64,000 bases of DNA from Bradyrhizobium sp. WSM1417. GTDB taxonomy: Bacteria > Pseudomonadota > Alphaproteobacteria > Rhizobiales > Xanthobacteraceae. A program made the position numbers and the translations under genes. This document shows positions 1 to 64,000 of this stretch, one piece after another; the stretch's first letter is position 1; each line of letters opens with the position of its first letter. Where the stretch lies: the NCBI RefSeq assembly GCF_000515415.1, contig NZ_KI911783.1, forward strand, positions 846,501-910,500, in the 5' to 3' direction. The notes under the pieces were generated by a model. It ran no database searches. It saw only the letters and a program-made list of their open reading frames with translations, and had not been told where the DNA came from.

Positions 1-891
1 CCATTCCGCACCGACGATCCCGGCCTCGAACGCCGCCTGGTCGATCTTGAAGGCGTTGGTGGCCCGCAGCGTCGCGATCGCAAGGCCGGCATTGTCGAAC
101 TGGTGGCGGCCGAACAGGCGCGGCGCGGTGAGATCCATCAAGCCGCGCTCATCGGAATAGACCAGCCGCCCGTGCTCGACATTGACATGCCAGCTCTCGC
201 CCGCGGCAAACAACGGCGCGCGCATCCGCTTCGCCTCCGCCTCGATCACAGCCATCGCCTCAGCCGACTGCTCGGCGCAAACCACGGGCACGCCGCGCTT
301 GATGATCGCAGCCTTCTCGCCGGCGATCGACGTCAAGGTGTCGCCGAGGAAATCCATGTGGTCCATGCTGACAGGCGTGATCACGCAGGCCGCCGGCGCA
401 TCGATGACGTTGGTTGAATCAAGTCGGCCACCGAGGCCGACCTCCAGCAGAACCACATCGGCGGGGTTCTGCGCGAACAGATGAAATGCAGCCGCCGTCT
501 TGAGCTCGAACAGTGTGGCCGGCTCGCCGGCATTGACACGCTCGACCTCTTCCAGAGCCGCGCGCAACTCGTCGTCACCGACCAGCACACCGCCCCCGAC
601 GCGGCCGAGCCGGAAACATTCATTGATGCGAACGAGATAGGGCGACGTGTAGGCGTGGACGCGCAGGCCGGCGGCCTCCAGCGTCGCGCGCAGATAAGCG
701 AGCGTCGAGCCCTTGCCGTTGGTACCGGCGATGTGGATCACCGGCGGCAGCTTGCGCTCGGGATGACCGAGCCGGTCGAGCAGGCGGTGCATCCGCTCCA
801 GCCCGAGATCGATGCGTTTCTGATGCAGGGCCGACAGCCGCCCGATCAATTCGCCGAGCGGCGGCTTTGCGCGGTCAGAGGAAGCGTTCAC
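1..891 (-). CDS. folC: Bifunctional folylpolyglutamate synthase/dihydrofolate synthase, 3' end outside window
   Basis: Mur-ligase-type enzyme that adds glutamate to dihydropteroate and to folates, in the cytoplasm. Only the N-terminal 297 codons lie in the window. The ATP-binding loop GTNGKGST is at about residues 56-63, and [12 protein letters not shown] follows as expected for FolC. The start is GTG at 891; it overlaps the accD stop in a GTGA, which implies translational coupling and fixes the start. accD-folC order downstream of trpA is conserved in alphaproteobacteria. Identification comes from reading the reverse complement directly. The C-terminal domain cannot be judged. Confidence 0.93.
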
Positions 892-1829
892 GCGTGCGGC
901 GCGGCCGGCGCCGTTTCGGGAGCCGATACGATCTGTGCCGGGCTCACGACCGGCTGCACCGGTTTCGATGCGCTCTCCAGCGCCGGTGCCCTGGTCAACA
1001 GCCGGCAGAGCCGCGCCAGGGTCGGGCGCAATTCGTGGCGATGCACGACCATGTCGACCATGCCGTGCTCCTTGAGATATTCGGCGCGCTGAAAACCTTC
1101 GGGGAGTTTTTCGCGAATGGTCTGCTCGATCACGCGCGCGCCGGCAAAACCGATCAGCGCGCCCGGTTCGGCAATCTGCACGTCACCGAGCATCGCATAG
1201 GACGCGGTGACGCCGCCGGTGGTCGGGTTGGTCAGCACGACGATGTAGGGCTGTTTCGCTTCACGCAGCATCTGCACCGCCACCGTGGTGCGCGGCATCT
1301 GCATCAACGACAGGATGCCTTCCTGCATGCGCGCGCCGCCTGAGGCGGCGAATACGATGAAGGGCGACTTCTTCTCGACCGCGAGTTCAAGCCCGCGCAC
1401 GATAGCTTCGCCCGCGGCCATGCCGAGCGAGCCGCCCATGAAGTCGAAATCCTGCACGGCGACGACCACGGCGGCACCTTCGAGCTTGCCGTAGCCGACG
1501 TTGATCGCGTCGTTGAGGTTGGTTCGCGCGCGGGCATCCTTGATGCGGTCGACGTATTTCTTCTCGTCACGGAACTTGAGCGGATCGGGCGTGACGTCGG
1601 GCAGCGCGACGTCGTACCAGGTCTCGTTGTCGAAAATCGACTTCAGACGCGCCACCGCGTTCATGCGCATATGATAGTTCGAGCCGGGGATGACGAACTG
1701 GTTGGCCTCGACGTCCTTGTAGAACACGAGCTGTCCGGAATCCGGGCACTTGATCCAGAGATTCTCCGGCGTCTCCCGCCGCAGCATGTTGCGGATCTTC
1801 GGCCGGACCACATTGGTAAGCCAGTTCAT
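888..1829 (-). CDS. accD: Acetyl-CoA carboxylase carboxyltransferase subunit beta
   Basis: Beta half of the carboxyltransferase that moves CO2 from biotin to acetyl-CoA in the first step of fatty acid synthesis; partner is AccA, not in this window. The protein is 313 aa with the crotonase-like carboxyltransferase core ([32 protein letters not shown]). ATG at 1829 is chosen because GGAG lies just upstream; an open frame extends 12 codons further but has no comparable site. The N-terminal zinc-ribbon region keeps only Cys28: positions matching the other three E. coli cysteines are Ser31, Ile47 and Ser50. The stop overlaps folC. It lies 150 bases after trpA and is probably co-transcribed with it. 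Confidence 0.95.
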
Positions 1830-1912
1830 GGTTTGCTCCGATGTGCGATCCCGCCTGGGGACCACCTGAAGGGATATATGGCGGCCGGACCCCGGCCCGG
1901 CAAGCCGCCGTA

Positions 1913-1964
1913 TCGTCCGCCTTGCTCGTCCGCCTTGCTCGTCGGACTTGCTCGTCGGACTTGG
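1913..1964. repeat. Four tandem 13-bp repeats between trpA and accD
   Basis: Two copies of TCGTCCGCCTTGC are followed by TCGTCGGACTTGC and TCGTCGGACTTGG, head to tail with no gaps. The array lies in the 150-base trpA-accD spacer. The 2+2 pattern suggests duplication by replication slippage. No function is evident. Confidence 0.85.
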
Positions 1965-1979
1965 CAGCGGAATTAAGGC

Positions 1980-2812
1980 CTATTCCGCCGCCTGTTGCGC
2001 GCCTTTGACGCCCTGGGCCAGGGCCGCCGTCAGCTCGGCGACGGCGTTGACGGTTTTGCCGGTGGCGTGCCCGTCCGCATCGAGGCTGTTCTTGAGGGCA
2101 TCGACCAGCGCGGTGCCGACCACGGCGCCATTGGCATGCGAGGCAATCGCGCGGGCGGTCTCCGGTGTACGGATGCCAAAGCCGACGCAGACCGGCAGTT
2201 TTGTATGCCGCTTGATGCGGGCAACTGCCTCGCCGACGGCCGTGGAGTCCGCGGCCGCAGCGCCGGTGATGCCTGTGATAGAGACGTAGTAGACGAAGCC
2301 CGAGGTGTTGGCGAGCACTGCGGGCAGCCGCTTGTCGTCGGTGGTCGGCGTCGCCAGGCGGATGAAATTGAGGCCGGCCTTCATCGCGGGCAGGCAGAGC
2401 TCGTCGTCCTCCTCCGGCGGCAGGTCGACGATGATGAGGCCGTCGATGCCGGCGCTCTTCGCATCACCTAAGAATTTGTCGACGCCATAAATGTAGATTG
2501 GGTTGTAGTAGCCCATCAGCACGATCGGCGTGGCATTGTCGTCCTTGCGGAAGCCGCGCACGAGATCGAGCGTCTTCTTCAGCGTCATGCCGGCCTTGAG
2601 CGCGCGCAGGCCTGCCGCCTGGATCGACGGACCGTCGGCCATCGGGTCGGTGAAGGGCATGCCGAGCTCGATCACATCGGCGCCCGCTTTCGGCAGCGCC
2701 TTGATGATCTCGAGCGAGGTGGCCGGATCGGGATCTCCGGCCATCAGGAAGGTGACGAAGGCCGAGCGGCCGGCTTTCTTCAGCTCGGCGAAACGGGTGT
2801 CGATACGCGTGG

Positions 2813-2816
<4 letters not shown>
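1980..2816 (-). CDS. trpA: Tryptophan synthase alpha chain
   Basis: Cleaves indole-3-glycerol phosphate to indole, which is channelled to TrpB. 278 aa, the usual family length. The catalytic glutamate and aspartate lie in [15 protein letters not shown], and the phosphate-binding GFGIRTPE and GAVVGTALV segments are present. The start is GTG at 2816, overlapping the trpB stop as GTGA. The open frame continues upstream through trpB in another reading frame, but that extension has no resemblance to TrpA. Fourth-base overlaps through trpF-trpB-trpA indicate one translationally coupled operon. Confidence 0.96.
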
Positions 2817-4026
<1,210 letters not shown>

Positions 4027-4030
<4 letters not shown>

Positions 4031-4698
4031 CGGACGCTCAACTCTTGACTTGCATCTTGGCTTGCGCGCGCGGCGCGAATGAAGGCCTTGATCATCTCGG
4101 GGTCTTTCACGCCCGGGGCGCTCTCGACACCGGAGGAGACGTCGACACCACCGGCCCGGGTGACGCGAACGGCTTCGGCGACGTTGCCGGCGCCGAGGCC
4201 GCCCGAGACCATATACGGTAACGCAAGCTCCAGGTTTCCGAGCAAATGCCAATCGAACGGTGCACCGAGGCCGCCCGGCCGAGTCGCGTCCTTCGGTGCG
4301 CGCGCGTCGAACAGGATGCGTTCGGCCACCTCTGCGTAGCCGGGCAGCACGGCGAGATCGGCTGACGTTGCGACTGGCACGACCTTCATCACCGGGCGAT
4401 CGAACCGTTGCCTGATGTCGCGCAGCCGGGCCACGCTTTCCGTGCCATGAAGCTGAAAAATGTCCGGCGACAGCGCGTCCACGATGTTGTCGAGCGTGGC
4501 GTCGTCGGCATCGACCGTGAGGGCGACCTTGAGCGCGCGCCGCTTCACCTGGCGGCCGAGCTCCCGGCCGGCTTCCAGCGACAAATGCCGCGGCGACGGC
4601 GGAAAGAACACAAAGCCCACCATGTCGGCACCCGCCTCGAGCGCCGTTTCGAGCGTCTCGGGCGTGGACAGGCCGCAGATTTTGACGAGCAAGGACAT
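4027..4698 (-). CDS. trpF: Phosphoribosylanthranilate isomerase
   Basis: Converts N-(5-phosphoribosyl)anthranilate to CdRP in tryptophan synthesis; a (beta/alpha)8 barrel of 223 aa. The N-terminal VKICGLS carries the catalytic cysteine, LFDARAPK the catalytic aspartate, and [11 protein letters not shown] the phosphate site. It is the first trp gene of this operon; trpE, trpG, trpD and trpC are not in the window, so the pathway is split, as is usual in rhizobia. About 80 bases separate it from the upstream lapA-like gene. Confidence 0.96.
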
Positions 4699-4779
4699 GT
4701 TCTCGACGGATATGGGCTCAAAGCAAATGGAGGCCGCAGGTCCGCGGCCGGAAAACGGGCTTTTCGGTTGCGGCCGCTT

Positions 4780-5172
4780 CTACAACGTCGCGCGCTGCTT
4801 GTCTCGCCCGACGGGCCCGTAAAGCCCCATCCCGGAGGGAACGGGGAGGCGCTGGGACTCAGGCCTTGCTGCGGCCGCCTGGGCCCGCAGATCGGCCAGC
4901 TCGCTTCGCGCGGCCCGGGCATCCGCGTCATGCCGGCGCGCCGCACGCCGCCAGTGCCGCTGCCCGAACCAGACGGCACACCCGCCGACGAGGACCCCGA
5001 GCGCAGCCACCACGATCAGGAGCAGGAACAGCGGCAGCGTGACCGAGAATGACGGTTCGTTGGCAACGAAGGGATCGAACGAGACCGTGACGAAATGCCG
5101 GTTGGCGACGGCAAAGACCATCAGGATCAGGCCCAGCGGAATTACGACCAGCGCGGTCAGGAATTTTCGCAT
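4780..5172 (-). CDS. LapA-domain (DUF1049) membrane protein
   Basis: Small inner-membrane protein of about 130 aa with two hydrophobic segments (residues about 4-20 and 42-66), the second followed by a basic, alanine-rich and probably helical tail. This matches the LipopolysaccharideAssembly-protein-A/DUF1049 fold, whose E. coli member helps regulate LPS synthesis. ATG at 5172 (MRKFLTAL) is preferred; a TTG eight codons upstream is possible. Located between ihfB and trpF, a common alphaproteobacterial arrangement. The exact role here is not shown by sequence. Confidence 0.8.
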   Translation of the reverse strand: MRKFLTALVVIPLGLILMVFAVANRHFVTVSFDPFVANEPSFSVTLPLFLLLIVVAALGVLVGGCAVWFGQRHWRRAARRHDADARAARSELADLRAQAAAARPESQRLPVPSGMGLYGPVGRDKQRATL

Positions 5173-5242
5173 CTCGGCTCGCTCGCCTTGAATCAAGGTG
5201 CGGCCGCATCGCTCGCGACCGCAGGAAACCCTGAGGTGGACC

Positions 5243-5548
5243 TCAGTCTGGCGCGCCTGGATCCGGATGGTCGCGATTCAGCCGTTCGCGCATTTCCTTG
5301 CCGGTCTTGAAGAACGGAACGCTCTTCTGATCGACAGGCACATGGGCGCCGGTGCGCGGATTGCGCCCTGCGCGTGCAGGGCGATGCTTGACCGAGAAGG
5401 CACCGAAGCCGCGCAACTCGACGCGATCACCGCGCGCGAGAGCCGCTACGATCTCTTCGAGAATCGCATTCACAATGTTCTCGACATCCCGCTGGTACAG
5501 ATGCGGGTTGTGCTCGGCGATACGCTGAACAAGTTCGGATTTGATCAT
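5243..5548 (-). CDS. ihfB: Integration host factor subunit beta
   Basis: DNA-bending nucleoid protein, 101 aa, acting as a heterodimer with IhfA. The HU/IHF signature [18 protein letters not shown] is complete, with the proline-tipped DNA-binding arm. The C-terminal extension past the fold is short and acidic/proline-rich. It lies downstream of rpsA and sppA, mirroring the rpsA-ihfB order known in many proteobacteria. Within the 170-base upstream spacer a TTGACA is visible on the minus strand near 5610, but no convincing -10. Confidence 0.96.
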
Positions 5549-5720
5549 CGAGAGATAGGACCCGGGAGCGTGCGGACGACCATTTCCGTGAAAATACCGT
5601 GATCTGTCAAGACGCTAAATGAAGGTTGAGCGTCGTGAAAATACGTGACAAATGCCGAAAAAGCGGGCTGGCCCTGCACGCGCCGAACGGGAAAACCCTC
5701 TGGAGTTCGCCCGGTTCCGG

Positions 5721-6701
5721 TCAGTTCGACGCCGCCGGCTGCCACAAGGCGAGCATTCCATCCATTCCGAGCCGATCGACCGCCTGTGCGACGCCGGTTT
5801 GTCCGATTTGATGCGCAATCGAGCCTAAACCCAGTGCTTCCAGCGTCACTGCGGCCGCCGTCTTGAGGAACGGCAGATCGCTGAAGCGCGGCTGCAGCTT
5901 GTAATCGCGCACGGAGAGCCCCTTCTTGACGCCCTTCTGCTCGACCAGCCAGGTCACCGCGGTCTTCTCGTCGCCGATCTGATCGATCAGCTTGAGATCG
6001 ATGGCCTGGCGTCCGGTGAAGACACGGCCATCAACCACTTTCTCGAGCTGCGTGTCATCCATGCCACGCCGTTCCTTCACCAATCCCTTGAACCAGGCAT
6101 AGGAATCCTTCACCAGCGCATCGAGCGCCGCCCGTGCCTCGGGGCTGGTCGGCTCGAAACCGTTGGGCGCGGCCTTCAGCGGCGTGGATTTTACCTCCTC
6201 GACCTTGACGCCGACGGTCTTCAACAGCTCCGAGACGTTCGGGAATTGGAACAGCACGCCGATCGAGCCGACCAGCGAGCTCTGCTGGGCGATGATGTGA
6301 TCGCTGGCGATCGCGGTGATATAGCCGCCGGAGGCGGCGAGGCCTTCGACGACCACGACGAGCGGCTTCTTTGCCTTCAGCCGTACAAGCGAATCATAGA
6401 GCTGCTCGGAGCCGGCGGTGGTGCCGCCCGGCGAATTGACGTGAACGATGACGGCGGCAGCCTGCGAATTCTCCAGCCGCTCGAGCGCCTGCGTGCGATC
6501 GGAATCGCTGCGGATCAGGCCGTCGATCTGGACCCGCGCGATCGAGCCGGCGGACGCGAACGTGCCGCGCGCACCCGGCGTCGCGACCAGCGCGAAGCCT
6601 GCGATCGCGGCGATCGCGATCAGCGCGGCCAATACGCGCCAGAACGTCAGCTTGCGGCGGATCCTGCGGCGATCGACGATGATGTCCGAATCGAGCGACA
6701 T
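5721..6701 (-). CDS. sppA: Signal peptide peptidase SppA, S49 family
   Basis: Membrane-anchored serine protease that degrades cleaved signal peptides. 326 aa, the short single-domain form. A transmembrane anchor spans about residues 17-40 after a basic stretch (DRRRIRRK). The ClpP-like core has HVNSPGGTTAGSEQLY and the nucleophile serine in LAASGGYITA, with the general-base lysine expected downstream, near VGSIGV. ATG at 6701 has GGAG 11 bases upstream; the longer open frame runs into a palindromic repeat and the rpsA terminator, so it is not coding. Confidence 0.92.
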   Translation of the reverse strand: MSLDSDIIVDRRRIRRKLTFWRVLAALIAIAAIAGFALVATPGARGTFASAGSIARVQIDGLIRSDSDRTQALERLENSQAAAVIVHVNSPGGTTAGSEQLYDSLVRLKAKKPLVVVVEGLAASGGYITAIASDHIIAQQSSLVGSIGVLFQFPNVSELLKTVGVKVEEVKSTPLKAAPNGFEPTSPEARAALDALVKDSYAWFKGLVKERRGMDDTQLEKVVDGRVFTGRQAIDLKLIDQIGDEKTAVTWLVEQKGVKKGLSVRDYKLQPRFSDLPFLKTAAAVTLEALGLGSIAHQIGQTGVAQAVDRLGMDGMLALWQPAASN

Positions 6702-6843
6702 CTCAGTATCTCCAAATGAAAGGCCAGGCGCGTTGTGCCGTCGCAGCGTGACCATTGGCTTATCTGGATACATCAATTGCGGCGCAATTAGAAGAAAACA
6801 AGGCCGGCAGCGGCATGGGCCCCGGCGTAGCGACACACTCATT

Positions 6844-6869
6844 GTCGTCCCGGCCTTCGCCGGGACGAC
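6844..6869. repeat. REP-like perfect 11-bp palindrome
   Basis: GTCGTCCCGGC, loop CTTC, GCCGGGACGAC. It lies between the rpsA terminator and sppA. The same GTCGTCC..GGACGAC logic appears at 55057-55188, which suggests a dispersed family. Confidence 0.75.
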
Positions 6870-6879
6870 CAAGCTCAAC

Positions 6880-6909
6880 AAAAAAAGCCCCGGCTTGCGC
6901 CGGGGCTTT
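6880..6909 (-). terminator. Rho-independent terminator of rpsA
   Basis: Perfect 11-bp stem AAAGCCCCGGC / GCCGGGGCTTT with a four-base loop, 25 bases after the rpsA stop. Read on the minus strand it ends in a run of seven T. sppA and ihfB therefore probably have their own promoter. Confidence 0.9.
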
Positions 6910-6933
6910 GATGCAGCGAAACCTGCGTTTCGC

Positions 6934-8640
6934 TTACTTGGTGTCGCGGTTCTTGAGCGCGGTGCCGAGAATGTCGCCGAGCGTTGCTCCCGAATCGGAG
7001 GAGCCGTACTGCGCGATGGCTTCCTTCTCTTCGGCGACTTCGAGCGCCTTGATCGACACCTGGACCTTGCGGGCCTTCTTGTCGAACTGGATCACGCGGG
7101 CATCGACCTTCTCGCCGACGGCGAAGCGTTCGGCACGCTGATCGTTGCGGTCACGGGCGAGCTCCGAGCGCTTCACGAACGTGGTGAAGTCAGTCCCGGT
7201 GATCTTCACCTCGATGCCGCTCTCCTTCACGTCGATCACTTCGCAGGTCACGACCGCGCCCTTCTTGACATCGCCCGGCTCGGCGAAGGGGTCGCCTTCG
7301 AGCTGCTTGATGCCAAGCGAGATGCGCTCCTTCTCGACGTCCACATCGAGCACCACGGCCTTCACCATGTCGCCCTTCTTGTAGTTGTCGATCACCTGCT
7401 CGCCCGGCTGCTTCCAGTCGAGGTCGGAGAGATGGACCATGCCGTCGACGTCGCCCTCGAGGCCCAGGAACAGACCGAACTCGGTCTTGTTCTTGACTTC
7501 GCCCTCGACCGTCGAACCGGTCGGGTGACCTTCGACGAAGACCTCCCACGGGTTGCGCATGGTCTGCTTGAGGCCGAGCGAGATGCGGCGCTTGACGGAA
7601 TCGACTTCCAGCACCTGCACTTCGACTTCCTGCGAGGTCGAAACGATCTTGCCGGGGTGCATGTTCTTCTTGGTCCACGACATCTCGGAGACGTGGATCA
7701 GGCCTTCGATGCCCGGCTCGAGCTCGACGAACGCGCCGTAGTCGGTGATGTTGGTGACGCGACCGGTGAAGCGGGCACCCAGCGGGTACTTGGCTTCGAT
7801 GCCCTGCCACGGATCGTCCAACAGCTGCTTCATGCCCAGCGAGATGCGGTGCGTCTCGTGGTTGATCTTGATGATCTTGACCTTCACGGTCTGGCCGATC
7901 GAGAGCACCTCGGTCGGATGGTTGACGCGGCGCCACGCGATATCGGTGACGTGCAGCAGACCGTCGATGCCGCCGAGATCAACGAACGCACCGTAATCGG
8001 TGATGTTCTTGACCACGCCGTCGATGACCTGACCCTCTTCGAGATTCTGCACCAGCTCCTGACGCTGCTCGGCGCGAGTCTCTTCGAGAACCGTGCGGCG
8101 CGACACGACGATGTTGCCGCGGCGACGGTCCATCTTGAGGATCTGGAACGGCTGCGAGTTGTTCATCAGCGGCGCAACGTCGCGGATCGGACGGATGTCG
8201 ACCTGCGAACGCGGCAGGAAGGCCACGGCACCGTCGAGGTCGACGGTGAAGCCGCCCTTGACCTGGTTGAAGATGACGCCGTTGACCTTCTCGTTGTTCT
8301 GGAAGGCCTTCTCGAGCTTGCCCCAGCTCTCTTCGCGGCGCGCCTTGTCGCGCGACAGCACGGCTTCGCCGAGGGCGTTCTCGATCCGATCGAGGAACAC
8401 TTCCACCTCGTCGCCGACCTTGAGCTCGCTGTCACGGCCGGGGCCGGAAAATTCGCGCAGGGCAACGCGGCCCTCGGTCTTCAGGCCGACGTCGATGACG
8501 GCCATGTCCTTTTCGATTGCAACAACCTTGCCCTTGATGACTGAGCTTTCCTGCAGGTTGCCGCCTGCGAAGGACTCGTCGAGCATCGCGGCGAAATCGT
8601 CGCGCGACGGGCTATAGGTATCAGCAGAAGTCGAAGCCAT
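6934..8640 (-). CDS. rpsA: 30S ribosomal protein S1
   Basis: RNA-binding ribosomal protein that docks mRNA to the small subunit. 568 aa with six S1 (OB-fold) repeats; the clearest are the ones with ITDYGAFVDLGGIDGLLHV, ITDYGAFVELEPGIEGLIHV and KTEFGLFLGLEGDVDGMVHL (each shortened here to its core). ATG at 8640 (MASTSADTYSP) has GGAG 10 bases upstream. Codon use is strongly biased, as for a highly expressed gene. Downstream of cmk with 266 bases between, a conserved cmk-rpsA order. The strong terminator follows immediately. Confidence 0.97.
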   Translation of the reverse strand: MASTSADTYSPSRDDFAAMLDESFAGGNLQESSVIKGKVVAIEKDMAVIDVGLKTEGRVALREFSGPGRDSELKVGDEVEVFLDRIENALGEAVLSRDKARREESWGKLEKAFQNNEKVNGVIFNQVKGGFTVDLDGAVAFLPRSQVDIRPIRDVAPLMNNSQPFQILKMDRRRGNIVVSRRTVLEETRAEQRQELVQNLEEGQVIDGVVKNITDYGAFVDLGGIDGLLHVTDIAWRRVNHPTEVLSIGQTVKVKIIKINHETHRISLGMKQLLDDPWQGIEAKYPLGARFTGRVTNITDYGAFVELEPGIEGLIHVSEMSWTKKNMHPGKIVSTSQEVEVQVLEVDSVKRRISLGLKQTMRNPWEVFVEGHPTGSTVEGEVKNKTEFGLFLGLEGDVDGMVHLSDLDWKQPGEQVIDNYKKGDMVKAVVLDVDVEKERISLGIKQLEGDPFAEPGDVKKGAVVTCEVIDVKESGIEVKITGTDFTTFVKRSELARDRNDQRAERFAVGEKVDARVIQFDKKARKVQVSIKALEVAEEKEAIAQYGSSDSGATLGDILGTALKNRDTK

Positions 8641-8906
8641 TTGTTCTCCAGTTGCGGATGTCGTGCCGGCCGTTGGGTTCTTGGGCGCACCGTACGCGCA
8701 GTGTCGGAAGGTCCGCAGAACCTTCGAGCGACCGCTCGCTGCTCCGACCTGGAGGGCGGAACAGCGGAAGCGGGCCGGCTGAGGCCCGCGCATTCGATAC
8801 GTGGAAATCTTTTGTCCGGAACCTGGATCGCGTCGGCCCGAGCAGGGACCGAGAGTATCGACCTCAAAGAGCGGGAGCGGGCGCTTCCTCCAATGACGGC
8901 AGCGGC

Positions 8907-9545
8907 TTAACCCCGCGACCGGCCCGCTCGGACGGCCTCGATAATGTCGATGGCGGCCCGGACGCCGCCTTCTATATCCAGTTGGGAGTTATCTAGCAAG
9001 TAAGCATCCGCGGCCGGCTTCAAGGGCGCGATCGCCCGGTTCTTGTCGCGTTCGTCGCGCTGGATGATGTCGGCGAGCACGGCCGCCTCGTCGGCCTCCT
9101 CGCCCCGCGCCTTGGCCTCCATGGTCCGGCGGCGGGCGCGGACCTTGGGGTCGGCCACGACGAAGATCTTCACGTCGGCATGGGGGCAGATCACGGTTCC
9201 AATATCCCGACCGTCGAGCACGGCGCCGGGCGGATCGGCGGCGAATTGCCGCTGAAAGCTGACCAGGGCCTCGCGCACCCTTGGGATCGCCGAGACGATG
9301 GAGGCGCCCTCGCCGGCCTTCTGGGTCTTCAGGGCGGGATTGCCGAACTTTTCAGGATCGAGTTCCAGCGCCGCAGCGACCGCCGCCGCCTCGTCCCGGA
9401 GATCATGACCGGACTGCATCAGGGAATAGGCCACCGCGCGATAGATCACGCCGGTATCGAGATGACGGTAGCCGTAATGGTGGGCAAGACGCTTGCCGAG
9501 CGTGCCTTTGCCCGACGCCGCGGGCCCGTCGATGGCGATGATCAT
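8907..9545 (-). CDS. cmk: Cytidylate kinase
   Basis: Phosphorylates CMP and dCMP. 212 aa. P-loop GPAASGKGT at residues 7-15, the CMP-binding [13 protein letters not shown], and [11 protein letters not shown] are all present. ATG at 9545 overlaps the aroA stop as ATGA, so the two are translationally coupled. The 266-base stretch between cmk and rpsA contains no other gene that I can support; it presumably holds the rpsA promoter. Confidence 0.96.
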
Positions 9546-10879
9546 GAAAACTCGGCCCCAAGCGAACGCATCATCGGAATGAAATCCGGGAAACTGGTGG
9601 CGATGAAGGCGGTGTCATCGACGGTCACGGGCTGGTCGGAGGCGCAACCCATCACCAGCGCGGACATCGCGATGCGATGGTCCATGTGGGTGGCCACAAC
9701 GCCGCCGCCGGGAACGTGGCCGCGGCCTTCGACGATCAAATCGTCGCCGGAGACCTCGACCTTGACGCCATTGACGCGGAGCATGGCGGCGGTGGCTTCG
9801 AGACGGTCGGATTCCTTGACGCGCAGCTCCTGGAGGCCGCGCATGATGGTCGTGCCCTCGGCAAAGGCGGCCGCTACCGCCAGCACCAGATATTCGTCGA
9901 TCATCGACGGTGCGCGCTCCGGCGGCACTTCCACACCGCGCAATTTCGAGGCGCGTACGCGCAGCTTCGCCATCGGCTCGCCGGCGTCGCCGCGAACTTC
10001 GCTTTCCTCGATCGAGGCACCCATTTCGCGCAGCGTGGTGAAAAGACCGGTGCGCAGCGGATTGGTCATGACGTCGGACAGGACGATTTCGGAGCCTTCG
10101 ACGATCAGCGCAGCAACGATGGGGAACGCCGCCGATGAGGGATCGGCGGGCACGATGACGTTGGCGCCATGCAGCTCAGGCTGCCCCACGAGCGTGATAC
10201 GGCGGCCGTGCTGACCTTCCTGCACCGAGGTGATCTCGGCGCCGAAATGCTTGAGCATCAGCTCGGTATGGTCGCGACTGGCCTCGGTCTCGATGACCGT
10301 GGTGATGCCGGGCGCGGCCAGGCCCGCGAGCAGCACGGCTGATTTGATCTGGGCCGAGGCGACAGGCGTCTTGTAGGTGATCGGCAGCGGATCGCCCGCC
10401 CCCTGGACGGTCAGCGGCAGACGGCCGCCCTCGCCGCCGGAAACGACCTTCGCACCCATCTTTTCCAGCGGATCCAGGATCCGGCGCATCGGCCGGCTGC
10501 GCAGCGAGGCATCGCCGTCGAAAATCGCAGAGATCGGGCAGCCCGCGACGGCGCCCATGACGAGCCGGCAGCCGGTGCCGGAGTTGCCGAAATCGAGCGG
10601 CGCTTTGGGCTCCGCGAAGCCTGCGACACCCACGCCGTTCACCTTCCAGGCGAAATCTCCGGTGCGCTCGACCCTGGCGCCAAGTGCCTGCATGGATTTG
10701 GCGGTGTTAAGGACGTCCTCGCCCTCCAGGAGGCCCGAAATCCGCGTCTCTCCAACCGCGAGCGCACCGAGGATCAGGGCACGGTGGGAGATCGACTTGT
10801 CTCCGGGCACCCTGACTTTCCCGGTCAGGGGACCGCTGGCGCGCGACTGGAGCGGCGTCGGCTTGTCGGAATCGGTCAA
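9542..10879 (-). CDS. aroA: 3-phosphoshikimate 1-carboxyvinyltransferase (EPSP synthase)
   Basis: Joins shikimate-3-phosphate and PEP in the chorismate pathway. 445 aa, typical. The N-terminal [15 protein letters not shown], the [11 protein letters not shown] substrate loop and [11 protein letters not shown] are present. The start is taken as TTG at 10879 because AAGGA sits eight bases before it and the length then matches the family; the open frame runs 20 codons further without support. The [15 protein letters not shown] with Ala in the LALGTA-equivalent stretch resembles class II enzymes, but classification would need alignment. Confidence 0.93.
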
Positions 10880-11051
10880 GTTTGTGTCCTTGGATAGGCC
10901 CGAAACGTCCCAGCGGGACTCGCGGGGCAGGTACCACATGGTCTCCCCGCCGTCACGGGCATGTCGTTCTCCCGCAATGCGCTATTGACAGCGGGCCGCC
11001 AACTAGCCAAGTGAAGCACCGCTTTTCAGACATTTCCAGGATTCCTCTGCC

Positions 11052-11462
11052 GTGGCCAAGTCCGAACTCGGAACTAAACGTATTTGCCCGACCACGGGCA
11101 AAAAGTTCTATGACCTCAACAAGAATCCGGTGATCTCGCCTTATACCGGTGAAGTCGTGCCGATCGCGCCCATCGCGCCGGCTCGCGCACCCCGCGGCGC
11201 CGAAGCCCGCCACGCAGCCGCTGCCGCCGACGCCGCGCCGGAGCCGGCGGAGGTCGAGGAGGTCTCGCTCGAGGAGGCCGATGCCGAGGAGAACACCGGC
11301 AAGGTCAAGGCCGTCGTGCCCGAATCCGAGGACGACATCGAAGTCGATGAGACCATCGAGGACGATGACGACGACGATTCGACCTTTATCGCCGACGACG
11401 AAGAAGGCGATGAGGACGTCACCGACATCATTGGTGATGTCGGCGGTGACGAAGAGACTTGA
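11052..11462 (+). CDS. TIGR02300 family protein (FYDLN acid domain)
   Basis: 136-aa cytoplasmic protein of unknown function conserved in alphaproteobacteria. The N-terminus KRICPTTGKKFYDLNKNP gives the family its name; it looks like a degenerate metal-ribbon. The C-terminal third is extremely acidic (runs of Asp/Glu from about residue 75 on). Start is GTG at 11052. It diverges from aroA across 172 bases; TTGACA at 10985-10990 could be its -35, with no clear -10. Followed by a hairpin terminator and tRNA-Ala. Confidence 0.88.
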   Translation: MAKSELGTKRICPTTGKKFYDLNKNPVISPYTGEVVPIAPIAPARAPRGAEARHAAAAADAAPEPAEVEEVSLEEADAEENTGKVKAVVPESEDDIEVDETIEDDDDDDSTFIADDEEGDEDVTDIIGDVGGDEET

Positions 11463-11469
11463 GATAATT

Positions 11470-11493
11470 CCAGAACTGTGGTTCTGGGTCTTT
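11470..11493 (+). terminator. Terminator after TIGR02300 gene
   Basis: CCAGAAC-TGTG-GTTCTGG is a perfect 7-bp hairpin followed by GTCTTT, eight bases after the stop. A second hairpin, CCGACGCG..CGCGTCGG at 11495-11520, follows before the tRNA. Confidence 0.7.
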
Positions 11494-11528
11494 CCCGACG
11501 CGTCGCCCAAGGCGCGTCGGACGGTTAA

Positions 11529-11601
<73 letters not shown>

Positions 11602-11604
<3 letters not shown>

Positions 11605-11712
11605 GCCTTCGCTGGCTTCGCCAGCTACGGCTCGGCAAGCCAGCTCCGCTCCATCGTAGCGAAGCTAGCGAAGGCTGCCGCGGCGTAGCCCGAAGGGCGA
11701 AGCCGGGCTTCA
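11602..11712. repeat. Dispersed palindromic repeat between tRNA-Ala and the GIY-YIG gene
   Basis: Outer arms CAGCCTTCGCTGGCTTCG and its near-complement CGAAGCTAGCGAAGGCTG (about 11660-11678) pair, and a second hairpin GCCCGAAGGGCGAAGCCGGGC follows. The first arm starts at the very end of the tRNA. Resembles repeats widespread in Bradyrhizobium-type genomes; family membership was not searched. Confidence 0.7.
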
Positions 11713-11762
11713 GCAGATCAGAAGCGGATGTAAGCTCTCCCTCGATAACCGGGGAGTGTGCT

Positions 11763-11999
11763 GTGAAGTACGTCTACATCCTTGAAAGCCTCGATTCCCT
11801 CCACTTCTATGTCGGGATTACCGACGATCTGCGCGCCCGACTGACAAAGCACAATGCTGGCGAGGTGCCCCACACCTCGAAATACGGGCCTTGGCGTCTC
11901 AAGACTTACGTTGCGTTCAGCAACGAGAAGCAAGCCGTAGCATTCGAGAAGTATCTGAAGTCAGCGTCCGGTCGCGCTTTCGCGAAGAAGCACCTCTAA
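11763..11999 (+). CDS. Small GIY-YIG nuclease-domain protein
   Basis: 78-aa single-domain protein. It has YVYILES (the GIY position), FYVGITDDLRARLTKHNAG (the YIG position plus the catalytic arginine in LRARL), and the glutamate in AVAFEKYLKS. This corresponds to the UvrC-like, YhbQ/SLX1-type small GIY-YIG family, whose cellular roles are mostly unknown. Start GTG at 11763 (VKYVYILE) matches family length; the open frame reads back through the repeat and the tRNA, which cannot be coding. It is preceded by a dispersed palindromic repeat and lies tail to tail with ohrR. Confidence 0.9.
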   Translation: MKYVYILESLDSLHFYVGITDDLRARLTKHNAGEVPHTSKYGPWRLKTYVAFSNEKQAVAFEKYLKSASGRAFAKKHL

Positions 12000-12002
12000 C
12001 CC

Positions 12003-12464
12003 CTACTCCCCGATCGCCGCATTCAACCGATCGCGCAACGCCACAATCTCGTCCTTCATCGCGACCAATTCCGAGACCGAGCAGTCCGATGCCGCCAGGA
12101 TCGATTGCGGCACGGCGCGCGCCTTGTCCTTCAGGGCGTGGCCCTGTGGGGTCAACGCGATCAGCACCTGACGTTCGTCCTCGCTCGAGCGGGTGCGCTT
12201 GACGAGATGGGCCGCCTCGAGCCGCTTGAGCAGCGGCGTCAGCGTGCCCGAATCCAGGTGCAGCTTCTCGCCGATGCTCTTCACCGGCACGTCGTCGCGC
12301 TCCCACAGCACCAGCATCACCAGATATTGCGGATAGGTCAGGCCGAGCCGGTCCAGCAGCGGCTTGTAGACGCGGTTGAAGGCATGCGCGGCCGAATAGA
12401 CCGCGAAGCAGATCTGGTTGTCGAGGCGCAGCGGCGCGTCCGCTGCCGAATGTTTCCGGGGCAT
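12003..12464 (-). CDS. ohrR: OhrR-type MarR family regulator
   Basis: Organic-hydroperoxide-sensing repressor, 153 aa. The peroxidatic cysteine is Cys19 in [12 protein letters not shown], followed by the tyrosines of the sensing pocket ([15 protein letters not shown]). The winged helix is [23 protein letters not shown] (here ...[11 protein letters not shown]). ATG at 12464 (MPRKHSAAD) is chosen; an upstream TTG/ATG extension would cover the operator region. Divergent from ohr across 150 bases holding AATTG/CAATT palindromes. One predicted cysteine only, apart from Cys in the DCSVSEL segment, so both one-Cys and two-Cys sensing are possible. Confidence 0.9.
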
Positions 12465-12513
12465 GGAGAATCTCACGAGGCTTTTCTCATTCTGGGGCCG
12501 GCCATCGCCACAT

Positions 12514-12575
12514 TCAATTGCGAACAATTAAATGTGAGACGCCGCAATTTCAATTGTGTGCAATCTAATTGTTTG
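12514..12575. promoter_or_regulatory. Candidate OhrR operators in the ohrR-ohr spacer
   Basis: AATTG-CGAA-CAATT at 12516-12529 and ATTG-TGTG-CAAT at 12553-12564, followed by a further AATTGTTTGC. Known OhrR sites are AT-rich palindromes built on CAATT; these lie exactly between the divergent genes. Binding is inferred. Confidence 0.65.
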
Positions 12576-12614
12576 CGATAAAGATCCTACCCACCCCAAC
12601 ACAGGGAGACGAGA

Positions 12615-13040
12615 ATGTCAGTGAACGTCCTCTACAAGACCAGCGCAAAGGCCACCGGCGGCCGCGACGGCCATGCCGCGACCCTCGATGGCGCGCTCGA
12701 CGTCAAGCTCACCACGCCGAAGGAGCTCGGCGGCGGCGGCGGCGCCGGCAACAATCCCGAGCAGCTGTTTGCGGCGGGCTATGCCGCCTGCTTCATCGGC
12801 GCGATGAAGTTCGTGTCCTCGCAGGGCGGGCCGAAGGTTCCGGCCGACGCCTCTGTGACTTCCACCGTCGGCATCGGCCCGCGCGCGGCCGGCGGCTTCG
12901 GTCTCGACATCGACCTTGCCGTCTCGCTGCCGGGCCTCGCCCGCGCGGAAGCCGAGGCGCTGGTCGAGAAGGCGCACCAGGTGTGCCCGTATTCCAACGC
13001 GACGCGCGGCAATGTCGACGTTCGCCTGACGGTCGTCTGA
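12615..13040 (+). CDS. ohr: Organic hydroperoxide resistance protein Ohr
   Basis: Thiol peroxidase that reduces organic hydroperoxides with lipoylated proteins as electron source. 141 aa, OsmC/Ohr fold. The catalytic pair is Cys59 (GYAACFIGA) and Cys124 ([13 protein letters not shown]), with Glu49 in [10 protein letters not shown] completing the site. Strong ribosome site GGGAG nine bases before ATG. Repressed in all likelihood by the divergent OhrR. A GC-rich hairpin follows at 13051-13089. Confidence 0.96.
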
Positions 13041-13050
13041 TCGGTTAGCT

Positions 13051-13089
13051 GAAGCGGCCGGCCCGGAATTCCCTCGGACCGGCCGCTTC
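13051..13089 (+). terminator. Hairpin after ohr
   Basis: GAAGCGGCCGG and CCGGCCGCTTC form an 11-bp perfect stem 10 bases after the ohr stop. No T-run follows, so termination is probable but not certain. Confidence 0.6.
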
Positions 13090-13215
13090 CCTCGATTTGC
13101 CATCCCACGGTATTGCGGCAACCGGCCTGCATGAGGCCCTACGCAGGAGGCCATTGCCGGCTCAGACGAACCTCGCTAGGCCTGTGATCAATATCGACAC
13201 AGGGGACGCGAAGGC

Positions 13216-14433
13216 ATGACTGAAGCCGCCAGTTCTGGAGCTGCCACGGGCGCAATGAGCGGCCTGCGCGTCATCGATCTCACGCGCGTGCTCGGCGGTC
13301 CCTATTGCACCCAGATCCTCGCCGACCACGGCGCCGACGTGATCAAGGTCGAGCCGCCCGCAGGCGACGAGGTGCGCGACTGGGGCCCTCCCTTCCACGA
13401 GGAGGACGCGGCCTATTTCATCGGCATCAACCGCAACAAGCGCTCGATCGGCCTCGACCTCGCCTCTGAGGGCGGCCGGACCGTGCTGCTCAAGATGCTG
13501 GAGAGCGCCGACGTCCTGATCGAGAATTTCAAGCCGGGCACGCTGGAGAAATGGGGCATCGGCAACGAGGTGTTGCGGGAGAAATTCCCACGCCTCGTGC
13601 ATTGCCGGATCTGCGGCTTCGGCGCCGACGGCCCGCGCGGCGGCAATCCCGGCTATGACGCCATCATCCAGGCCATGACCGGCATGATCGCGGCGACCGG
13701 CTCGCCCGAGAGCGGACCGATGCGCATCGGCGTGCCGCTGGTCGACATCGGCACCGGCCTCTATGCGGCGATCGGCATCCTGATGGCGCTGTCGGAGCGG
13801 CAGCGTTCGGGCCAAGGCCAATTCCTGGAGACCACGCTGTACGAGACCGGTCTCGCCATCATGTATCCGCACACCGCGAATTATTTCATGCATGGCAAGC
13901 CGCCGTCGCTCACCGGCAACGAGCATCCCAACCTCGTGCCCTATGCGATCTTCCCGACCAAGACCGACAACATCTTCATCGGCGTCGGCAATGACGGCAC
14001 CTTCCGCAAGCTCGCCAAGGAGATCGGCAAGCCCGAGCTCGGCACCGATCCGCGCTTTGCGCGCAACAAGGACCGCATCGCCAATCGCGAGGCACTGCGG
14101 GCCGAGCTCGCCGCCGTGTTCAGCCAGCACGAGGCCGAGCCGCTGTGCAATCGCCTGCTCGCCGCGGGCCTGCCCGCAGGGCCCGTGCAGAAGATCGACC
14201 AGGCGTTGACCAACCCGCACACGATCGCGCGCGGCGATATCATCGAGAAGGATTGGTACAAGGGCGTGGCATCCCCGATCCGGCTCGATCGCAGCAAGCC
14301 GAGCCTGCGGCGCCTGCCGCCGAAATTCAGCCAGCACGCAGCCGAGGTGTTGGGCGAGTTCGGCTACTCCAGGTCCGAGATCGACGCGATGGTCGAGCAG
14401 GGCACGGTCTGCGGACCCGAGCGCAAGCGCTGA
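13216..14433 (+). CDS. CaiB/BaiF family III CoA-transferase
   Basis: 405-aa enzyme that moves CoA between carboxylic acids; substrate unknown. Family marks: LRVIDLTRVLGGPYCTQ near the N-terminus, ADVIKVEPPAGDEVR, FKPGTLEKWG, and the catalytic aspartate at about residue 177 in VDIGTGLYAA. ATG at 13216 follows AGGGGACGCGAAGGC; an alternative ATG lies at 13255. It stands alone between ohr and the ugp operon, so context does not name a substrate. A second family III transferase occurs at 62198-63391. Confidence 0.9.
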   Translation: MTEAASSGAATGAMSGLRVIDLTRVLGGPYCTQILADHGADVIKVEPPAGDEVRDWGPPFHEEDAAYFIGINRNKRSIGLDLASEGGRTVLLKMLESADVLIENFKPGTLEKWGIGNEVLREKFPRLVHCRICGFGADGPRGGNPGYDAIIQAMTGMIAATGSPESGPMRIGVPLVDIGTGLYAAIGILMALSERQRSGQGQFLETTLYETGLAIMYPHTANYFMHGKPPSLTGNEHPNLVPYAIFPTKTDNIFIGVGNDGTFRKLAKEIGKPELGTDPRFARNKDRIANREALRAELAAVFSQHEAEPLCNRLLAAGLPAGPVQKIDQALTNPHTIARGDIIEKDWYKGVASPIRLDRSKPSLRRLPPKFSQHAAEVLGEFGYSRSEIDAMVEQGTVCGPERKR

Positions 14434-14849
14434 GATAAGACGAAGATCGAGCCTCACCGCAGGTGCGCTCCCTCGCCCGCTTGCGGGAGAGGGTTGGGGA
14501 GAGGGCGTCGCCGCAACGGGACAATCCCCAAGCGGAGAGAGCCCTCACCCGCGCCTTCGGCGCGACCTCTCCCGCAAACGGGAGAGGTGTTCGAGCCCGC
14601 AGCGGCATCGGCGATCTTCCACTGCCATTCCGCGATGACGTCCAATGCCGCACTGCGGTGCGGGCGCTCTGTGCGCCGCGAACGGAGGACGCCGCGCGCG
14701 CGGCATTCGCCTATTTGACAGCTTCCCTTTTCCAGCGCTTGCCGCTTTCGTTTCGGCCGCTTACACAGTCATGTGAACGTCATATGGCGCTGCTAGCGCA
14801 AGCGATCATTTTTGACGGCCCAAGAGAACGGCCAAGGGAGGTTTACTTG
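14434..14849. other. Gene-free spacer with ugp control region
   Basis: After the palindromic repeat at 14466-14588 I see no gene. TTGACA at 14715-14720 may be a -35 for ugpB, though no good -10 follows at 17 bases. AGGGAGG for ugpB is at about 14834-14841. Confidence 0.5.
14466..14588. repeat. CTCTCCCGC-type nested palindromic repeat
   Basis: Begins with CCCGCTTGCGGGAGAGGGTTGGGGAGAGGG and ends with its counterpart ending in CTCTCCCGCAAACGGGAGAGG (both quoted only as cores). The inner arm GCCCTCACCC carries a GCGCC/GGCGC hairpin. Same family as the elements at 46187, 48068, 51238, 51764 and 61083. Confidence 0.8.
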
Positions 14850-16166
14850 ATGGCTCTTAGACAGTTTGGAGCGGCTGCCGCTATTGCACTCACGGTAGGA
14901 CTATCGGCCTCGCCGGTCTTGGCCGCGACCGAAATCCAGTGGTGGCACGCGATGACCGGCGCCAACAACGACGTCATCGTCAAGCTCGCCAACGACTTCA
15001 ATGCCGCGCAGAGCGACTACAAGGTGATCCCGACCTACAAGGGCAACTACGCTGACACGATGAACGCGGGCATCGCGGCGTTCCGCGCCGGCAACGCGCC
15101 GCACATCATGCAGGTGTTCGAGGTCGGCACCGCCACCATGATGGCCGCGACCGGCGCTGTGAAGCCCGTCTACAAGCTGATGGCTGAGGCCGGCGAGAAG
15201 TTCGATCCCAAGATCTACCTGCCCGCCATCACCGGCTATTACTCGACTTCGAAGGGCGAGATGCTCTCGTTCCCCTTCAACTCGTCGTCGACCGTCATGT
15301 GGGTTAATCTCGACGAGCTGAAGAAGGCCAATGTCGCGATCCCAAAGACCTGGCCCGAAACGTTTGAGGCCGCCAAGAAGCTCCATGACAACGGTCATGC
15401 GACCTGCGGGTTCTCCAATTCCTGGGTCACCTGGGTCAATCTCGAGCAGCTCTCCGCCTGGCACAACATGCCGCTGTCGAGCAAGGCCAACGGCCTCGAC
15501 GGCTTCGACACCAAGCTCGAGTTCAATGGTCCGCTCCAGGTCAAGCATCTCGAGAAGCTGGTCGAGCTGCAGAAGGACAAGACCTACGACTATGCCGGCC
15601 GCACCAACACCGGCGAGGGCCGCTTCACCTCGGGCGAATGCCCGCTCTACCTGACGTCGTCGGCGTTCTTCGGCAACGTCAAGGCGCAGGCCAAGTTCGC
15701 CTTCACCGCGGTGCCGATGCCGTATTATCCCGACGTGAAGGGCGCGCCGCAGAACTCGATCATCGGCGGCGCTTCGCTGTGGGTGATGGGCGGCAAGTCG
15801 GCCGAGGAATACAAGGGCGTCGCGAAGTTCCTGACCTTCCTCTCGGACACCGATCGCCAGGTCTATATCCACAAGGCCTCGGGCTATCTGCCGATCACCA
15901 AGGCGGCCTACGCCAAGGCGAAGGAAGAAGGCTTCTACAAGGACCAGCCCTATCTCGAGACCCCGCTGCTCGAGCTGACCAACAAGGAGCCGACCGAAAA
16001 CTCCCGCGGCCTTCGCCTCGGCAACATGGTTCAGCTGCGAGACGTCTGGGCGGAAGAGATCGAGCAGGCGCTCGCCGGCAAGAAGACCGCCAAGCAGGCG
16101 CTGGATGCAGCCGTCGAGCGCGGCAATACCATGCTGCGTCAGTTTGAAAAGACCGCCGTCAAGTAA
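14850..16166 (+). CDS. ugpB: sn-glycerol-3-phosphate-type ABC transporter substrate-binding protein
   Basis: Periplasmic binding protein of an importer, 438 aa. A Sec signal peptide covers about residues 1-25 (MALRQFGAAAAIALTV..SPVLA-ATE). The mature protein opens with IQWWHAMTGANND, typical of UgpB, and contains FNSSSTVMWVN and NSWVTWVNLEQ ligand-site segments. ATG at 14850 has AGGGAGG directly upstream; the open frame reads back through the palindromic repeat and is not coding there. First of four genes ugpB-A-E-C. No glpQ/ugpQ follows, so the substrate assignment is by family only. Confidence 0.92.
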   Translation: MALRQFGAAAAIALTVGLSASPVLAATEIQWWHAMTGANNDVIVKLANDFNAAQSDYKVIPTYKGNYADTMNAGIAAFRAGNAPHIMQVFEVGTATMMAATGAVKPVYKLMAEAGEKFDPKIYLPAITGYYSTSKGEMLSFPFNSSSTVMWVNLDELKKANVAIPKTWPETFEAAKKLHDNGHATCGFSNSWVTWVNLEQLSAWHNMPLSSKANGLDGFDTKLEFNGPLQVKHLEKLVELQKDKTYDYAGRTNTGEGRFTSGECPLYLTSSAFFGNVKAQAKFAFTAVPMPYYPDVKGAPQNSIIGGASLWVMGGKSAEEYKGVAKFLTFLSDTDRQVYIHKASGYLPITKAAYAKAKEEGFYKDQPYLETPLLELTNKEPTENSRGLRLGNMVQLRDVWAEEIEQALAGKKTAKQALDAAVERGNTMLRQFEKTAVK

Positions 16167-16214
16167 GGCGATCAGCGGCAGGCCGATCATCTCGGCCTGC
16201 CGCTCCGGGGCATC

Positions 16215-17096
16215 ATGCAAAAGCAAGCCATTTTCCAATCAAAGCTGTTGCCATACGCGCTCGTTGCGCCGCAGCTCGCCATTGTCCTGATATTCTTCTA
16301 CTGGCCGGCCCTGCAGGCCGTGATCCAGTCCTTCCTGCAGCAGGACGCCTTCGGTCTGTCGACCACCTTCGTCTGGTTCGAAAATTACATCGAGCTGTTC
16401 GGGGATACCGCCTATTTCGAGGCGATCGTCCGAACGTTCTTCTTCTCGTTCGCGATCGCCGTCTCGTCGCTGTCCTTCGCGCTGCTGCTCGCCGTGATGG
16501 CGGACAAGCCGCTGCGTGGCTCGATGCTCTACCGCACGCTCCTGATCTGGCCCTATGCGGTGGCGCCGCCCGTGGTCGGCGTGCTCTGGATCTTCATGCT
16601 GCATCCCTCGCTCGGCGTGCTCTCGCGCTATCTGCGCAACATGGGCATCGACTGGAATCCGCTGCTCGACGGCGACCAGGCCGCGGCGCTGATCATCCTC
16701 GCCGCCGCGTGGAAGCAGATCTCCTATAATTTCCTGTTCTTCCTCGCCGGCCTGCAGGCGATCCCGAAGAGCGTGTTCGAGGCCGCCGCGATCGACGGTG
16801 CCCGTCCGATGCGGCGGTTCTGGACCGTGACCTTCCCGCTGCTGTCGCCGACCATCTTCTTCCTGCTGGTGGTCAACATCGTCTACGCCTTCTTCGACAC
16901 GTTCGGCATCATCGACACCATGACCCGCGGCGGTCCCGGAACGTCGACGGTCACGCTGGTCTACAAGGTCTATTCCGACGGCTTGCTCGGCGGCAATCTC
17001 GGCAGCTCGGCGGCGCAGTCGGTCATCCTGATGGTCATGGTCATCGTGCTCACCGGAATCCAGTTCCGCTTCGTCGAACGCAAGGTGACCTACTGA
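16215..17096 (+). CDS. ugpA: ugp-type ABC transporter permease A
   Basis: Inner-membrane permease, 293 aa, six predicted transmembrane segments; the first is [20 protein letters not shown]. The cytoplasmic EAA loop for contact with UgpC is [21 protein letters not shown] (core EAAAIDGA). Follows ugpB after 48 bases. Its TGA shares one base with the ATG of ugpE. Confidence 0.95.
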
Positions 17097-17944
17097 TGGT
17101 CGAGGAAGAGGGCTTCCGGCGCTACATCGCCCACATCATCCTCTGGATCGGGATCGCGGTCGTCGCCTTCCCAGTCTACATCGCGTTCGTCGCCTCGACC
17201 CAGGACAACGCGCTGATCGCCAACGGGCAGATGTCGCTGCTGCCGGGCGGTCATTTCTTCGAGGTCTACTACCAGACCATTTTCGTCGGCACGAGCGGAT
17301 CGACCCGCGAGCCCGTCGGCAACATGATGCTGAACTCGCTGGTGATGGCGCTGCTGATCGCGGTCGGCAAGATCGCGATCTCGATCATCTCCGCCTATGC
17401 GATCGTCTATTTCCGCTTCCCGTTCCGGATGCCGATCTTCTGGATCATCTTCATCACCCTGATGCTGCCGGTCGAGGTGCGCATCTATCCGACCTACAAG
17501 ATCGTCGCCGATCTGCACATGCTCGACAGTTATGCGGGCCTGTCGCTGCCGCTCATCGCCTCGGCCACCGCGACGCTGCTGTTCCGCCAGTTCTTCATGA
17601 CGGTGCCGGACGAGCTGCTGGAGGCCTCGCGCATCGACGGCGCCGGCCCCTTGCGCTTCTTCTGGGACACGCTGCTGCCGCTGTCGCGCACCAACATGGC
17701 GGCGCTGTTCGTGATCCTCTTCATCCTCGGCTGGAATCAATATCTCTGGCCGCTGCTGATCACCACCCGCGACGACATGCAGACCATCCAGGTCGGCATC
17801 CGCAAGATGATCACCACCACCGACGCGCTGACCGAATGGCCGATCGTGATGGCGACCGCCGTGCTTGCGATGCTGCCGCCGGTGTTCGTCGTCGTCGTGA
17901 TGCAGAAATTGTTCGTGCGCGGACTCGTGGAGACGGAAAAGTAA
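17096..17944 (+). CDS. ugpE: ugp-type ABC transporter permease E
   Basis: Second inner-membrane permease, 282 aa, six hydrophobic segments. EAA loop [18 protein letters not shown]. The start ATG overlaps the ugpA stop by one base (TGATG), so the permeases are made in coupled amounts. Ends five bases before ugpC. Confidence 0.95.
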
Positions 17945-17949
17945 ATCCC

Positions 17950-19029
<1,080 letters not shown>

Positions 19030-19059
19030 CCGGTTCCACGGGGCCGTCGTCAAAAAACG

Positions 19060-19100
19060 CGAAAACAACCCCATGCACAGTAGAAGGGGGTTTGTTTTCG
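19060..19100. repeat. Long hairpin after ugpC
   Basis: CGAAAACAACCCC (19060-19072) pairs with GGGGGTTTGTTTTCG (19086-19100) with one bulge. Could end the ugp transcript, or be a dispersed element; both fit. Confidence 0.65.
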
Positions 19101-19227
19101 TTGAGAAAAATCGCGCCGCAAATTAGTCGTGCCGCGCTTGTCGCAGGCGTTTCGCGCCATGACGGCAAGTCAGCCTTTGTGCATGGCAGAGCGGGTGAGC
19201 TGCCAATCCACAGCCCCCGGCTACGTC

Positions 19228-19256
19228 CTTGAACCCACACGCGGATATGCCCATAT
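19228..19256 (+). promoter_or_regulatory. Sigma-32 (RpoH)-type promoter for the small heat-shock gene
   Basis: CTTGAAC at 19228-19234, 15-base spacer, CCCATAT at 19250-19256. This matches the heat-shock consensus CTTGAAA-N13-17-CCCATNT closely. Predicted start near 19263 gives a leader of about 60 bases. Confidence 0.8.
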
Positions 19257-19265
19257 TGCTGATCA

Positions 19266-19323
19266 AGGGGTGCCTGTACGGGCCCTGATGCACCAAAGTC
19301 GCTTCGAGAGGACTTTGTAAACT
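19266..19323 (+). promoter_or_regulatory. ROSE-like RNA thermometer in the hsp leader
   Basis: The last hairpin pairs CAAAGTC (19294-19300) with GACTTTG (19311-19317); a bulged G at 19301 is followed by CTT pairing with GAG, so the whole Shine-Dalgarno GAGAGGA is sequestered. TCGCT opposite the SD fits the ROSE consensus UYGCU. A GGTGC/GCACC hairpin precedes it. ROSE elements melt on heat and release translation; here this is predicted from sequence. Confidence 0.82.
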
Positions 19324-19749
19324 ATGTCTCGTGTTCCCACGCTTTCCAGTCCGTTCCTTCTGGGCTTCGACGAGATCGAGCGCGTGCTCGATCGGGTCGT
19401 CAAAGGCGCCGACGGTTACCCTCCTTACAATATCGAGAGGTGCGACCGGTCGGAGGGCCAGCCGGAGCGTTTGCGAATCACGCTGGCGGTCGCCGGATTC
19501 ACCCGCGACCAACTCGATGTAACCATTGAGGAAAACCAGCTCGTCATTCGCGGGCGGCAGCAGGACGACAAGACCCGGCAATACATCCATCGCGGCATCG
19601 CCGCGCGCCACTTCCAGCGCACCTTCGTGCTGGCGGAGGGGATGCTGGTGCTGGGTGCGGATCTGAAGAACGGATTGCTGGCGATCGATCTTGCCCGGCC
19701 GGAACCGGAGAGGATCGTTAAGACAATCGCTATCAATGAGCACGAATAA
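19324..19749 (+). CDS. Small heat-shock protein, Hsp20/alpha-crystallin family
   Basis: ATP-independent chaperone, 141 aa, forming oligomers that hold unfolding proteins. The alpha-crystallin domain runs from about YNIERCD (residue 35) to LARPEPERI, with LAVAGFTRDQLDVTIEENQLVI typical of class A rhizobial sHsps (quoted core LAVAGF). ATG at 19324 follows the GAGAGGA of the ROSE hairpin. It is preceded by an RpoH-like promoter. A DUF1150 gene follows after 51 bases, the usual neighbour. Confidence 0.95.
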   Translation: MSRVPTLSSPFLLGFDEIERVLDRVVKGADGYPPYNIERCDRSEGQPERLRITLAVAGFTRDQLDVTIEENQLVIRGRQQDDKTRQYIHRGIAARHFQRTFVLAEGMLVLGADLKNGLLAIDLARPEPERIVKTIAINEHE

Positions 19750-19800
19750 TGGAACGAGTAGCGGACTCGACCGCTTAGTTTCTGTGAAGGAGTCGAGACC

Positions 19801-20073
19801 ATGAGTGAAGGTCACGTTGCGTTCGAATACGAAGCCAAAAACGTCTCGCCGGAGACGCTGGCAACCCTCGGCGAAGGCCATATCGCCTATGTGAAGCAGA
19901 TCCGCTCCGAGGATGTGCCGGGCCTGTTTCCCGAAGCGCCGAAGATCGCGCCGGGCCTCAAGCTCTTCGCGCTCCACGCCGCCGACGGCACGCCGATCAT
20001 GCTGACCGACAGCCGCGAAGCCGCCATCGCCAACGCCTGGAGCAACGAGCTGCAAGCGGTGAGCGTGCACTGA
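19801..20073 (+). CDS. DUF1150 family protein
   Basis: 90-aa cytoplasmic protein of unknown function, conserved next to small heat-shock genes in rhizobia. Family marks: LGEGHIAYVKQIRSEDV and GLKLFALHAADGTPI, then LTDSREAAIANAW. Good ribosome site GAAGGAG nine bases before ATG. A strong terminator at 20112-20148 ends the heat-shock unit. Linkage suggests a role in the stress response, but nothing in the sequence shows one. Confidence 0.88.
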   Translation: MSEGHVAFEYEAKNVSPETLATLGEGHIAYVKQIRSEDVPGLFPEAPKIAPGLKLFALHAADGTPIMLTDSREAAIANAWSNELQAVSVH

Positions 20074-20111
20074 GCACGCGCACGTCGCACGTCGCACGAA
20101 TAGAGTTTCAA

Positions 20112-20148
20112 GCGGGCATGCCTTCGCAGGAAGGCGTGCCCGTTTTTA
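20112..20148 (+). terminator. Rho-independent terminator after DUF1150 gene
   Basis: CGGGCATGCCTT and AAGGCGTGCCCG form a 12-bp stem (one G-T) with a six-base loop and are followed by TTTTTATT. Confidence 0.9.
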
Positions 20149-20168
20149 TTCGGCTGATGAAGTTTCCA

Positions 20169-20258
20169 CGTCATCACTGCGAGCGCAGCGAAGCAACCCA
20201 GGATCTTCCCGTGGAGGCAGTCTGGATTGCTTCGTCGCAAGAGCTCCTCGCAATGACG
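20169..20258. repeat. CGTCATTGCGAGCGCAGCGAAGCAA-type dispersed repeat
   Basis: Arms CGTCATCACTGCGAG at the left and CTCCTCGCAATGACG at the right are inverted, with the inner arms GCGAAGCAA and TTGCTTCGTCGC. Familiar repeat type in alphaproteobacteria and others, between two convergent genes. Confidence 0.75.
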
Positions 20259-20283
20259 GAGTCGAGAGCGCGCGGCTCCGCCA

Positions 20284-21396
20284 TCACTTCACAAAGCCAA
20301 GTCCTTCGCGCGCCGTGTCCACGGCCCATTTGTCGCTCAGTGGCAGCGCGAGCACGCTGTTGAAATCCGCGCGCGCATGTTTTGGGTCGGACATCATCAT
20401 GTAGAGGAGAGCGCGGTTGACCAGGGCGAGCTGGCTTTTCGGATCGAGCCTGATCGCCTCGTTGTAGTCGGCGAGCGCGCGATCGTGCTGTCCCATGTCC
20501 CGAAACAGACCGCCGCGACTGCTGTAGGCTCCCGAATTCTCCGGCCGTAATCGGATCACTTCGTCGAAATCGGCAAGGGCGCGTTTGTCGTCGCCCTTCC
20601 TGTGCAGGACGACGCCGCGAACGAGATAGGCCTTCTCGAAAGACGGCGTAATCCTGGTAACTTCATCCAGCTCCCGGATCGTGTTGTCGGCATCATCCTT
20701 CTTCAGGAACACCATGGCCCGGCAATAGTGGCCGCCGGCCCTTCCGGGCTCGAGGCGGACGGCGCTGTCGCAGTCGTCCAGAGCGGCATCGATCTCGCCC
20801 TTGTTGAGGCGAACGGTGCTTCGCAACTCGTAGGGCCAGGCGGCGGCCGGATTGCGTTGCATCGCCTCGCTGTAATCGGCGACGGCGTGATCGGTGTCGC
20901 CCTTCGCTGCATACACCTCCCCTCGCATGACGAGCGCGCGGTAAGCCTGCTTGGGGCTGCGTTCCATGGCCTCGGTGAAGCCGGCGATCGCGCGATCGAA
21001 ATCGCCCCTGCTGAAATACGCCTCGGCGCGCGAGGTGTAGGACGCCCCATAATTTGGGTCGAGGCGAATGGCCTCGTTGTAGTCGATCATGGCGTGATCG
21101 CGATCGCCTTTGGCAGAATAGGCGCGCCCGCGGCAGTGATAGGCCCGCCCGAAATTCGGATCGATCCGGATCGCGGCGCCGCAATCCTCGAAGGCGCGAT
21201 TCCAGTCGTGCTTGATGTAGTAGGCTTCGCCGCGGAGCTCGTAAGCGACCGCATTGGTCGCATCGGCTGCAATGATCTCGGTCTTCTCCGCGATGACGCG
21301 GTCGTTGGACGCCTCGTCGGCGCGGGCCACGGCGGTGGCGACAATGGTGATGGAGCAAAGCAGACCAAAAACTCGGCCGATCGAACCGCAAATCAT
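20284..21396 (-). CDS. Exported TPR-repeat protein
   Basis: About 370 aa. A signal peptide spans roughly residues 1-26 (MICGSIGRVFGLLCSITI..AVARADEAS). The rest is a chain of about nine or ten 34-residue TPR units with the recurrent YNEAIRLDPN and AYYIRG/AYSAKGD-type consensus. TPR solenoids bind other proteins; partner and function are unknown. ATG at 21396 is preferred over an upstream TTG at 21459 because the signal peptide then starts correctly. Convergent with the DUF1150 gene, upstream neighbour is a ptsN fragment. Confidence 0.85.
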   Translation of the reverse strand: MICGSIGRVFGLLCSITIVATAVARADEASNDRVIAEKTEIIAADATNAVAYELRGEAYYIKHDWNRAFEDCGAAIRIDPNFGRAYHCRGRAYSAKGDRDHAMIDYNEAIRLDPNYGASYTSRAEAYFSRGDFDRAIAGFTEAMERSPKQAYRALVMRGEVYAAKGDTDHAVADYSEAMQRNPAAAWPYELRSTVRLNKGEIDAALDDCDSAVRLEPGRAGGHYCRAMVFLKKDDADNTIRELDEVTRITPSFEKAYLVRGVVLHRKGDDKRALADFDEVIRLRPENSGAYSSRGGLFRDMGQHDRALADYNEAIRLDPKSQLALVNRALLYMMMSDPKHARADFNSVLALPLSDKWAVDTAREGLGFVK

Positions 21397-21500
21397 CTCG
21401 CAAAATCCCCGCGCCGAAACCGTGCCGGAGACGAAATATCGCAGCACCCGGCTGCCCAATAAGTCGCAGACGGCGCTGCGTCGGTTCGAGAGAGAAAGGG

Positions 21501-21623
21501 TTACGCCGCAGTTGCCGGCGGCAGCGCCAGCACGGAATAGATCGCCTGGGCATCGCGCGAGGCGCGGAGCTTTTTGGCGATGTCCTGGTCGCGCAGCAGG
21601 CGGGCGATGCGGGCGAGCGCCTT
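21501..21623 (-). pseudogene. Duplicated 3' end of ptsN
   Basis: 123 bases align without gaps to the last 123 bases of ptsN (22039-22161), stop codon included, with nine differences (about 93% identity, counted by eye). There is no start and no 5' part. It lies in the same orientation, 538 bases downstream of the intact gene's end, and the two copies enclose a small membrane-protein gene. Confidence 0.92.
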
Positions 21624-21683
21624 CACTGCTGGCTATCAGCCGAAAGGCGACGAGCCACGCTCAAATCTCAGGCGCGCTCCATT

Positions 21684-21911
21684 CTAGATCTGCCTGATAG
21701 TCGATATCACCATGCAAAATAGCATCACGGCTCCCCACCCGAGTGCGACCCAGTAGAAGCACACGGAGGCGCCGAAAACCGTCTCGTTGCTTGCGCGGGT
21801 CACATAGCCGTTGCGACTCCAGACCTTTCCCTTGGTACTCGCAAGCCGCAACTGCCAAACCACGCTGGCCAACCATCCGAGCATGCCAACGAGTACGAGG
21901 AATTCAATCAA
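21684..21911 (-). CDS. Small two-TM membrane protein, unrecognised
   Basis: 75 aa with two hydrophobic stretches (about residues 2-20 and 46-70), basic loop between (LASTKGKVWSRNG). I do not recognise the family. TTG at 21911 is taken as start because AAGGGGG lies seven bases before it; the first internal ATG is at 21884. The GC content is visibly lower than in flanking genes. It sits between the intact ptsN and a copy of the ptsN 3' end, which suggests it arrived with that duplication. Confidence 0.6.
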   Translation of the reverse strand: MIEFLVLVGMLGWLASVVWQLRLASTKGKVWSRNGYVTRASNETVFGASVCFYWVALGWGAVMLFCMVISTIRQI

Positions 21912-22038
21912 GCACCAGCCCCCTTGCGAAGCCTGTGAGACATGCCCCAGTCACTGCGGCTCCAAACTTTCCCCTGGAAAGCGTCGGCAAATCTGGTCGA
22001 TGAAATAGAGCCACATACGAACGCGTGGCTATAGCCTA

Positions 22039-22500
22039 TTACGCCGCCGTCGCCGGCGGCAGCGCCAGCACCGAATAGATCGCCTGCGCATCGCGCGAGG
22101 CGCGGAGCTTTTTGGCGATGTCCTGATCGCGGAGGAGACGGGCGATGCGGGCAAGCGCCTTGAGGTGATCGGCGCCGGCGCCTTCGGGGGCGAGCAGCAG
22201 GAAGACGAGATCGACCGGCTGGCCGTCCATCGATTCGAAATCGATCGGACGATCGAGGCGGGCGAACAGGCCGAAGATCTTTTCCAGCTTGGGCAGCTTG
22301 CCGTGCGGAATCGCAACGCCGTAGCCGACCGCGGTGGTGCCGAGCTTCTCGCGTTGCAGGAGCACCTCGAACACGGACCGTTCGTTCTGCCCGGTCAGCT
22401 CGGCGGCCTTGGCCGCGAGTTCCTGAAGCGCCTGCTTCTTGCTGTTGACCTTCAATGCCGGGAGAATCGCCTCGGGCGCGACCAGATCGGTAATCGGCAT
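22039..22500 (-). CDS. ptsN: Nitrogen regulatory EIIA protein (EIIA-Ntr)
   Basis: Phosphoacceptor of the nitrogen phosphotransferase chain (PtsP-NPr-EIIA), 153 aa. His66 in GVAIPHGKL is the phosphorylation site; VFLLLAPEGAGADHLK is the other conserved block. In rhizobia it links nitrogen status to K+ transport and other targets. ATG at 22500. Located downstream of rpoN and hpf as in most proteobacteria. Its last 41 codons are duplicated at 21501-21623. Confidence 0.95.
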   Translation of the reverse strand: MPITDLVAPEAILPALKVNSKKQALQELAAKAAELTGQNERSVFEVLLQREKLGTTAVGYGVAIPHGKLPKLEKIFGLFARLDRPIDFESMDGQPVDLVFLLLAPEGAGADHLKALARIARLLRDQDIAKKLRASRDAQAIYSVLALPPATAA

Positions 22501-22737
22501 GGAAGTCTTCCGAGGTGAATGAAAACGTCAGGTTCCGAATTGGCCAGCCTGGACAAAGAACCTGGGCGGGCCGACGTCGAGAAGTTGAAGCAGGAGGCGG
22601 ACTTAGCTCGCCCCTGATGTGGGGGGCTTCTACTCCAACGCAATCCCGGTGCCAACTCCCGCGTGCAGCTTTGCCCCGGTCATTGTTAAGGCGGAAAGAG
22701 GCCCCGGCGCCGGGCCGCAGGGTGTCGCCCAGCGGCC

Positions 22738-23355
22738 TCAGGCCTTGCCGTCCGCCTTGACCTCGGCCTTGGCCCCTGGGGGGTCGATCCAGCCGACATT
22801 GCCGTCCGCCCGGCGGTAAATGATGTTCACCCGGCCCGAGGAGCCGTGCTGAAACACCAGGCAGGGCGCCCCGCTGAGGTCGAGTTCCATGACCGCTTCG
22901 CTCACGGACAGCGGCTTCAGCGAGGTGGTGGCCTCGGCGATGATGACGGGGCTGTAGCCGGTGATTTCGTCCTCGTCCTCACCTTCGCCCGGGGCCTCCA
23001 GCACGTAGCTGGTGGCATCCATGGCGGCCAGCGCCGCGGAGGCGACATGGGCCTTGCGGGCGGAGCGGTCCTTGAGCCGGCTCTTGTAGCGCTTGAGCCG
23101 CTTCTCGATCATCACCAGCGCCTGGTCGGCACTGGCATAGGCGTCCGGTGCGTTCGAATCGGCCTCGAGCGTGATTCCCGAATCGAGATGCAGCGCGCAG
23201 TCGGTGCGGAAACCGAAGCCGTCCTTGCTCAGCGTGATGTGGCCGGAATAATTGCCGTCGAAATATTTGCGCAGGACCTCTTCAGTCCGGTCGGTGACGC
23301 GGCCGCGCAGGGCCTCGCCGACGTTGACGCTCTTTCCCGAGATGCGGAGAGTCAT
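22738..23355 (-). CDS. hpf: Ribosome hibernation promoting factor, long form
   Basis: Binds 30S subunits and drives ribosome dimerisation in resting cells. 205 aa: N-terminal S30AE domain (MTLRISGKSVNVGEALR to about 110) and C-terminal dimerisation domain (SEAVMELDLSGAPCLVFQ onward), joined by an acidic linker. ATG at 23355 follows GAGG; an earlier in-frame TTG-type extension overlaps the rpoN end and is not used. Between rpoN and ptsN, the standard cluster. Confidence 0.95.
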   Translation of the reverse strand: MTLRISGKSVNVGEALRGRVTDRTEEVLRKYFDGNYSGHITLSKDGFGFRTDCALHLDSGITLEADSNAPDAYASADQALVMIEKRLKRYKSRLKDRSARKAHVASAALAAMDATSYVLEAPGEGEDEDEITGYSPVIIAEATTSLKPLSVSEAVMELDLSGAPCLVFQHGSSGRVNIIYRRADGNVGWIDPPGAKAEVKADGKA

Positions 23356-23436
23356 GTGAACCTCGCTTGGTCCGTGCCTGGCCTGGATTTGGGCCCGATA
23401 GCAGATCGAGAGTAGCGCGATTTGGCGCCGGCGCAA

Positions 23437-25050
23437 TCAGGCCGGTTCGGGATTGCGGGAGCGATCGGCCATGGCGGTGGAGAGGACGTTACCAAGAGCG
23501 CTCTGCTTGTCGCGACGGCGTTGCACCGAGGAAGGAATGCGCATGGCTTCGCGGTACTTCGCGACCGTGCGGCGGGCGATATCAATGCCCGAGCCGCGCA
23601 AGCGTTCCACGATGGTGTCGTCGGACAGGATCGCGGACGGCGCCTCCGCATCGATCAGCAGCTTGATGTGGTGACGCACGGCTTCGGCCGAATGCGCCTC
23701 GCCGCCATCGGCCGAGGCGATCGAGGCCGTGAAGAAATATTTCAGCTCGAACGTGCCGCGATTGGTCGCCATGTATTTGTTGGCGGTGACGCGCGACACC
23801 GTGGATTCATGCATCTGGATGGCGTCGGCGACGGCCTTCAGATTCAGCGGTCGCAGATGCGCCACGCCATGGGTGAAGAAGCCGTCCTGCTGGCGCACGA
23901 TCTCGGTTGCGACTTTCAGGATGGTGCGGGCGCGCTGGTCGAGCGCGCGCACCAGCCACGTCGCGTTCTGAAGCGCGTCGGTGAAATACGATTTGTCGCC
24001 GTCCTTGCCGATCTTCTTCGAGAGCTGCGAATAGTAGGTCTGGTTGACCAGCACGCGCGGCAAGGTGTCGCTGTTGAGCTCGACATGCCAGCCGCCGTCG
24101 GGACCCGGGCGGACATAGACATCGGGCACCATGGTCTGGAGCCGCGCCGTACCGAACTTCATGCCGGGCTTGGGATTGAGCCGGCGGATCTCGCCGATCA
24201 TGTCGGCGATGTCCTCGTCGTCGACGCCGCAGAGCTTGCGCAAGGCCGCGACGTCGCGCTTGGCGAGGAGATCGAGATGCTCGACCAGGGCCTGCATCGC
24301 GGGATCGTAGCGGTCGAGCTCGCGGAGCTGGATCGCCAGGCATTCGCTCAGATTGCGCGCGCAGACGCCGGGCGGATCGAATTTTTGCAGCACGGCAAGA
24401 ACGTTCTCGACATCCTGTTGCGATGCGCCGAGCCGTTCGGCGGCCTGGCCGAGATCCGGGGGCAAATAGCCGGCCTCGTCGACGAGGTCGATCAAATACT
24501 GGCCGATCATGCGCTGCGCGGCCCCGGTGAAGGCAACCGAGAGCTGCTCGGCGAGATGGTCGCCGAGCGTAATCTCCGCGGCGACGAAGGCTTCGAGATT
24601 GTAGTCCTCGTCACCGGAGGCGCCGCCGCCCCATTCGGTATAGGTGGTCGGCGCCGCATCCTGGGCGTTGCGCGCGGCCGCCTCGGCCGGTTCCTCGGAG
24701 AAGACGTTGTCCAGGCCGGTGTCCATGGTCTGCTCGATCTCGGCGCGGGTGCCGAGATCCTTGCTCATCCACTCTTCCTGACCGGGCTCGAAGGCTTCGC
24801 CCGGGCCGCCGCCGGGCTCGTCGTTGTGGCCGCCGTCGCTGTCATTGAACTGGCCGGTCTCGGCCGGCCCCTCGCCCGCAGGCGGCTCGTCATTGGCCCG
24901 TTCCAGCAGGGGGTTACGCTCGAGTTCCTCTTCGACGAAGGTCGTGAGATCGAGATTGGACAATTGCAGCAGCTTGATCGCCTGCATCAACTGCGGCGTC
25001 ATGACCAGCGACTGCGATTGCCGGAACTCTAATCTCTGCGAAAGCGCCAT
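23437..25050 (-). CDS. rpoN: RNA polymerase sigma-54 factor
   Basis: Sigma factor for nitrogen, C4-dicarboxylate and other enhancer-dependent promoters. 537 aa: region I glutamine/leucine-rich N-terminus (RLEFRQSQSLVMTPQLMQAI), acidic region II (about 60-130), core-binding domain, HTH and the RpoN box ARRTVAKYREAM near the C-terminus. ATG at 25050. Downstream of lptB and upstream of hpf. Bradyrhizobium japonicum has two rpoN copies; which this corresponds to cannot be told without comparison. Confidence 0.97.
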   Translation of the reverse strand: MALSQRLEFRQSQSLVMTPQLMQAIKLLQLSNLDLTTFVEEELERNPLLERANDEPPAGEGPAETGQFNDSDGGHNDEPGGGPGEAFEPGQEEWMSKDLGTRAEIEQTMDTGLDNVFSEEPAEAAARNAQDAAPTTYTEWGGGASGDEDYNLEAFVAAEITLGDHLAEQLSVAFTGAAQRMIGQYLIDLVDEAGYLPPDLGQAAERLGASQQDVENVLAVLQKFDPPGVCARNLSECLAIQLRELDRYDPAMQALVEHLDLLAKRDVAALRKLCGVDDEDIADMIGEIRRLNPKPGMKFGTARLQTMVPDVYVRPGPDGGWHVELNSDTLPRVLVNQTYYSQLSKKIGKDGDKSYFTDALQNATWLVRALDQRARTILKVATEIVRQQDGFFTHGVAHLRPLNLKAVADAIQMHESTVSRVTANKYMATNRGTFELKYFFTASIASADGGEAHSAEAVRHHIKLLIDAEAPSAILSDDTIVERLRGSGIDIARRTVAKYREAMRIPSSVQRRRDKQSALGNVLSTAMADRSRNPEPA

Positions 25051-25141
25051 GAAGCAAGAACCGATCCCAAAAAGTTGGTCCGATTTTTGCTTATCCTAGT
25101 CCAAGCCCGATGTACACGTCTTGACGAATTGGAAAAACGGG

Positions 25142-26140
25142 CTAGAGGCGGAATTCCTCGCCAAGGTAAAGGCGGCGCACGTCCGGATCGGCCACGATCT
25201 CATCCGGGCTCCCCTCGGTCAGGATCTCACCGGCATAGACGATGTAGGCGCGATCGGTGAGGCCGAGCGTCTCGCGCACATTGTGGTCGGTGATCAGCAC
25301 GCCGATGCCGCGGTTGGTGAGGTGGCGGACCAGGTCCTGGATGTCGCCGACCGCGATCGGATCGATGCCGGCAAAGGGCTCGTCGAGCAGCATGTAGTTC
25401 GGACGCGTCGCCAGCGCGCGCGCGATCTCGACGCGGCGCCGCTCACCGCCGGACAGCGCGATCGACGGCGATTTCCGCAGGCGCGTGATGTTGAATTCGT
25501 CGAGCAGCGAATCGAGCTGCTGCTCGCGCTTCTTGCGCGAGGGCTCGACCACTTCGAGCACGGCACGGATGTTCTGCTCGACGGTGAGGCCGCGGAAGAT
25601 CGAGGCTTCCTGCGGCAAATAGCCGATGCCGAGCCGCGCGCGCTGATACATCGGCAGCTTGGTGACGTCGTGGCCGTCGAGCTCGATCGCACCGCGATCG
25701 GCCTTGATCAGGCCGGTGATCATGTAGAACACGGTGGTCTTGCCGGCGCCGTTGGGCCCGAGCAGGCCGACCGCTTCGCCGCGGCGCACATAGATGCTGA
25801 CGCCGCGCACGACCTGGCGGCTGCCGAAACTCTTTTCCACGCTATGCACAGCCAGGAAGCCCGGGCGCTTCAAGAGCTGAGGCCCGCCGGAACCATTGGG
25901 CCTGCCGGCAGCCCTGACGGGGTGAACCGCCTGGGCCCGGGGCGGCTCGGCCTGATAGTCGCCTTGGAATTGATCGGGTGCATGCATCGGTTGGTTACGG
26001 GCGATCGGCGGCGCGTCCCTGACCGGGCTGGCCACGAGACCGCCGACGCTGTCACCGAGCGCGGTGATGTCCTGGCGCGCAAATCCTGGCCGGCCGCGTT
26101 TGGCGGGGCGCCGACGGAACATGCTGAAGAGATCGACCAT
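25142..26140 (-). CDS. lptB: LPS export ABC transporter ATPase with N-terminal extension
   Basis: Cytoplasmic ATPase powering LPS extraction from the inner membrane, with LptFG. 332 aa, against about 240 in the family. The ATPase starts near residue 95 ([20 protein letters not shown] core): Walker [39 protein letters not shown]. The first 90 residues are proline/glutamine/arginine-rich with no visible fold. ATG at 26140 gives the full extension; later starts in the extension (MHAPDQF, about residue 52) are possible. Part of the lptC-lptA-lptB-rpoN cluster. Confidence 0.93.
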
Positions 26141-26396
26141 CCCCGCCTTCTAGCCTTTCGCGACGATCCTGCGCGGTTTTCGCGCGATCTGCCGCGCCGG
26201 CCTCAGGATTCGCCGACGCAGCATGAATGAAGGGATGTCTCATGCCCAGTGAAACACGCCCGAAAAGCGGCGAACCCCGCTTCGAAAGCCCTTCGCGCTA
26301 GATACAGTCTCGGCGGGCAAGCTTCAACCTCGGATCGGCAGTATTCGACCCAAGCATCTGAAATCATTCTTCAAATTTACTTTGAGTGGCTTCAGC

Positions 26397-27116
26397 TCAT
26401 TTGGGCTTGGTTGCGCCAGGCAATTGCAGAGGTCCCGCGCCGGGTTTGCCCGCGCCGCCGGATCCACAATCATTGCCGCCGCCCTGCGGCAGCAGCGCCT
26501 GCACCCGGCCGCTGTCGGATTCCACACGTGACACGCCCGTGGTCATGTCGACCGCCAGCCGGTCGCCGCGCAGCACGTTCTTGCACTGCGTCAACACGAC
26601 GCCGCCAAGCATGGTGATGAGGTTGGTGCGGGTGTCGAACACGGCGGTCTCGCCCGTCACCACCTGGTCCTTCTGGGTGACCACGACATTGCCGCGCGCC
26701 TCCAGCCGCTTGATCGAGGAGTTCCCCCCCGGCCCCGGCGTCGCCGACTGCATCGGCGCCCCCTTTGCCGCCTTTGCCGCAGGCTGTGGCGTGGCCGGCT
26801 TGTCGCCGCCCGAATCGTAAAACACCACCAGCGTCTTCGAGGTCATGGTGGTGTCGCCCTGGATGACCTTCACATTGCCGGAGAAGGTCGCTTCCTTCTT
26901 CTTGTCCCGCATCTCGAGCGAGGCGGCTTCGATCTGGATCGGCTGGTCGCGGTTTTGCGAGAAGCCCTGCATCGCGTTGGGCACGCCTTGCATCGTGCTC
27001 TGCGCGCTTGCCACACCCGTTGCGACCAGTGCGAGGCCGACGGCGAGCGCGGCCGCACCAGGGATGACGCGCCGCTTGTCGTCGTTGCGCGGGAAAAACC
27101 TGATCATGAAAATCAC
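26397..27116 (-). CDS. lptA: LPS periplasmic bridge protein LptA
   Basis: Periplasmic OstA-fold protein carrying LPS across the periplasm; about 239 aa. Signal peptide around residues 16-39 (VIPGAAALAVGLALVATG..ASAQ). OstA core: IEAASLEMRDKKKEATFSGNV and VVTGETAVFDTRTNLI motifs (cores shown). A proline/alanine-rich insertion sits at about 105-130. Start taken as GTG at 27116, overlapping the lptC stop (GTGA); ATG at 27107 is nearly as likely. Confidence 0.9.
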   Translation of the reverse strand: MIFMIRFFPRNDDKRRVIPGAAALAVGLALVATGVASAQSTMQGVPNAMQGFSQNRDQPIQIEAASLEMRDKKKEATFSGNVKVIQGDTTMTSKTLVVFYDSGGDKPATPQPAAKAAKGAPMQSATPGPGGNSSIKRLEARGNVVVTQKDQVVTGETAVFDTRTNLITMLGGVVLTQCKNVLRGDRLAVDMTTGVSRVESDSGRVQALLPQGGGNDCGSGGAGKPGAGPLQLPGATKPK

Positions 27117-27841
27117 TTTGAATTGGCGGACTTGTTCTGGGGCGTACGTGTCTTCGCCGCCGGCGCGGGTTCAGTCGGCGCAGGCTGAGCGGCGGCGGGA
27201 TCGTCCAGTTTGTCGAGGTGCATCACCACATTGCCTTCGAAGCGGATGACGTCGCCGCCCTCCGTGATCCGCAGCCGATCGGCGGCCAGCGTTCCGTTGG
27301 TCAGCTTGACGTCGACATGCTCATCCGAGGAAACCGTACCCTTGCCCATGTCGACGAAGGCCGAGTTCAGCCGCGCCTCGTAGCCGGACGAGGTGCGCAG
27401 GAAGATGTCCTTGTGCAGGTCGAGCTGCTGTTGCTTGTTGTCGAATCGTCCGGTGCGGGCATCGAGGAACAGGGTCGATTGGTCTTCCATCAGCACTTTC
27501 GCGCGCAGATCATGGAGATCGACATGATCGGGATCGGTGATGTCCTGGGTCGCGGTCTTGGCCCAGAGCTCATAGGGCCGCTGATCCGGGGTGAAGCCGG
27601 ACATATGCGGCGATTCCATCGTGATCTTGGTGCCTGTCACCACGAGATTTCCGGAGTCGAGCTTCACGGGGATCTGGAAGGGGTTGAAGATGGTCGAGAT
27701 GAGGACGAGCAGACCCATCGCCGCAGCCACTGTCGCGGGCACCGCGACGCGCAGAATCCGCACCAGGCGGCTGTGGCGCGCCGCGCTGGCGAACTTCGCC
27801 GCAAGCGCGGCGTCGTAGGTGACATTATGGGCCGAATTCAC
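27113..27841 (-). CDS. lptC: LPS export system protein LptC
   Basis: Bitopic inner-membrane protein that hands LPS from LptBFG to LptA. 242 aa: TM anchor at about 30-52 (VAVPATVAAAMGLLVLISTI), then an OstA-like periplasmic domain, with a proline/alanine-rich tail. The stop overlaps lptA. 144 bases separate it from rnd. Identified mainly by position between rnd and lptA plus domain shape. Confidence 0.9.
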   Translation of the reverse strand: MNSAHNVTYDAALAAKFASAARHSRLVRILRVAVPATVAAAMGLLVLISTIFNPFQIPVKLDSGNLVVTGTKITMESPHMSGFTPDQRPYELWAKTATQDITDPDHVDLHDLRAKVLMEDQSTLFLDARTGRFDNKQQQLDLHKDIFLRTSSGYEARLNSAFVDMGKGTVSSDEHVDVKLTNGTLAADRLRITEGGDVIRFEGNVVMHLDKLDDPAAAQPAPTEPAPAAKTRTPQNKSANSK

Positions 27842-27985
27842 CTGGGCTCCTGAGGTGTCGCCCGCCTTGTCCGGCTGGCGGGCGCCCCATTGTAGCCGGC
27901 AACGCCAAAATATGCAGCCAGCGACAGGCCGTCACGAAAGTGTCTGAAACGGGGCGACCGCCCCACCCGGCCGCTCCGCGAAACG

Positions 27986-28600
27986 CTAGGAATGCGCGAA
28001 AATGTCCTGTTCGGCCCAGCCCTGGAGATCCAGCAAGGCGCGGGTCGGCAGGAAGTCGAAACAGGCTTTAGCCAGCGCGGTGCGGCCTTCCCGCGCCAGC
28101 ATGGCATCGAGCCGCTCGCGCAAGCCGTGCAGATGCAGCACGTCGGAGGCGGCGTAGGCGAGCTGCGGCTCGGTCAGGCTGTCGGAACCCCAATCGCTCG
28201 ATTGCTGCTGCTTGGAGAGGTCGACATTGAGCACCTCGCGCACCAGGTCCTTGAGGCCATGGCGGTCGGTATAGGTGCGGATCAGGCGGGAGGCGATCTT
28301 GGTGCAGTAGATCGGCCCGGTCATGACCCCAAACGTTTGATACAGCACCGCGACGTCGAACCGCGCAAAGTGGAAGATTTTCGTGTTCGCGGGATTGGCC
28401 AGCAGCGCCTTCAGGTTCGGCGCGTCGGTATGACCTTTGGGGATCTGCACCACGTCCGCGCTGCCGTCGCCGGGCGAGAGCTGCACCACGCAGAGCCGGT
28501 CGCGATGCGGGTTCAGGCCCATGGTCTCGGTGTCGATCGCGACCGCTCCGGTGTAGCGGGACAGATCTGGCAGGTCGCCGCGGTGCAGGCGTACGGTCAT
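27986..28600 (-). CDS. rnd: Ribonuclease D (short form)
   Basis: DEDDy 3'-5' exonuclease for RNA trimming, 204 aa. The three exonuclease motifs are visible: DTETMGLNP, HFARFDVAVLYQ, and YAASDVLHLHGL. The HRDC domain found in E. coli RNase D is absent, as usual for this alphaproteobacterial short form. ATG at 28600. rnd before lptC is a conserved order. Confidence 0.93.
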   Translation of the reverse strand: MTVRLHRGDLPDLSRYTGAVAIDTETMGLNPHRDRLCVVQLSPGDGSADVVQIPKGHTDAPNLKALLANPANTKIFHFARFDVAVLYQTFGVMTGPIYCTKIASRLIRTYTDRHGLKDLVREVLNVDLSKQQQSSDWGSDSLTEPQLAYAASDVLHLHGLRERLDAMLAREGRTALAKACFDFLPTRALLDLQGWAEQDIFAHS

Positions 28601-28719
28601 GGCGTTTCAAACCTCAATCGAATCGATGCGCCTGGGCAGGCTAATCCCCGGGACAGACGCTGGCGAGGGCCGGCCGCGATGTATCCGCTGGCAGCCGCCG
28701 GCGCAAGCATCAGACGCGG

Positions 28720-30234
28720 CTAGTAATTCAGGCGCACGAGTACGTCGTTGGTGCCGAAAGGGCTGGCGAGCGCATCGCAAGCCCCGCGTCGCGCGAAGAC
28801 GCAGGCCGGCTTGTCATCGCTCATCATTGCGCAACTTCGTGGCGAGAAATCCGCCGGCAATTCGCTGGCCAGGCTCGCCGGGCCGATGATGCGGTTGAAC
28901 CCGGCCTGATGCGTTTGCACCACAGCCGGAAGTCGCCCCTTGGCCAGGGGGTCGTCCCGATAAAAGGAATAGATCGGCCGGCGGGCCGCGAGCTGCCCGC
29001 GTCCGGGCACAAAGGGATAGTTGATCCCGTACAGGGCCAGACCGCAAAATTCAGGATCGGCCTCGAGCTCCGCCATCAACTGGGCCACGCCGATGCCGCG
29101 CATCCAGTTGTCGCGCATGATCAGCGTTGCGCCCGACAGACCGAGCGAGAGCAGCAGCCAGCCGCCACATACGACGGCAAGTGAGCGCCACGGGTTTTGC
29201 CCGCGCATCATCTGGACCCAATCGGCGGAGCCAAGTGCCGCCGCGATGATCAGCAGGGCGATCGACAGGAAAATGAAACGGTATTCCTTGTGTACGATCA
29301 TGCTGTGAAACGCGACGTTGACGACGGCCGCGACGATCAGCAGGGGGGCATGTCGCCAGCCGCGCCAGACCGCCAGCAGCATCAGCAGCGTCGCTCCCGA
29401 CCACAGAATTGAAGCCTGCAGAACGTAAGCGGCCGCCGGCGCGTCACCGAATTCCGATGCGCGGTCATGCAGGAGGTTTTGCTGAACATTCTGAACGAGC
29501 CACGCAAACGGCGCTGAGCCGTGGGCCAGGTCGATGGCGCCGGAGAGCACCAGGACCACGCATCCGCCCGCGACCAGGGCGATCGCGTTTCGTAGGTCGC
29601 GCCAGCACGCCGTCAACGCAAACACCGCGCAAGCCGGGACATATTGAAAGCGCCAGACACAGGCGAGAGCGAGCAATGCGCCTGCGATGAAGAGCCGGTG
29701 TCGCGCCAGCTCGCCCGTCAGCAGATAGGCCGCCGGCAAGATCACGGCCGTCGCCAGCGGTTCGCTGAGCGTGTGGGGCGCGTAGTAGACCAGCTCGAAC
29801 CAGACCGCGGCGGCAAACGCCGCGACGACGGCATGCGACCTGGAGATGCGTTCGCCGAAATGCCAGGCCGTCACGACGATCGACAGCGAGGCAAGCCCGA
29901 CCACCAGGCGAGGCACGACGAAGGCACCCCACCCGCCCGGCGCAAGCCAGTCTCCGAGAGCGACCGGCCCTGCGAACAAGGTCGGCAGAAACCAGCTCCG
30001 GATGCCGTCGCGCCATTCCCAGGTGACGACCCCCTGGTGGCCAAGCAGGCGCCAGGCCGGCTCCAGATATTGATACAGCTCGTCGACGTGAACGATGTTC
30101 GGCCAGAAGGCGAGCGGCAGCCGGACTGCCGTGGCCAGCAGCAGCAATGCGCACAAGGCGCCGTACCGTGTCGCGAAGCTTTCGGCTTTGACGGAAGGCG
30201 CGATGGCGGGCAGAGCTGCGGCGCTGGTCGTCAT
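28720..30234 (-). CDS. Mannosyltransferase-like polytopic membrane protein (GT22-like)
   Basis: 504 aa, about 10-12 hydrophobic segments. The first extracytoplasmic loop has NIVHVDELYQYLEPA, resembling the HxDE-type motif of Alg9/PIG-B-like (GT22) mannosyltransferases, which use dolichol/polyprenyl-phosphate sugars; IVHKEYRFIFLSIALL is also typical of that group. Acts presumably on an envelope glycan. ATG at 30234 overlaps the stop of the upstream gene (ATGA). The acceptor is unknown. Confidence in the membrane nature is high, in the sugar specificity low. Confidence 0.72.
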   Translation of the reverse strand: MTTSAAALPAIAPSVKAESFATRYGALCALLLLATAVRLPLAFWPNIVHVDELYQYLEPAWRLLGHQGVVTWEWRDGIRSWFLPTLFAGPVALGDWLAPGGWGAFVVPRLVVGLASLSIVVTAWHFGERISRSHAVVAAFAAAVWFELVYYAPHTLSEPLATAVILPAAYLLTGELARHRLFIAGALLALACVWRFQYVPACAVFALTACWRDLRNAIALVAGGCVVLVLSGAIDLAHGSAPFAWLVQNVQQNLLHDRASEFGDAPAAAYVLQASILWSGATLLMLLAVWRGWRHAPLLIVAAVVNVAFHSMIVHKEYRFIFLSIALLIIAAALGSADWVQMMRGQNPWRSLAVVCGGWLLLSLGLSGATLIMRDNWMRGIGVAQLMAELEADPEFCGLALYGINYPFVPGRGQLAARRPIYSFYRDDPLAKGRLPAVVQTHQAGFNRIIGPASLASELPADFSPRSCAMMSDDKPACVFARRGACDALASPFGTNDVLVRLNY

Positions 30235-31754
30235 TGTGTTTTGGCTTCGCCAGCCAAACCGGATTGGGGCCTGACGTAAACGGCCACGTAAGCGCCGGTG
30301 TATTGCTCGCGCCAGCCTCGCCGCTCCACCAGGAACTGCCGCAACGGTTCGTGCGCCTTGACCCACAGCACGGCGTCGATCCGGTATTTGTCGAGCACCA
30401 TGTCCCATGCCGCCTCGTCGATCTCCCAGCTCACCAGGTTGAAATAGTCGTGCAGCAAATCGTCCGGATAGGCGGTCGCGGCGCGGCCATCGACGAACGG
30501 GCGAACGGTGCCATGCGTCGCGAAAATCAGGTAGCCGCCGACATTCCAATGGTTCAGGACCCGCGCATCGGCGAAATGCTTTTGCAGATAGCCGGCATCT
30601 TCGCTCGACAGCATCGTCGGAAGTGCGAGCGCCGGCGCGACACGCAAGTAAGCCAGCGGCAGGGTGCCGAGACCGACGATGCCGGCGGCCAGCAACGCTC
30701 CACGCACGTCAACGGCGGTGAGACGCCGAGGCAGCAAGCGGCTGAGGTGAAGCGCCATCGGCGCGGTGGAGAAGATGAAGAAGAACGCGATGTACCTGAA
30801 CTGGTGCAGTCCGAGAATCAAGAACAGCCAGGACATCAATCTCGGTTCGAGCGGGATGGGCCTGGAGTTTCTGTAGCGAAGCTCGAGCGCGACGAAAGCC
30901 AGCATGTACAGGATGCCCGGAATGCTGCCGGGTATTTGAATGTTGTCGTAGTAGGACCGCCATTCGGTAATATTACCCTGGACGAAGTGCCCCATCGTCG
31001 CGGCGGCACCGGCATAGATATTCCAGCCGAGCGGATTGACGAATGTCGCAGCGAGGCACCCGATGCCGGCGAGGGCAAGGATCCTGAGATCGGCCCAGGC
31101 CGCTCTGAGCAAGGCGGCGCCGCAAAAGACGCCGATCACGAAAAACCCGAGCAGGAAACCGCCGTGCAGATTGGCCCAAAACGCCATCAAAACGGGAAGC
31201 ACGAACCATCGCGTTCGTCGCAGGCATTCGCGATAGAAGACGACGCAGAACAACATCGTGCATGTATTCGGCGCGACCGCGAGATACATGTTCGGCGCAA
31301 CTTCGTAAGCGGGATAGAGCAGGCAGGCCAGGAAGACCGCCACGCAAACCGCGATCGCCGACGCGCCGTAGCCGAGAGAGATCGCAGTCAGGATGCCGGC
31401 GATCGCTGCGCCACAGGCCACCGTCGACAGGACGAGGCCGCCGAAGCCTGCGTATTGAAACGTCGCACTGGCGAGCGCGTCCCAGAGCCAGGACAGATTG
31501 AGCCATGACTTGTCGCCGTGGGTGAACGACCAGGGGTCGTGGAGCGGGATGGCGTTGCGTTCCCGGATGAGATCTCCGGCCGCCAGATGCCAGCCCAGAT
31601 CGTAATGACCGAGCAGGAGCGGTGCGTTCAAGACGTAGAACAGGCAAATGAACGAGATCAGGAACAGATAAATTCCCGATCTCAGGAAGAACGGGCTGAT
31701 CGCGTTCGCAACCTTGTCGAATGCCGGCTCGTGCCAGACCTGGTGCTGATCCAC
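30231..31754 (-). CDS. Polytopic membrane protein, possible glycosyltransferase, unrecognised
   Basis: About 507 aa with some 10-11 transmembrane segments and a soluble C-terminal part (LNHWNVGGYLIFA..YAVYVRPQSG region). The early DLGWHLAAGDLIRERNAIP loop resembles the first loop of GT-C-type proteins. Start set at GTG 31754, with AGGGA four bases upstream, giving nearly the same length as the coupled downstream gene; the open frame reaches 31961 with a basic non-membrane extension that looks non-coding. The two genes form one coupled operon. Confidence 0.65.
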   Translation of the reverse strand: MDQHQVWHEPAFDKVANAISPFFLRSGIYLFLISFICLFYVLNAPLLLGHYDLGWHLAAGDLIRERNAIPLHDPWSFTHGDKSWLNLSWLWDALASATFQYAGFGGLVLSTVACGAAIAGILTAISLGYGASAIAVCVAVFLACLLYPAYEVAPNMYLAVAPNTCTMLFCVVFYRECLRRTRWFVLPVLMAFWANLHGGFLLGFFVIGVFCGAALLRAAWADLRILALAGIGCLAATFVNPLGWNIYAGAAATMGHFVQGNITEWRSYYDNIQIPGSIPGILYMLAFVALELRYRNSRPIPLEPRLMSWLFLILGLHQFRYIAFFFIFSTAPMALHLSRLLPRRLTAVDVRGALLAAGIVGLGTLPLAYLRVAPALALPTMLSSEDAGYLQKHFADARVLNHWNVGGYLIFATHGTVRPFVDGRAATAYPDDLLHDYFNLVSWEIDEAAWDMVLDKYRIDAVLWVKAHEPLRQFLVERRGWREQYTGAYVAVYVRPQSGLAGEAKTQ

Positions 31755-32292
31755 CGCTTCCCTCACGACAAAGCGAGCCCGATGGCTCCGCGCTCGCCGA
31801 CGTCCGGATGCGAGCCTGCCCGCTGACTTAGGGCCAGTTTGTCTAAAGTGGGGTAAATTCGGACGGTGCAATCGAGGGGGTTGGCGGAATGAAATTTGGC
31901 TCGACGGCGGCCTTCCGAGGCCTCCAAGCAGCTGTTCCGACTTGAAAATTTTAACGCCCAAGAGGCAGTGCCCGTGCGTGCCTTAACCGGTCCCGCCGTC
32001 ATTATTCGTCAGCGTAGCTCCTGTTCCACATTCAGGTGAACCAACGCTGGGCCTTCGATGACCAAAGTTGCATGTATCACCTATTGGTCGAAAATCTCGT
32101 AAGTCGGGTCAAGGCGCATCCAAAGGCATCGATTGGAGAGGGCGTAGCCGAAGCCGCATACGCCCTCGTTTTCCCTTCGCGCTCGCCGTCCGACCCTTCC
32201 GCCACACCCGCGGGTCTACCGTCTCGCTGAGCTTCATGCGCTCGCAGTGGTATTGTTTTCCATATTTTCGATGCGCCGAACGGAGATCTCCA
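31755..32292. other. Intergenic region of 538 bases with one hairpin
   Basis: Divergent control region between the membrane-protein operon and the small secreted-protein gene. The only clear structure is GAGGGCGTA/TACGCCCTC (32138-32146 and 32159-32167), followed by GTTTTCCC, which could end a short transcript on the plus strand. No convincing protein gene. Confidence 0.5.
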
Positions 32293-32778
32293 ATGAAGCT
32301 CAAGCTTGCCGCCGCGATGCTCGCCGCAAGCCTCCCGCTCGCATCGATGGCTTTCGCCCAGGGCATCGCGCCAGCCGACCTTGCGGTGATCGATGGCTGC
32401 CTGAAGACCGCGGAGAAAACCGGCGGTTTCGGCGGCGCGTGCGTCGGGCTCGTCGCCGACCCCTGCATCAAAGCGGCAAAGGGCGCGAATGACGACGTCG
32501 CCAAATGGAAAGCCTGCACGGCGCGCGAACTCTCCATTTGGACGCAGAAAACCAGTGAGGCGCTGAAGAAGGTTCAGGCCGGCGGGTTCGCCGACGTGAT
32601 CCAGGCGGTCAATGACTCGCAGAAAACTTTCGCCGCGTCGCGTGATCGCTTCTGCGCGGTCTTCGACAAGGTAGAGCCCGGCATGTACCCGGGCGACGCG
32701 AGCTACTGCCGCCTGCGCGAAACCGCGAACCGCTCGCTGAGCCTGATCAAGCTCGGCGCTGCGGTCAACGAGCACTGA
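32293..32778 (+). CDS. Small secreted Cys-containing protein, LprI/DUF1311-like
   Basis: 161 aa. Signal peptide about residues 1-23 (MKLKLAAAMLAASLPLASMAFAQ, quoted as start MKLKLAAAML and end ASMAFAQ). The mature part has five to six cysteines and the pattern C-x..-C-x..-CTARELSIWTQKTSEALKK, like the lysozyme-inhibitor LprI/DUF1311 family. If so it acts in the periplasm. ATG at 32293 is preferred, with GGAG about ten bases upstream (CGGAGATCTCCA). It is the last chromosomal gene before the tRNA-Leu element. Confidence 0.68.
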   Translation: MKLKLAAAMLAASLPLASMAFAQGIAPADLAVIDGCLKTAEKTGGFGGACVGLVADPCIKAAKGANDDVAKWKACTARELSIWTQKTSEALKKVQAGGFADVIQAVNDSQKTFAASRDRFCAVFDKVEPGMYPGDASYCRLRETANRSLSLIKLGAAVNEH

Positions 32779-33085
32779 GATGCCTGAGCGACTGAAGCCA
32801 GCCGCCTCCAGATCGCCTGCGATCCGATCCGAGCCGACCCGACGAGCGATGTAGGCCATTCGGTACGCGATGAGCGCCGTGCCTCGGTTTGTGTACCGGT
32901 CAGCAGCTCAAGTTCCCCGCAAAAGCGATTTCAATCGCTTGAGTAGGAGGTGGTGCCCAGGAAAGGATTGGACGCCGCACCGTCTCGACCATTGAAATCA
33001 CTGACGATTTTCGACCGTCAGGATCGCCTTGTGTACCAGTCCTGTGCCCAAGTCAATTGCGGGGCGACCGCGCAGCTTCCGGGAA
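32779..33085. other. Junction between chromosome and element
   Basis: No gene seen. Contains the distal copy of the 17-bp att repeat at 32951-32967. GAAATCGCTTTTGC-like inverted bases (AAGCGATTTCAATCGCTT, 32923-32940) stand just outside it. Confidence 0.5.
32951..32967. repeat. Distal attachment repeat of the tRNA-Leu element
   Basis: TGGTGCCCAGGAAAGGA, identical to 40613-40629, which is the 3' end of tRNA-Leu including CCA. Sequence on both sides of the repeat differs between the copies. Confidence 0.9.
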
Positions 33086-34075
33086 TCACCTGCGGTACGG
33101 GTTTCCTCCGACCGCCGCTTCGACCCGCTCTGTGATGTGCTCGTATGCGACTGCTTCGACGTCAGCTCGCTCCAAATAGCGTACTTCAGGTCGCTCAAAC
33201 AATTCGAGCACTTCGTCACTGAAGTACCGCACCTCCTTCTCCCAGCCCTTGATGATTTTTTCACCGTAAGCACCTGTCTTGATGAGCTTGCGATACCGCC
33301 CGACGAGAGCGGTCAAGTGCGGCGTAATCGCCTCGTCGAGGTAGCCCTCAAGCCGCGCTAATTGATCCTCCTTCGATCCCGCCTGCTCGCGCCGCTCTTG
33401 CTCCTCCTGTTCCCACTGTTGCTCTTCCAGCTTCCAGCGTCGTGAGGAGTGTGTCTGCCATTCCCTAAATAGCAGGCTGAGAACTGGTCCCTCCCCCGTA
33501 TGCCACGCGGTCAGACGCTCGACGATGAAGCGTTCATCGTCGTCTAGGTACCTTTCAGTGACGGCGGCGATCGCCTCGTCCAGTTGGACAAACTCGCCGC
33601 TCTCGATAGCTGGTGCCATCTCCTTGGCCACGTACTCGAAGATCTTCAGGCGAGCGGACCTCCAAGCCCCCCACCATCTGCCTGGAAAATCTTCGTCACA
33701 ATCCGCGGCGTCCATGCAGATCGTCCAGAGGATGTGCTCGACATAAAACTCCGCAAGCTGAAGTGGGCCGAACCGCCGCGCTAATCTGGACGCTCTTGCG
33801 ATGAACGGGGCCAGTGACCGCTTTCGCTCAGCCTCGTCGTCCCTCGCCTCTAGGTAGGGCAGTAACACTTCGTCGAGGTTGGCGAGTGTGAATCTACAGA
33901 CAGGATTATCGAGACTGCGCTCTTTGAGGAGTTTCATGCTGGCTTGCCATGTTTCAAGCCCTTTACCCCGAATCGCGACCTTCTTCCAAGTTGACACTTC
34001 CACGGAGGCGTCGCACTTGAGTAGGGGAGAATGTCCCCTGCCGTCCGTAGACGATCTACAGATGGCATCCATCAT
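33086..34075 (-). CDS. Uncharacterised 329-aa element-borne protein
   Basis: I do not recognise it. Soluble, no signal or membrane segment. The middle is helical with conserved-looking tryptophans (RWWGAWRSARLKIFEYVAKE). Residues about 215-245 form a highly charged, probably coiled-coil segment (EEQQWEQEEQERREQ). The C-terminal 80 residues (VGRYRKLIKTGAYGEKIIKG.. and YFSDEVLELFER) recall the helical lead-in seen in some restriction-endonuclease-like proteins, a weak impression only. ATG at 34075, no clear ribosome site; later starts are possible. Divergent from the next gene with only 23 bases between. Confidence 0.75.
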   Translation of the reverse strand: MMDAICRSSTDGRGHSPLLKCDASVEVSTWKKVAIRGKGLETWQASMKLLKERSLDNPVCRFTLANLDEVLLPYLEARDDEAERKRSLAPFIARASRLARRFGPLQLAEFYVEHILWTICMDAADCDEDFPGRWWGAWRSARLKIFEYVAKEMAPAIESGEFVQLDEAIAAVTERYLDDDERFIVERLTAWHTGEGPVLSLLFREWQTHSSRRWKLEEQQWEQEEQERREQAGSKEDQLARLEGYLDEAITPHLTALVGRYRKLIKTGAYGEKIIKGWEKEVRYFSDEVLELFERPEVRYLERADVEAVAYEHITERVEAAVGGNPYRR

Positions 34076-34098
34076 CGCGATGACACTTGGGGACTACC

Positions 34099-34374
34099 AT
34101 GACCGACATATTGAAGACTGCGTTTAGCAAACCGTTCACGCCCCTCGGGCGCATCGGAGCCGACCCCTCACGCCTGATGAGTGTGCGCGAGTGGTGGTAT
34201 GAGATGGACGAACCTGTGTCGATGTTGGCCGATCCCCAAGAAGCGTTCAGAGCAGACGAGCGGACGCTGCTGAAGGTCTGCCTGGACAACGGCATTGCGT
34301 ATCGAGCGGCCACCACAGGGCGCCCTGCTGCCTTCCCAGCTTGGCTGTTCAGGGAAGTGTATCTTGCGCCCTGA
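34099..34374 (+). CDS. Hypothetical protein, 91 aa
   Basis: Unrecognised small soluble protein (MTDILKTAFSKPFTPLG...). ATG at 34099 follows GGGGA, which supports it. Rich in aromatic residues around SVREWWYEMDEP. Starts 23 bases from the divergent 329-aa gene, so the two cannot both have ordinary separate promoters in the gap; one promoter must lie inside the other gene. Confidence 0.6.
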   Translation: MTDILKTAFSKPFTPLGRIGADPSRLMSVREWWYEMDEPVSMLADPQEAFRADERTLLKVCLDNGIAYRAATTGRPAAFPAWLFREVYLAP

Positions 34375-34517
34375 GTGCCCGCGCTAATCTCCCTCATGAG
34401 TTCCCCCGGATAGTTGGCGCAAATCCGCAAAGGCTCCATTCTGAGTGGGTCTGGTGCACGCTTTCCCCCGCCGGGGGGTCCTTCTCAACCACAGCAATTC
34501 GGTTAGGCAGTCTGACG

Positions 34518-34874
34518 ATGATCGCGCGAAGGCAGTATGCGCCGACGTGGTTGACTAAGGACCAGATAAGGCGGCGGCTCGATGTGCTTGAGACGGTGAA
34601 GGGCTTGCTCTGGTACCCGACCACAAACATCCACAGCCCTGTCGAGAAGCGTTTCGACGAGGCGGCGGCAGACGTTGTGAAGCGAGCAATCCGAGAAGCG
34701 GAACACGCACTGCGGTCAGCATTCTTGGACGCGGAGGAAGCCGGAAAGGCCCCTGTGGAACAACAGGTCATCAACTTCGTGAAGTCATTCAACTGCATCG
34801 GCCCAGCTCGCCTGAAGCAACTCCTTCGCTCCCGACGACAGGGCGGCAGCTCTGCGCACCTCGATGGCCGCTAG
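34518..34874 (+). CDS. Hypothetical protein, 118 aa
   Basis: Unrecognised, mainly helical and basic (MIARRQYAPTWLTKDQIRRR; FDEAAADVVKRAIREAEHA). ATG at 34518 is the best start, since the frame upstream of it is cysteine- and proline-rich and lacks a ribosome site. An antisense frame of similar size exists at 34394-34798 but looks less protein-like. Confidence 0.5.
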   Translation: MIARRQYAPTWLTKDQIRRRLDVLETVKGLLWYPTTNIHSPVEKRFDEAAADVVKRAIREAEHALRSAFLDAEEAGKAPVEQQVINFVKSFNCIGPARLKQLLRSRRQGGSSAHLDGR

Positions 34875-34937
34875 GATTGGCTGCGAAGGCCGTACAGAGT
34901 CTCGGAGACGTGCTATCGTTGAGACCGTCAGAGCGCA

Positions 34938-35159
34938 TTAGGACTCCCCACGGGCCGCTCTAGGGCTCGCGTCAGCCTTCACGTCTTGCAGTCGAGCGAT
35001 CCGTCTCGGACCAAGCCAGACCTCGACGGCAATCTCCACTGCGTCATCGCCGAACAGCTCTGCCGCCCTGCTCACGGCCTCTTCATTGCTGTCGCAGTCC
35101 AACTCCTGCACGTCCAGAACGTGACCCCAGAAGTTCAGTTTGAAGGCTCGGTAGATCAT
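34938..35159 (-). CDS. Small conserved-type rhizobial protein, 73 aa
   Basis: Compact alpha/beta pattern (MIYRAFKLNFWGHVLDVQEL DCDSNEEAVSRAAE core) similar in layout to a large family of tiny rhizobial hypothetical proteins of the form YRAY-x-DGH-x-ELDC-x-DDEEA. Function unknown. ATG overlaps the stop of the upstream gene (ATGA), so the two are co-translated. Confidence 0.65.
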   Translation of the reverse strand: MIYRAFKLNFWGHVLDVQELDCDSNEEAVSRAAELFGDDAVEIAVEVWLGPRRIARLQDVKADASPRAARGES

Positions 35160-35377
35160 TCGGGGAGTAGGACGATCATCTTGGCACGGCGCAGGGTGGC
35201 GACCTCACAGGCGGCCTTGAAAGGCATCTCTTCCTGCGGAGCGCGGATGTGGTCCTTGGCCGTAGCGATTGCGGAGACGAGCTGGAACGCCCAGTAGCCT
35301 CGACCACTTGGCCTCTTGCCGTGCCGTCGATAGTAGCGCTCGATGTCGATCCTGATCTCGCCTGCCATCCCCAACAT
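35156..35377 (-). CDS. Hypothetical protein, 73 aa
   Basis: Unrecognised. Short basic protein (GEIRIDIERYYRRHGKRPSG) with GYWAFQLVSAIATAKDHI. Start 35377 or ATG at 35368. Coupled to the following 73-aa gene by ATGA. A cluster of palindromes at 35437-35495 lies just upstream and probably controls both. Confidence 0.6.
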   Translation of the reverse strand: MLGMAGEIRIDIERYYRRHGKRPSGRGYWAFQLVSAIATAKDHIRAPQEEMPFKAACEVATLRRAKMIVLLPE

Positions 35378-35760
35378 GTGGTGGTCAGGGCGGAGCGAAG
35401 AAATAGGTTGCAGGCTCGCCAGAGCCCCCTCCGGTTCCCTATAGGTTAGAGTGAAGGTGCACTGAAGTGCACTATAGGTACCTGTAGGTGCACCTTAGCT
35501 GGCATCAGAAAGAGTTCCTTCAGGGATACTGAGAGGACCACCAGTCATCAATGACATCCAAAGATGATCCTCAAGAAGGGGTCCCCCGTCGAAGAGTCCA
35601 ATGTCTTGATGGCAGGCGGGTTGCCTAGTTCGTCGAACACATTGAAGAAGGGAGCCCCTGCTCGCGCCCTCCGGCTCGATAGCTCAGCCGTCCCCGCGTC
35701 TCCGCCAGCTCTTACGTAGGCCGAATGGAAGCGGGACCTCGGTTGCCCATCAAGCCACAG
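35378..35760. other. Gene-free spacer in the element
   Basis: 383 bases with no supported gene. Holds the palindrome cluster at 35437-35495 near its left end. The right part is the 3' side of the membrane-protein gene; I see no terminator there. Confidence 0.5.
35437..35495. promoter_or_regulatory. Palindrome cluster upstream of the two small genes
   Basis: GTGCACT-GA-AGTGCAC (35457-35472), AGGTACCT (35476-35483) and AGGTGCACCT (35486-35495) follow one another, with CTATAGGT appearing twice (near 35439 and 35473). Repressor operator or origin-like iterons are both possible. Confidence 0.6.
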
Positions 35761-36771
35761 TCAGGAAGCTGCCGCCTTCTCCGACCCTGACGCTTTGCTG
35801 AGAAGCTGGATGATGTTCGAGCCGCCTTCGGCACTTGGCTTTGTGAAGCCCGTCTCTTGAGGCGAGAACATGCACGCAGAGGCGTGAGTGAGGATGATGT
35901 CCTTCTTGCTCTCTTCTTTAGCCGCATTCGCAAGAGCTTGGAACGTCAGCAGGGCATTCTGCCGATGCCGATTCACGATGGCGTTGTGGGTGTGAGACAG
36001 GAAGTTGCGCGAACAAAGCACTAGCACGTAGCCCATAGCCGCAAAGATCGCGAGTTTCGCCAGCGAGAACTGGACAGCCTCCATACTGTCGGCAGGATGA
36101 AGGAATGGGACCTTGTGAAGGAAGACGGTCGATCCTGCAAAGACTGCCAAGACGACCGCAGCGGCGATGGTGTAGGTGCGCCAGTCCTTTGCAACGGCAT
36201 CATGGTGTTCGGCTTCGGTCTTGAAGTACGTAGCCTGAAACCCGACACCCTGCTCGGCAGCTACCTTTCTCACTTCGGCCAGCACGCGATTTGCTTCGGC
36301 CTCGTGTTCACCGAGTTTTTTCGTCAGTGCCGCAGCCTCATCCGTCGCTGCCTGCGATGCAGCTCTGGCTTCGCGTTCGAGCCGCGAAAAATCTTGTCGG
36401 TTACTGGTGACGAACAAGATGGCGGGGCTGATCTGATTGTACCACGCCTCGTAGTTGGAGCTGAGTTGCTGGATCAGGCTCTGTCTGGTCTCCATCGCAG
36501 AACCCTGCTGCGGGGAGAACTTCTGCATCTGCTCTAGGATATTGAAGAAGGCATCGGCCGCCGAGCGAACTTGGGCACGATGTCCTTGTGGAACCAGCGG
36601 CAAAACGTCAGCGGGGATCAACGAGAACAGATGCTGAGCCCTCTGAGCTGGCTCCACAGCGTCCTCGAATGACAGCTCTCGTCCAAGGTCCTCCCGCCTC
36701 GGCAATGTCTTGGTGTCGAACGATTGCACCCTGACGAGTGATGCGACCTCCTTCGAGATGTCCTCAGCCAT
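35761..36771 (-). CDS. Coiled-coil, two-TM membrane protein of unknown function
   Basis: 336 aa. Order: a soluble N-terminal half, a long coiled coil at about 130-190 (LEREARAASQAATDEAAALT, KKLGEHEAEANRVLAEVRKV), two transmembrane segments at about 200-222 and 240-262, and a cytosolic tail HNAIVNRHRQNALLTFQAL ..SACMFSPQETGF. The tail looks like a conserved small domain that I associate, without proof, with membrane proteins of defence islands. ATG at 36771 has GGGAGGA six bases upstream, an excellent site. Divergent from the serine recombinase. Confidence 0.8.
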   Translation of the reverse strand: MAEDISKEVASLVRVQSFDTKTLPRREDLGRELSFEDAVEPAQRAQHLFSLIPADVLPLVPQGHRAQVRSAADAFFNILEQMQKFSPQQGSAMETRQSLIQQLSSNYEAWYNQISPAILFVTSNRQDFSRLEREARAASQAATDEAAALTKKLGEHEAEANRVLAEVRKVAAEQGVGFQATYFKTEAEHHDAVAKDWRTYTIAAAVVLAVFAGSTVFLHKVPFLHPADSMEAVQFSLAKLAIFAAMGYVLVLCSRNFLSHTHNAIVNRHRQNALLTFQALANAAKEESKKDIILTHASACMFSPQETGFTKPSAEGGSNIIQLLSKASGSEKAAAS

Positions 36772-36850
36772 TTGGTTCCTCCCGGTCGCAACTCTTACGA
36801 GTGCCCAGTCTGAAGGCAACATGAAGCGGGAGCTGTGAACAGGTTCCACA

Positions 36851-36967
36851 GCTTGTCCGCAAGGGTATGCCCCTGCGGACAAGCGAAGGAAGTCGGAAAC
36901 GGCGTCCGCTAGGGTTGACTTCGGTCAACGGACAAGATACTCAACGGACGTTACCCTAGCGGACAAC
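36851..36967. promoter_or_regulatory. Candidate res site/operator of the serine recombinase
   Basis: Six copies of a TGTCCG/CGTCCG half-site: two on the plus strand (36853, 36904) and four on the minus (ending 36884, 36936, 36950, 36967). GCTTGTCCGCA/TGCGGACAAGC forms a 34-bp palindrome (36851-36884), GTCCGCTAGGGT/ACCCTAGCGGAC pairs over 36904-36964, and GTTGAC-TTCG-GTCAAC (36914-36929) sits inside. Layout fits multi-subsite resolvase binding. Confidence 0.7.
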
Positions 36968-36977
36968 AGGGGCGTCA

Positions 36978-37616
36978 ATGGCTACGATCTTCTACGCGCG
37001 AGTATCCACCACCGATCAAACCGTCGAGCATCAGCGAACAGGGGCGGAGGCCGCAGGCTTCAAGGTCGACCGCGTCGTCGCAGACCATGGTGTTTCGGGC
37101 ATCAGTACCCGCCTTGCCGAGCGACCCGAGGGCAAGCGTCTGTTCGACATCCTCCGCAGCGGCGACACGCTCGTTGTTCGCTGGATCGACCGCCTCGGGC
37201 GCAACTACGGTGACGTTTGCGACACCATCAGGGAGTTCATGCGGCGGGGGGTTGTGATCCGCACGGTGATCAACGGGCTTACCTTCGACGGCGCAACCAC
37301 GGACCCTATGCAGCAAGCCATTAGAGACGCGCTCATTGCCTTCATGGCCGCCACCGCGCAGGCCAATGCCGAGGCCATCAAGGAGGCACAACGCGGCGGC
37401 ATCGCCCTCGCAAAGGCGACAGCAGGTGAGACGAAGTACCGGGGGCGGAAGCCGACGTTCAACAAGGACCAGCTCGAAACGGTCCTCAACATGCTGGAGC
37501 AGTCAGCGGGCGTCGGGCAGATAGCTGCAGCTACGGGGCTGAGCCGACAGACAATCTATAGGATCAAGGAAGACCCTGTTGGAGCCGAGGCGGCGCTGAC
37601 AAGTTGGGCCGCATAG
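36978..37616 (+). CDS. Serine recombinase, resolvase/invertase family
   Basis: 212 aa. N-terminal catalytic domain: YARVSTTDQ with the nucleophile serine at residue 10, DHGVSGIS, RPEGKRLFDILRSGDTLVV, and the arginines in WIDRLGRN. The C-terminal HTH is GVGQIAAATGLSRQTIYRI. Similar in size to Tn3-type resolvases and invertases. ATG at 36978 directly follows the palindromic half-sites, so autoregulation is likely. In this small element it may resolve cointegrates or invert or delete a segment. Confidence 0.93.
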   Translation: MATIFYARVSTTDQTVEHQRTGAEAAGFKVDRVVADHGVSGISTRLAERPEGKRLFDILRSGDTLVVRWIDRLGRNYGDVCDTIREFMRRGVVIRTVINGLTFDGATTDPMQQAIRDALIAFMAATAQANAEAIKEAQRGGIALAKATAGETKYRGRKPTFNKDQLETVLNMLEQSAGVGQIAAATGLSRQTIYRIKEDPVGAEAALTSWAA

Positions 37617-37738
37617 GCGGCCAGCTCAAACTGCATCTTCGTGGCCCGATCAGTGTTTTTTGCATCTGCTCACTGACCAGCGTAATGGGGCGTTCACACT
37701 TACTAAACCAAGATGAGTGCCCAGACAGGGGTGATTGG

Positions 37739-38251
37739 ATGACGACGCTGTACACCATTGGCTACGAGGGCACCGACATCGACCGCTTCGTGGCCACGCT
37801 GAAGAGCATCAAGGTGCAGCTATTGGCCGATGTCCGCGCCGTTCCGATCTCGCGGAAGAAGGGGTTCTCGAAGAACAAGCTCCGCGACCGACTTGAGCAA
37901 GAAGGCATCCGGTACGTTCACCTCGCCGCGCTGGGCGATCCGAAGCCCGGTCGGGATGCCGCCAGGGCGGGCCAGTTCGATCAGTTCCGGAAGATCTACG
38001 GCAAGCATCTCTCCCAGACCGAGCCGCAGCAAAGCCTCCAAGAGCTGGCCAAGCTGGTGGACAAGCAGAGCACCTGTTTGATGTGCTTTGAGCGCGATCC
38101 CAGTGAATGCCACAGGTTGATGGTTGCGTCGGCACTACCGACTCAGGTCAAGTTGTTCCACCTCTTTGGTGATGAACCCGATCGTTATGTCCGCAACGCC
38201 GCAAAGCTCCCGCGCAGTCGTTCTGGTCAAGGCGCTGCCGCAGCCCAGTAG
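37739..38251 (+). CDS. DUF488 family protein
   Basis: 170 aa. Family marks: LYTIGYEGTDIDRFV at the N-terminus, LLADVRAVPISRKKGFSK, and the C-terminal LMCFERDPSECHR. DUF488 proteins are small, soluble and of unknown activity; the conserved Cys/His pair suggests nuclease or nucleotide chemistry, not shown. ATG at 37739 follows AGGGGTGATTGG; the open frame extends upstream without family sequence. The 3' end overlaps the next gene by about 65 bases in another frame, so the two are certainly co-expressed. Confidence 0.9.
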   Translation: MTTLYTIGYEGTDIDRFVATLKSIKVQLLADVRAVPISRKKGFSKNKLRDRLEQEGIRYVHLAALGDPKPGRDAARAGQFDQFRKIYGKHLSQTEPQQSLQELAKLVDKQSTCLMCFERDPSECHRLMVASALPTQVKLFHLFGDEPDRYVRNAAKLPRSRSGQGAAAAQ

Positions 38252-38951
38252 AACCTACGGGGAGACTGTCTGCTGCGCTGGGGTGACCGCCGACGGGCAA
38301 TGGAAGCGGCTCTTCCCGGTACGCTTTCGGCACCTTCGGGGTGACAGCAGCTTCTCCCGCTGGCATTGGGTGAAGTTCTCCTACCGGCCGCCGACACGGG
38401 ACAAGCGAAACGAGAGCTGTCACGTCTACGAGGACAGCATCGCCATGGACGGCCAGTTGCCCCAAGCCGAGCGGACGAGGTTGCTCACGCCCCTCCTCAC
38501 CGGCTCAGCCAAGGAGGCAATGGCGCTCGGGAGATCGCTAACTCTCATCCGACCTCGGAACACCAAGTTCATTGCGAAACGCAAGTCAGCGGCCGATCTT
38601 GCCGAGGAACGAGAGGCATACAAGGCCGCCGCTCAGCAAACATCCATCTTCGACAAGGAGCTGGCGGAACTTGAGCCATCTCCCTTCGACTTCAGGTTTC
38701 GGTTCGAGGATGACGACGGCCCCCACGACTACCAGAACGGAGACTGGGAAACGCATGCGATGTTCTGGCGCTGGCAGGCCGAGTACGGCGAGGGAGGTGC
38801 GCTGGATCGCATGCGAGCTGTCTACGACGAACAGTACCCCAGCAAAGGCATGGCCTTCGCGTTGGGAAACCAAGCCAAGAGGCCGCAGACTTGGCAGTTG
38901 CTTGGCGTCATCCGACTAGACGAGATGACCCAACCCGACCTCTTCAGATAG
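38187..38951 (+). CDS. Uncharacterised partner of the DUF488 protein
   Basis: 254 aa, soluble. The N-terminus AVVLVKALPQPSRTYGETVC followed by CAGVTADGQWKRLFPVRFR has the look of an OB-like nucleic-acid-binding strand set (tCxAGxxxDGxWxRLxPV). The C-terminal half is charged and has DYQNGDWETHAMFWRW. Start 38187 (MSATPQSS) is chosen, 38172 is possible; both lie inside the DUF488 gene. The stop abuts the convergent integrase with no gap. I have seen DUF488 beside such proteins in variable genome regions, but no function is known to me. Confidence 0.75.
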   Translation: MSATPQSSRAVVLVKALPQPSRTYGETVCCAGVTADGQWKRLFPVRFRHLRGDSSFSRWHWVKFSYRPPTRDKRNESCHVYEDSIAMDGQLPQAERTRLLTPLLTGSAKEAMALGRSLTLIRPRNTKFIAKRKSAADLAEEREAYKAAAQQTSIFDKELAELEPSPFDFRFRFEDDDGPHDYQNGDWETHAMFWRWQAEYGEGGALDRMRAVYDEQYPSKGMAFALGNQAKRPQTWQLLGVIRLDEMTQPDLFR

Positions 38952-40526
38952 TCAGGCGGCCGAAGAGAAGCGCTCTAGGTCGTATCGGGGCAGCTTGCAG
39001 ACTTCGACGTACAATCCTGCAGGGTCACCGTAGACCCGCTCATCCACGCTCTCGCCAGCATGGCCGGTGATCATGCGCCGCTTCTCCTGATCCAGCCCGT
39101 GCTTTCGGCTCATGGTGATGAAGCGGTGCCGCCAGCCGTGGTTCGGTGCCACCCGCTTGTCGGGGACGATGTCTCGCACGAACTCAGCGAGACGGTTCTT
39201 CAATGCGCGCAGCTTGCCCCGCACATCGTCATCTTTAGCGACCGTCAAGAACAGATACCCTTTGGCTGATGCGGTAACGAACTCGATGAAGCCCAACTCA
39301 ATGAGGTGGGGGTGCAGCGGCACCTCGCGTGCTTCCTTATTCTTCACGGGGCCAGCCTCGGGGGTGATGGTTGCCACGTAGTGATCGCCCTTACGGCGGA
39401 TGTCGTCGCGCCGGAGCTGCGCCATCTCGCCAATCCGAGCGCCGCTGTAGGCGCACAACCAAGGGAGCCACCGCTTCGCCGCAGTCGTCTTTGCGTGCTC
39501 CTGCCCGGCCCCGCTGTAGCCTAGAGCGGCCTTCAGGATGGCCGCAGCTTCATCATCAGTGAACCCCTTGCCTCGCTCGCGGACCCTCTTCCCGATCTTC
39601 AGCGTGACGCCTTGAGCCGGATTGCTTGGCAGTTTGTGGTTCCGCACGCCCCAGCCGAACACCGACTTCATCGCAGACAAGTCGACATCCTTCACAGTCT
39701 TCGGGGAGCGGCCATCCGAGAGCCGCTTATCCTTCCAACCAACGACATCGTGAGGGGTGATCCGCGTCGCGTCGTCGTGTCCCACAAAGGCAACGAAGCG
39801 CGTGAGCACGGACTTATACTCGCTGACCGTCTTCTCGGTGACACCCCCTGCCCGGCTCTCCAACTCCCAGCCAGCGAACAGCGCGGCCACCGTAAGCCCT
39901 GCCTGCCCCCTCGGGGCGGCCTTGGCTTCCCATTCAGGAAACCGCGTCTCAACGAGGTCCGGCCCATAGTCACCTCTGCCTCTCCGCTCCAAGAGCGCCG
40001 TAGCGTCCTTGAATGCCTCATGCAGGGCAGCGGCCAACCGCGCTGAACTGTCATCGTCGATCCGCAGGGCCTTACGCTGGAGCAGCTCAGCAACGTATGG
40101 AGCCATCTCACTCTGCATCGTTTCAGTGTCCCACTTGAGGGCGGCTTGGTGAAGCATGTTCCAAAGCGTTGCTCGGCCGGGATCGTTCTCCCAAGTCTTC
40201 TTGGCATGACGGTAGGCTTCGCCCGCGAGCGCTATGGCCTCCCGATGGGTAAGGCGACGGGGGCTCTCCCGCATGGAACGCCAGACATCATCAAGGTAGG
40301 CGAGCGCCTTGGCTTGCCGCGCTTTGGCCTCGCGAGGATCGTGGGTGCGCAGCGAGACCTTGATTGTGCCGTTGCGACCAACCTGCACTTCCGCAGTCTC
40401 ATCACCTACTGGCACGCGCAGCACCATGCCCACCGCCTTCTCGCTCAGCTCGGCAGGAACGCGCTTTCGCAGGTAATGAACGGAGGAGCCGTCGCGGCGG
40501 ATAGGAGAAGCCATTCGCAGAAGCAT
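38952..40526 (-). CDS. Tyrosine site-specific integrase
   Basis: 524 aa. N-terminus carries the short DUF6538-like SSVHYLRKRVPAEL segment, then a SAM-like core-binding domain (about 230-320) and the catalytic domain: Arg in SGARIGEMAQLR, HGWRHRF (HxxR), His in TGHAGES and Tyr in ERVYGDP. Lies 86 bases from tRNA-Leu, whose 3' end is duplicated at the other end of the element, so it is the enzyme of integration. Start 40526 or 40514; neither has a clear ribosome site. Confidence 0.94.
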   Translation of the reverse strand: MLLRMASPIRRDGSSVHYLRKRVPAELSEKAVGMVLRVPVGDETAEVQVGRNGTIKVSLRTHDPREAKARQAKALAYLDDVWRSMRESPRRLTHREAIALAGEAYRHAKKTWENDPGRATLWNMLHQAALKWDTETMQSEMAPYVAELLQRKALRIDDDSSARLAAALHEAFKDATALLERRGRGDYGPDLVETRFPEWEAKAAPRGQAGLTVAALFAGWELESRAGGVTEKTVSEYKSVLTRFVAFVGHDDATRITPHDVVGWKDKRLSDGRSPKTVKDVDLSAMKSVFGWGVRNHKLPSNPAQGVTLKIGKRVRERGKGFTDDEAAAILKAALGYSGAGQEHAKTTAAKRWLPWLCAYSGARIGEMAQLRRDDIRRKGDHYVATITPEAGPVKNKEAREVPLHPHLIELGFIEFVTASAKGYLFLTVAKDDDVRGKLRALKNRLAEFVRDIVPDKRVAPNHGWRHRFITMSRKHGLDQEKRRMITGHAGESVDERVYGDPAGLYVEVCKLPRYDLERFSSAA

Positions 40527-40612
40527 GTGTACCGTCTCTGTGTACCAGTTGAGACGGTCGATCACCCTTACTTATCAGGGAGTTCAGCAACTTCAACAAC
40601 ATCGAGGAGCGA

Positions 40613-40699
<87 letters not shown>

Positions 40700-40860
40700 A
40701 TGCCGGTTAGGCACGGAGGCGGTTACTACGGTTCGGTGACGCGGTTGTCAATTCATGCTTGAACCCCGCTTCGGGATGCGGATTGCGCATCGCAAACCGG
40801 CCCGATACAAGCCTGACGAGACGCACTCTTCCCGCAGAATGACCCCCAGGAATGGATCCC

Positions 40861-41826
40861 ATGGCATCGAATCTGGACACGCTCGTCACGGTTTTCGGCG
40901 GATCGGGGTTTTTGGGCCGGAATGTGGTCCGCGCGCTGTGCCGGCGCGACTACCGGGTCCGGGTCGCGGTGCGGCGGCCGGAGCTGGCCGGGTACCTCCA
41001 GCCCTCCGGCAAGATCGGGCAGGTCCACACCGTGCAGGCGAACGTGCGCTATCCGGCCTCGATCGAGGCGGCACTGCGTGATTCGCATGTCGTGATCAAT
41101 CTGGTCGGCATCCTCGCCGAGGGTGGCGCGCAGAGTTTTGACGCCGTCCAGGCCAAGGGCGCGGAGACCATCGCCAAGGCGGCCGCGGCCGCGGGGGCAC
41201 AGCTGATCCATGTCTCGGCGATCGGCGCCGACGCGGAATCGCCCTCGCGTTATGCCAGAGCCAAGGCGGCCGGCGAAGCCGCAGTCATGGCCGCGGTGCC
41301 GTCGGCGACGATCTTCCGCCCCTCGGTGATGTTCGGCCCCGAGGACCAGTTCACCAACCGCTTCGCGGCACTGGCCCGGATGTTACCGGTGCTGCCGCTG
41401 ATCGGCGCCGACACCAAGATGCAGCCGGTCTATGTCGGCGACGTCGCCACCGCAATCGCGGATGCCGTCGACGGCAAGGCCAAGGCGGGCGCCAACTACG
41501 AGCTCGGCGGCCCGGAAGTGCTGACCATGCGCGAGATCATCGAGGCCATTCTCGAGATTGCCGATCGCAAGCCGATGCTGATGCCGCTGCCGTTTGGCCT
41601 GGCTCGCTTCAAGGCCAACTTCCTGCAATTCGCGCCGGGCGCGCTGAAGCTGACGCCGGACCAGGTCACGCTGCTCGCGCGCGACAATGTCGTATCGGAC
41701 GCGGCGAAGGCCGCTGGGCTAACGCTGGAAGGCCTCGGCATCACGCCCGACTCGCTTGAAGCGATCGCTCCGCAATATCTCTGGCGTTTCCGCGCCGCCG
41801 GGCAGTTCCAGCGCAAGAGCGCGTAG
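40861..41826 (+). CDS. NAD(P)-binding protein, complex I NDUFA9 family
   Basis: 321-aa atypical short-chain dehydrogenase. Rossmann motif VFGGSGFLGRNVVRAL; second conserved block VVINLVGILAEGG; YARAKAAGEAAV keeps the lysine but the active-site tyrosine environment is atypical. The family contains the mitochondrial complex I accessory subunit NDUFA9/39 kDa. ATG at 40861 is favoured: AGGA is nine bases before it but directly abuts the other ATG at 40852. Located beyond the tRNA-Leu, i.e. outside the element. Confidence 0.9.
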   Translation: MASNLDTLVTVFGGSGFLGRNVVRALCRRDYRVRVAVRRPELAGYLQPSGKIGQVHTVQANVRYPASIEAALRDSHVVINLVGILAEGGAQSFDAVQAKGAETIAKAAAAAGAQLIHVSAIGADAESPSRYARAKAAGEAAVMAAVPSATIFRPSVMFGPEDQFTNRFAALARMLPVLPLIGADTKMQPVYVGDVATAIADAVDGKAKAGANYELGGPEVLTMREIIEAILEIADRKPMLMPLPFGLARFKANFLQFAPGALKLTPDQVTLLARDNVVSDAAKAAGLTLEGLGITPDSLEAIAPQYLWRFRAAGQFQRKSA

Positions 41827-41890
41827 GTTTTTTTCACCTCTCCCCGTAAGAACGGGGCGAGGGAGTGCACCGCAGCCTTGCTTCAGAAGT

Positions 41891-42697
41891 CTACCGCCCC
41901 AGCGCCAGCGCGATCAGCCCGAGCGTGCCGACGAGCACGCGCCACCAGGCGAACACCACGAAGCCGTGGCGGGTGACGTATTCCAGGAACGTCTTCACCA
42001 CGATGATCGCGGTGACGAACGACACCACGAAACCGATCGCGACGATGCCCATGTGGTCCATCGTCATCTCGGAGCGGTTCTTGTAGAAATCGTAGGCGAA
42101 CGCGCCGATCATGGTGGGGATGGCGAGGAAGAACGAGAACTCCGCCGCCGCGCGCTTGTCGGCCCCGAGCAGCATGGCGGAGACAATGGTTGCGCCGGAG
42201 CGCGACACGCCCGGGATCATCGCCAGACACTGCGCGATACCGATGTAAAGATACATCAGCAGCGGAAACCGGGTGGCGTCGTGCTCGCGCGCCTTGAGAT
42301 CGAGCTTGTCGACCCAGAGCAGGATGGCGCCGCCGACGATCAGCGAGAAGCAAACGACCCAGGGATTGAACAGCAGACTCTTGATGTATTTGCCGCCGAC
42401 GAGACCGACGACGACGGCGGGCAGGAACGCCACCAGCACGCCGATCACGAAGCGGCGTGCATAGGCGTCGCCCGTGAACATGCCGATCGCGACGTCCCAC
42501 AATTTCTTGAAGTACAACACGACGATCGCGAGGATCGCGCCGAGCTGGATCAGGACCGTAAACGAATCCCAGAACGCGCCCTCGCCGAGATGGAAGAAGC
42601 GCTCCGCGAGCAGCAAATGGCCGGTCGAGGACACGGGAAGGAACTCGGTCACACCCTCGATGATGCCCAGGATCACTGCCCGTATTTCATCTGACAT
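41891..42697 (-). CDS. uppP: Undecaprenyl-diphosphatase
   Basis: Recycles the lipid carrier for peptidoglycan synthesis by removing a phosphate from undecaprenyl diphosphate; overproduction gives bacitracin resistance. 268 aa, about eight TM segments. Motifs: GVTEFLPVSSTGHLLL with the conserved Glu and Ser, and PGVSRSGATI. ATG at 42697 (MSDEIRAVILG); the open frame upstream is arginine-rich and not coding. Convergent with the NDUFA9-like gene, divergent from the GST. Confidence 0.96.
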   Translation of the reverse strand: MSDEIRAVILGIIEGVTEFLPVSSTGHLLLAERFFHLGEGAFWDSFTVLIQLGAILAIVVLYFKKLWDVAIGMFTGDAYARRFVIGVLVAFLPAVVVGLVGGKYIKSLLFNPWVVCFSLIVGGAILLWVDKLDLKAREHDATRFPLLMYLYIGIAQCLAMIPGVSRSGATIVSAMLLGADKRAAAEFSFFLAIPTMIGAFAYDFYKNRSEMTMDHMGIVAIGFVVSFVTAIIVVKTFLEYVTRHGFVVFAWWRVLVGTLGLIALALGR

Positions 42698-42867
42698 ATT
42701 TACGGTCCATTTCGGCTGGAAAAGCGGGGTTCTTCTCGCCCATCCGCTCCCTTGCTGCAATCGCAAAATGCGGCGGCGCGCCCTTGCTTCGCGGTTTTGA
42801 ATGACTAGTGTGGCGCCGCACAAAACATTGATGGATTCTTAAGCACCATCACATAGTCAAAGGCTTC

Positions 42868-43560
42868 ATGTTTACGCTGTTTCATCATCCGTTCTGCCCG
42901 CACTCGCGGTTCATCCGCCTGATCGCGGGAGAATACGGGCTTGAGCTGAAGCTGATCGAAGAGCGCAGCTGGGAGCGGCGCGAGGCATTTCTGCTGCTCA
43001 ATGCGGCCGGCACGACGCCCGTCCTGGTCGACGACGAGCAGCCGCCGGTCCCGGGTGCGGCGATCGTCGCCGAATATGTCGACGAGGCCTATGGCTCCGA
43101 GATGGGACTGAAGCGCCTGATGCCGGACACGATCGGCGAGCGCGTCGAAGTCCGCCGGCTGATGGCCTGGTTCAACGAAAAGTTCTTCGAGGAAGTCTCC
43201 CACCCGCTCGTCACGGAGCGCATCTACAAGCGCTTCATGAGCGAGGACAACGGCGGCGGCCCGCCCTCGGCCGACGTGATGCGCGCCGCCAAGGCCAACG
43301 TGCGCTATCATCTGGCCTATATCGGCTGGCTGGCGCAGACGCGTAATTTCCTCGCCGGCGACCGGCTCAGCTACGCGGATCTCGCCGCCGCGGCGCATCT
43401 CTCGGCGATCGACTATCTGGGCGACGTGCCATGGAGCGAGGACGACGCGGCAAAGGCATGGTACGCGCGGGTGAAATCCCGCCCGTCGTTCCGCCCGCTG
43501 TTGAGCGAATGGCTGGCCGGCGTGCCGGCGTCGCGGACCTACGTGGACCTGGATTTCTGA
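42868..43560 (+). CDS. Glutathione S-transferase family protein
   Basis: 230 aa. N-terminal thioredoxin-like domain: [17 protein letters not shown] with the CPHS active-site region, [11 protein letters not shown] with the cis-Pro loop and [11 protein letters not shown] for glutathione gamma-glutamyl binding. C-terminal helical domain from about 85. Substrate unknown. The end overlaps the queG coding frame, so they are probably co-transcribed. Confidence 0.9.
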
Positions 43561-44684
43561 ACTCCGATCCGACCGAACTTAAGACGGCGCTGGCAAACGA
43601 GGCCCGCGCGCTCGGCTTCGACTGCATCGGCATCACGGAGCCCGGCACAATCGAAAGCGCCGGAAAACATTTTCTCGAATTCATCGCATCCGGCGGCCAT
43701 GGCGACATGGACTGGCTCGCCGCGCAGCCGGAGCGCCGGGTCGATCCCCGCGGGCTGTGGCAGGACGTGCGCAGCGTCATCATGCTCGGCGTCAATTACG
43801 GACCCGACCAGGATCCGCTCGCGATCCTGCAACAGCGCACGCGCGCGGCGATCTCGGTCTATGCGCAGGGCGACGACTATCACGACCTCATCAAGAAGCG
43901 CCTGAAGGCACTGGCGCGATGGCTGGTCGCGACCTCACCGTCCGAAGTGAAGGTATTCGTCGACACCGCGGCCGTGATGGAGAAACCGCTGGCGCAAGCC
44001 GCGCATCTGGGCTGGCAGGGCAAGCACACCAATCTGGTCTCACGTGAGTTCGGCTCCTGGCTGTTTCTCGGCGCGATCTACACCACGCTGGAGCTGCCGC
44101 GCGACGATTCCGAGATCGATCATTGCGGCTCGTGCCGGGCGTGCCTCGACATCTGCCCGACCGCGGCCTTCCCGGCGCCCTACAGGCTCGATGCGCGGCG
44201 CTGCATCTCGTATCTCACCATCGAGAACAAGGGACCGATCCAGCGCGAGTTTCGCAAAAGCATCGGCAACCGCATCTATGGCTGCGACGATTGCCTCGCG
44301 GCGTGTCCCTGGAACAAGTTCGCGCAGGAGGGCCGTGAAGCCAAGCTCGCCGCACGTGACGCTTTGCGCGCGCCAGGGCTGGCCGAGCTCGCAGGGCTCG
44401 ACGACGCGTCATTCCGTGCGCTGTTCACGAAATCACCGGTGAAGCGCATCGGCCGCGAGCGCTTTTTGCGCAACGTGCTGATTGCGATCGGCAACTCCGG
44501 CGATGCGGCACTGGCGGACGAGGCGCGGCGATTGCTCGAGGATGAGAGCGCGCTGGTGCGCGGGGCTGCGGTATGGGCGCTGGGGCAGTTGCTGTCGCGG
44601 GAGGAGTTCGAGGCCATGAGAGCAACTGCAATGGCGAGAGAGCGCGACGAAAGCGTGCGTGAGGAGTGGCAATCAGTCTCCTAA
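43509..44684 (+). CDS. queG: Epoxyqueuosine reductase
   Basis: Cobalamin/[4Fe-4S] enzyme for the last step of queuosine synthesis in tRNA. Two ferredoxin-like clusters: [20 protein letters not shown] and [14 protein letters not shown]; the C-terminus carries HEAT-like repeats. The start is uncertain. ATG at 43509 adds 16 residues inside the GST gene; CTG at 43557 overlaps the GST stop (CTGA) and would give the family-typical [16 protein letters not shown] start. The shared region shows coupling either way. Confidence 0.92.
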
Positions 44685-44692
44685 CATTGCGC

Positions 44693-44794
44693 TGTCATGC
44701 CCCGCGAAGGCGGGGCATCCAGTACGCCGCGGCGTCTCGATGCAATCACAACCGCCTGGGAGTACTGGATCGTCCGCCTTCGCGGACGATGACA
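44693..44794. repeat. Nested palindromic intergenic repeat
   Basis: Hairpins ATGCCCCGC-GAAG-GCGGGGCAT (44697-44718) and CGTCCGC-CTTC-GCGGACG (44771-44788) flank an inner pair CCAGTAC/GTACTGG. Outer arms read CTGTCAT and ATGACAG. A dispersed-repeat type. Confidence 0.75.
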
Positions 44795-44879
44795 GCAGTT
44801 GTGTGGTGCGCAGTGCTGCGCCCCTGACATCTCGCCGCCACCCTTGATTTCCCCACACGTTCCTTCAATCTCGCGCATC

Positions 44880-45677
44880 ATGACAAACATGCCTTTCTTC
44901 ACCCGCGACGGCGACACATTCCACCCGACGGAAGTCGCCAATGGTCCGTGGGATCCGAAATCGCTGCACGGACGCGTCATTGTCGGCCTGCTCGGCTTCG
45001 CCATCGAGGAGCGCCATTCCGGTCCTGAATTCGTGCCGGCGCGGCTGACCGTCGATATGTTTCGGCTGCCGACCATCGACAAGCCGATCGAGGTGACGAC
45101 ACGGCTGGTGCGCGACGGGATGCGCATCCGAGTCGTGGAAGCAGAGTTCTTTTCCGGCGGCGTCGGCATGGCGCGCGCCTCGTGCCAGCTGTTGCGGCGA
45201 ACGCAGAATCCCGAGGGCAATGTCTGGTCGCCGCCGAACTGGGACGTGCCGAAGCCGGTCGACATTCCCAAGCCCACCGATCCCAGGCTTGGCATGAACG
45301 GCAAATGGACCACGCGACCGATCGTCGGCCAGATGGGCTCGCTCGGGCCGCGAAAACTCTGGATGAGCGAGGTGCGCGAGCTCGTCGCGGGCGTGCCGAT
45401 GACGCCGTTCGTCCATGTCGCCACCGGCGCCGACTTCGCCAGTCCGTTCGCGAACGCCGGCGACAAGGGGCTCGGCTACATCAACAGCGACGTCACGATC
45501 TATCTGCACCGCTTGCCGGTGACAAACTGGATCGGCTTCGAGGTGGTGAACCACCAAGCCACCGACGGTGTCGCGATCGGCGAATGCTGGCTCTATGACG
45601 AGCAGGGCCCTATCGGCACTGCCACGGTCGCCGCGCTGGCGCAGCGCAAGCCGATGGTAAATCCGTCGAAGCGGTAA
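44880..45677 (+). CDS. Thioesterase-superfamily (double hot-dog) protein
   Basis: 265 aa, soluble. Resembles acyl-CoA thioesterase family proteins of TesB-like layout: PEVANGPWDPKSLHGRVIVG-like N-terminal hot-dog (core GPWDPKSLHG) and a C-terminal hot-dog with DVTIYLHRLP and WIGFEVVNHQATDGVAIGE (core HQATDGVAIGE). Likely hydrolyses an acyl-CoA; substrate unknown. ATG at 44880 (MTNMPFFTRD); upstream frame runs into the palindromic repeat. Confidence 0.8.
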   Translation: MTNMPFFTRDGDTFHPTEVANGPWDPKSLHGRVIVGLLGFAIEERHSGPEFVPARLTVDMFRLPTIDKPIEVTTRLVRDGMRIRVVEAEFFSGGVGMARASCQLLRRTQNPEGNVWSPPNWDVPKPVDIPKPTDPRLGMNGKWTTRPIVGQMGSLGPRKLWMSEVRELVAGVPMTPFVHVATGADFASPFANAGDKGLGYINSDVTIYLHRLPVTNWIGFEVVNHQATDGVAIGECWLYDEQGPIGTATVAALAQRKPMVNPSKR

Positions 45678-45693
45678 GGACGCGGAATGCCGG

Positions 45694-46164
45694 CTAGCCC
45701 AAGTGCCGCTTCATTTCCGGCCGCGCCTTGAGCTCCGCGCCCTGCCTGGCCACGATCTTCGCGATCCGTTCCGGCGCAAACTTCAGATCGACAAACGCCG
45801 GCGCGGTGTTGGCGACCTCGTGATAGCTGACGATCCCGCCGTCGCGGAGCGTCATGATCGCCACGCCCTCGAACATCGCTCGCGTACCATCAGCCTCCGG
45901 CAAGGTCGAGCGATAGCTGAACGTGTAGCGCGCATAAAGCGTGATGCCGTTCGACACCGGGTCGTGCATGTCCCAGCGGAAGTCGGTTGCCGTGCGATAG
46001 AACCAGTCGTCGATCATCGCGGCGATCTTCTCGCGGCCGGGGAAAGCGCCATAGAACACGTCGTGATAAACGCCGTCCTCGGTGAAGAGATCCGCGAAGG
46101 CTTTTCCGTTGCGCTGTTCGACGGCGTCGCAGAACGTGCGCAGCATGGCGGTGGTGGTTGTCAT
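45694..46164 (-). CDS. SnoaL/NTF2-like protein
   Basis: 156 aa, soluble, NTF2-like alpha+beta cone fold. Pattern: FCDAVEQRNGKAFADLFTED, YHDVFYGAFPGREKIAAMI, and the closing strands AIMTLRDGGIVSYHEV. Members are polyketide cyclases, isomerases or ligand-binding domains; substrate unknown. ATG at 46164. Convergent with the thioesterase gene. Confidence 0.82.
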   Translation of the reverse strand: MTTTTAMLRTFCDAVEQRNGKAFADLFTEDGVYHDVFYGAFPGREKIAAMIDDWFYRTATDFRWDMHDPVSNGITLYARYTFSYRSTLPEADGTRAMFEGVAIMTLRDGGIVSYHEVANTAPAFVDLKFAPERIAKIVARQGAELKARPEMKRHLG

Positions 46165-46186
46165 GGTGCCTCACGGTGTTTCTTGT

Positions 46187-46344
46187 TGCGCCCTCGCCCC
46201 TTGTGGGAGAGGGCAGCTCCGCTCGTTGACACGCATTCACTTGGGTGAGGGGTCTGTTTCCGCGAATGCGCCACTCGCGTTCGCGGAAGCAACCCCTCAT
46301 CCGGCGTTGCGCGCCACCTTCCCCCACAAGGGGGAAGGAGGAAA
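46187..46344. repeat. Nested palindromic repeat, CTCTCCC family (variant b)
   Basis: Arms CTTGTGGGAGAGGG and CCTTCCCCCACAAGGGGGAAGG, with an inner GGGTGAGGGG...CCCCTCATCC pair and a centre CGCGAA/TTCGCG. Nearly the same plan as 61083-61243. Confidence 0.8.
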
Positions 46345-46349
46345 GCACT

Positions 46350-47186
46350 TCACCCGATCTCGGCCACGGCGGCAAGAATGCGGGCGATGTCCTGCGGGCG
46401 CGAGAGGCGGTGATCGCCGTCCTGGATCATGGTCAGCACGACGTCGTCGGCCGGCAGGCGATGGGTCAGCGCGAACGCGTGCTGCCAGGGCACGTCAGGA
46501 TCCTGCGCACCTTGCAGGATGCGGACGGGACAGCCGAGATCGATGGCGCTGCCGAGCACGAGGTGGTTGCGCCCCTCCTCGATCAGATTCCGCGTGATCG
46601 GATAGGGCGAGCCGTCGCCATAGTCCGACGGTCGCAGCCAGACGCCTTTGGTCTCGATCTCCTTCTTCACCGCGGCCGGAAAATTCTTCCACATCAGCTC
46701 CTCGGTGAAGTCGGGCGCCGGCGCGATCAGCACCAGGCCCGCCAGCGAGGCCTTGGCTTGCCGTTGCTCTTGCCGCTTCTTGATTTCGCGCGCGAGCAGC
46801 AGCGCCATCCAACCGCCCATGGACGAGCCGATCAGGACTTGCGGGCCATCGCAGAATCGCTCGAACACCGCGACGCTTTCCTCGAGCCAGCGCCCGATGG
46901 TTCCGTCGGCGAAATCGCCGCCAGATTCGCCGTGGCCGGAATAATCGAAACGGACCATAGCGCGGCTGTGATCCCGGGCCCATTCGTCCAGCGCCACGGC
47001 CTTGCTGCCCTGCATGTCTGATTTGAAACCGCCGAGCCAGACCAGCCCAGGTCCTTGACCCGATTCTTGACCGGATTCTTGACCGGATTCTTGGGCCGCG
47101 CGGCGCCGCACCGCGATCCGGCGTGCGGACGGGCCCTTGCCCACATCGATGAAGTCGAGCACGGCATCGGGGATTGGGTGATTCAT
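46350..47186 (-). CDS. Alpha/beta hydrolase
   Basis: 278 aa. Nucleophile elbow GSSMGGWM, acid in LQGAQDPDVPW, histidine in DGDHRLSRP. Similar to small esterase/palmitoyl-thioesterase-like hydrolases (ABHD10-type layout). Near residue 33 a 12-bp tandem repeat codes for (ESGQ) three times, which sits in a surface loop before the first core strand and is likely length-variable. ATG at 47186. Confidence 0.86.
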   Translation of the reverse strand: MNHPIPDAVLDFIDVGKGPSARRIAVRRRAAQESGQESGQESGQGPGLVWLGGFKSDMQGSKAVALDEWARDHSRAMVRFDYSGHGESGGDFADGTIGRWLEESVAVFERFCDGPQVLIGSSMGGWMALLLAREIKKRQEQRQAKASLAGLVLIAPAPDFTEELMWKNFPAAVKKEIETKGVWLRPSDYGDGSPYPITRNLIEEGRNHLVLGSAIDLGCPVRILQGAQDPDVPWQHAFALTHRLPADDVVLTMIQDGDHRLSRPQDIARILAAVAEIG

Positions 47187-47435
47187 GGAACGTTTACTCT
47201 GGCTGTGCGGTTTGAGCCGTCCGGACGTGCTCCGCAGCGCAGCCGGACGTCGTCCTTGGCCCTTTGGGACGCTTGCGGAACAGAAGCAAGGTGTCTATGT
47301 CCCTCTGCGTGCCCCGCCGTGGCTAAAATGCCTCGCATTTGAGGCTTTTTCGACCGCCGCACGAGCGATTGCTTGCCGGCAACCGTATCTTCCTGCAAAA
47401 TAGCCGCCTCTTTTCATAACTTTGGAGAACCACCC

Positions 47436-47975
47436 ATTCGCCGTCCAAATAAAGCCCCGCCCACTGCCGCCAAAGACGGGCCGCGCATCAATGACGATAT
47501 TCGCAATGCGCAGATCCAGTTGATCGATCAGACCGGTGACAACAAGGGCACCATCGAGACCGTCGCGGCTATCCGCCTGGCCCAGGAAGCCGGCATGGAT
47601 TTGGTCGAGATCTCGCCGAACGTCAGCCCTCCCGTCTGCAAGATCATGGACTACGGGAAGTATAAGTATTCCGCGCAGAAAAAAGCCGCCGAAGCCCGCA
47701 AGCGGCAGAAGATCGTCGAGATCAAGGAGATCAAGCTCCGCCCGATGATCGACGACCACGATTACGAAGTGAAGATGCGCGCCATGCAGCGGTTCTTCGA
47801 AGAAGGCGACAAGGTCAAGATCACCCTGCGCTATCGCGGCCGCGAAATGGCGCACCAGGAGATCGGCACCAAGCTGCTCGACAAGATCAAGACCGACGTC
47901 GCCGAGCTCGCCAAGGTGGAGCAGGACGCGCGGTTCGAGGGCCGTCAGGTCGTCATGGTGTTGGCGCCGCGCTGA
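47436..47975 (+). CDS. infC: Translation initiation factor IF-3, ATT start
   Basis: Binds 30S and monitors start codons. 179 aa: N-domain [20 protein letters not shown], linker [16 protein letters not shown]-domain [18 protein letters not shown]. The start is ATT at 47436 (read as Met), with GGAG nine bases upstream; no ATG, GTG or TTG fits. The rare start is the basis of infC autoregulation in many bacteria: IF-3 rejects it when abundant. The frame is open 21 codons upstream but is not family sequence. A strong terminator follows. Confidence 0.95.
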
Positions 47976-48002
47976 CGCCGATCCTTTGAATTCGCAAATT
48001 CA

Positions 48003-48039
48003 ACGGCCCGTCCGGATGTCCGGCGGGCCGTTTTGTTTT
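48003..48039 (+). terminator. Rho-independent terminator of infC
   Basis: ACGGCCCG and CGGGCCGT (8 bp) with the inner CCGG/CCGG extension, followed by TTTGTTTT. Confidence 0.9.
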
Positions 48040-48067
48040 GGCCGAGGTGCAAGCTGCGAGCTCGGTT

Positions 48068-48188
48068 GTAACCTCTCCCGCTTGCGGAGAGGTCGGCGCG
48101 TCGGGTGAGGGCTCTCTCCTCTTGGGGGTCCTCGCCTGCGGAGATACCCTCTCCCCAACCCCCCCCCGCAGGCGGGGGAGGGAGCGCA
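48068..48188. repeat. CTCTCCCGC-type nested palindromic repeat
   Basis: Opens with CCTCTCCCGCTTGCGGAGAGG and closes with GCAGGCGGGGGAGGG, inner GGGTGAGGGC/ACCCTCTCCCC. Same family as 14466-14588. Confidence 0.75.
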
Positions 48189-48203
48189 TCGCGTGCTTGG
48201 CGA

Positions 48204-48608
48204 CTAGCTCCTCGTCGCTTGCCAGGTGCCGCTGCACTGATCGCCGGAGATGATACCCTTCCACGAACCGGCGCCGTTCACGCCAGCGAGCCGGCCGCCG
48301 CCGCGGGCATGGGACGCCCCGACCGAGACCTGGACCGCGACGGTACCGCTGCGCTTGACCGTGCCGGAGACCCGGCCACCGCCCGCGGACGACACCCGAC
48401 TGCCCGCGACGGTGAAGGGAACGCTGTAGCCGGAGCTGCAATTGCCGCGGGTGGTGGCGAAGGTGACGTTCCAGACGCCGTCATAGCCGCGGATGCGGGC
48501 ATCGGCAGTCGACGGAAATGCAGCGATGGCGAGCACGGCTAACAGCGCCAGGCGGCGCGGACGGGCGACATCGGTCAAAGACGACAGCAACTGAGAAAAA
48601 TGGGGCAT
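48204..48608 (-). CDS. Secreted hypothetical protein
   Basis: 134 aa. A signal peptide covers about residues 15-37 (RLALLAVLAIAAFPSTADA). The mature part is a glycine/serine-rich beta-type domain: YDGVWNVTFATTRGNCSSG, RVSGTVKRSGTVAVQVS, ISGDQCSGTWQATRS, with two cysteines that could form a disulphide. Looks like a family confined to Bradyrhizobium-like bacteria. ATG at 48608; function unknown. Confidence 0.75.
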   Translation of the reverse strand: MPHFSQLLSSLTDVARPRRLALLAVLAIAAFPSTADARIRGYDGVWNVTFATTRGNCSSGYSVPFTVAGSRVSSAGGGRVSGTVKRSGTVAVQVSVGASHARGGGRLAGVNGAGSWKGIISGDQCSGTWQATRS

Positions 48609-48878
48609 TTTAATCCTGCTCCGGGCGCCACGGCCCGGACATGAGGTTAGCAATTCCGGATAGTCGGCGGCTAGGTTCCACCGGTTCATCGTTGCCAATT
48701 CGCCCGTCCTCTGTCATAAGCCCAGCCTTCATTGCCCGGCTGATTAAGGGCTGCCGTGGCGGTGTCCGTGCGGGTTTCGCGCTTGTTCGTAAAACCTGAG
48801 CACAATCAACGCTCTAACGAGCATTTTGACGGCCAGCCGCCTTCGCGGGCGGATTTCTATGGCCATTAGGAGAGCCAA

Positions 48879-49079
48879 ATGCCCAAGCTGAAGACCAAAT
48901 CGGGCGCTAAAAAGCGCTTCAAGGTGACTGCCACCGGCAAAGTGATGTTCGCTCATCGCAGCAAGCGTCACGGCATGATCAAGCGGACGAAGAAGCAGAT
49001 CCGGCAGCTGCGCGGCACCGCCGTGCTGTTCAAGACCGACGGCGACAACGTCAAGAAGTACTTCTTGCCGAACGCCTGA
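48879..49079 (+). CDS. rpmI: 50S ribosomal protein L35
   Basis: 66 aa, basic. Family marks [20 protein letters not shown] and [20 protein letters not shown]. Ribosome site AGGAG seven bases before ATG. Followed after 89 bases by rplT. The 180-base upstream region may hold the operon promoter; I see no definite site. Confidence 0.97.
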
Positions 49080-49168
49080 TCGCGTCCAAGATCGTTCAAG
49101 ATCATTGCCACCCGCGCCGCAGCTTCGCGGCGATCCGAACATCAAGTCGCTTCTGAAGGATATTTGTC

Positions 49169-49528
49169 ATGGCTCGCGTCAAACGCGGTGTGACCGCCCA
49201 CGCCAAGCACAAGAAAGTCTACAAGGCCGCCAAGGGTTTCCGTGGCCGCCGCAAGAACACGATCCGCACCGCCAAGCCGGCGGTCGAGAAGGCTCTCGTG
49301 TATGCCTTCCGTGATCGCAAGCGCAAGAAGCGGACGTTCCGCGCGCTCTGGATCCAGCGCATCAACGCTGCTGTGCGTCCGTTCGGCCTGACCTACAGCC
49401 GCTTTATCGACGGCATGGCCAAGTCCGGGATCACCGTGGACCGCAAGGTGCTGTCGGATCTCGCGATCAACGAGCCCGCGTCGTTCCAGGTGATCGCCGA
49501 GAAGGCCAAGGCCGCTCTGGCGGCTTGA
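49169..49528 (+). CDS. rplT: 50S ribosomal protein L20
   Basis: 119 aa, strongly basic N-terminus ([20 protein letters not shown]) and a helical C-terminal domain ([20 protein letters not shown]). Binds 23S rRNA early in assembly and in E. coli represses its own operon. ATG at 49169 with GGA ten bases upstream. Confidence 0.97.
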
Positions 49529-49529
49529 G

Positions 49530-49940
49530 CTAACGGCCGGCTCCGCCGGCCTTCAGCGCGCGTTGCGAGTAGCGCTGGGCGATCTCCGCCCGGCAGAATG
49601 CCGTGAATGACAGGTACATGGTGCCGGATTTATTCCGGTACTTCCGGTCGCACACGCGCATCTCGCGTTGGTAAGCCTGTTTCCGCGCAATGTTGAGGCC
49701 GGGCATGAAGTCCGCCTCGCATTTCTTCTCGACGGCGGCGCCGAGCTGGACATCACCGCTCGCGGTCAATTGGCAATCCTGAAACATTTTCATCGCGCTT
49801 TCGCAGCCCTTCTGGGCAGCGATGGTGTCAACCACCTCGTCCAGCGTCATGGATTTCTCCATGCAGACCATGGCGCGCGCCGGGGTGCTCGCGACCAAGA
49901 GAACGACGGCGAGAGCAGCCAGACCGGATCTTGAGAGCAT
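49530..49940 (-). CDS. Secreted Cys-rich hypothetical protein
   Basis: 136 aa. Signal peptide about 1-23 (MLSRSGLAALAVVLL to PARA). Six cysteines in the mature part (VCMEKS, KGCESAM, QDCQLTA, KKCEADF, RVCDRKY, FCRAEI), probably three disulphides. Unknown function. Starts 149 bases divergent from pheS, ends two bases after rplT on the other strand. Confidence 0.75.
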   Translation of the reverse strand: MLSRSGLAALAVVLLVASTPARAMVCMEKSMTLDEVVDTIAAQKGCESAMKMFQDCQLTASGDVQLGAAVEKKCEADFMPGLNIARKQAYQREMRVCDRKYRNKSGTMYLSFTAFCRAEIAQRYSQRALKAGGAGR

Positions 49941-50089
49941 CGCGAAAGCCTCCTTGCATCCCCTTGGTGCCAGGCCCCCGCGCGAGGTTCAACCCAGCCG
50001 CTCGTCAGCCCGAATGACCGGCTTTTCGCTTGACGTTACGGCCTTCGGGCGGCGACAACCCAGCCGAATTTGGCAGCAGGGATTTGACC

Positions 50090-51172
50090 GTGTCCGACCT
50101 CGCAATGCTCGAAACATCCATCCTCGACCAGATCGCCGCCGCCGGCGACGAGGCCGCCCTCGAAGCGGTGCGCGTCGCTGCCCTCGGCAAGAAAGGCTCG
50201 ATCTCGGCGCTGCTTGCCACGCTCGGAAAGATGTCGCCGGACGAGCGCAAGACGCAAGGTGCTGCGATCAACCAGGCCAAGGACAAGGTCACCGAGGCGC
50301 TCGCCGCGCGGCGCGACGTCTTGAAATCGGCGGCGCTCGACGCGCGGCTTGCGTCGGAAACCATCGACGTCACCCTGCCGCTGCGCGATGCGCCGGCTGA
50401 GGCCGGCCGCATCCATCCGCTGAGCCAGGTCTGGGACGAGCTGACCACGATCTTTGCCGACATGGGATTCTCGGTCGCCGAAGGCCCCGATATCGAAACC
50501 GACGACTACAACTTCACCAAGCTGAATTTTCCGGAAGGCCATCCCGCGCGCGAGATGCACGACACCTTCTTCTTCCATCCGAAGGAGGACGGCTCCCGCA
50601 TGCTGTTGCGAACCCACACCTCACCTGTGCAGGTGCGCACCATGCTGAGCCAAAAGCCGCCGATCCGCGTGATCTGCCCGGGCCGCACCTATCGCATCGA
50701 TTCGGATGCGACCCACACGCCGCAATTCCATCAGGTCGAAGGCCTCGTCATCGACAAGCACTCCCACCTCGGGCACCTCAAATGGATCCTGCACGAGTTC
50801 TGCAAGGCGTTCTTCGAGGTCGATCACATCAACATGCGCTTCCGGCCCTCGTTCTTCCCGTTCACCGAACCGTCGCTGGAAGTCGACATCCAGTGCCGCC
50901 GCGACAAGGGCGAGATCCGCTTCGGCGAGGGCGAGGACTGGCTCGAGATTCTCGGCTGCGGCATGGTGCATCCGAACGTGCTGCGCGCCTGCGGCATCGA
51001 TCCCGACGAGTACCAGGGCTTCGCCTGGGGCATGGGCATCGACCGCATCGCCATGCTGAAATACGGCATCGCCGATCTGCGCCAGCTGTTCGACAGTGAC
51101 GTCCGCTGGCTCTCCCATTACGGCTTCAAGCCGCTGGAAGTACCGACCCTCGCGGGAGGGCTGAGCTCGTGA
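50090..51172 (+). CDS. pheS: Phenylalanyl-tRNA synthetase alpha chain
   Basis: Catalytic subunit of the alpha2-beta2 enzyme, 360 aa. N-terminal coiled-coil arm, then class II core: motif 2 [12 protein letters not shown] with RTHTSPVQ upstream, motif 3 [13 protein letters not shown]. The start is GTG at 50090, with AGGGA eight bases upstream, giving [12 protein letters not shown]. In most bacteria pheT follows directly; here a DUF559 gene and repeats lie between. An RNA-based attenuator was not seen. Confidence 0.95.
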
Positions 51173-51237
51173 TGGCGATGCTCGGACATGAGCTTGCGAA
51201 GACTCTCTCCGTTCCCTTCGCTGAGAGAAGCCTCTCC

Positions 51238-51382
51238 CTCTCCCTACCCGTCCCCCGCAAGCGGGGGAGGGAATGGATGGAGCGCGTGCGGGGCGTCCGC
51301 CTCATGGAAACGTATTCTCGCTCCCCGCGAGTGGTCGGACTCCCTCCCCCGCGTGCGGGGGAGGGTTGGGGTGAGGGTTTCT
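51238..51382. repeat. CTCTCCCGC-type nested palindromic repeat between pheS and the DUF559 gene
   Basis: CCCCCGCAAGCGGGGGAGGG and a second arm with CCTCCCCCGCGTGCGGGGGAGG (cores), followed by GTTGGGGTGAGGG. Same family as 14466-14588; it reads through in frame with the DUF559 gene. Confidence 0.8.
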
Positions 51383-51387
51383 CCGCA

Positions 51388-51846
51388 ATGGGGCTGCCGA
51401 TGGTCGATCCCAAGCATCCGGACTGGAAAGTACCGGCCAAGCTACGAGCCAATGCGCGCGCGCTCAGACGCAATTCGACCGACGCGGAGCGCATTCTTTG
51501 GTCGGAGCTACGCGGCGGCCGGCTAAACGGTGCGAGTTTCCGGCGTCAGGTACCAATTGAGAATTACGTCGCCGATTTCATCTGCCACGCGGCTAAGCTC
51601 GTCATCGAGCTCGATGGCGGCCAACACTTCTCGGATGAAGGCGAGCGCGCCGACGCGCGGCGATCTGCTGTGATCGAAGCGAAGGGCTTCAAGGTGCTCC
51701 GCTTCAGCAATCTCGACGTCATGATCAATCGTGCCGGCGTTCTCGAAACAATTGCCACCACCATTGCGGAGAGAGCCCCCACCCCAACCCTCCCCCGCAA
51801 GCGGGAGAGGGAGCAGACCGTTCCCGTGGAGAAAAAGCAGCCATGA
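51388..51846 (+). CDS. DUF559 (Vsr-like endonuclease-fold) protein
   Basis: 152 aa. Core: [60 protein letters not shown] with the ELDGGQH active-site-like strand. DUF559 is related to very-short-patch-repair nucleases; its role is unknown. The open frame runs back to the pheS stop through a palindromic repeat; ATG 51388 is taken as start since the domain begins there. The C-terminus ([13 protein letters not shown]) is itself translated repeat. The stop overlaps the pheT start (ATGA). Confidence 0.85.
51764..51826. repeat. Repeat element translated at the DUF559 C-terminus
   Basis: GAGAGCCCCCACCCCAACCC and CCCCCGCAAGCGGGAGAGGG (cores). It encodes the [13 protein letters not shown] peptide. 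Same family as 51238-51382, on the other side of the gene, in opposite orientation. Confidence 0.75.
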
Positions 51847-54251
51847 AATTCACTCTCTCCTGGCTGAAGGAACATCTCGAGACCGACGAGCCGCTGGACA
51901 AGCTCGCCGAGAAGCTCACCATGATCGGGCTCGAGGTCGAGAACATCGAGGACAAGGCGAAGGCGCTGAAGCCGTTCACCATCGCGAAGGTGATATCCGC
52001 CGAGCAGCATCCGAATGCGGATCGGCTGCGCGTCTGCATGGTCGACACCGGCGACGGTGGCGCACCGGTGCAGGTGGTGTGCGGCGCGCCGAATGCGCGC
52101 ACGGGTCTCGTCAGCGTGTTTTCGCCGCCCGGCACCTACATTCCCGGCAAGGACATCACGCTCGGTGTCGGCACCATCCGTGGCGTCGAGAGCCGCGGCA
52201 TGCTGTGCTCGGCGGCTGAATTGCAGATTTCCAACGACCATGACGGCATCATGGAATTGCCCGCGGATGCGCCGATCGGCGCTGCTTACGCCGCATGGGC
52301 CGGCCTCGGCGATCCCGTGGTCGAGATCAATCTGACCCCGAACCGGCAGGACTGCACCGGCGTGCACGGCATCGCGCGCGACCTTGCCGCCGCCGACATG
52401 GGCAAGTTCAAAGACCCGGCCATCAAGCCGATCAAGGGCGAATTCCCGTGCCCGGTGAAGGTCACGGTCGAAGACGCCGCGCTGTGCCCCGGCTTCGCGC
52501 TGCGCCTCGTGCGCGGCGTGAAGAACGGGCCATCGCCGGAATGGCTGCAGAAGCGGCTGACCGCGATCGGGCTGCGCCCGATCAACGCGCTGGTCGACAT
52601 CACCAACTTCATGACTTACGACCGCGCACGGCCGCTGCACGTGTTCGACGCGAAGAAAGTGAAGGGCAATCTCGTGGTGCGCCGCGCGCGTGACGGCGAG
52701 ACGCTGCTCGCGCTCGACGGCCGCAGCTACAATCTCGATCCCGCGATTTGCGTGATCGCGGACGAGCACGGCGTCGAATCGCTCGCCGGCATCATGGGCG
52801 GCGAGGCCTCGGGCTGCGACGAGACCACCACGGACGTGCTGATCGAATCGGCGCTGTGGAACGAGATCAACATCGCCCAGACCGGCCGCAAGCTCGGCAT
52901 CAATTCGGACGCGCGTTACCGATTCGAGCGCGGCATCGATCCGGCCTTCATGGTGCCGGGGCTGGAGCTTGCGACGAAACTCGTGATGGAGATGTGCGGC
53001 GGCACGCCGTCCGAGAACGTCGTGGTCGGCAAGACCTTCGGCGACGACCGCGTGATCGATTTTCCGGTCACCGAGGTCAAGCGGCTCTCGGGCATCGAAG
53101 TGCCGATGCCGGAGATGAAACGCATCCTGACCCATCTCGGTTTCATGATGGCGGGCCCGGGCCCCGTCGTGAAGGTCGCGGTGCCGTCGTGGCGGACCGA
53201 CGTGCACGGCAAGGCCGACATCGTCGAGGAAGTCGTCCGCATCCACGGCGTCGACAAGGTGCCGATGACGCCGTTCGAGCGCGGCGAGGACGCACGCAAA
53301 CCCGTGCTGACCCCGCTCCAGCTCCGCACCCGCCGCGCCAGACGCGCGCTGGCGAGCCGCGGCATCATCGAAGCGGTGACTTGGTCCTTCATCACGAAAT
53401 CCGCGGCCGAGTTGTTCGGCGGCGGCCAGCGCGAACTCGAGGTCGCCAACCCGATCGCGTCGGATCTCTCCGACATGCGCCCGACCCTGTTGGCGGGCCT
53501 GATCGCGGCGGCGCAGGCCAATGCCGATCGCGGCTTTGGCGATGTCGCGCTGTTCGAGGTCGGGCAGGTGTTCAAGGGCGACCGACCGCAGGATCAGTTC
53601 ATGGCGGCAAGCGGCGTCCGCCGCGGCTTTGCGTCGTCGCAAGGCCTCGGACGGCACTGGTCGGGTTCGGCGCAGGCTGACTTGTTCGACGCCAAGGCCG
53701 ATGCGCTCGCGGTGCTCGCTGCCGCCGGCGCACCGATGCAAGCGCTTCAGATCGTCGCGGGCGGCCCGTCCTGGCTGCATCCCGGGCGCTCCGGCACGAT
53801 CCAGATCGGGCCGCAGAACGTGCTCGGCTATTTCGGCGAGGTGCATCCGCGCGCGCTCGAGGCGCTCGGTGCCGGCGGCCCGCTGATGGTATTCGAGGTG
53901 ATCCTCGACCGCATCCCCGAGGCGAAGAAGAAGCCGACCCGTGCCAAGCCCGTGATCGAGCTGTCGGCATTCCAGCCGGTCTCACGCGATTTCGCCTTCA
54001 TTGTCGACCGCACCGTGAAGGGCGGCGATATCGTGCGCGCGGCCCAGAGCGTCGACAAAAAGCTGATCACCGCCGTGAACGTGTTCGACGTCTACGAAGG
54101 CAAGGGCATCGACGACGGCAAGAAATCGATCGCAATCGCGGTGACGATCCAGCCGCGCGAAAAAACCCTGACCGACCAGGAGATCGAGGCCGTCGCCGCG
54201 AAGATCGTGGCGGAGGTGACGAAGAAGACCGGCGGCACTTTGAGAGCATGA
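51843..54251 (+). CDS. pheT: Phenylalanyl-tRNA synthetase beta chain
   Basis: 802 aa. N-terminal [19 protein letters not shown], tRNA-binding EMAP-like domain (residues about 40-150), B3/B4 editing domain, B5 domain, core-like domain and a C-terminal anticodon-binding FDX-ACB domain ([17 protein letters not shown]). ATG overlaps the DUF559 stop (ATGA); the GGAG ribosome site lies within the repeat-derived end of that gene. So pheT translation is coupled to an inserted gene. Confidence 0.95.
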
Positions 54252-54274
54252 TCATGCTCGAGAAATCATAGAGC

Positions 54275-55045
54275 ATGAGTCTCACTGACTTTCTTCCAAA
54301 GGACGTCAGCCTCACTGTTGCGATGGCGCTCTGCGCCGTCGCTTTCGTTTCGGGCACCGCGCGCGGCTTCTCCGGCTTCGGCTCGGCGCTGATCTTCATG
54401 CCGCTGGCGAGCAGCATCGCGGCGCCGCGTCTGGTTGCCGCGCTGCTCCTCGTGATCGACTTCGTCGCGGCCGCGCCGCTGCTGCCCGACGCCTGGCGCA
54501 AGGCCGACCGCAAAGCCACCGCCGTGATCGTGCTGGGCGCGCTGGTCGGCGTCCCCGTCGGCACCTATTTCCTCAGCGTGCTCGAACCCGTCACGACGCG
54601 ATGGATCATCTCCTGCTTCGTTGCCGCGCTGTTGCTTCTGTTGCTTTCGGGCTGGCGCTATCGCGGCAAGGACCACGCCTGGCTCTCGGTCGGCATCGGC
54701 AGCCTCTCCGGCTTCTGCAGCGGCCTCGCCCAGACCGGCGGCCCGCCGATCGTCGGCTATTGGCTCGGCCGCCCCATCGCCCCGATCATTGCGCGCGCCA
54801 ACATCCTGCTGTTCTTCGGCGCGTCGGACTTGTTCTCGATGATCAGTTACGCGACCACTGGCCTGATCTCGCGCGAATCACTGGCGCTCTCGCTGATCGT
54901 CGGACCGGTCTACGCAATCGGCGTCGCCTTCGGTGCGTCGCTGTTCGGCCGTGCCAGCGAGCAAGTGTTTCGCGCCATTTGCTACGGGCTGATCGCGGTG
55001 GCCGTGATTGCCGGACTGCCGGCGCTCGATGGAATTTTGCGCTGA
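54275..55045 (+). CDS. TauE/SafE family sulfite exporter-like protein
   Basis: 256 aa, about seven or eight TM segments; RGFSGFGSALIFMPL and CSGLAQTGGPPIVGYWLG are the two conserved half-repeats. The family moves organosulfur anions or protons; substrate unknown. ATG at 54275, 23 bases after pheT, so it may read through from the operon. A palindromic repeat follows. Confidence 0.88.
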   Translation: MSLTDFLPKDVSLTVAMALCAVAFVSGTARGFSGFGSALIFMPLASSIAAPRLVAALLLVIDFVAAAPLLPDAWRKADRKATAVIVLGALVGVPVGTYFLSVLEPVTTRWIISCFVAALLLLLLSGWRYRGKDHAWLSVGIGSLSGFCSGLAQTGGPPIVGYWLGRPIAPIIARANILLFFGASDLFSMISYATTGLISRESLALSLIVGPVYAIGVAFGASLFGRASEQVFRAICYGLIAVAVIAGLPALDGILR

Positions 55046-55056
55046 ATTGTCCTTAG

Positions 55057-55188
55057 TCGTCCTGGCGAAAGCCAGGACCCATTACCCGGTCAGCGCTATA
55101 GCGCGAAGCTGATAACCCCAAATCTTCGCCAAACCACTTCCTGGAGTCATGGGTCCTGGATCTGCGCTGCGCTTGTCCAGGACGACGA
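55057..55188. repeat. REP-like element after the TauE gene
   Basis: GTCCTGGC-GAAA-GCCAGGAC (55059-55078) at one end and GTCCTGGATC...GTCCAGGACGAC at the other, with CGTCGTCC-type outer arms. Between convergent genes. Confidence 0.75.
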
Positions 55189-55201
55189 TGACTCAATTGC
55201 C

Positions 55202-56590
55202 CTATTGCCGCGGCGCCCTGCGCTTCTTCGTCGATTGCGTCGGGACATCGGCCGGCTCGTCCTTGAGCGCGCCGATCTTGCGCAAGGCCGCGTCCGCGGC
55301 GCGCTCGCCGCTTTCCCAGGCGCCGTCGACGGTGCCCCACAGCGTCTCGTGCGTGGCTTCGCCGGCGAGGAACATGTTGCCGATCGGCTCGGCGAGGATC
55401 CTTCGCGAGAGCTGACCGCCGGGCGAGGCTGCCGACATCGCACCCATCACGAACGGCGAGGCGTTCCAGCGCGTCACGCTGGCTTTCTGCACGGCGACGG
55501 CAACCTCGCTGCCGAACAGCTTCGTGATCCATTCTCTGGCGAAGGCCGTCATCGCCTTCTCGCCTTGCTGGGTGAGATCACGGCCGAACGAGCCGCCGAC
55601 ATCGATCGAACACAGCGAGGATCCGCCGATATTGGCGAACATCAGCGCCGTGCGCGTCGAGTTGCTCTGCTCGATCAGGATGTCGTCGCGCGACAGGCCG
55701 AGCGGATTGCCCGGCAGCTGCAGCACAATGTGATCGTAGCTTCCGAGCGTGAGCTTCGAGGCGGCATCGAGCGTGCGCTTGGGAATGTCAGGCCCAAACT
55801 TGATCGCGCCCGAAATCAGCACATTGGTCGAGACCGTGATGATGGCGGCGCGCGCGGCGATCCTGCCTGCCTGTGTCTCCACGCTGACGTCACGATTGCT
55901 CCAGACGATCCGGCTCGCCGGTGTCGACAGCGCGACCGGCGCCTGCTCACCGAGTTTGGTGATCAGGGTCCCCAGGCCCTGACGGCAGGCGATTGCAGCG
56001 TTGCGATCCTGTGCCCGCGCCTTGTCGATCGCAGACAACTCCTTCAGGTCCTTCCCGGCGAAGCCCGCGCCCAGCATGAACTCGGCCGCGCCGGCCCAGT
56101 CGCCGAGATCCTTCGGCAGCACCGAGGCGCAGGCGGTATCGAGCTTGCCGCGCGCGGCCTCGTCGATGGCGCGGTTGGCGCGCACCAGCGCCGCCAGGAA
56201 CTCCTCGGTCTCGCCGGCGCGTGCGTTGCGGCGACCTATGCGCATCTTCTGGCCTGACGGCGCCGGCAGAACGTCGAGCCCGGCGCTGCGCGCCAGCCGG
56301 ATCATCGGATTGGTGTCGGGATTGTGCATCCAGCGCGCGCCGCGATCGAACGGCGTGTCGAAGGTGGTCGTATCCGTGATGCAGCGGCCGCCGATCTGCG
56401 ACGCAGCTTCCACCACCACGACCTTGCGATTGGCCGCCATGATGCGCCGCGCCGCGGCAATTCCGGCCGCGCCCGCACCGATCACGACGATGTCAGCCTC
56501 CCGCGGCAGGGTCGCGGCGGTTGCGCGCAGGACCGGCATCGCGGCAAGGCCCGCCGATGCCGATAGGAAGCTGCGGCGCGTGATTGTCAT
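55202..56590 (-). CDS. Flavin-containing amine oxidase-type protein with Tat signal
   Basis: 462 aa. Twin-arginine signal TRRSFLSASAGLAAMP at the N-terminus, so exported folded with FAD. Rossmann GAGAAGIAAARRI at about 37-49, GGRCITDT, and FAD-binding C-terminal FLAGEATHETLWGTV. Oxidises an amine or related compound; substrate unknown. ATG at 56590. C-terminal TKKRRAPRQ is basic. Convergent with the TauE gene. Confidence 0.88.
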   Translation of the reverse strand: MTITRRSFLSASAGLAAMPVLRATAATLPREADIVVIGAGAAGIAAARRIMAANRKVVVVEAASQIGGRCITDTTTFDTPFDRGARWMHNPDTNPMIRLARSAGLDVLPAPSGQKMRIGRRNARAGETEEFLAALVRANRAIDEAARGKLDTACASVLPKDLGDWAGAAEFMLGAGFAGKDLKELSAIDKARAQDRNAAIACRQGLGTLITKLGEQAPVALSTPASRIVWSNRDVSVETQAGRIAARAAIITVSTNVLISGAIKFGPDIPKRTLDAASKLTLGSYDHIVLQLPGNPLGLSRDDILIEQSNSTRTALMFANIGGSSLCSIDVGGSFGRDLTQQGEKAMTAFAREWITKLFGSEVAVAVQKASVTRWNASPFVMGAMSAASPGGQLSRRILAEPIGNMFLAGEATHETLWGTVDGAWESGERAADAALRKIGALKDEPADVPTQSTKKRRAPRQ

Positions 56591-56782
56591 GGCATGGTTT
56601 CCGGAGACTTGCAGCAAACGGGAACAGCTAGCGAACCTTGCCGTATCTGATCTTGCGCGGCAACCATCATGGTGAATCAATCGTGCTTGATCTCACAGAG
56701 CGATGAACCGAATTGCAACACGTTCAGACCATGGTAGAGAAGAGAAAAAGACGGCCGGAAAAGGCCGTGGGGGAGTTTTGAA

Positions 56783-57760
56783 ATGGGGACGGTCCTGGAC
56801 TCAGTCGGCAAGCTGATTGCCGCGTACCTCTCGAAGGAGGTGCCGGGCTATGAGCCGTTCACACCGAGCGACCCCGAGCACCTGCGCGGCGTCATCGAGC
56901 CGGGCGACGTGCTGCTGGTCGAGGGCAACAACCGCATCTCGGGCATCATCAAATATCTGACGCAGTCGACCTGGTCCCACGGCGCACTCTATGTCGGCCC
57001 GATCGAGGGCGCGGAAGAGCCCGACGGCGAGCCGCACGTGCTGATCGAAGCCAATATCGGCGAAGGCGTCACCTCCGCGCCGCTGTCGAAATATTTCCCC
57101 TATCACACCCGCGTCTGCCGCCCGGTCGGGCTGTCCTATGAGGACCGCACCACGGTCTGCCGCTATGCGATCAACCGCATCGGCTTCGGCTACGATACCA
57201 AGAACATCGTCGACCTCATGCGCTTTCTGTTTCCGCTGCCGATCCCGCAGCGCTGGCGGCGACGCATGATCTCGATCGGCTCGGGCGATCCCACCAAGAT
57301 CATCTGCTCGGCCCTGATCGCGCAGGCGTTCGACGCCGTGCGTTACCCGATCCTGCCCAAGATCACCAAGGCCGGCAGCCGTGCTGCCCGCCGCGAGATC
57401 CTGCACATCCGCGATTCCTCGCTTTACATGCCCCGCGACTTCGACATCTCGCCCTATTTCGAAGTCGTCAAACCCACCATCGTGCACGGCTTCGACTACA
57501 CCGCCTTGCACTGGGCCGACAAGCAGAAGCCGCTCGAGGAGGTAGCCGGCACCTTCGGTGTGTTTCCAGAAACGTTCCGTGCGCCGCCGCTCGTTCCTGA
57601 AGCGATTGACGAAGAGGCGCCGCTTCCGGCTGAAGAAGTGAGCGCGCGGCCAGCGGAGACGGTCGAGCGCGTGATCGCCTCGGAGCACTTCCGGCTGCTG
57701 AAGAAGATCGCGATGTACCGCCCGAGGCGGCGCGGTCGAGTGCGCGAGAGGGCGGCGTAG
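56783..57760 (+). CDS. YiiX/NlpC-P60-like permuted cysteine hydrolase
   Basis: 325 aa. GDVLLVEGNNRISGIIKYLT, STWSHGALYVG with the conserved His, LIEANIGEGV, and IICSALIAQAF with the conserved Cys: the permuted papain-like order (His before Cys) of the YiiX/YebB group. Probably an amidase or peptidase acting on lipid-linked or peptidoglycan substrates. The C-terminal 80 residues are proline-rich and basic. ATG at 56783 with GGGGGAG upstream. Confidence 0.82.
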   Translation: MGTVLDSVGKLIAAYLSKEVPGYEPFTPSDPEHLRGVIEPGDVLLVEGNNRISGIIKYLTQSTWSHGALYVGPIEGAEEPDGEPHVLIEANIGEGVTSAPLSKYFPYHTRVCRPVGLSYEDRTTVCRYAINRIGFGYDTKNIVDLMRFLFPLPIPQRWRRRMISIGSGDPTKIICSALIAQAFDAVRYPILPKITKAGSRAARREILHIRDSSLYMPRDFDISPYFEVVKPTIVHGFDYTALHWADKQKPLEEVAGTFGVFPETFRAPPLVPEAIDEEAPLPAEEVSARPAETVERVIASEHFRLLKKIAMYRPRRRGRVRERAA

Positions 57761-57775
57761 CCGTCCCTCCACCAT

Positions 57776-57796
57776 CGTCATTGCGAAGCAATGACG
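57776..57796. terminator. Symmetric hairpin between convergent genes
   Basis: CGTCATTGC-GAA-GCAATGACG, a perfect 9-bp stem, 15 bases after the YiiX-like gene and seven bases after the csoR stop on the other strand. Probably bidirectional, or a REP remnant. Confidence 0.6.
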
Positions 57797-57802
57797 ACGA
57801 CC

Positions 57803-58078
57803 CTACCGCTCCGCCCGCCCGATCACCGCCATCAGCTCCGCGATCTTCTCGCGCTGGTCGGCCTTGTCGCCGCTCGCGATCGCATGCTCGACGCAATGGG
57901 CGACGTGATCTTTCAGAACCTCTTCCTCGACCCGGCGCAGCGCGGCGCGCACCGCCGAGATCTGCGTGACGATGTCGATGCAATAGCGGTCTTCCTCGAC
58001 CATTTTCGAGAGGCCGCGAACCTGCCCCTCGATCCGGCCGAGACGTTTTCCGACGGATGCCTTGATGTCCTTGCGCAT
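57803..58078 (-). CDS. csoR: CsoR-type copper-sensing repressor
   Basis: 91-aa all-helical regulator. [21 protein letters not shown] carries the first ligand Cys, and [11 protein letters not shown] gives the His-x3-Cys pair: Cys/His/Cys is the Cu(I) set of CsoR (nickel RcnR differs). ATG at 58078 ([10 protein letters not shown]), right next to a GC-flanked palindrome at 58087-58105. Divergent from the copper ATPase. Confidence 0.92.
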
Positions 58079-58086
58079 GCGGACTA

Positions 58087-58105
58087 TATACCCCCCTAGG
58101 GTATA
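58087..58105. promoter_or_regulatory. Candidate CsoR operator
   Basis: TATACCC-CCCTA-GGGTATA, an inverted repeat with a G/C-tract core flanked by AT, the type bound by CsoR/FrmR-family proteins. It ends eight bases from the csoR start and 23 bases before the ATPase start. Confidence 0.78.
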
Positions 58106-58128
58106 ACTTGCAAGGCCGGAGCGTGGCA

Positions 58129-60564
58129 ATGAACGACGCCGAACACGAGCACCATCACAAGCCGGAAACACATTCCGGATGCGGCTGTTCCAGTAAAGCT
58201 GCCCCGGTCGACAAGCCCGCCGCTGCCTCCTGCTGCGGCGCGCACGGCGATCACGCGCATGACCACGGCGCCGCGGCAAAAGTCCGCGATCCCGTCTGCG
58301 GCATGACGGTCGATCCCGCGACCTCAAAGCACCGGTTCGACCATCACGGCGAGACCTTCCATTTCTGCTCGGCTGGCTGCCGCACCAAATTCGCCGCCGA
58401 TCCCGCAAAGTACCTCGCCAAGGACAAGGCACCCGAGCCCGAGATGCCGGCAGGCACGATCTACACCTGCCCGATGCATCCGCAGATCCGCCAAGTCGGG
58501 CCCGGAAGCTGTCCGATCTGCGGCATGGCGCTGGAGCCGGAGGTCGCAAGCCTGGAGACCGGCCCCAATCCCGAGCTTGCTGACATGACGCGGCGGTTCT
58601 GGATTGGCGGCGTGCTGGCTTTGCCGGCCGTGGTGCTGGAGATGGGCGGCCATCTCGCGGGCCCGCACAACTGGATCGATGCGACGCTGTCGAACTGGAT
58701 CCAGCTCGTCTTCGCCACGCCTGTGGTGCTGTGGGCCGGCTGGCCGTTCTTCGTCCGCGGCTGGCAGTCGCTGCTGACGCGCAACCTCAACATGTTCACG
58801 TTGATCGCGATGGGCACCGGCGTTGCCTATGTCTACAGCCTGATCGGCACCATCGCGCCGCAGATTTTCCCGGCCACCTTCCGCAGCCATGAAGGCGCGG
58901 TCGCGGTCTATTTCGAGGCAGCGGCGGTCATCACCGTGCTGGTGCTGCTCGGTCAGGTGCTGGAGCTGCGCGCCCGCGACGCGACGTCGGGAGCGATCAA
59001 GGCGCTGCTGCAGCTCGCCCCCAAGACCGCACGCCGCATCGATGGCGATGGCGGCGAGCACGAGGTCGAGATCGAAGCACTTCATGCCGGTGACAGCTTG
59101 CGCGTGCGTCCGGGCGAGAAAGTGCCGGTCGACGGCGTCATTCTGGAAGGCCGTTCCTCGCTCGACGAGTCGCTCGTCACAGGCGAATCCATGCCGGTCA
59201 CCAAGGAGACCGGCGCGAAGGTGATCGCCGGCACGCTCAATCAGTCCGGCAGCTTCATCATGCGCGCCGACAAGGTCGGGCGCGAGACGCTGCTGTCGCA
59301 GATCGTGCAGATGGTCGCGGACGCGCAGCGCTCGCGGGCGCCGATCCAGCGCCTCGCCGACCAGGTCGCGGGCTGGTTCGTGCCGATGGTGATCGCCGTC
59401 GCGCTCGCTGCCTTCGCGGCCTGGGCCTGGTTCGGGCCGGAGCCGCGGCTGGCCTTCGGTCTCGTCGCCGCCGTCAGCGTGCTGATCATCGCTTGCCCCT
59501 GCGCGCTTGGCCTGGCGACTCCGATGTCGATCATGGTCGGCGTCGGCCGCGGCGCGCAGGCAGGCGTGCTGATCAAGAACGCCGAAGCGCTGGAGCGGAT
59601 GGAGAAGATCGACACGCTGGTCGTCGACAAGACCGGCACGCTGACCGAGGGCAAGCCGAAGGTGGTCGCGATCGTGCCGGCCGCCGGTTTTGCGGAAGAC
59701 GACATCCTCCGCATGGCCGCCAGCGTCGAGCGCGCCAGCGAGCATCCTCTGGCCGACGCAATCATGCGCGCCGCAAAGGAGAAGCAGCTCGCGCTCGGCC
59801 AGGTCGAGCAATTCGATTCGCCGACCGGCAAGGGCGCGACCGGCAAGGTCGACGGCAAAACCATCGTGCTCGGCAATGCCAGATATCTGACGTCGATCGG
59901 CATCGACACCAAAGCGCTCGATGGCGAGGCCGAACGGCTGCGCGGCGATGGCGCGACCGTGATCAACATGGCTGTCGACAGTCGGCTTGCCGGCCTGTTC
60001 GCGATCGCCGATCCGGTCAAGGCCTCAACCCCGGCGGCCCTGAAGGCACTCGCGGCCGAAGGCATCAAGGTCATCATGCTGACCGGCGACAACCGCACCA
60101 CGGCGGAGGCCGTGGCGCGCAGGCTCGGCATCGCCGACGTCGAGGCCGAGGTGCTGCCGGATCAGAAGAGCGCGGTGGTGACAAAGCTGCAGAAGGCCGG
60201 CCGCAGCGTCGCAATGGCCGGTGACGGCGTCAACGACGCGCCGGCGCTGGCCGCAGCCGAAGTCGGCATCGCCATGGGCACCGGCACCGACGTGGCAATG
60301 GAGAGCGCAGGCGTCACGCTGCTGAAGGGCGATCTCACCGGCATCGTGCGGGCGCGAAAGCTGTCGCAGGCGACCATGAGCAACATCCGGCAAAACCTGT
60401 TCTTCGCCTTCATCTACAACGCCGCAGGCATTCCAATCGCGGCCGGCATCCTCTATCCGACCTTCGGCGTGCTGCTGTCGCCGATCATCGCCGCGGCCGC
60501 GATGGCGCTGTCCTCGGTGAGCGTGGTCGGGAATGCGCTGCGGCTGCGGGCAACGCGGCTGTGA
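58129..60564 (+). CDS. copA: Copper-translocating P-type ATPase with YHS and heavy-metal-binding domains
   Basis: 811 aa. N-terminus: His/Cys-rich stretch 1-50 ([17 protein letters not shown]), YHS domain about 53-98 ([22 protein letters not shown]), then a CPMHP/CPICGM metal-binding domain about 110-135; no classical GMTCxxC HMA domain. Core: [42 protein letters not shown]. Pumps Cu(I) (or Ag) out of the cytoplasm. ATG at 58129. Divergent from csoR, sharing the operator. Confidence 0.95.
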
Positions 60565-60615
60565 GCGCCGCGGAATCCGTGTAAAACGGCATCGAGCGGG
60601 CGAGGGAGCACTCCG

Positions 60616-61062
60616 ATGCAGCGGATTACGATTACGATCGAGGACGATCTCCTGGCGGAGATCGACGCTGCGGCGGAAGCGCGCGGCTACCAGAACCGCT
60701 CCGAGATCATCCGCGACCTCGCGCGCGCCGGGTTGCAACAGAGCAGCGAGGACACCGCACAGACGGGTTCTTGCGTCGCCGGCCTCGTCTATGTCTACGA
60801 CCACGCCGCCCGCGATCTCTCAAAACGCCTGGTGCAGGAATTCCATGGTCACCACGACCTCGCGCTGGCGACGCTGCATGTCCATCTCGACGACAATAAT
60901 TGCATGGAGATGACGGCACTGCGCGGCGACGCCTCCGAGGTCAGACATTTCGCCGACCACATCATCGCCGAACGCGGCGTGCGTTATGGACGTGTGGTGA
61001 TGATCCCGACGGGGGACAGCAAGCAGGCGAAGGCGCGGAAGCACGGGCACCGGCATGAGTAG
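60616..61062 (+). CDS. nikR: Nickel-responsive regulator NikR
   Basis: 148 aa. N-terminal ribbon-helix-helix MQRITITIEDDLLAEID..NRSEIIRDLAR, C-terminal ACT-like domain with nickel ligands in HDLALATLHVHLDDNNCMEM. It normally represses nickel uptake genes; none is in this window, so it regulates in trans. ATG at 60616, 51 bases after copA; ribosome site GAGGGAG. Alternatively it reads through from the copper operon. Confidence 0.92.
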   Translation: MQRITITIEDDLLAEIDAAAEARGYQNRSEIIRDLARAGLQQSSEDTAQTGSCVAGLVYVYDHAARDLSKRLVQEFHGHHDLALATLHVHLDDNNCMEMTALRGDASEVRHFADHIIAERGVRYGRVVMIPTGDSKQAKARKHGHRHE

Positions 61063-61082
61063 ATTGGACTAGCACCGCGGCA

Positions 61083-61243
61083 CTTTTCCCCTCTCCCCCT
61101 GTGGGAGAGGGTGGCTCGCCGCGAAGCGGCGAGACGGGTGAGGGGTATGTCTCCGCGACCACTCCTCTTCGAGCTCGCGGAGAGAAACCCCTCATCCGGC
61201 GCTTCGCGCCACCTTCTCCCACAAGGGGAGAAGGGAAGAGCAT
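61083..61243. repeat. Nested palindromic repeat, CTCTCCC family (variant b)
   Basis: CTCCCCCTGTGGGAGAGGG at one end, CCTTCTCCCACAAGGGGAGAAGG at the other; inner GGGTGAGGGG/CCCCTCATCC; centre CGCGGAG. Same plan as 46187-46344. Confidence 0.8.
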
Positions 61244-61256
61244 TCCGCTTGCGGAT

Positions 61257-62201
61257 TTAAGCCGCCTTCGCATTCCCGCCCGGCAACCCGGCCCGCGCGA
61301 CACCGCCGTAGAGCTGCTCGTTCGGCATCTCCTCGCGCAGGATCCTGCGCACCGTGATCAGCTTCTTCAAATCGATGCCGGTCGCGAAGCCCTTGCTCTC
61401 GCACAGGAAGACGAGATCCTCGAACACGACATTGCCGGTCGCGCCGGGGGCGAAGGGGCAGCCACCGAGGCCGCCGAGCGAGCCGTCGAGGATACGCGCG
61501 CCTTCGTCGAGCGCGGCGGCCGCGTTCGCGATGCCCATGCCGCGGGTGTCGTGGAGATGGATGCAGATCGGCTTTGATCCTGCGAGCTTCACCGCGGCGC
61601 GCGTCAGCTCCGCCACCTGCTTCGGCCCGGCATAGCCGACGGTATCGGCGATGCCGACGAAATCGACACCAGCCTCCAGGCATTTGTCGACCAGCCGCAG
61701 CACTTCTGCAGGATCAACCGCCCCGGTGATCGAGCAGCCCAGCGCCATCGAGATCGCCGCGTTGACGAGCGGCTTGTGGCTGGTGGCGTCGCGCAGCTCG
61801 CACAGGCGTTTCAGATTGGCGATGGCGGACTCGCGCGAGCGGTGCGCATTGGCCTGGCTGTGCTCTTCCGTTGCCGAGACCACCGAGGCGATCTCGCCAA
61901 CGCCGGATTCAAGCGCCTCGTTGACGCCGCGCTCGTTGAGCGCAAGCGCGATGCCATGCGCGCCGGGCAATGAAGCGACGGTCGCGACAACGTCACGGAC
62001 ATCGACGAATTGCGGAAACGTCTTTGCCGGCAGGAACGAGCCGACCTCGAAATGCCGCACGCCGGCGGCATATTCCTCGCGCACCCAGCGCTGCTTGGCG
62101 TCGGTTGACGGAATTTTCTTCACGAGCTGGAGCCCGTCGCGCAGGCCGACTTCGCGCAGGCTGACGCGCTCTGCAGGGTAAATCTCCTGAATCCGGCTCA
62201 T
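61257..62201 (-). CDS. Hydroxymethylglutaryl-CoA lyase-like enzyme
   Basis: 314 aa, DRE-TIM metallolyase. LREVGLRDGLQLVKK with catalytic Arg/Asp, HLHDTRGMGIANAAAAL with the metal-binding histidines, and LGGCPFAPGATGNVVFED with the catalytic cysteine: a signature of HMG-CoA lyase. Cleaves HMG-CoA or a related 3-hydroxy-3-methylacyl-CoA such as citramalyl-CoA. ATG at 62201 overlaps the stop of the CoA-transferase gene (ATGA). Confidence 0.93.
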   Translation of the reverse strand: MSRIQEIYPAERVSLREVGLRDGLQLVKKIPSTDAKQRWVREEYAAGVRHFEVGSFLPAKTFPQFVDVRDVVATVASLPGAHGIALALNERGVNEALESGVGEIASVVSATEEHSQANAHRSRESAIANLKRLCELRDATSHKPLVNAAISMALGCSITGAVDPAEVLRLVDKCLEAGVDFVGIADTVGYAGPKQVAELTRAAVKLAGSKPICIHLHDTRGMGIANAAAALDEGARILDGSLGGLGGCPFAPGATGNVVFEDLVFLCESKGFATGIDLKKLITVRRILREEMPNEQLYGGVARAGLPGGNAKAA

Positions 62202-63391
62202 CCGCGCCTCCCTGTCGTTTTTGACGTGACGTCTTCATTTTCATTGTCGATCTCGGCGCGAACGGCCGCCGTGTCGGCGCCGAGCGGGGCGACCTTCAGG
62301 CCTTCGCCGATATGGCTGCCGTTCCATTCGATCGGCAGCGCCGGCACCCGGAACGGCTTGCCGTCGGCGGTGACATTGTTGACGAGGCCGCCCGGCCGCA
62401 GCACATGCGGATCGGTGAAGAGATCCTCGGGCCGGTTGATCGGCGAGAAGCAGATGTTGAGCGCATCGAGCCTCTGCGACAGTCTTGCCACGTCCCATTG
62501 CCTGATGATCCCGGCGGCGCGCGGAATGATCCGCCCGCGCGCCAGGATGCGATCGGTCGTGGTGCGCAAGGCGGGATCATCGAGGAATTCAGTCAGGCCG
62601 AACTCGCGGCAAAAGCTCTGCCAATGGCCTTCGGTGACGACGCCGATGAAGATGGGCTCGCCGCCAGCGGTCTCGAAGATGTCGTAGATCGGCCACGCAT
62701 GCTCGCGCTCCGGCATCGAGCGCGGCTTGTTGCCGGTCATCTCGTATTCGACCATGTGCTGGGCAACCAGAAACAGGCAGTTCTCGAACAGGCCGATGCG
62801 GATGTCGGCGCCGCCGCGTTTTCCTCCGCGCTTCTGATAGAGCGCCGCGAGGATCGCGATCACGCCGAACATGCCGCCCATGATGTCGTTGGCGGACGAG
62901 CCGACGCGCTGGGGCTTTTCGCTGGTGCCGGTCATGGCGGCAAGGCCCGCCATCATCTGCACCACCTCGTCCAGCGCGGGGCGGTGCTCGTAGGGACCGG
63001 AGAGGAATCCCTTGTGGCCGGCAATGATCAGACCCGGATGCCGGCGGCGCAGTTCGTCCGCGCCAAGCCCCTGCTTACCGAGCTGGCCGTCGCGAAAATT
63101 CTCAAGGAACACGTCGGCGGTCGCCAGCAGCCGGTGCATGGTGTCGCGATCCTCAGTCTTCTCGAAATCCAGTACCACGCTGCGCTTGCCGCGGTTGAAC
63201 AATGGGAAAAAGGCGGTCCCCATGCCTCCCAGGCTCCGGGTCTTGTCGCCCGCAGGCGGCTCGACCTTGATCACGTCGGCTCCGAGCTGCGCCAGGATCA
63301 TGCCGCAGGTCGGGCCCATGACCATGTGGGTCATCTCGACCACGCGCACGCCTGCGAGCGGCAATCCGTCCGCCGATTCTTCCATCGCCAT
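62198..63391 (-). CDS. Family III CoA-transferase coupled to the lyase
   Basis: 397 aa. VVEMTHMVMGPTCGMILAQ (core), ADVIKVEPPAGDKTR, NFRDGQLGKQG, and the catalytic-Asp region SSANDIMGGMFGVIAI (Asp in ANDIMGG). Coupled to the lyase downstream by ATGA, so it probably activates a hydroxy-dicarboxylate (HMG, citramalate or similar) for it. ATG at 63391 with AAGGA twelve bases upstream; 63385 is an alternative. The longer frame to a TTG at 63433 is less likely. Confidence 0.9.
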   Translation of the reverse strand: MAMEESADGLPLAGVRVVEMTHMVMGPTCGMILAQLGADVIKVEPPAGDKTRSLGGMGTAFFPLFNRGKRSVVLDFEKTEDRDTMHRLLATADVFLENFRDGQLGKQGLGADELRRRHPGLIIAGHKGFLSGPYEHRPALDEVVQMMAGLAAMTGTSEKPQRVGSSANDIMGGMFGVIAILAALYQKRGGKRGGADIRIGLFENCLFLVAQHMVEYEMTGNKPRSMPEREHAWPIYDIFETAGGEPIFIGVVTEGHWQSFCREFGLTEFLDDPALRTTTDRILARGRIIPRAAGIIRQWDVARLSQRLDALNICFSPINRPEDLFTDPHVLRPGGLVNNVTADGKPFRVPALPIEWNGSHIGEGLKVAPLGADTAAVRAEIDNENEDVTSKTTGRRG

Positions 63392-63583
63392 ATGCGCCTG
63401 TTCCTTTGCCGCGCTGGTTCCGCTTGTTGTCAAGCGGGTTGGTGGAGCAACGGTCCTGCCGAATTCATCGTGGCTTCGTTGATGCGAGCGGTCAATCCGG
63501 CCATAAGCGGCGCCGCCGATCTCCCTTGCCGAAGTGGCCCGGGGTGTCTACCTCTCGCGGGTGATTTCGTGAGAGGAACTCCC

Positions 63584-64000
63584 ATGCTGGATGCCGCCGT
63601 CAAGGCGCTGTCGCAAATGATCTCGCCGCCGATGCGCTCGATCCTGTGGCGGTCGATCGGCGTTGCACTGGTGCTGATCATCGTGCTGGCGATCGGCTTG
63701 CAGCGGCTCCTGAGCTGGTTTGCGACCTATGGCGAGGCCTGGCTGGAAGGCCTACTCGGTCCGGGCTGGCACTCATCGCTCGAGGTGTTGTCCTGGATCA
63801 TCTCGATCGCCGCGGGCCTCGGCGTCGTGTTCGGGGCTGTGTTCCTGATGCCCGCGATCACGTCGCTGGTGGCGAGCCTGTTCGTGGACGACGTCGCCGA
63901 CATCGTCGAGCGCGAGCACTATCCGGCCGAGCGGCCGGGCGTCGCGCTGCCGGTCAGCCAGGCGATCTACGAGGGCGTCAAGACCGCGCTGCTGACGATC
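63584..64000 (+). CDS. EI24/CysZ-like membrane protein, incomplete
   Basis: 139 codons before the window ends. Two to three TM segments so far (LWRSIGVALVLIIVLAIGLQ; VLSWIISIAAGLGVVFGAVF). Resembles EI24-domain (sulfate transporter CysZ-like) proteins: LPVSQAIYEGVKTALL. ATG at 63584 has GAGAGGA six bases upstream. Divergent from the CoA-transferase operon across 192 bases. The call depends on a partial protein. Confidence 0.7.
   Translation, partial: MLDAAVKALSQMISPPMRSILWRSIGVALVLIIVLAIGLQRLLSWFATYGEAWLEGLLGPGWHSSLEVLSWIISIAAGLGVVFGAVFLMPAITSLVASLFVDDVADIVEREHYPAERPGVALPVSQAIYEGVKTALLTI

Follow-up and report, generated by a model that had tools for sequence, protein, structure and literature searches.

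A compact integrative element at tRNA-Leu(CAG) of a Bradyrhizobium chromosome, with a putative resolution module between two slots of candidate anti-phage cargo

The 64,000-nucleotide stretch of a Bradyrhizobium chromosome analysed here (the window) contains, at 32951-40629, a 7,662-bp insert bounded by two copies of the 17-bp 3′ end of tRNA-Leu(CAG). The proximal core (40613-40629) is part of the tRNA gene itself, the integration target, which occupies 40613-40699 on the minus strand; the distal attachment core (32951-32967, plus strand) matches it exactly, at a start-to-start distance of 7,662 bp. The whole genome of 8,048,963 bases (8.05 Mb) holds just two copies of the 17-mer, both at the element ends, which rules out a chance repeat; a reversed control pattern occurs 0 times in the same 8,048,963 bases. 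Adjoining the tRNA gene, an ORF on the minus strand (38952 to about 40526-40565) encodes, by its family match, a tyrosine integrase with a DUF6538 N-terminal domain, and carries R, HxxR, H and Y motifs, which we take to be the catalytic ones. Putative arm-type sites of the integrase, TGTGTACC, are found at the distal end of the element (33030-33037, plus strand) and, in two further copies, by the integrase (40526 and 40539); they have counterparts in a sister element, L126, the distal site lying 79 bp from the core in both. An original prediction made on this DNA had placed an element in tRNA-Leu(CAG), with its ends set by the 17-bp repeat and an integrase next to the tRNA, and it is borne out on both counts, by the two genome-wide copies and by the ORF at 38952-40565 (minus strand).

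The tRNA-Leu locus was examined in 20 relatives. The site is empty in two of them (L037 and L051), because the sequence of the window's left flank, up to 32948/32949, runs uninterrupted into tRNA-Leu, and one other (L044) has a different insert of 14,361 bp (14.4 kb), which carries LmuB-like and RmrA-like genes and is ended by the same 17-mer, followed by the window's left flank. A second exact 17-mer is present in two of the 20, L044 and L035; in the latter it lies 2,959 bp away, no integrase was called in between, and the repeat looks like the relic of an element. The original prediction had named two contrary outcomes, namely identical genes at this site in all relatives, which did not occur, and the repeat without the element, which occurred as the apparent relic in one of 20 relatives and not in the others. 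The locus combines what is typical of tRNA-gene integrative elements, i.e. a direct repeat of the tRNA 3′ end with an empty site in relatives, and a site-specific integrase that adjoins the tRNA and has the catalytic motifs in its sequence. These sequence features identify 32951-40629 as a mobile, integrative element of the Bradyrhizobium chromosome that lies precisely at the tRNA-Leu(CAG) 3′ end, next to its own tyrosine integrase.

A res site and a serine resolvase divide the cargo of the element into two slots: slot 1 reaches from res site I to the distal attachment end, and slot 2 from the resolvase to the integrase. The resolvase/invertase gene (36978-37616, plus strand; 212 aa) matches the Resolvase (1.3e-26) and HTH_7 (2.1e-11) families, and upstream of it, on the same strand, lie three dyad subsites, i.e. 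subsite I (36855-36880; 26 bp, with AT at its centre) and subsites II and III (36904-36964, with dyad arms at 36904-36915 and 36953-36964), an arrangement that suggests a Tn3-type resolution system. From the Tn3 subsite order, the outer subsite I is presumably the crossover site. A further sequence, ATCAGTGTTTTTT, follows the resolvase (37649-37661, plus strand) and is kept in four other loci. Three dyad subsites with an outer putative crossover site are shared with Tn3-family modules and TIME-RES elements; unlike the Tn3 family, the window element has no Tn3 transposase in the ORFs scanned, and a Tn3/IS insertion was ruled out on the lack of any transposase in the ten ORFs scanned. A further parallel is SGI1, described in part of a published account as an integrative element with a resolvase, an adjacent res and cargo at res (PMC12217951), all of which are shared here; the window element differs in being 7.7 kb long, in residing in a tRNA gene, in having cargo on either side of the module and in the lack of a relaxase among the ORFs scanned. 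Relatives of the resolvase are present in 16 of 242 genomes of the genus, its own included, at a threshold of 1e-60. The contexts of 20 loci taken at the level of the order look mixed by eye, and the module was rejected as defence-specific in any broad sense on that account.

Slot 2 consists of a gene pair on the plus strand, a DUF488 gene (37739-38251) and a PDC-M19B-like gene (38187-38951), which overlap by 65 bp. PADLOC models for both components of PDC-M19, a phage-defence candidate, match these overlapping neighbours: M19B at 3.2e-34 over profile positions 4-268 of 269, and M19A at 1.7e-33 over positions 149-284 of 294 only, so that, unlike the full profile, the M19A-like protein comprises the C-terminal half without the N-terminal one, which counts against a defence reading. 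The pairing itself recurs: among 63 viral-contig loci fetched for M19B relatives by an alignment scan (a single-sequence scan gave none of use), M19B was called in 55, of which 46 have a DUF488 gene no more than 1.5 kb from it. PDC systems are described, in the part of the source available, as unpublished candidates (PMC11811056); the open-access literature searched held no paper naming PDC-M19 and, among the matches listed, no title linking DUF488 with defence, and the one paper that pairs the terms DUF488 and phage defence does not, in its available text, concern DUF488 in defence. Solved structures gave weak matches at best to the DUF488 and M19B proteins. The pair probably acts jointly on a nucleic-acid or nucleotide target.

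Slot 1 holds TM_336 (35761-36771, minus strand), a near-orphan gene and small ORFs. The product of TM_336 is 336 aa long, with a coiled coil, two segments of hydrophobic residues at about 198-224 and 232-259, and a conserved stretch at 260-274; its family is unnamed. A first contig scan was without useful yield; an alignment-based profile scan of genome contigs gave relatives at 41 scattered loci in several phyla, in which any one neighbouring gene family recurs at three loci at most. No match was found in phage records. Two membrane segments are also a feature of SLATT and CBASS 2TM effectors; unlike these, TM_336 has matches that fall below curated cut-offs or concern models without one, and no partner family in more than three of 41 loci. 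Thus, no Pfam model exceeds its own cut-off in any of 42 members (SLATT_1 is matched weakly in one), and the window protein has weak matches at most in PADLOC and NCBIfam, such as that to the PADLOC 2TM effector (0.0023; no cut-off is listed for this model). Some relatives have candidate defence genes nearby: one (L075) lies 4.6 kb from a DUF488/M19B pair, PDC-M19 models matching at 2e-106 and 3.2e-106 in the ORF set that includes both genes, another (L060) adjoins a PDC-S35 TIR gene (1.2e-77), and a third is in a gene run of a Vibrio plasmid with Hhe and AbiH annotations. A tally of PADLOC models matched at 1e-5 (309 near TM_336 and 96 far from it, in samples of 100 ORFs each, drawn from 153 near and 143 far ones of 120-900 aa) points in the same direction, and is given little weight because the models are redundant and the ORFs were called mechanically. 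TM_336 probably works alone, as an effector anchored in the membrane, and would halt the growth of infected cells. A single obligatory system of TM_336 and the resolvase was rejected because, among the 41 loci, a relative of this resolvase was found in L061 and, distantly (27%), in L089.

The near-orphan gene (33086-34075, minus strand; 328-329 aa) is without a family in profile and genome searches: it is found in one of 242 genomes of the genus, its own, and in three of 347 of the order, i.e. itself and two weak matches of 59-60 aa, and a viral scan and a plasmid search gave no useful result. Solved structures gave weak matches or none for its product and for TM_336. The small ORFs, two uncertain ones on the plus strand (34099-34374 and 34518-34874) and two of 73 aa on the minus strand (34938-35159 and 35156-35377), had no convincing family match in profile searches; a relative of the first of the 73-aa ORFs (42%) lies in L127, a further resolvase locus. 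The cargo had been predicted to be mostly unrecognised, which holds for the near-orphan gene and no longer for the resolvase, DUF488 and PDC-M19 genes, now placed by profile matches.

The closest relative, L126, is a similarly compact element (8.2 kb) at the same tRNA. Its similarity to the window element is confined to the distal 99 bp (77%), site I to the resolvase (85.6%) and the integrase to the tRNA (84.8%); both cargo slots are replaced, slot 1 being occupied by a type II restriction system, i.e. a methyltransferase (1.9e-122) and a restriction enzyme (2.1e-65). The cargo next to related modules elsewhere includes genes of Lamassu, type II restriction and TIR kinds. Of the 13 resolvase loci whose neighbours were scanned, six have PADLOC-supported cargo, and among the remaining ones are loci with DNA ligase, alpha/beta hydrolase, integrase or phage-tail genes, or with nothing recognised, which counts against the favoured reading given below. 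A likely anti-phage setting, as originally proposed for the element, is supported at the level of sequence by the PDC-M19-like pair, the restriction genes of L126 and the LmuB- and RmrA-like genes of L044.

The favoured reading, with a probability of roughly 0.6, is that of an integrative element with anti-phage cargo, in which the resolvase resolves tandem copies and, in doing so, may reassort the cargo. Where copies of such elements lie in tandem at the tRNA, the resolvase would collapse them; if the copies differed, crossover at site I would join the integrase, slot 2 and resolvase of one to slot 1 of the other, and the cargo would be reassorted. More tentatively, resolvase action on heterologous elements arrayed in tandem at tRNA genes might be a way in which defence cargo is reassorted, with a portable site I at which rhizobial elements trade one slot and retain integrase, resolvase and the other slot, and TM_336 might be a new, widely scattered single-gene defence family. 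The element bears on how mobile elements swap their defence genes: it offers a concrete junction that can be tested, site I (26 bp) next to a resolvase gene that looks intact, with cargo that changes among relatives, and, within a short piece of DNA, two cargos that are candidates for defence, one of which, TM_336, belongs to a multi-phylum family outside Pfam models above cut-off. On cargo exchange, the literature searched was the open-access one, and the mechanism is not claimed as unpublished.

At not far from even odds, the resolvase only resolves multimers and tandem arrays, as shown for that of SGI1 in the available part of the work (PMC12217951), and differences in cargo arise by ordinary recombination, insertion or res-hunting transposons. 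This alternative has the element and its defence parts in common with the favoured reading and differs on cargo exchange. It would fit with TIME-RES elements, portable res-resolvase systems according to the text available (PMC4133298), and with the mixed-looking contexts of the resolvase, relatives of which are found in 27 of 347 order genomes at 1e-55. Against it, the scanned ORFs of the window include no transposase, and similarity seldom extends to the left of site I. When 12 loci, the window included, were compared as 66 pairs, the 3-kb left flanks of site I had cross matches in two pairs only, one 25 bp long and the other the shared TM_336 gene, and the 30 bp left of site I had a mean identity of 26%, about chance; moreover, in eight of 14 loci the match to the window begins at the outer side of site I (36849-36863). 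In the more distant loci it begins inside the module and not at site I, which counts against the favoured reading, as does the behaviour of the half-sites, with values of 0.83 (left) and 0.97 (right) in the five closest loci and no such asymmetry over all 12 (0.78 and 0.73). Site I occurs at a single place in the genome, at up to three mismatches, and an exchange in progress is therefore not observed. In L126 this tRNA does carry a tandem of two elements, which speaks for the favoured reading, although their integrases differ and no tandem was seen in which both members have a site I. The pairing of TM_336 with the resolvase also looks old, because both are linked in the window and in L059 at similar protein divergence (78% and 76%), a further point against the favoured reading.

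It is rather improbable that the cargo serves element housekeeping or regulation, or is decaying DNA: such a view suits the near-orphan gene and the small ORFs, and is opposed by the PDC-M19 matches, by the type II restriction genes that L126 has in slot 1, by the conservation of TM_336 across phyla and by the codon-position GC pattern of the main ORFs, which is that of coding DNA. Still less probable is the reading as a decayed prophage, or phage satellite, left with integrase and cargo alone, which M19B relatives in the 63 viral-contig loci and in seven Gordonia phage records, and PHROG matches of resolvase and integrase, would favour, and against which stand the similarly compact sister element and the ten ORFs scanned, in which no capsid, tail, primase or replication family was matched. 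The original prediction of cargo without phage or conjugation genes stands in these ORFs, apart from weak matches (0.0021 and 0.017) of the helix-turn-helix end of the resolvase to terminase small-subunit families, the sole ones of packaging type; the replication, capsid-remodelling and packaging genes of P4/PICI-type satellites, and the relaxase or conjugation gene of integrative mobilisable or conjugative elements, were likewise not found in them. Phage-related sequences and genomic islands borne by tRNA genes in Sinorhizobium meliloti share with the window element the tRNA target and the tyrosine integrase, as described in the available text (PMC11476347); the window element differs from these phage-related sequences in being without a structural phage gene, and it has a resolvase, a word that occurs 0 times in that text.

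Judged from its DNA, the stretch 32951-40629 is a real integrated element that was inserted precisely, and the coordinates in the original prediction, which relied on the position of tRNA-Leu(CAG) and on a 17-bp repeat, proved exact. The tRNA-Leu(CAG) gene occupies the minus strand at 40613-40699, and its 3′-terminal 17 bp (proximal core, 40613-40629) recur at the distal end of the element (32951-32967), with a start-to-start distance of 7,662 bp. In the Bradyrhizobium genome, a single contig of 8,048,963 bases, this 17-mer is present at the two core positions only, and the reversed pattern, used as a control, gave 0 occurrences across the same 8,048,963 bases. The GC content is 59.9% in the element versus 63.7% in the window.

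Comparison of the same tRNA in related genomes, which had been proposed as a check, brought to light both empty sites and other cargo. The query, consisting of the tRNA and its right-hand genes, found a match in 79/79 genus genomes, own included (that listed for G042 being to the far gene only), and the tRNA-distal 19-20 kb was examined in 20 of the 79. At two loci, L037 and L051, the site is empty, the window left flank (to 32948/32949) adjoining tRNA-Leu directly; in a third, L044, a different insert of 14,361 bp, whose integrase shares 42% identity with that of the window, is closed by the identical 17-mer and followed by the window left flank. The 17-bp repeat had been expected not to occur without the element; there is one case, in L035, where a second 17-mer lies 2,959 bp from tRNA-Leu without an integrase ORF, but, because its context is similar to that end of the L044 element at which the integrase lies, it is apparently the relic of a lost element. 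A second 17-mer is absent from the other 16 of the 20 loci; the left-flank match is missing in 15 of these and amounts to 63 bp in L038. Other integrations at this tRNA comprise a different integrase adjoining it in L034 (33% identity), a further resolvase-bearing element in genome G007 (L132; integrase 42%) and, in G029 (L045), a decayed element at about 2-829, which retains one site I together with C-terminal sequence of the resolvase and N-terminal sequence of the integrase.

The interest of the element lies less in the tRNA insertion as such than in its res-bounded cargo slots and in TM_336, a 336-aa cargo protein. The resolvase (36978-37616, plus strand) is a 212-aa serine recombinase (Resolvase 1.3e-26, HTH_7 2.1e-11) containing YARVS and DRLGR, which we take to be the catalytic motifs. 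Dyads of the pattern GTCCGY...RCGGAC lie 5′ of its gene, with site I (36855-36880) outermost, site II starting at 36904 and site III, ending at 36964, adjoining the gene, which is the order of Tn3-type res sites; as expected of dyads, single-stranded folding of this stretch beats 200/200 shuffles (z -5.95). Slot 1 extends from site I to the distal attachment end, slot 2 from the resolvase to the integrase (38952-40526, minus strand).

Resolvase relatives at E <= 1e-60 are found in 16/242 genus genomes, own included, and the surroundings were taken for 14 of the 15 others (all except G229). Similarity to the window begins at the outer edge of site I (36849-36863) in 8/14 loci, at site II (36903-36904) in three and inside the resolvase gene in two; in the remaining locus, L059, it extends to 35770, because TM_336 is common to L059 and the window. 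In 14/14 loci it ends at or before 37674, 58 bp past the stop codon, with separate further integrase matches in L126 and two others. Within the 30 bp left of site I mean identity is 26% (66 pairs, 12 loci, window included), and 29% (10 pairs) among five loci with resolvases at least 93% identical. Cross matches between 3-kb left flanks occur in 2/66 pairs (one of 25 bp, one due to TM_336 in the window and L059), and between right flanks in three (two short, one the integrase of the window and L126). In most close relatives the res module marks the limits of similarity. Among the five closest loci, agreement within site I is lower in its left half than in its right (0.83 versus 0.97), as exchange at the site I centre would predict; given the values for all 12 loci (left 0.78, right 0.73), this asymmetry is a weak sign of central exchange. 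The sequence ATCAGTGTTTT (37649-37661), located 3′ of the resolvase stop and near the end of similarity between loci, is found in five of them (window, L126, L128, L129 and L131), and a search of the window copy gave no terminator-like hairpin.

A sister element of about 8.2 kb is found in genome G239 (L126), where it shares with the window element both the tRNA and the neighbouring gene; its integrase and resolvase proteins are 86% and 94% identical to those of the window. At the DNA level the two elements resemble each other in three blocks only: the distal 99 bp (77%), the stretch 36854-37610 from site I to the resolvase (85.6%) and 38977-40700 from the integrase to the tRNA (84.8%). Apart from site I, which is palindromic, and the core repeats, smaller matches have chance E-values, and both slots between the blocks are otherwise unrelated. 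Slot 1 of L126 encodes a type II cytosine methyltransferase (1.9e-122), a restriction enzyme (2.1e-65) and a GIY-YIG protein matching PD-T4-3 (1.1e-8). In both elements a putative arm motif, TGTGTACC, lies 79 bp inside the distal core and in two copies beside the integrase; a fourth copy in the window (32890-32897), 61 bp outside the distal core where the flank aligns with empty-site relatives, could be coincidental or a former arm site. Downstream in L126 there is a second integrase gene, and since the junction sequence matches the end of the L044 element, the locus holds two elements in tandem. The first 70 residues of the integrases at L126 15125-16783 and L044 17983-19641 are identical; this integrase belongs to the only element seen in L044 and stands in tandem behind the window-sister element in L126.

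The scan of genes neighbouring the module covered 13 resolvase loci, the window among them (L133, L137 and G229 left out); it took in the window ORFs, 20 selected neighbours from 11 loci and individual genes from L126 and L059. PADLOC-supported cargo consists of PDC-M19 in the window, an NsnA-like protein in L059 (4.2e-34), CAP12 TIR (1.1e-18), PDC-S35 (1.9e-11) and PDC-M34A (4.2e-45) in L125, type II restriction-modification in L126, Lamassu LmuA (2.8e-45) and LmuB (7.6e-169) in L127 and an RmrA-like protein in L134 (9.2e-20). In L059 the opposite flank of the module has hsdM-, hsdS- and hsdR-like genes, as read from the sequences; type I methyltransferase models match 3-4/100 proteins, members unnamed, of the set containing this hsdM. 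An HD protein in L129 has a weak dGTPase match (8.5e-8). No PADLOC match was obtained among the proteins scanned in L128, L130 (which carries a DNA ligase), L131 (integrase and MauJ domain), L132, L135 (phage-tail protein) and L136. The claim is one of association between module and defence cargo, not of enrichment. At order level the resolvase is present at 1e-55 in 27/347 genomes, own included; in 20 such loci, inspected by eye, many have similar upstream dyads and contexts look mixed, so that the module is a general rhizobial mobile-element part rather than a defence gene. ATCAGTGTTTT occurs within 110 bp in 0/20 of these loci.

Slot 2 of the window holds a DUF488 protein (37739-38251; 1.2e-33), the ORF of which overlaps by 65 bp that of an M19B-like protein (38187-38951, plus strand), with matches to the PADLOC models PDC-M19A (1.7e-33) and PDC-M19B (3.2e-34). 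In the DUF488 protein the match is to the C-terminal half of the M19A profile only, and short forms are also found in L138, L140 and L054; residues invariant in nine aligned proteins include Y9, E10, R33, S38-R39-K40, C116, E118 and C124-H125-R126. At 1e-10, M19B is present in 7/242 genus genomes, own included, and elsewhere in 23 plasmid records, 7 Gordonia phage records and 63 viral contigs. Among the 55 viral contigs with a called M19B ORF, DUF488 lies upstream on the same strand in 34 and on the opposite strand in 12, and is absent within 1.5 kb in 9. Recurrence of the pair in two arrangements suggests that the proteins work together, and, judged by the enzyme-like DUF488 motif, their target is probably nucleic acid or nucleotides. 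In L142, L143, L260 and L261 the second arrangement, convergent instead of tandem, is found.

TM_336 (35761-36771, minus strand), in slot 1, has hydrophobic segments at about 198-224 and 232-259, and by the same rule exactly two are present in 32/42 family members. No Pfam family scored above cut-off in the 42 members, DUF6161 matching weakly in 6/42; the part before the segments may be read as a coiled coil from its sequence and from weak matches to helical proteins. The 41 relatives come, by record titles, from Pseudomonadota genera, Planctomycetales, Phycisphaeraceae, Nitrospirae, Kiritimatiellae, Myxococcales, Gemmatimonadetes, Terriglobia and Aquimarina, whereas only 3/242 genus genomes carry the gene (G028 with a 78% relative); owing to this patchiness it has probably spread horizontally. 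No neighbour family common to more than three of the 41 loci was found. A Vibrio plasmid has a relative within a one-strand gene run, and that of Aliivibrio (L067) stands among attC-looking repeats, which suggests an integron cassette; the attC-like motif around the gene is at 3225, 3806, 6785 and 11719. In G161 a relative adjoins a PDC-S35 TIR gene (1.2e-77), and in L075 another is 4.6 kb from a DUF488/M19B pair. The simplest reading would be that of a stand-alone, membrane-anchored effector.

The element is likely defensive. The DNA itself shows that the element was inserted precisely, that it has a sister element and two cargo slots, and that elements can stand in tandem at the tRNA; in the mechanism proposed, the cargo would act in defence, the resolvase would resolve tandem copies of elements and, where the copies differ, the same reaction would reassort their cargo. 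The last step would require two site I copies per cell; the WSM1417 genome has one. Older work deals with the shuffling of modules by resolvases in Tn3 transposons. Three papers offer precedents: a reactivated Tn3-like resolvase clears multimers of SGI1, the resistance cluster of which lies at res (PMC12217951), the description of TIME-RES is that of a portable system for recombination (PMC4133298), and Tn7-like transposons carry defence cargo and, in some cases, serine resolvases (PMC8649781).

Elsewhere in the window, at 52337-52431, a tRNA-Asp(GTC) is called with 95 nt, unusually long for a tRNA-Asp.
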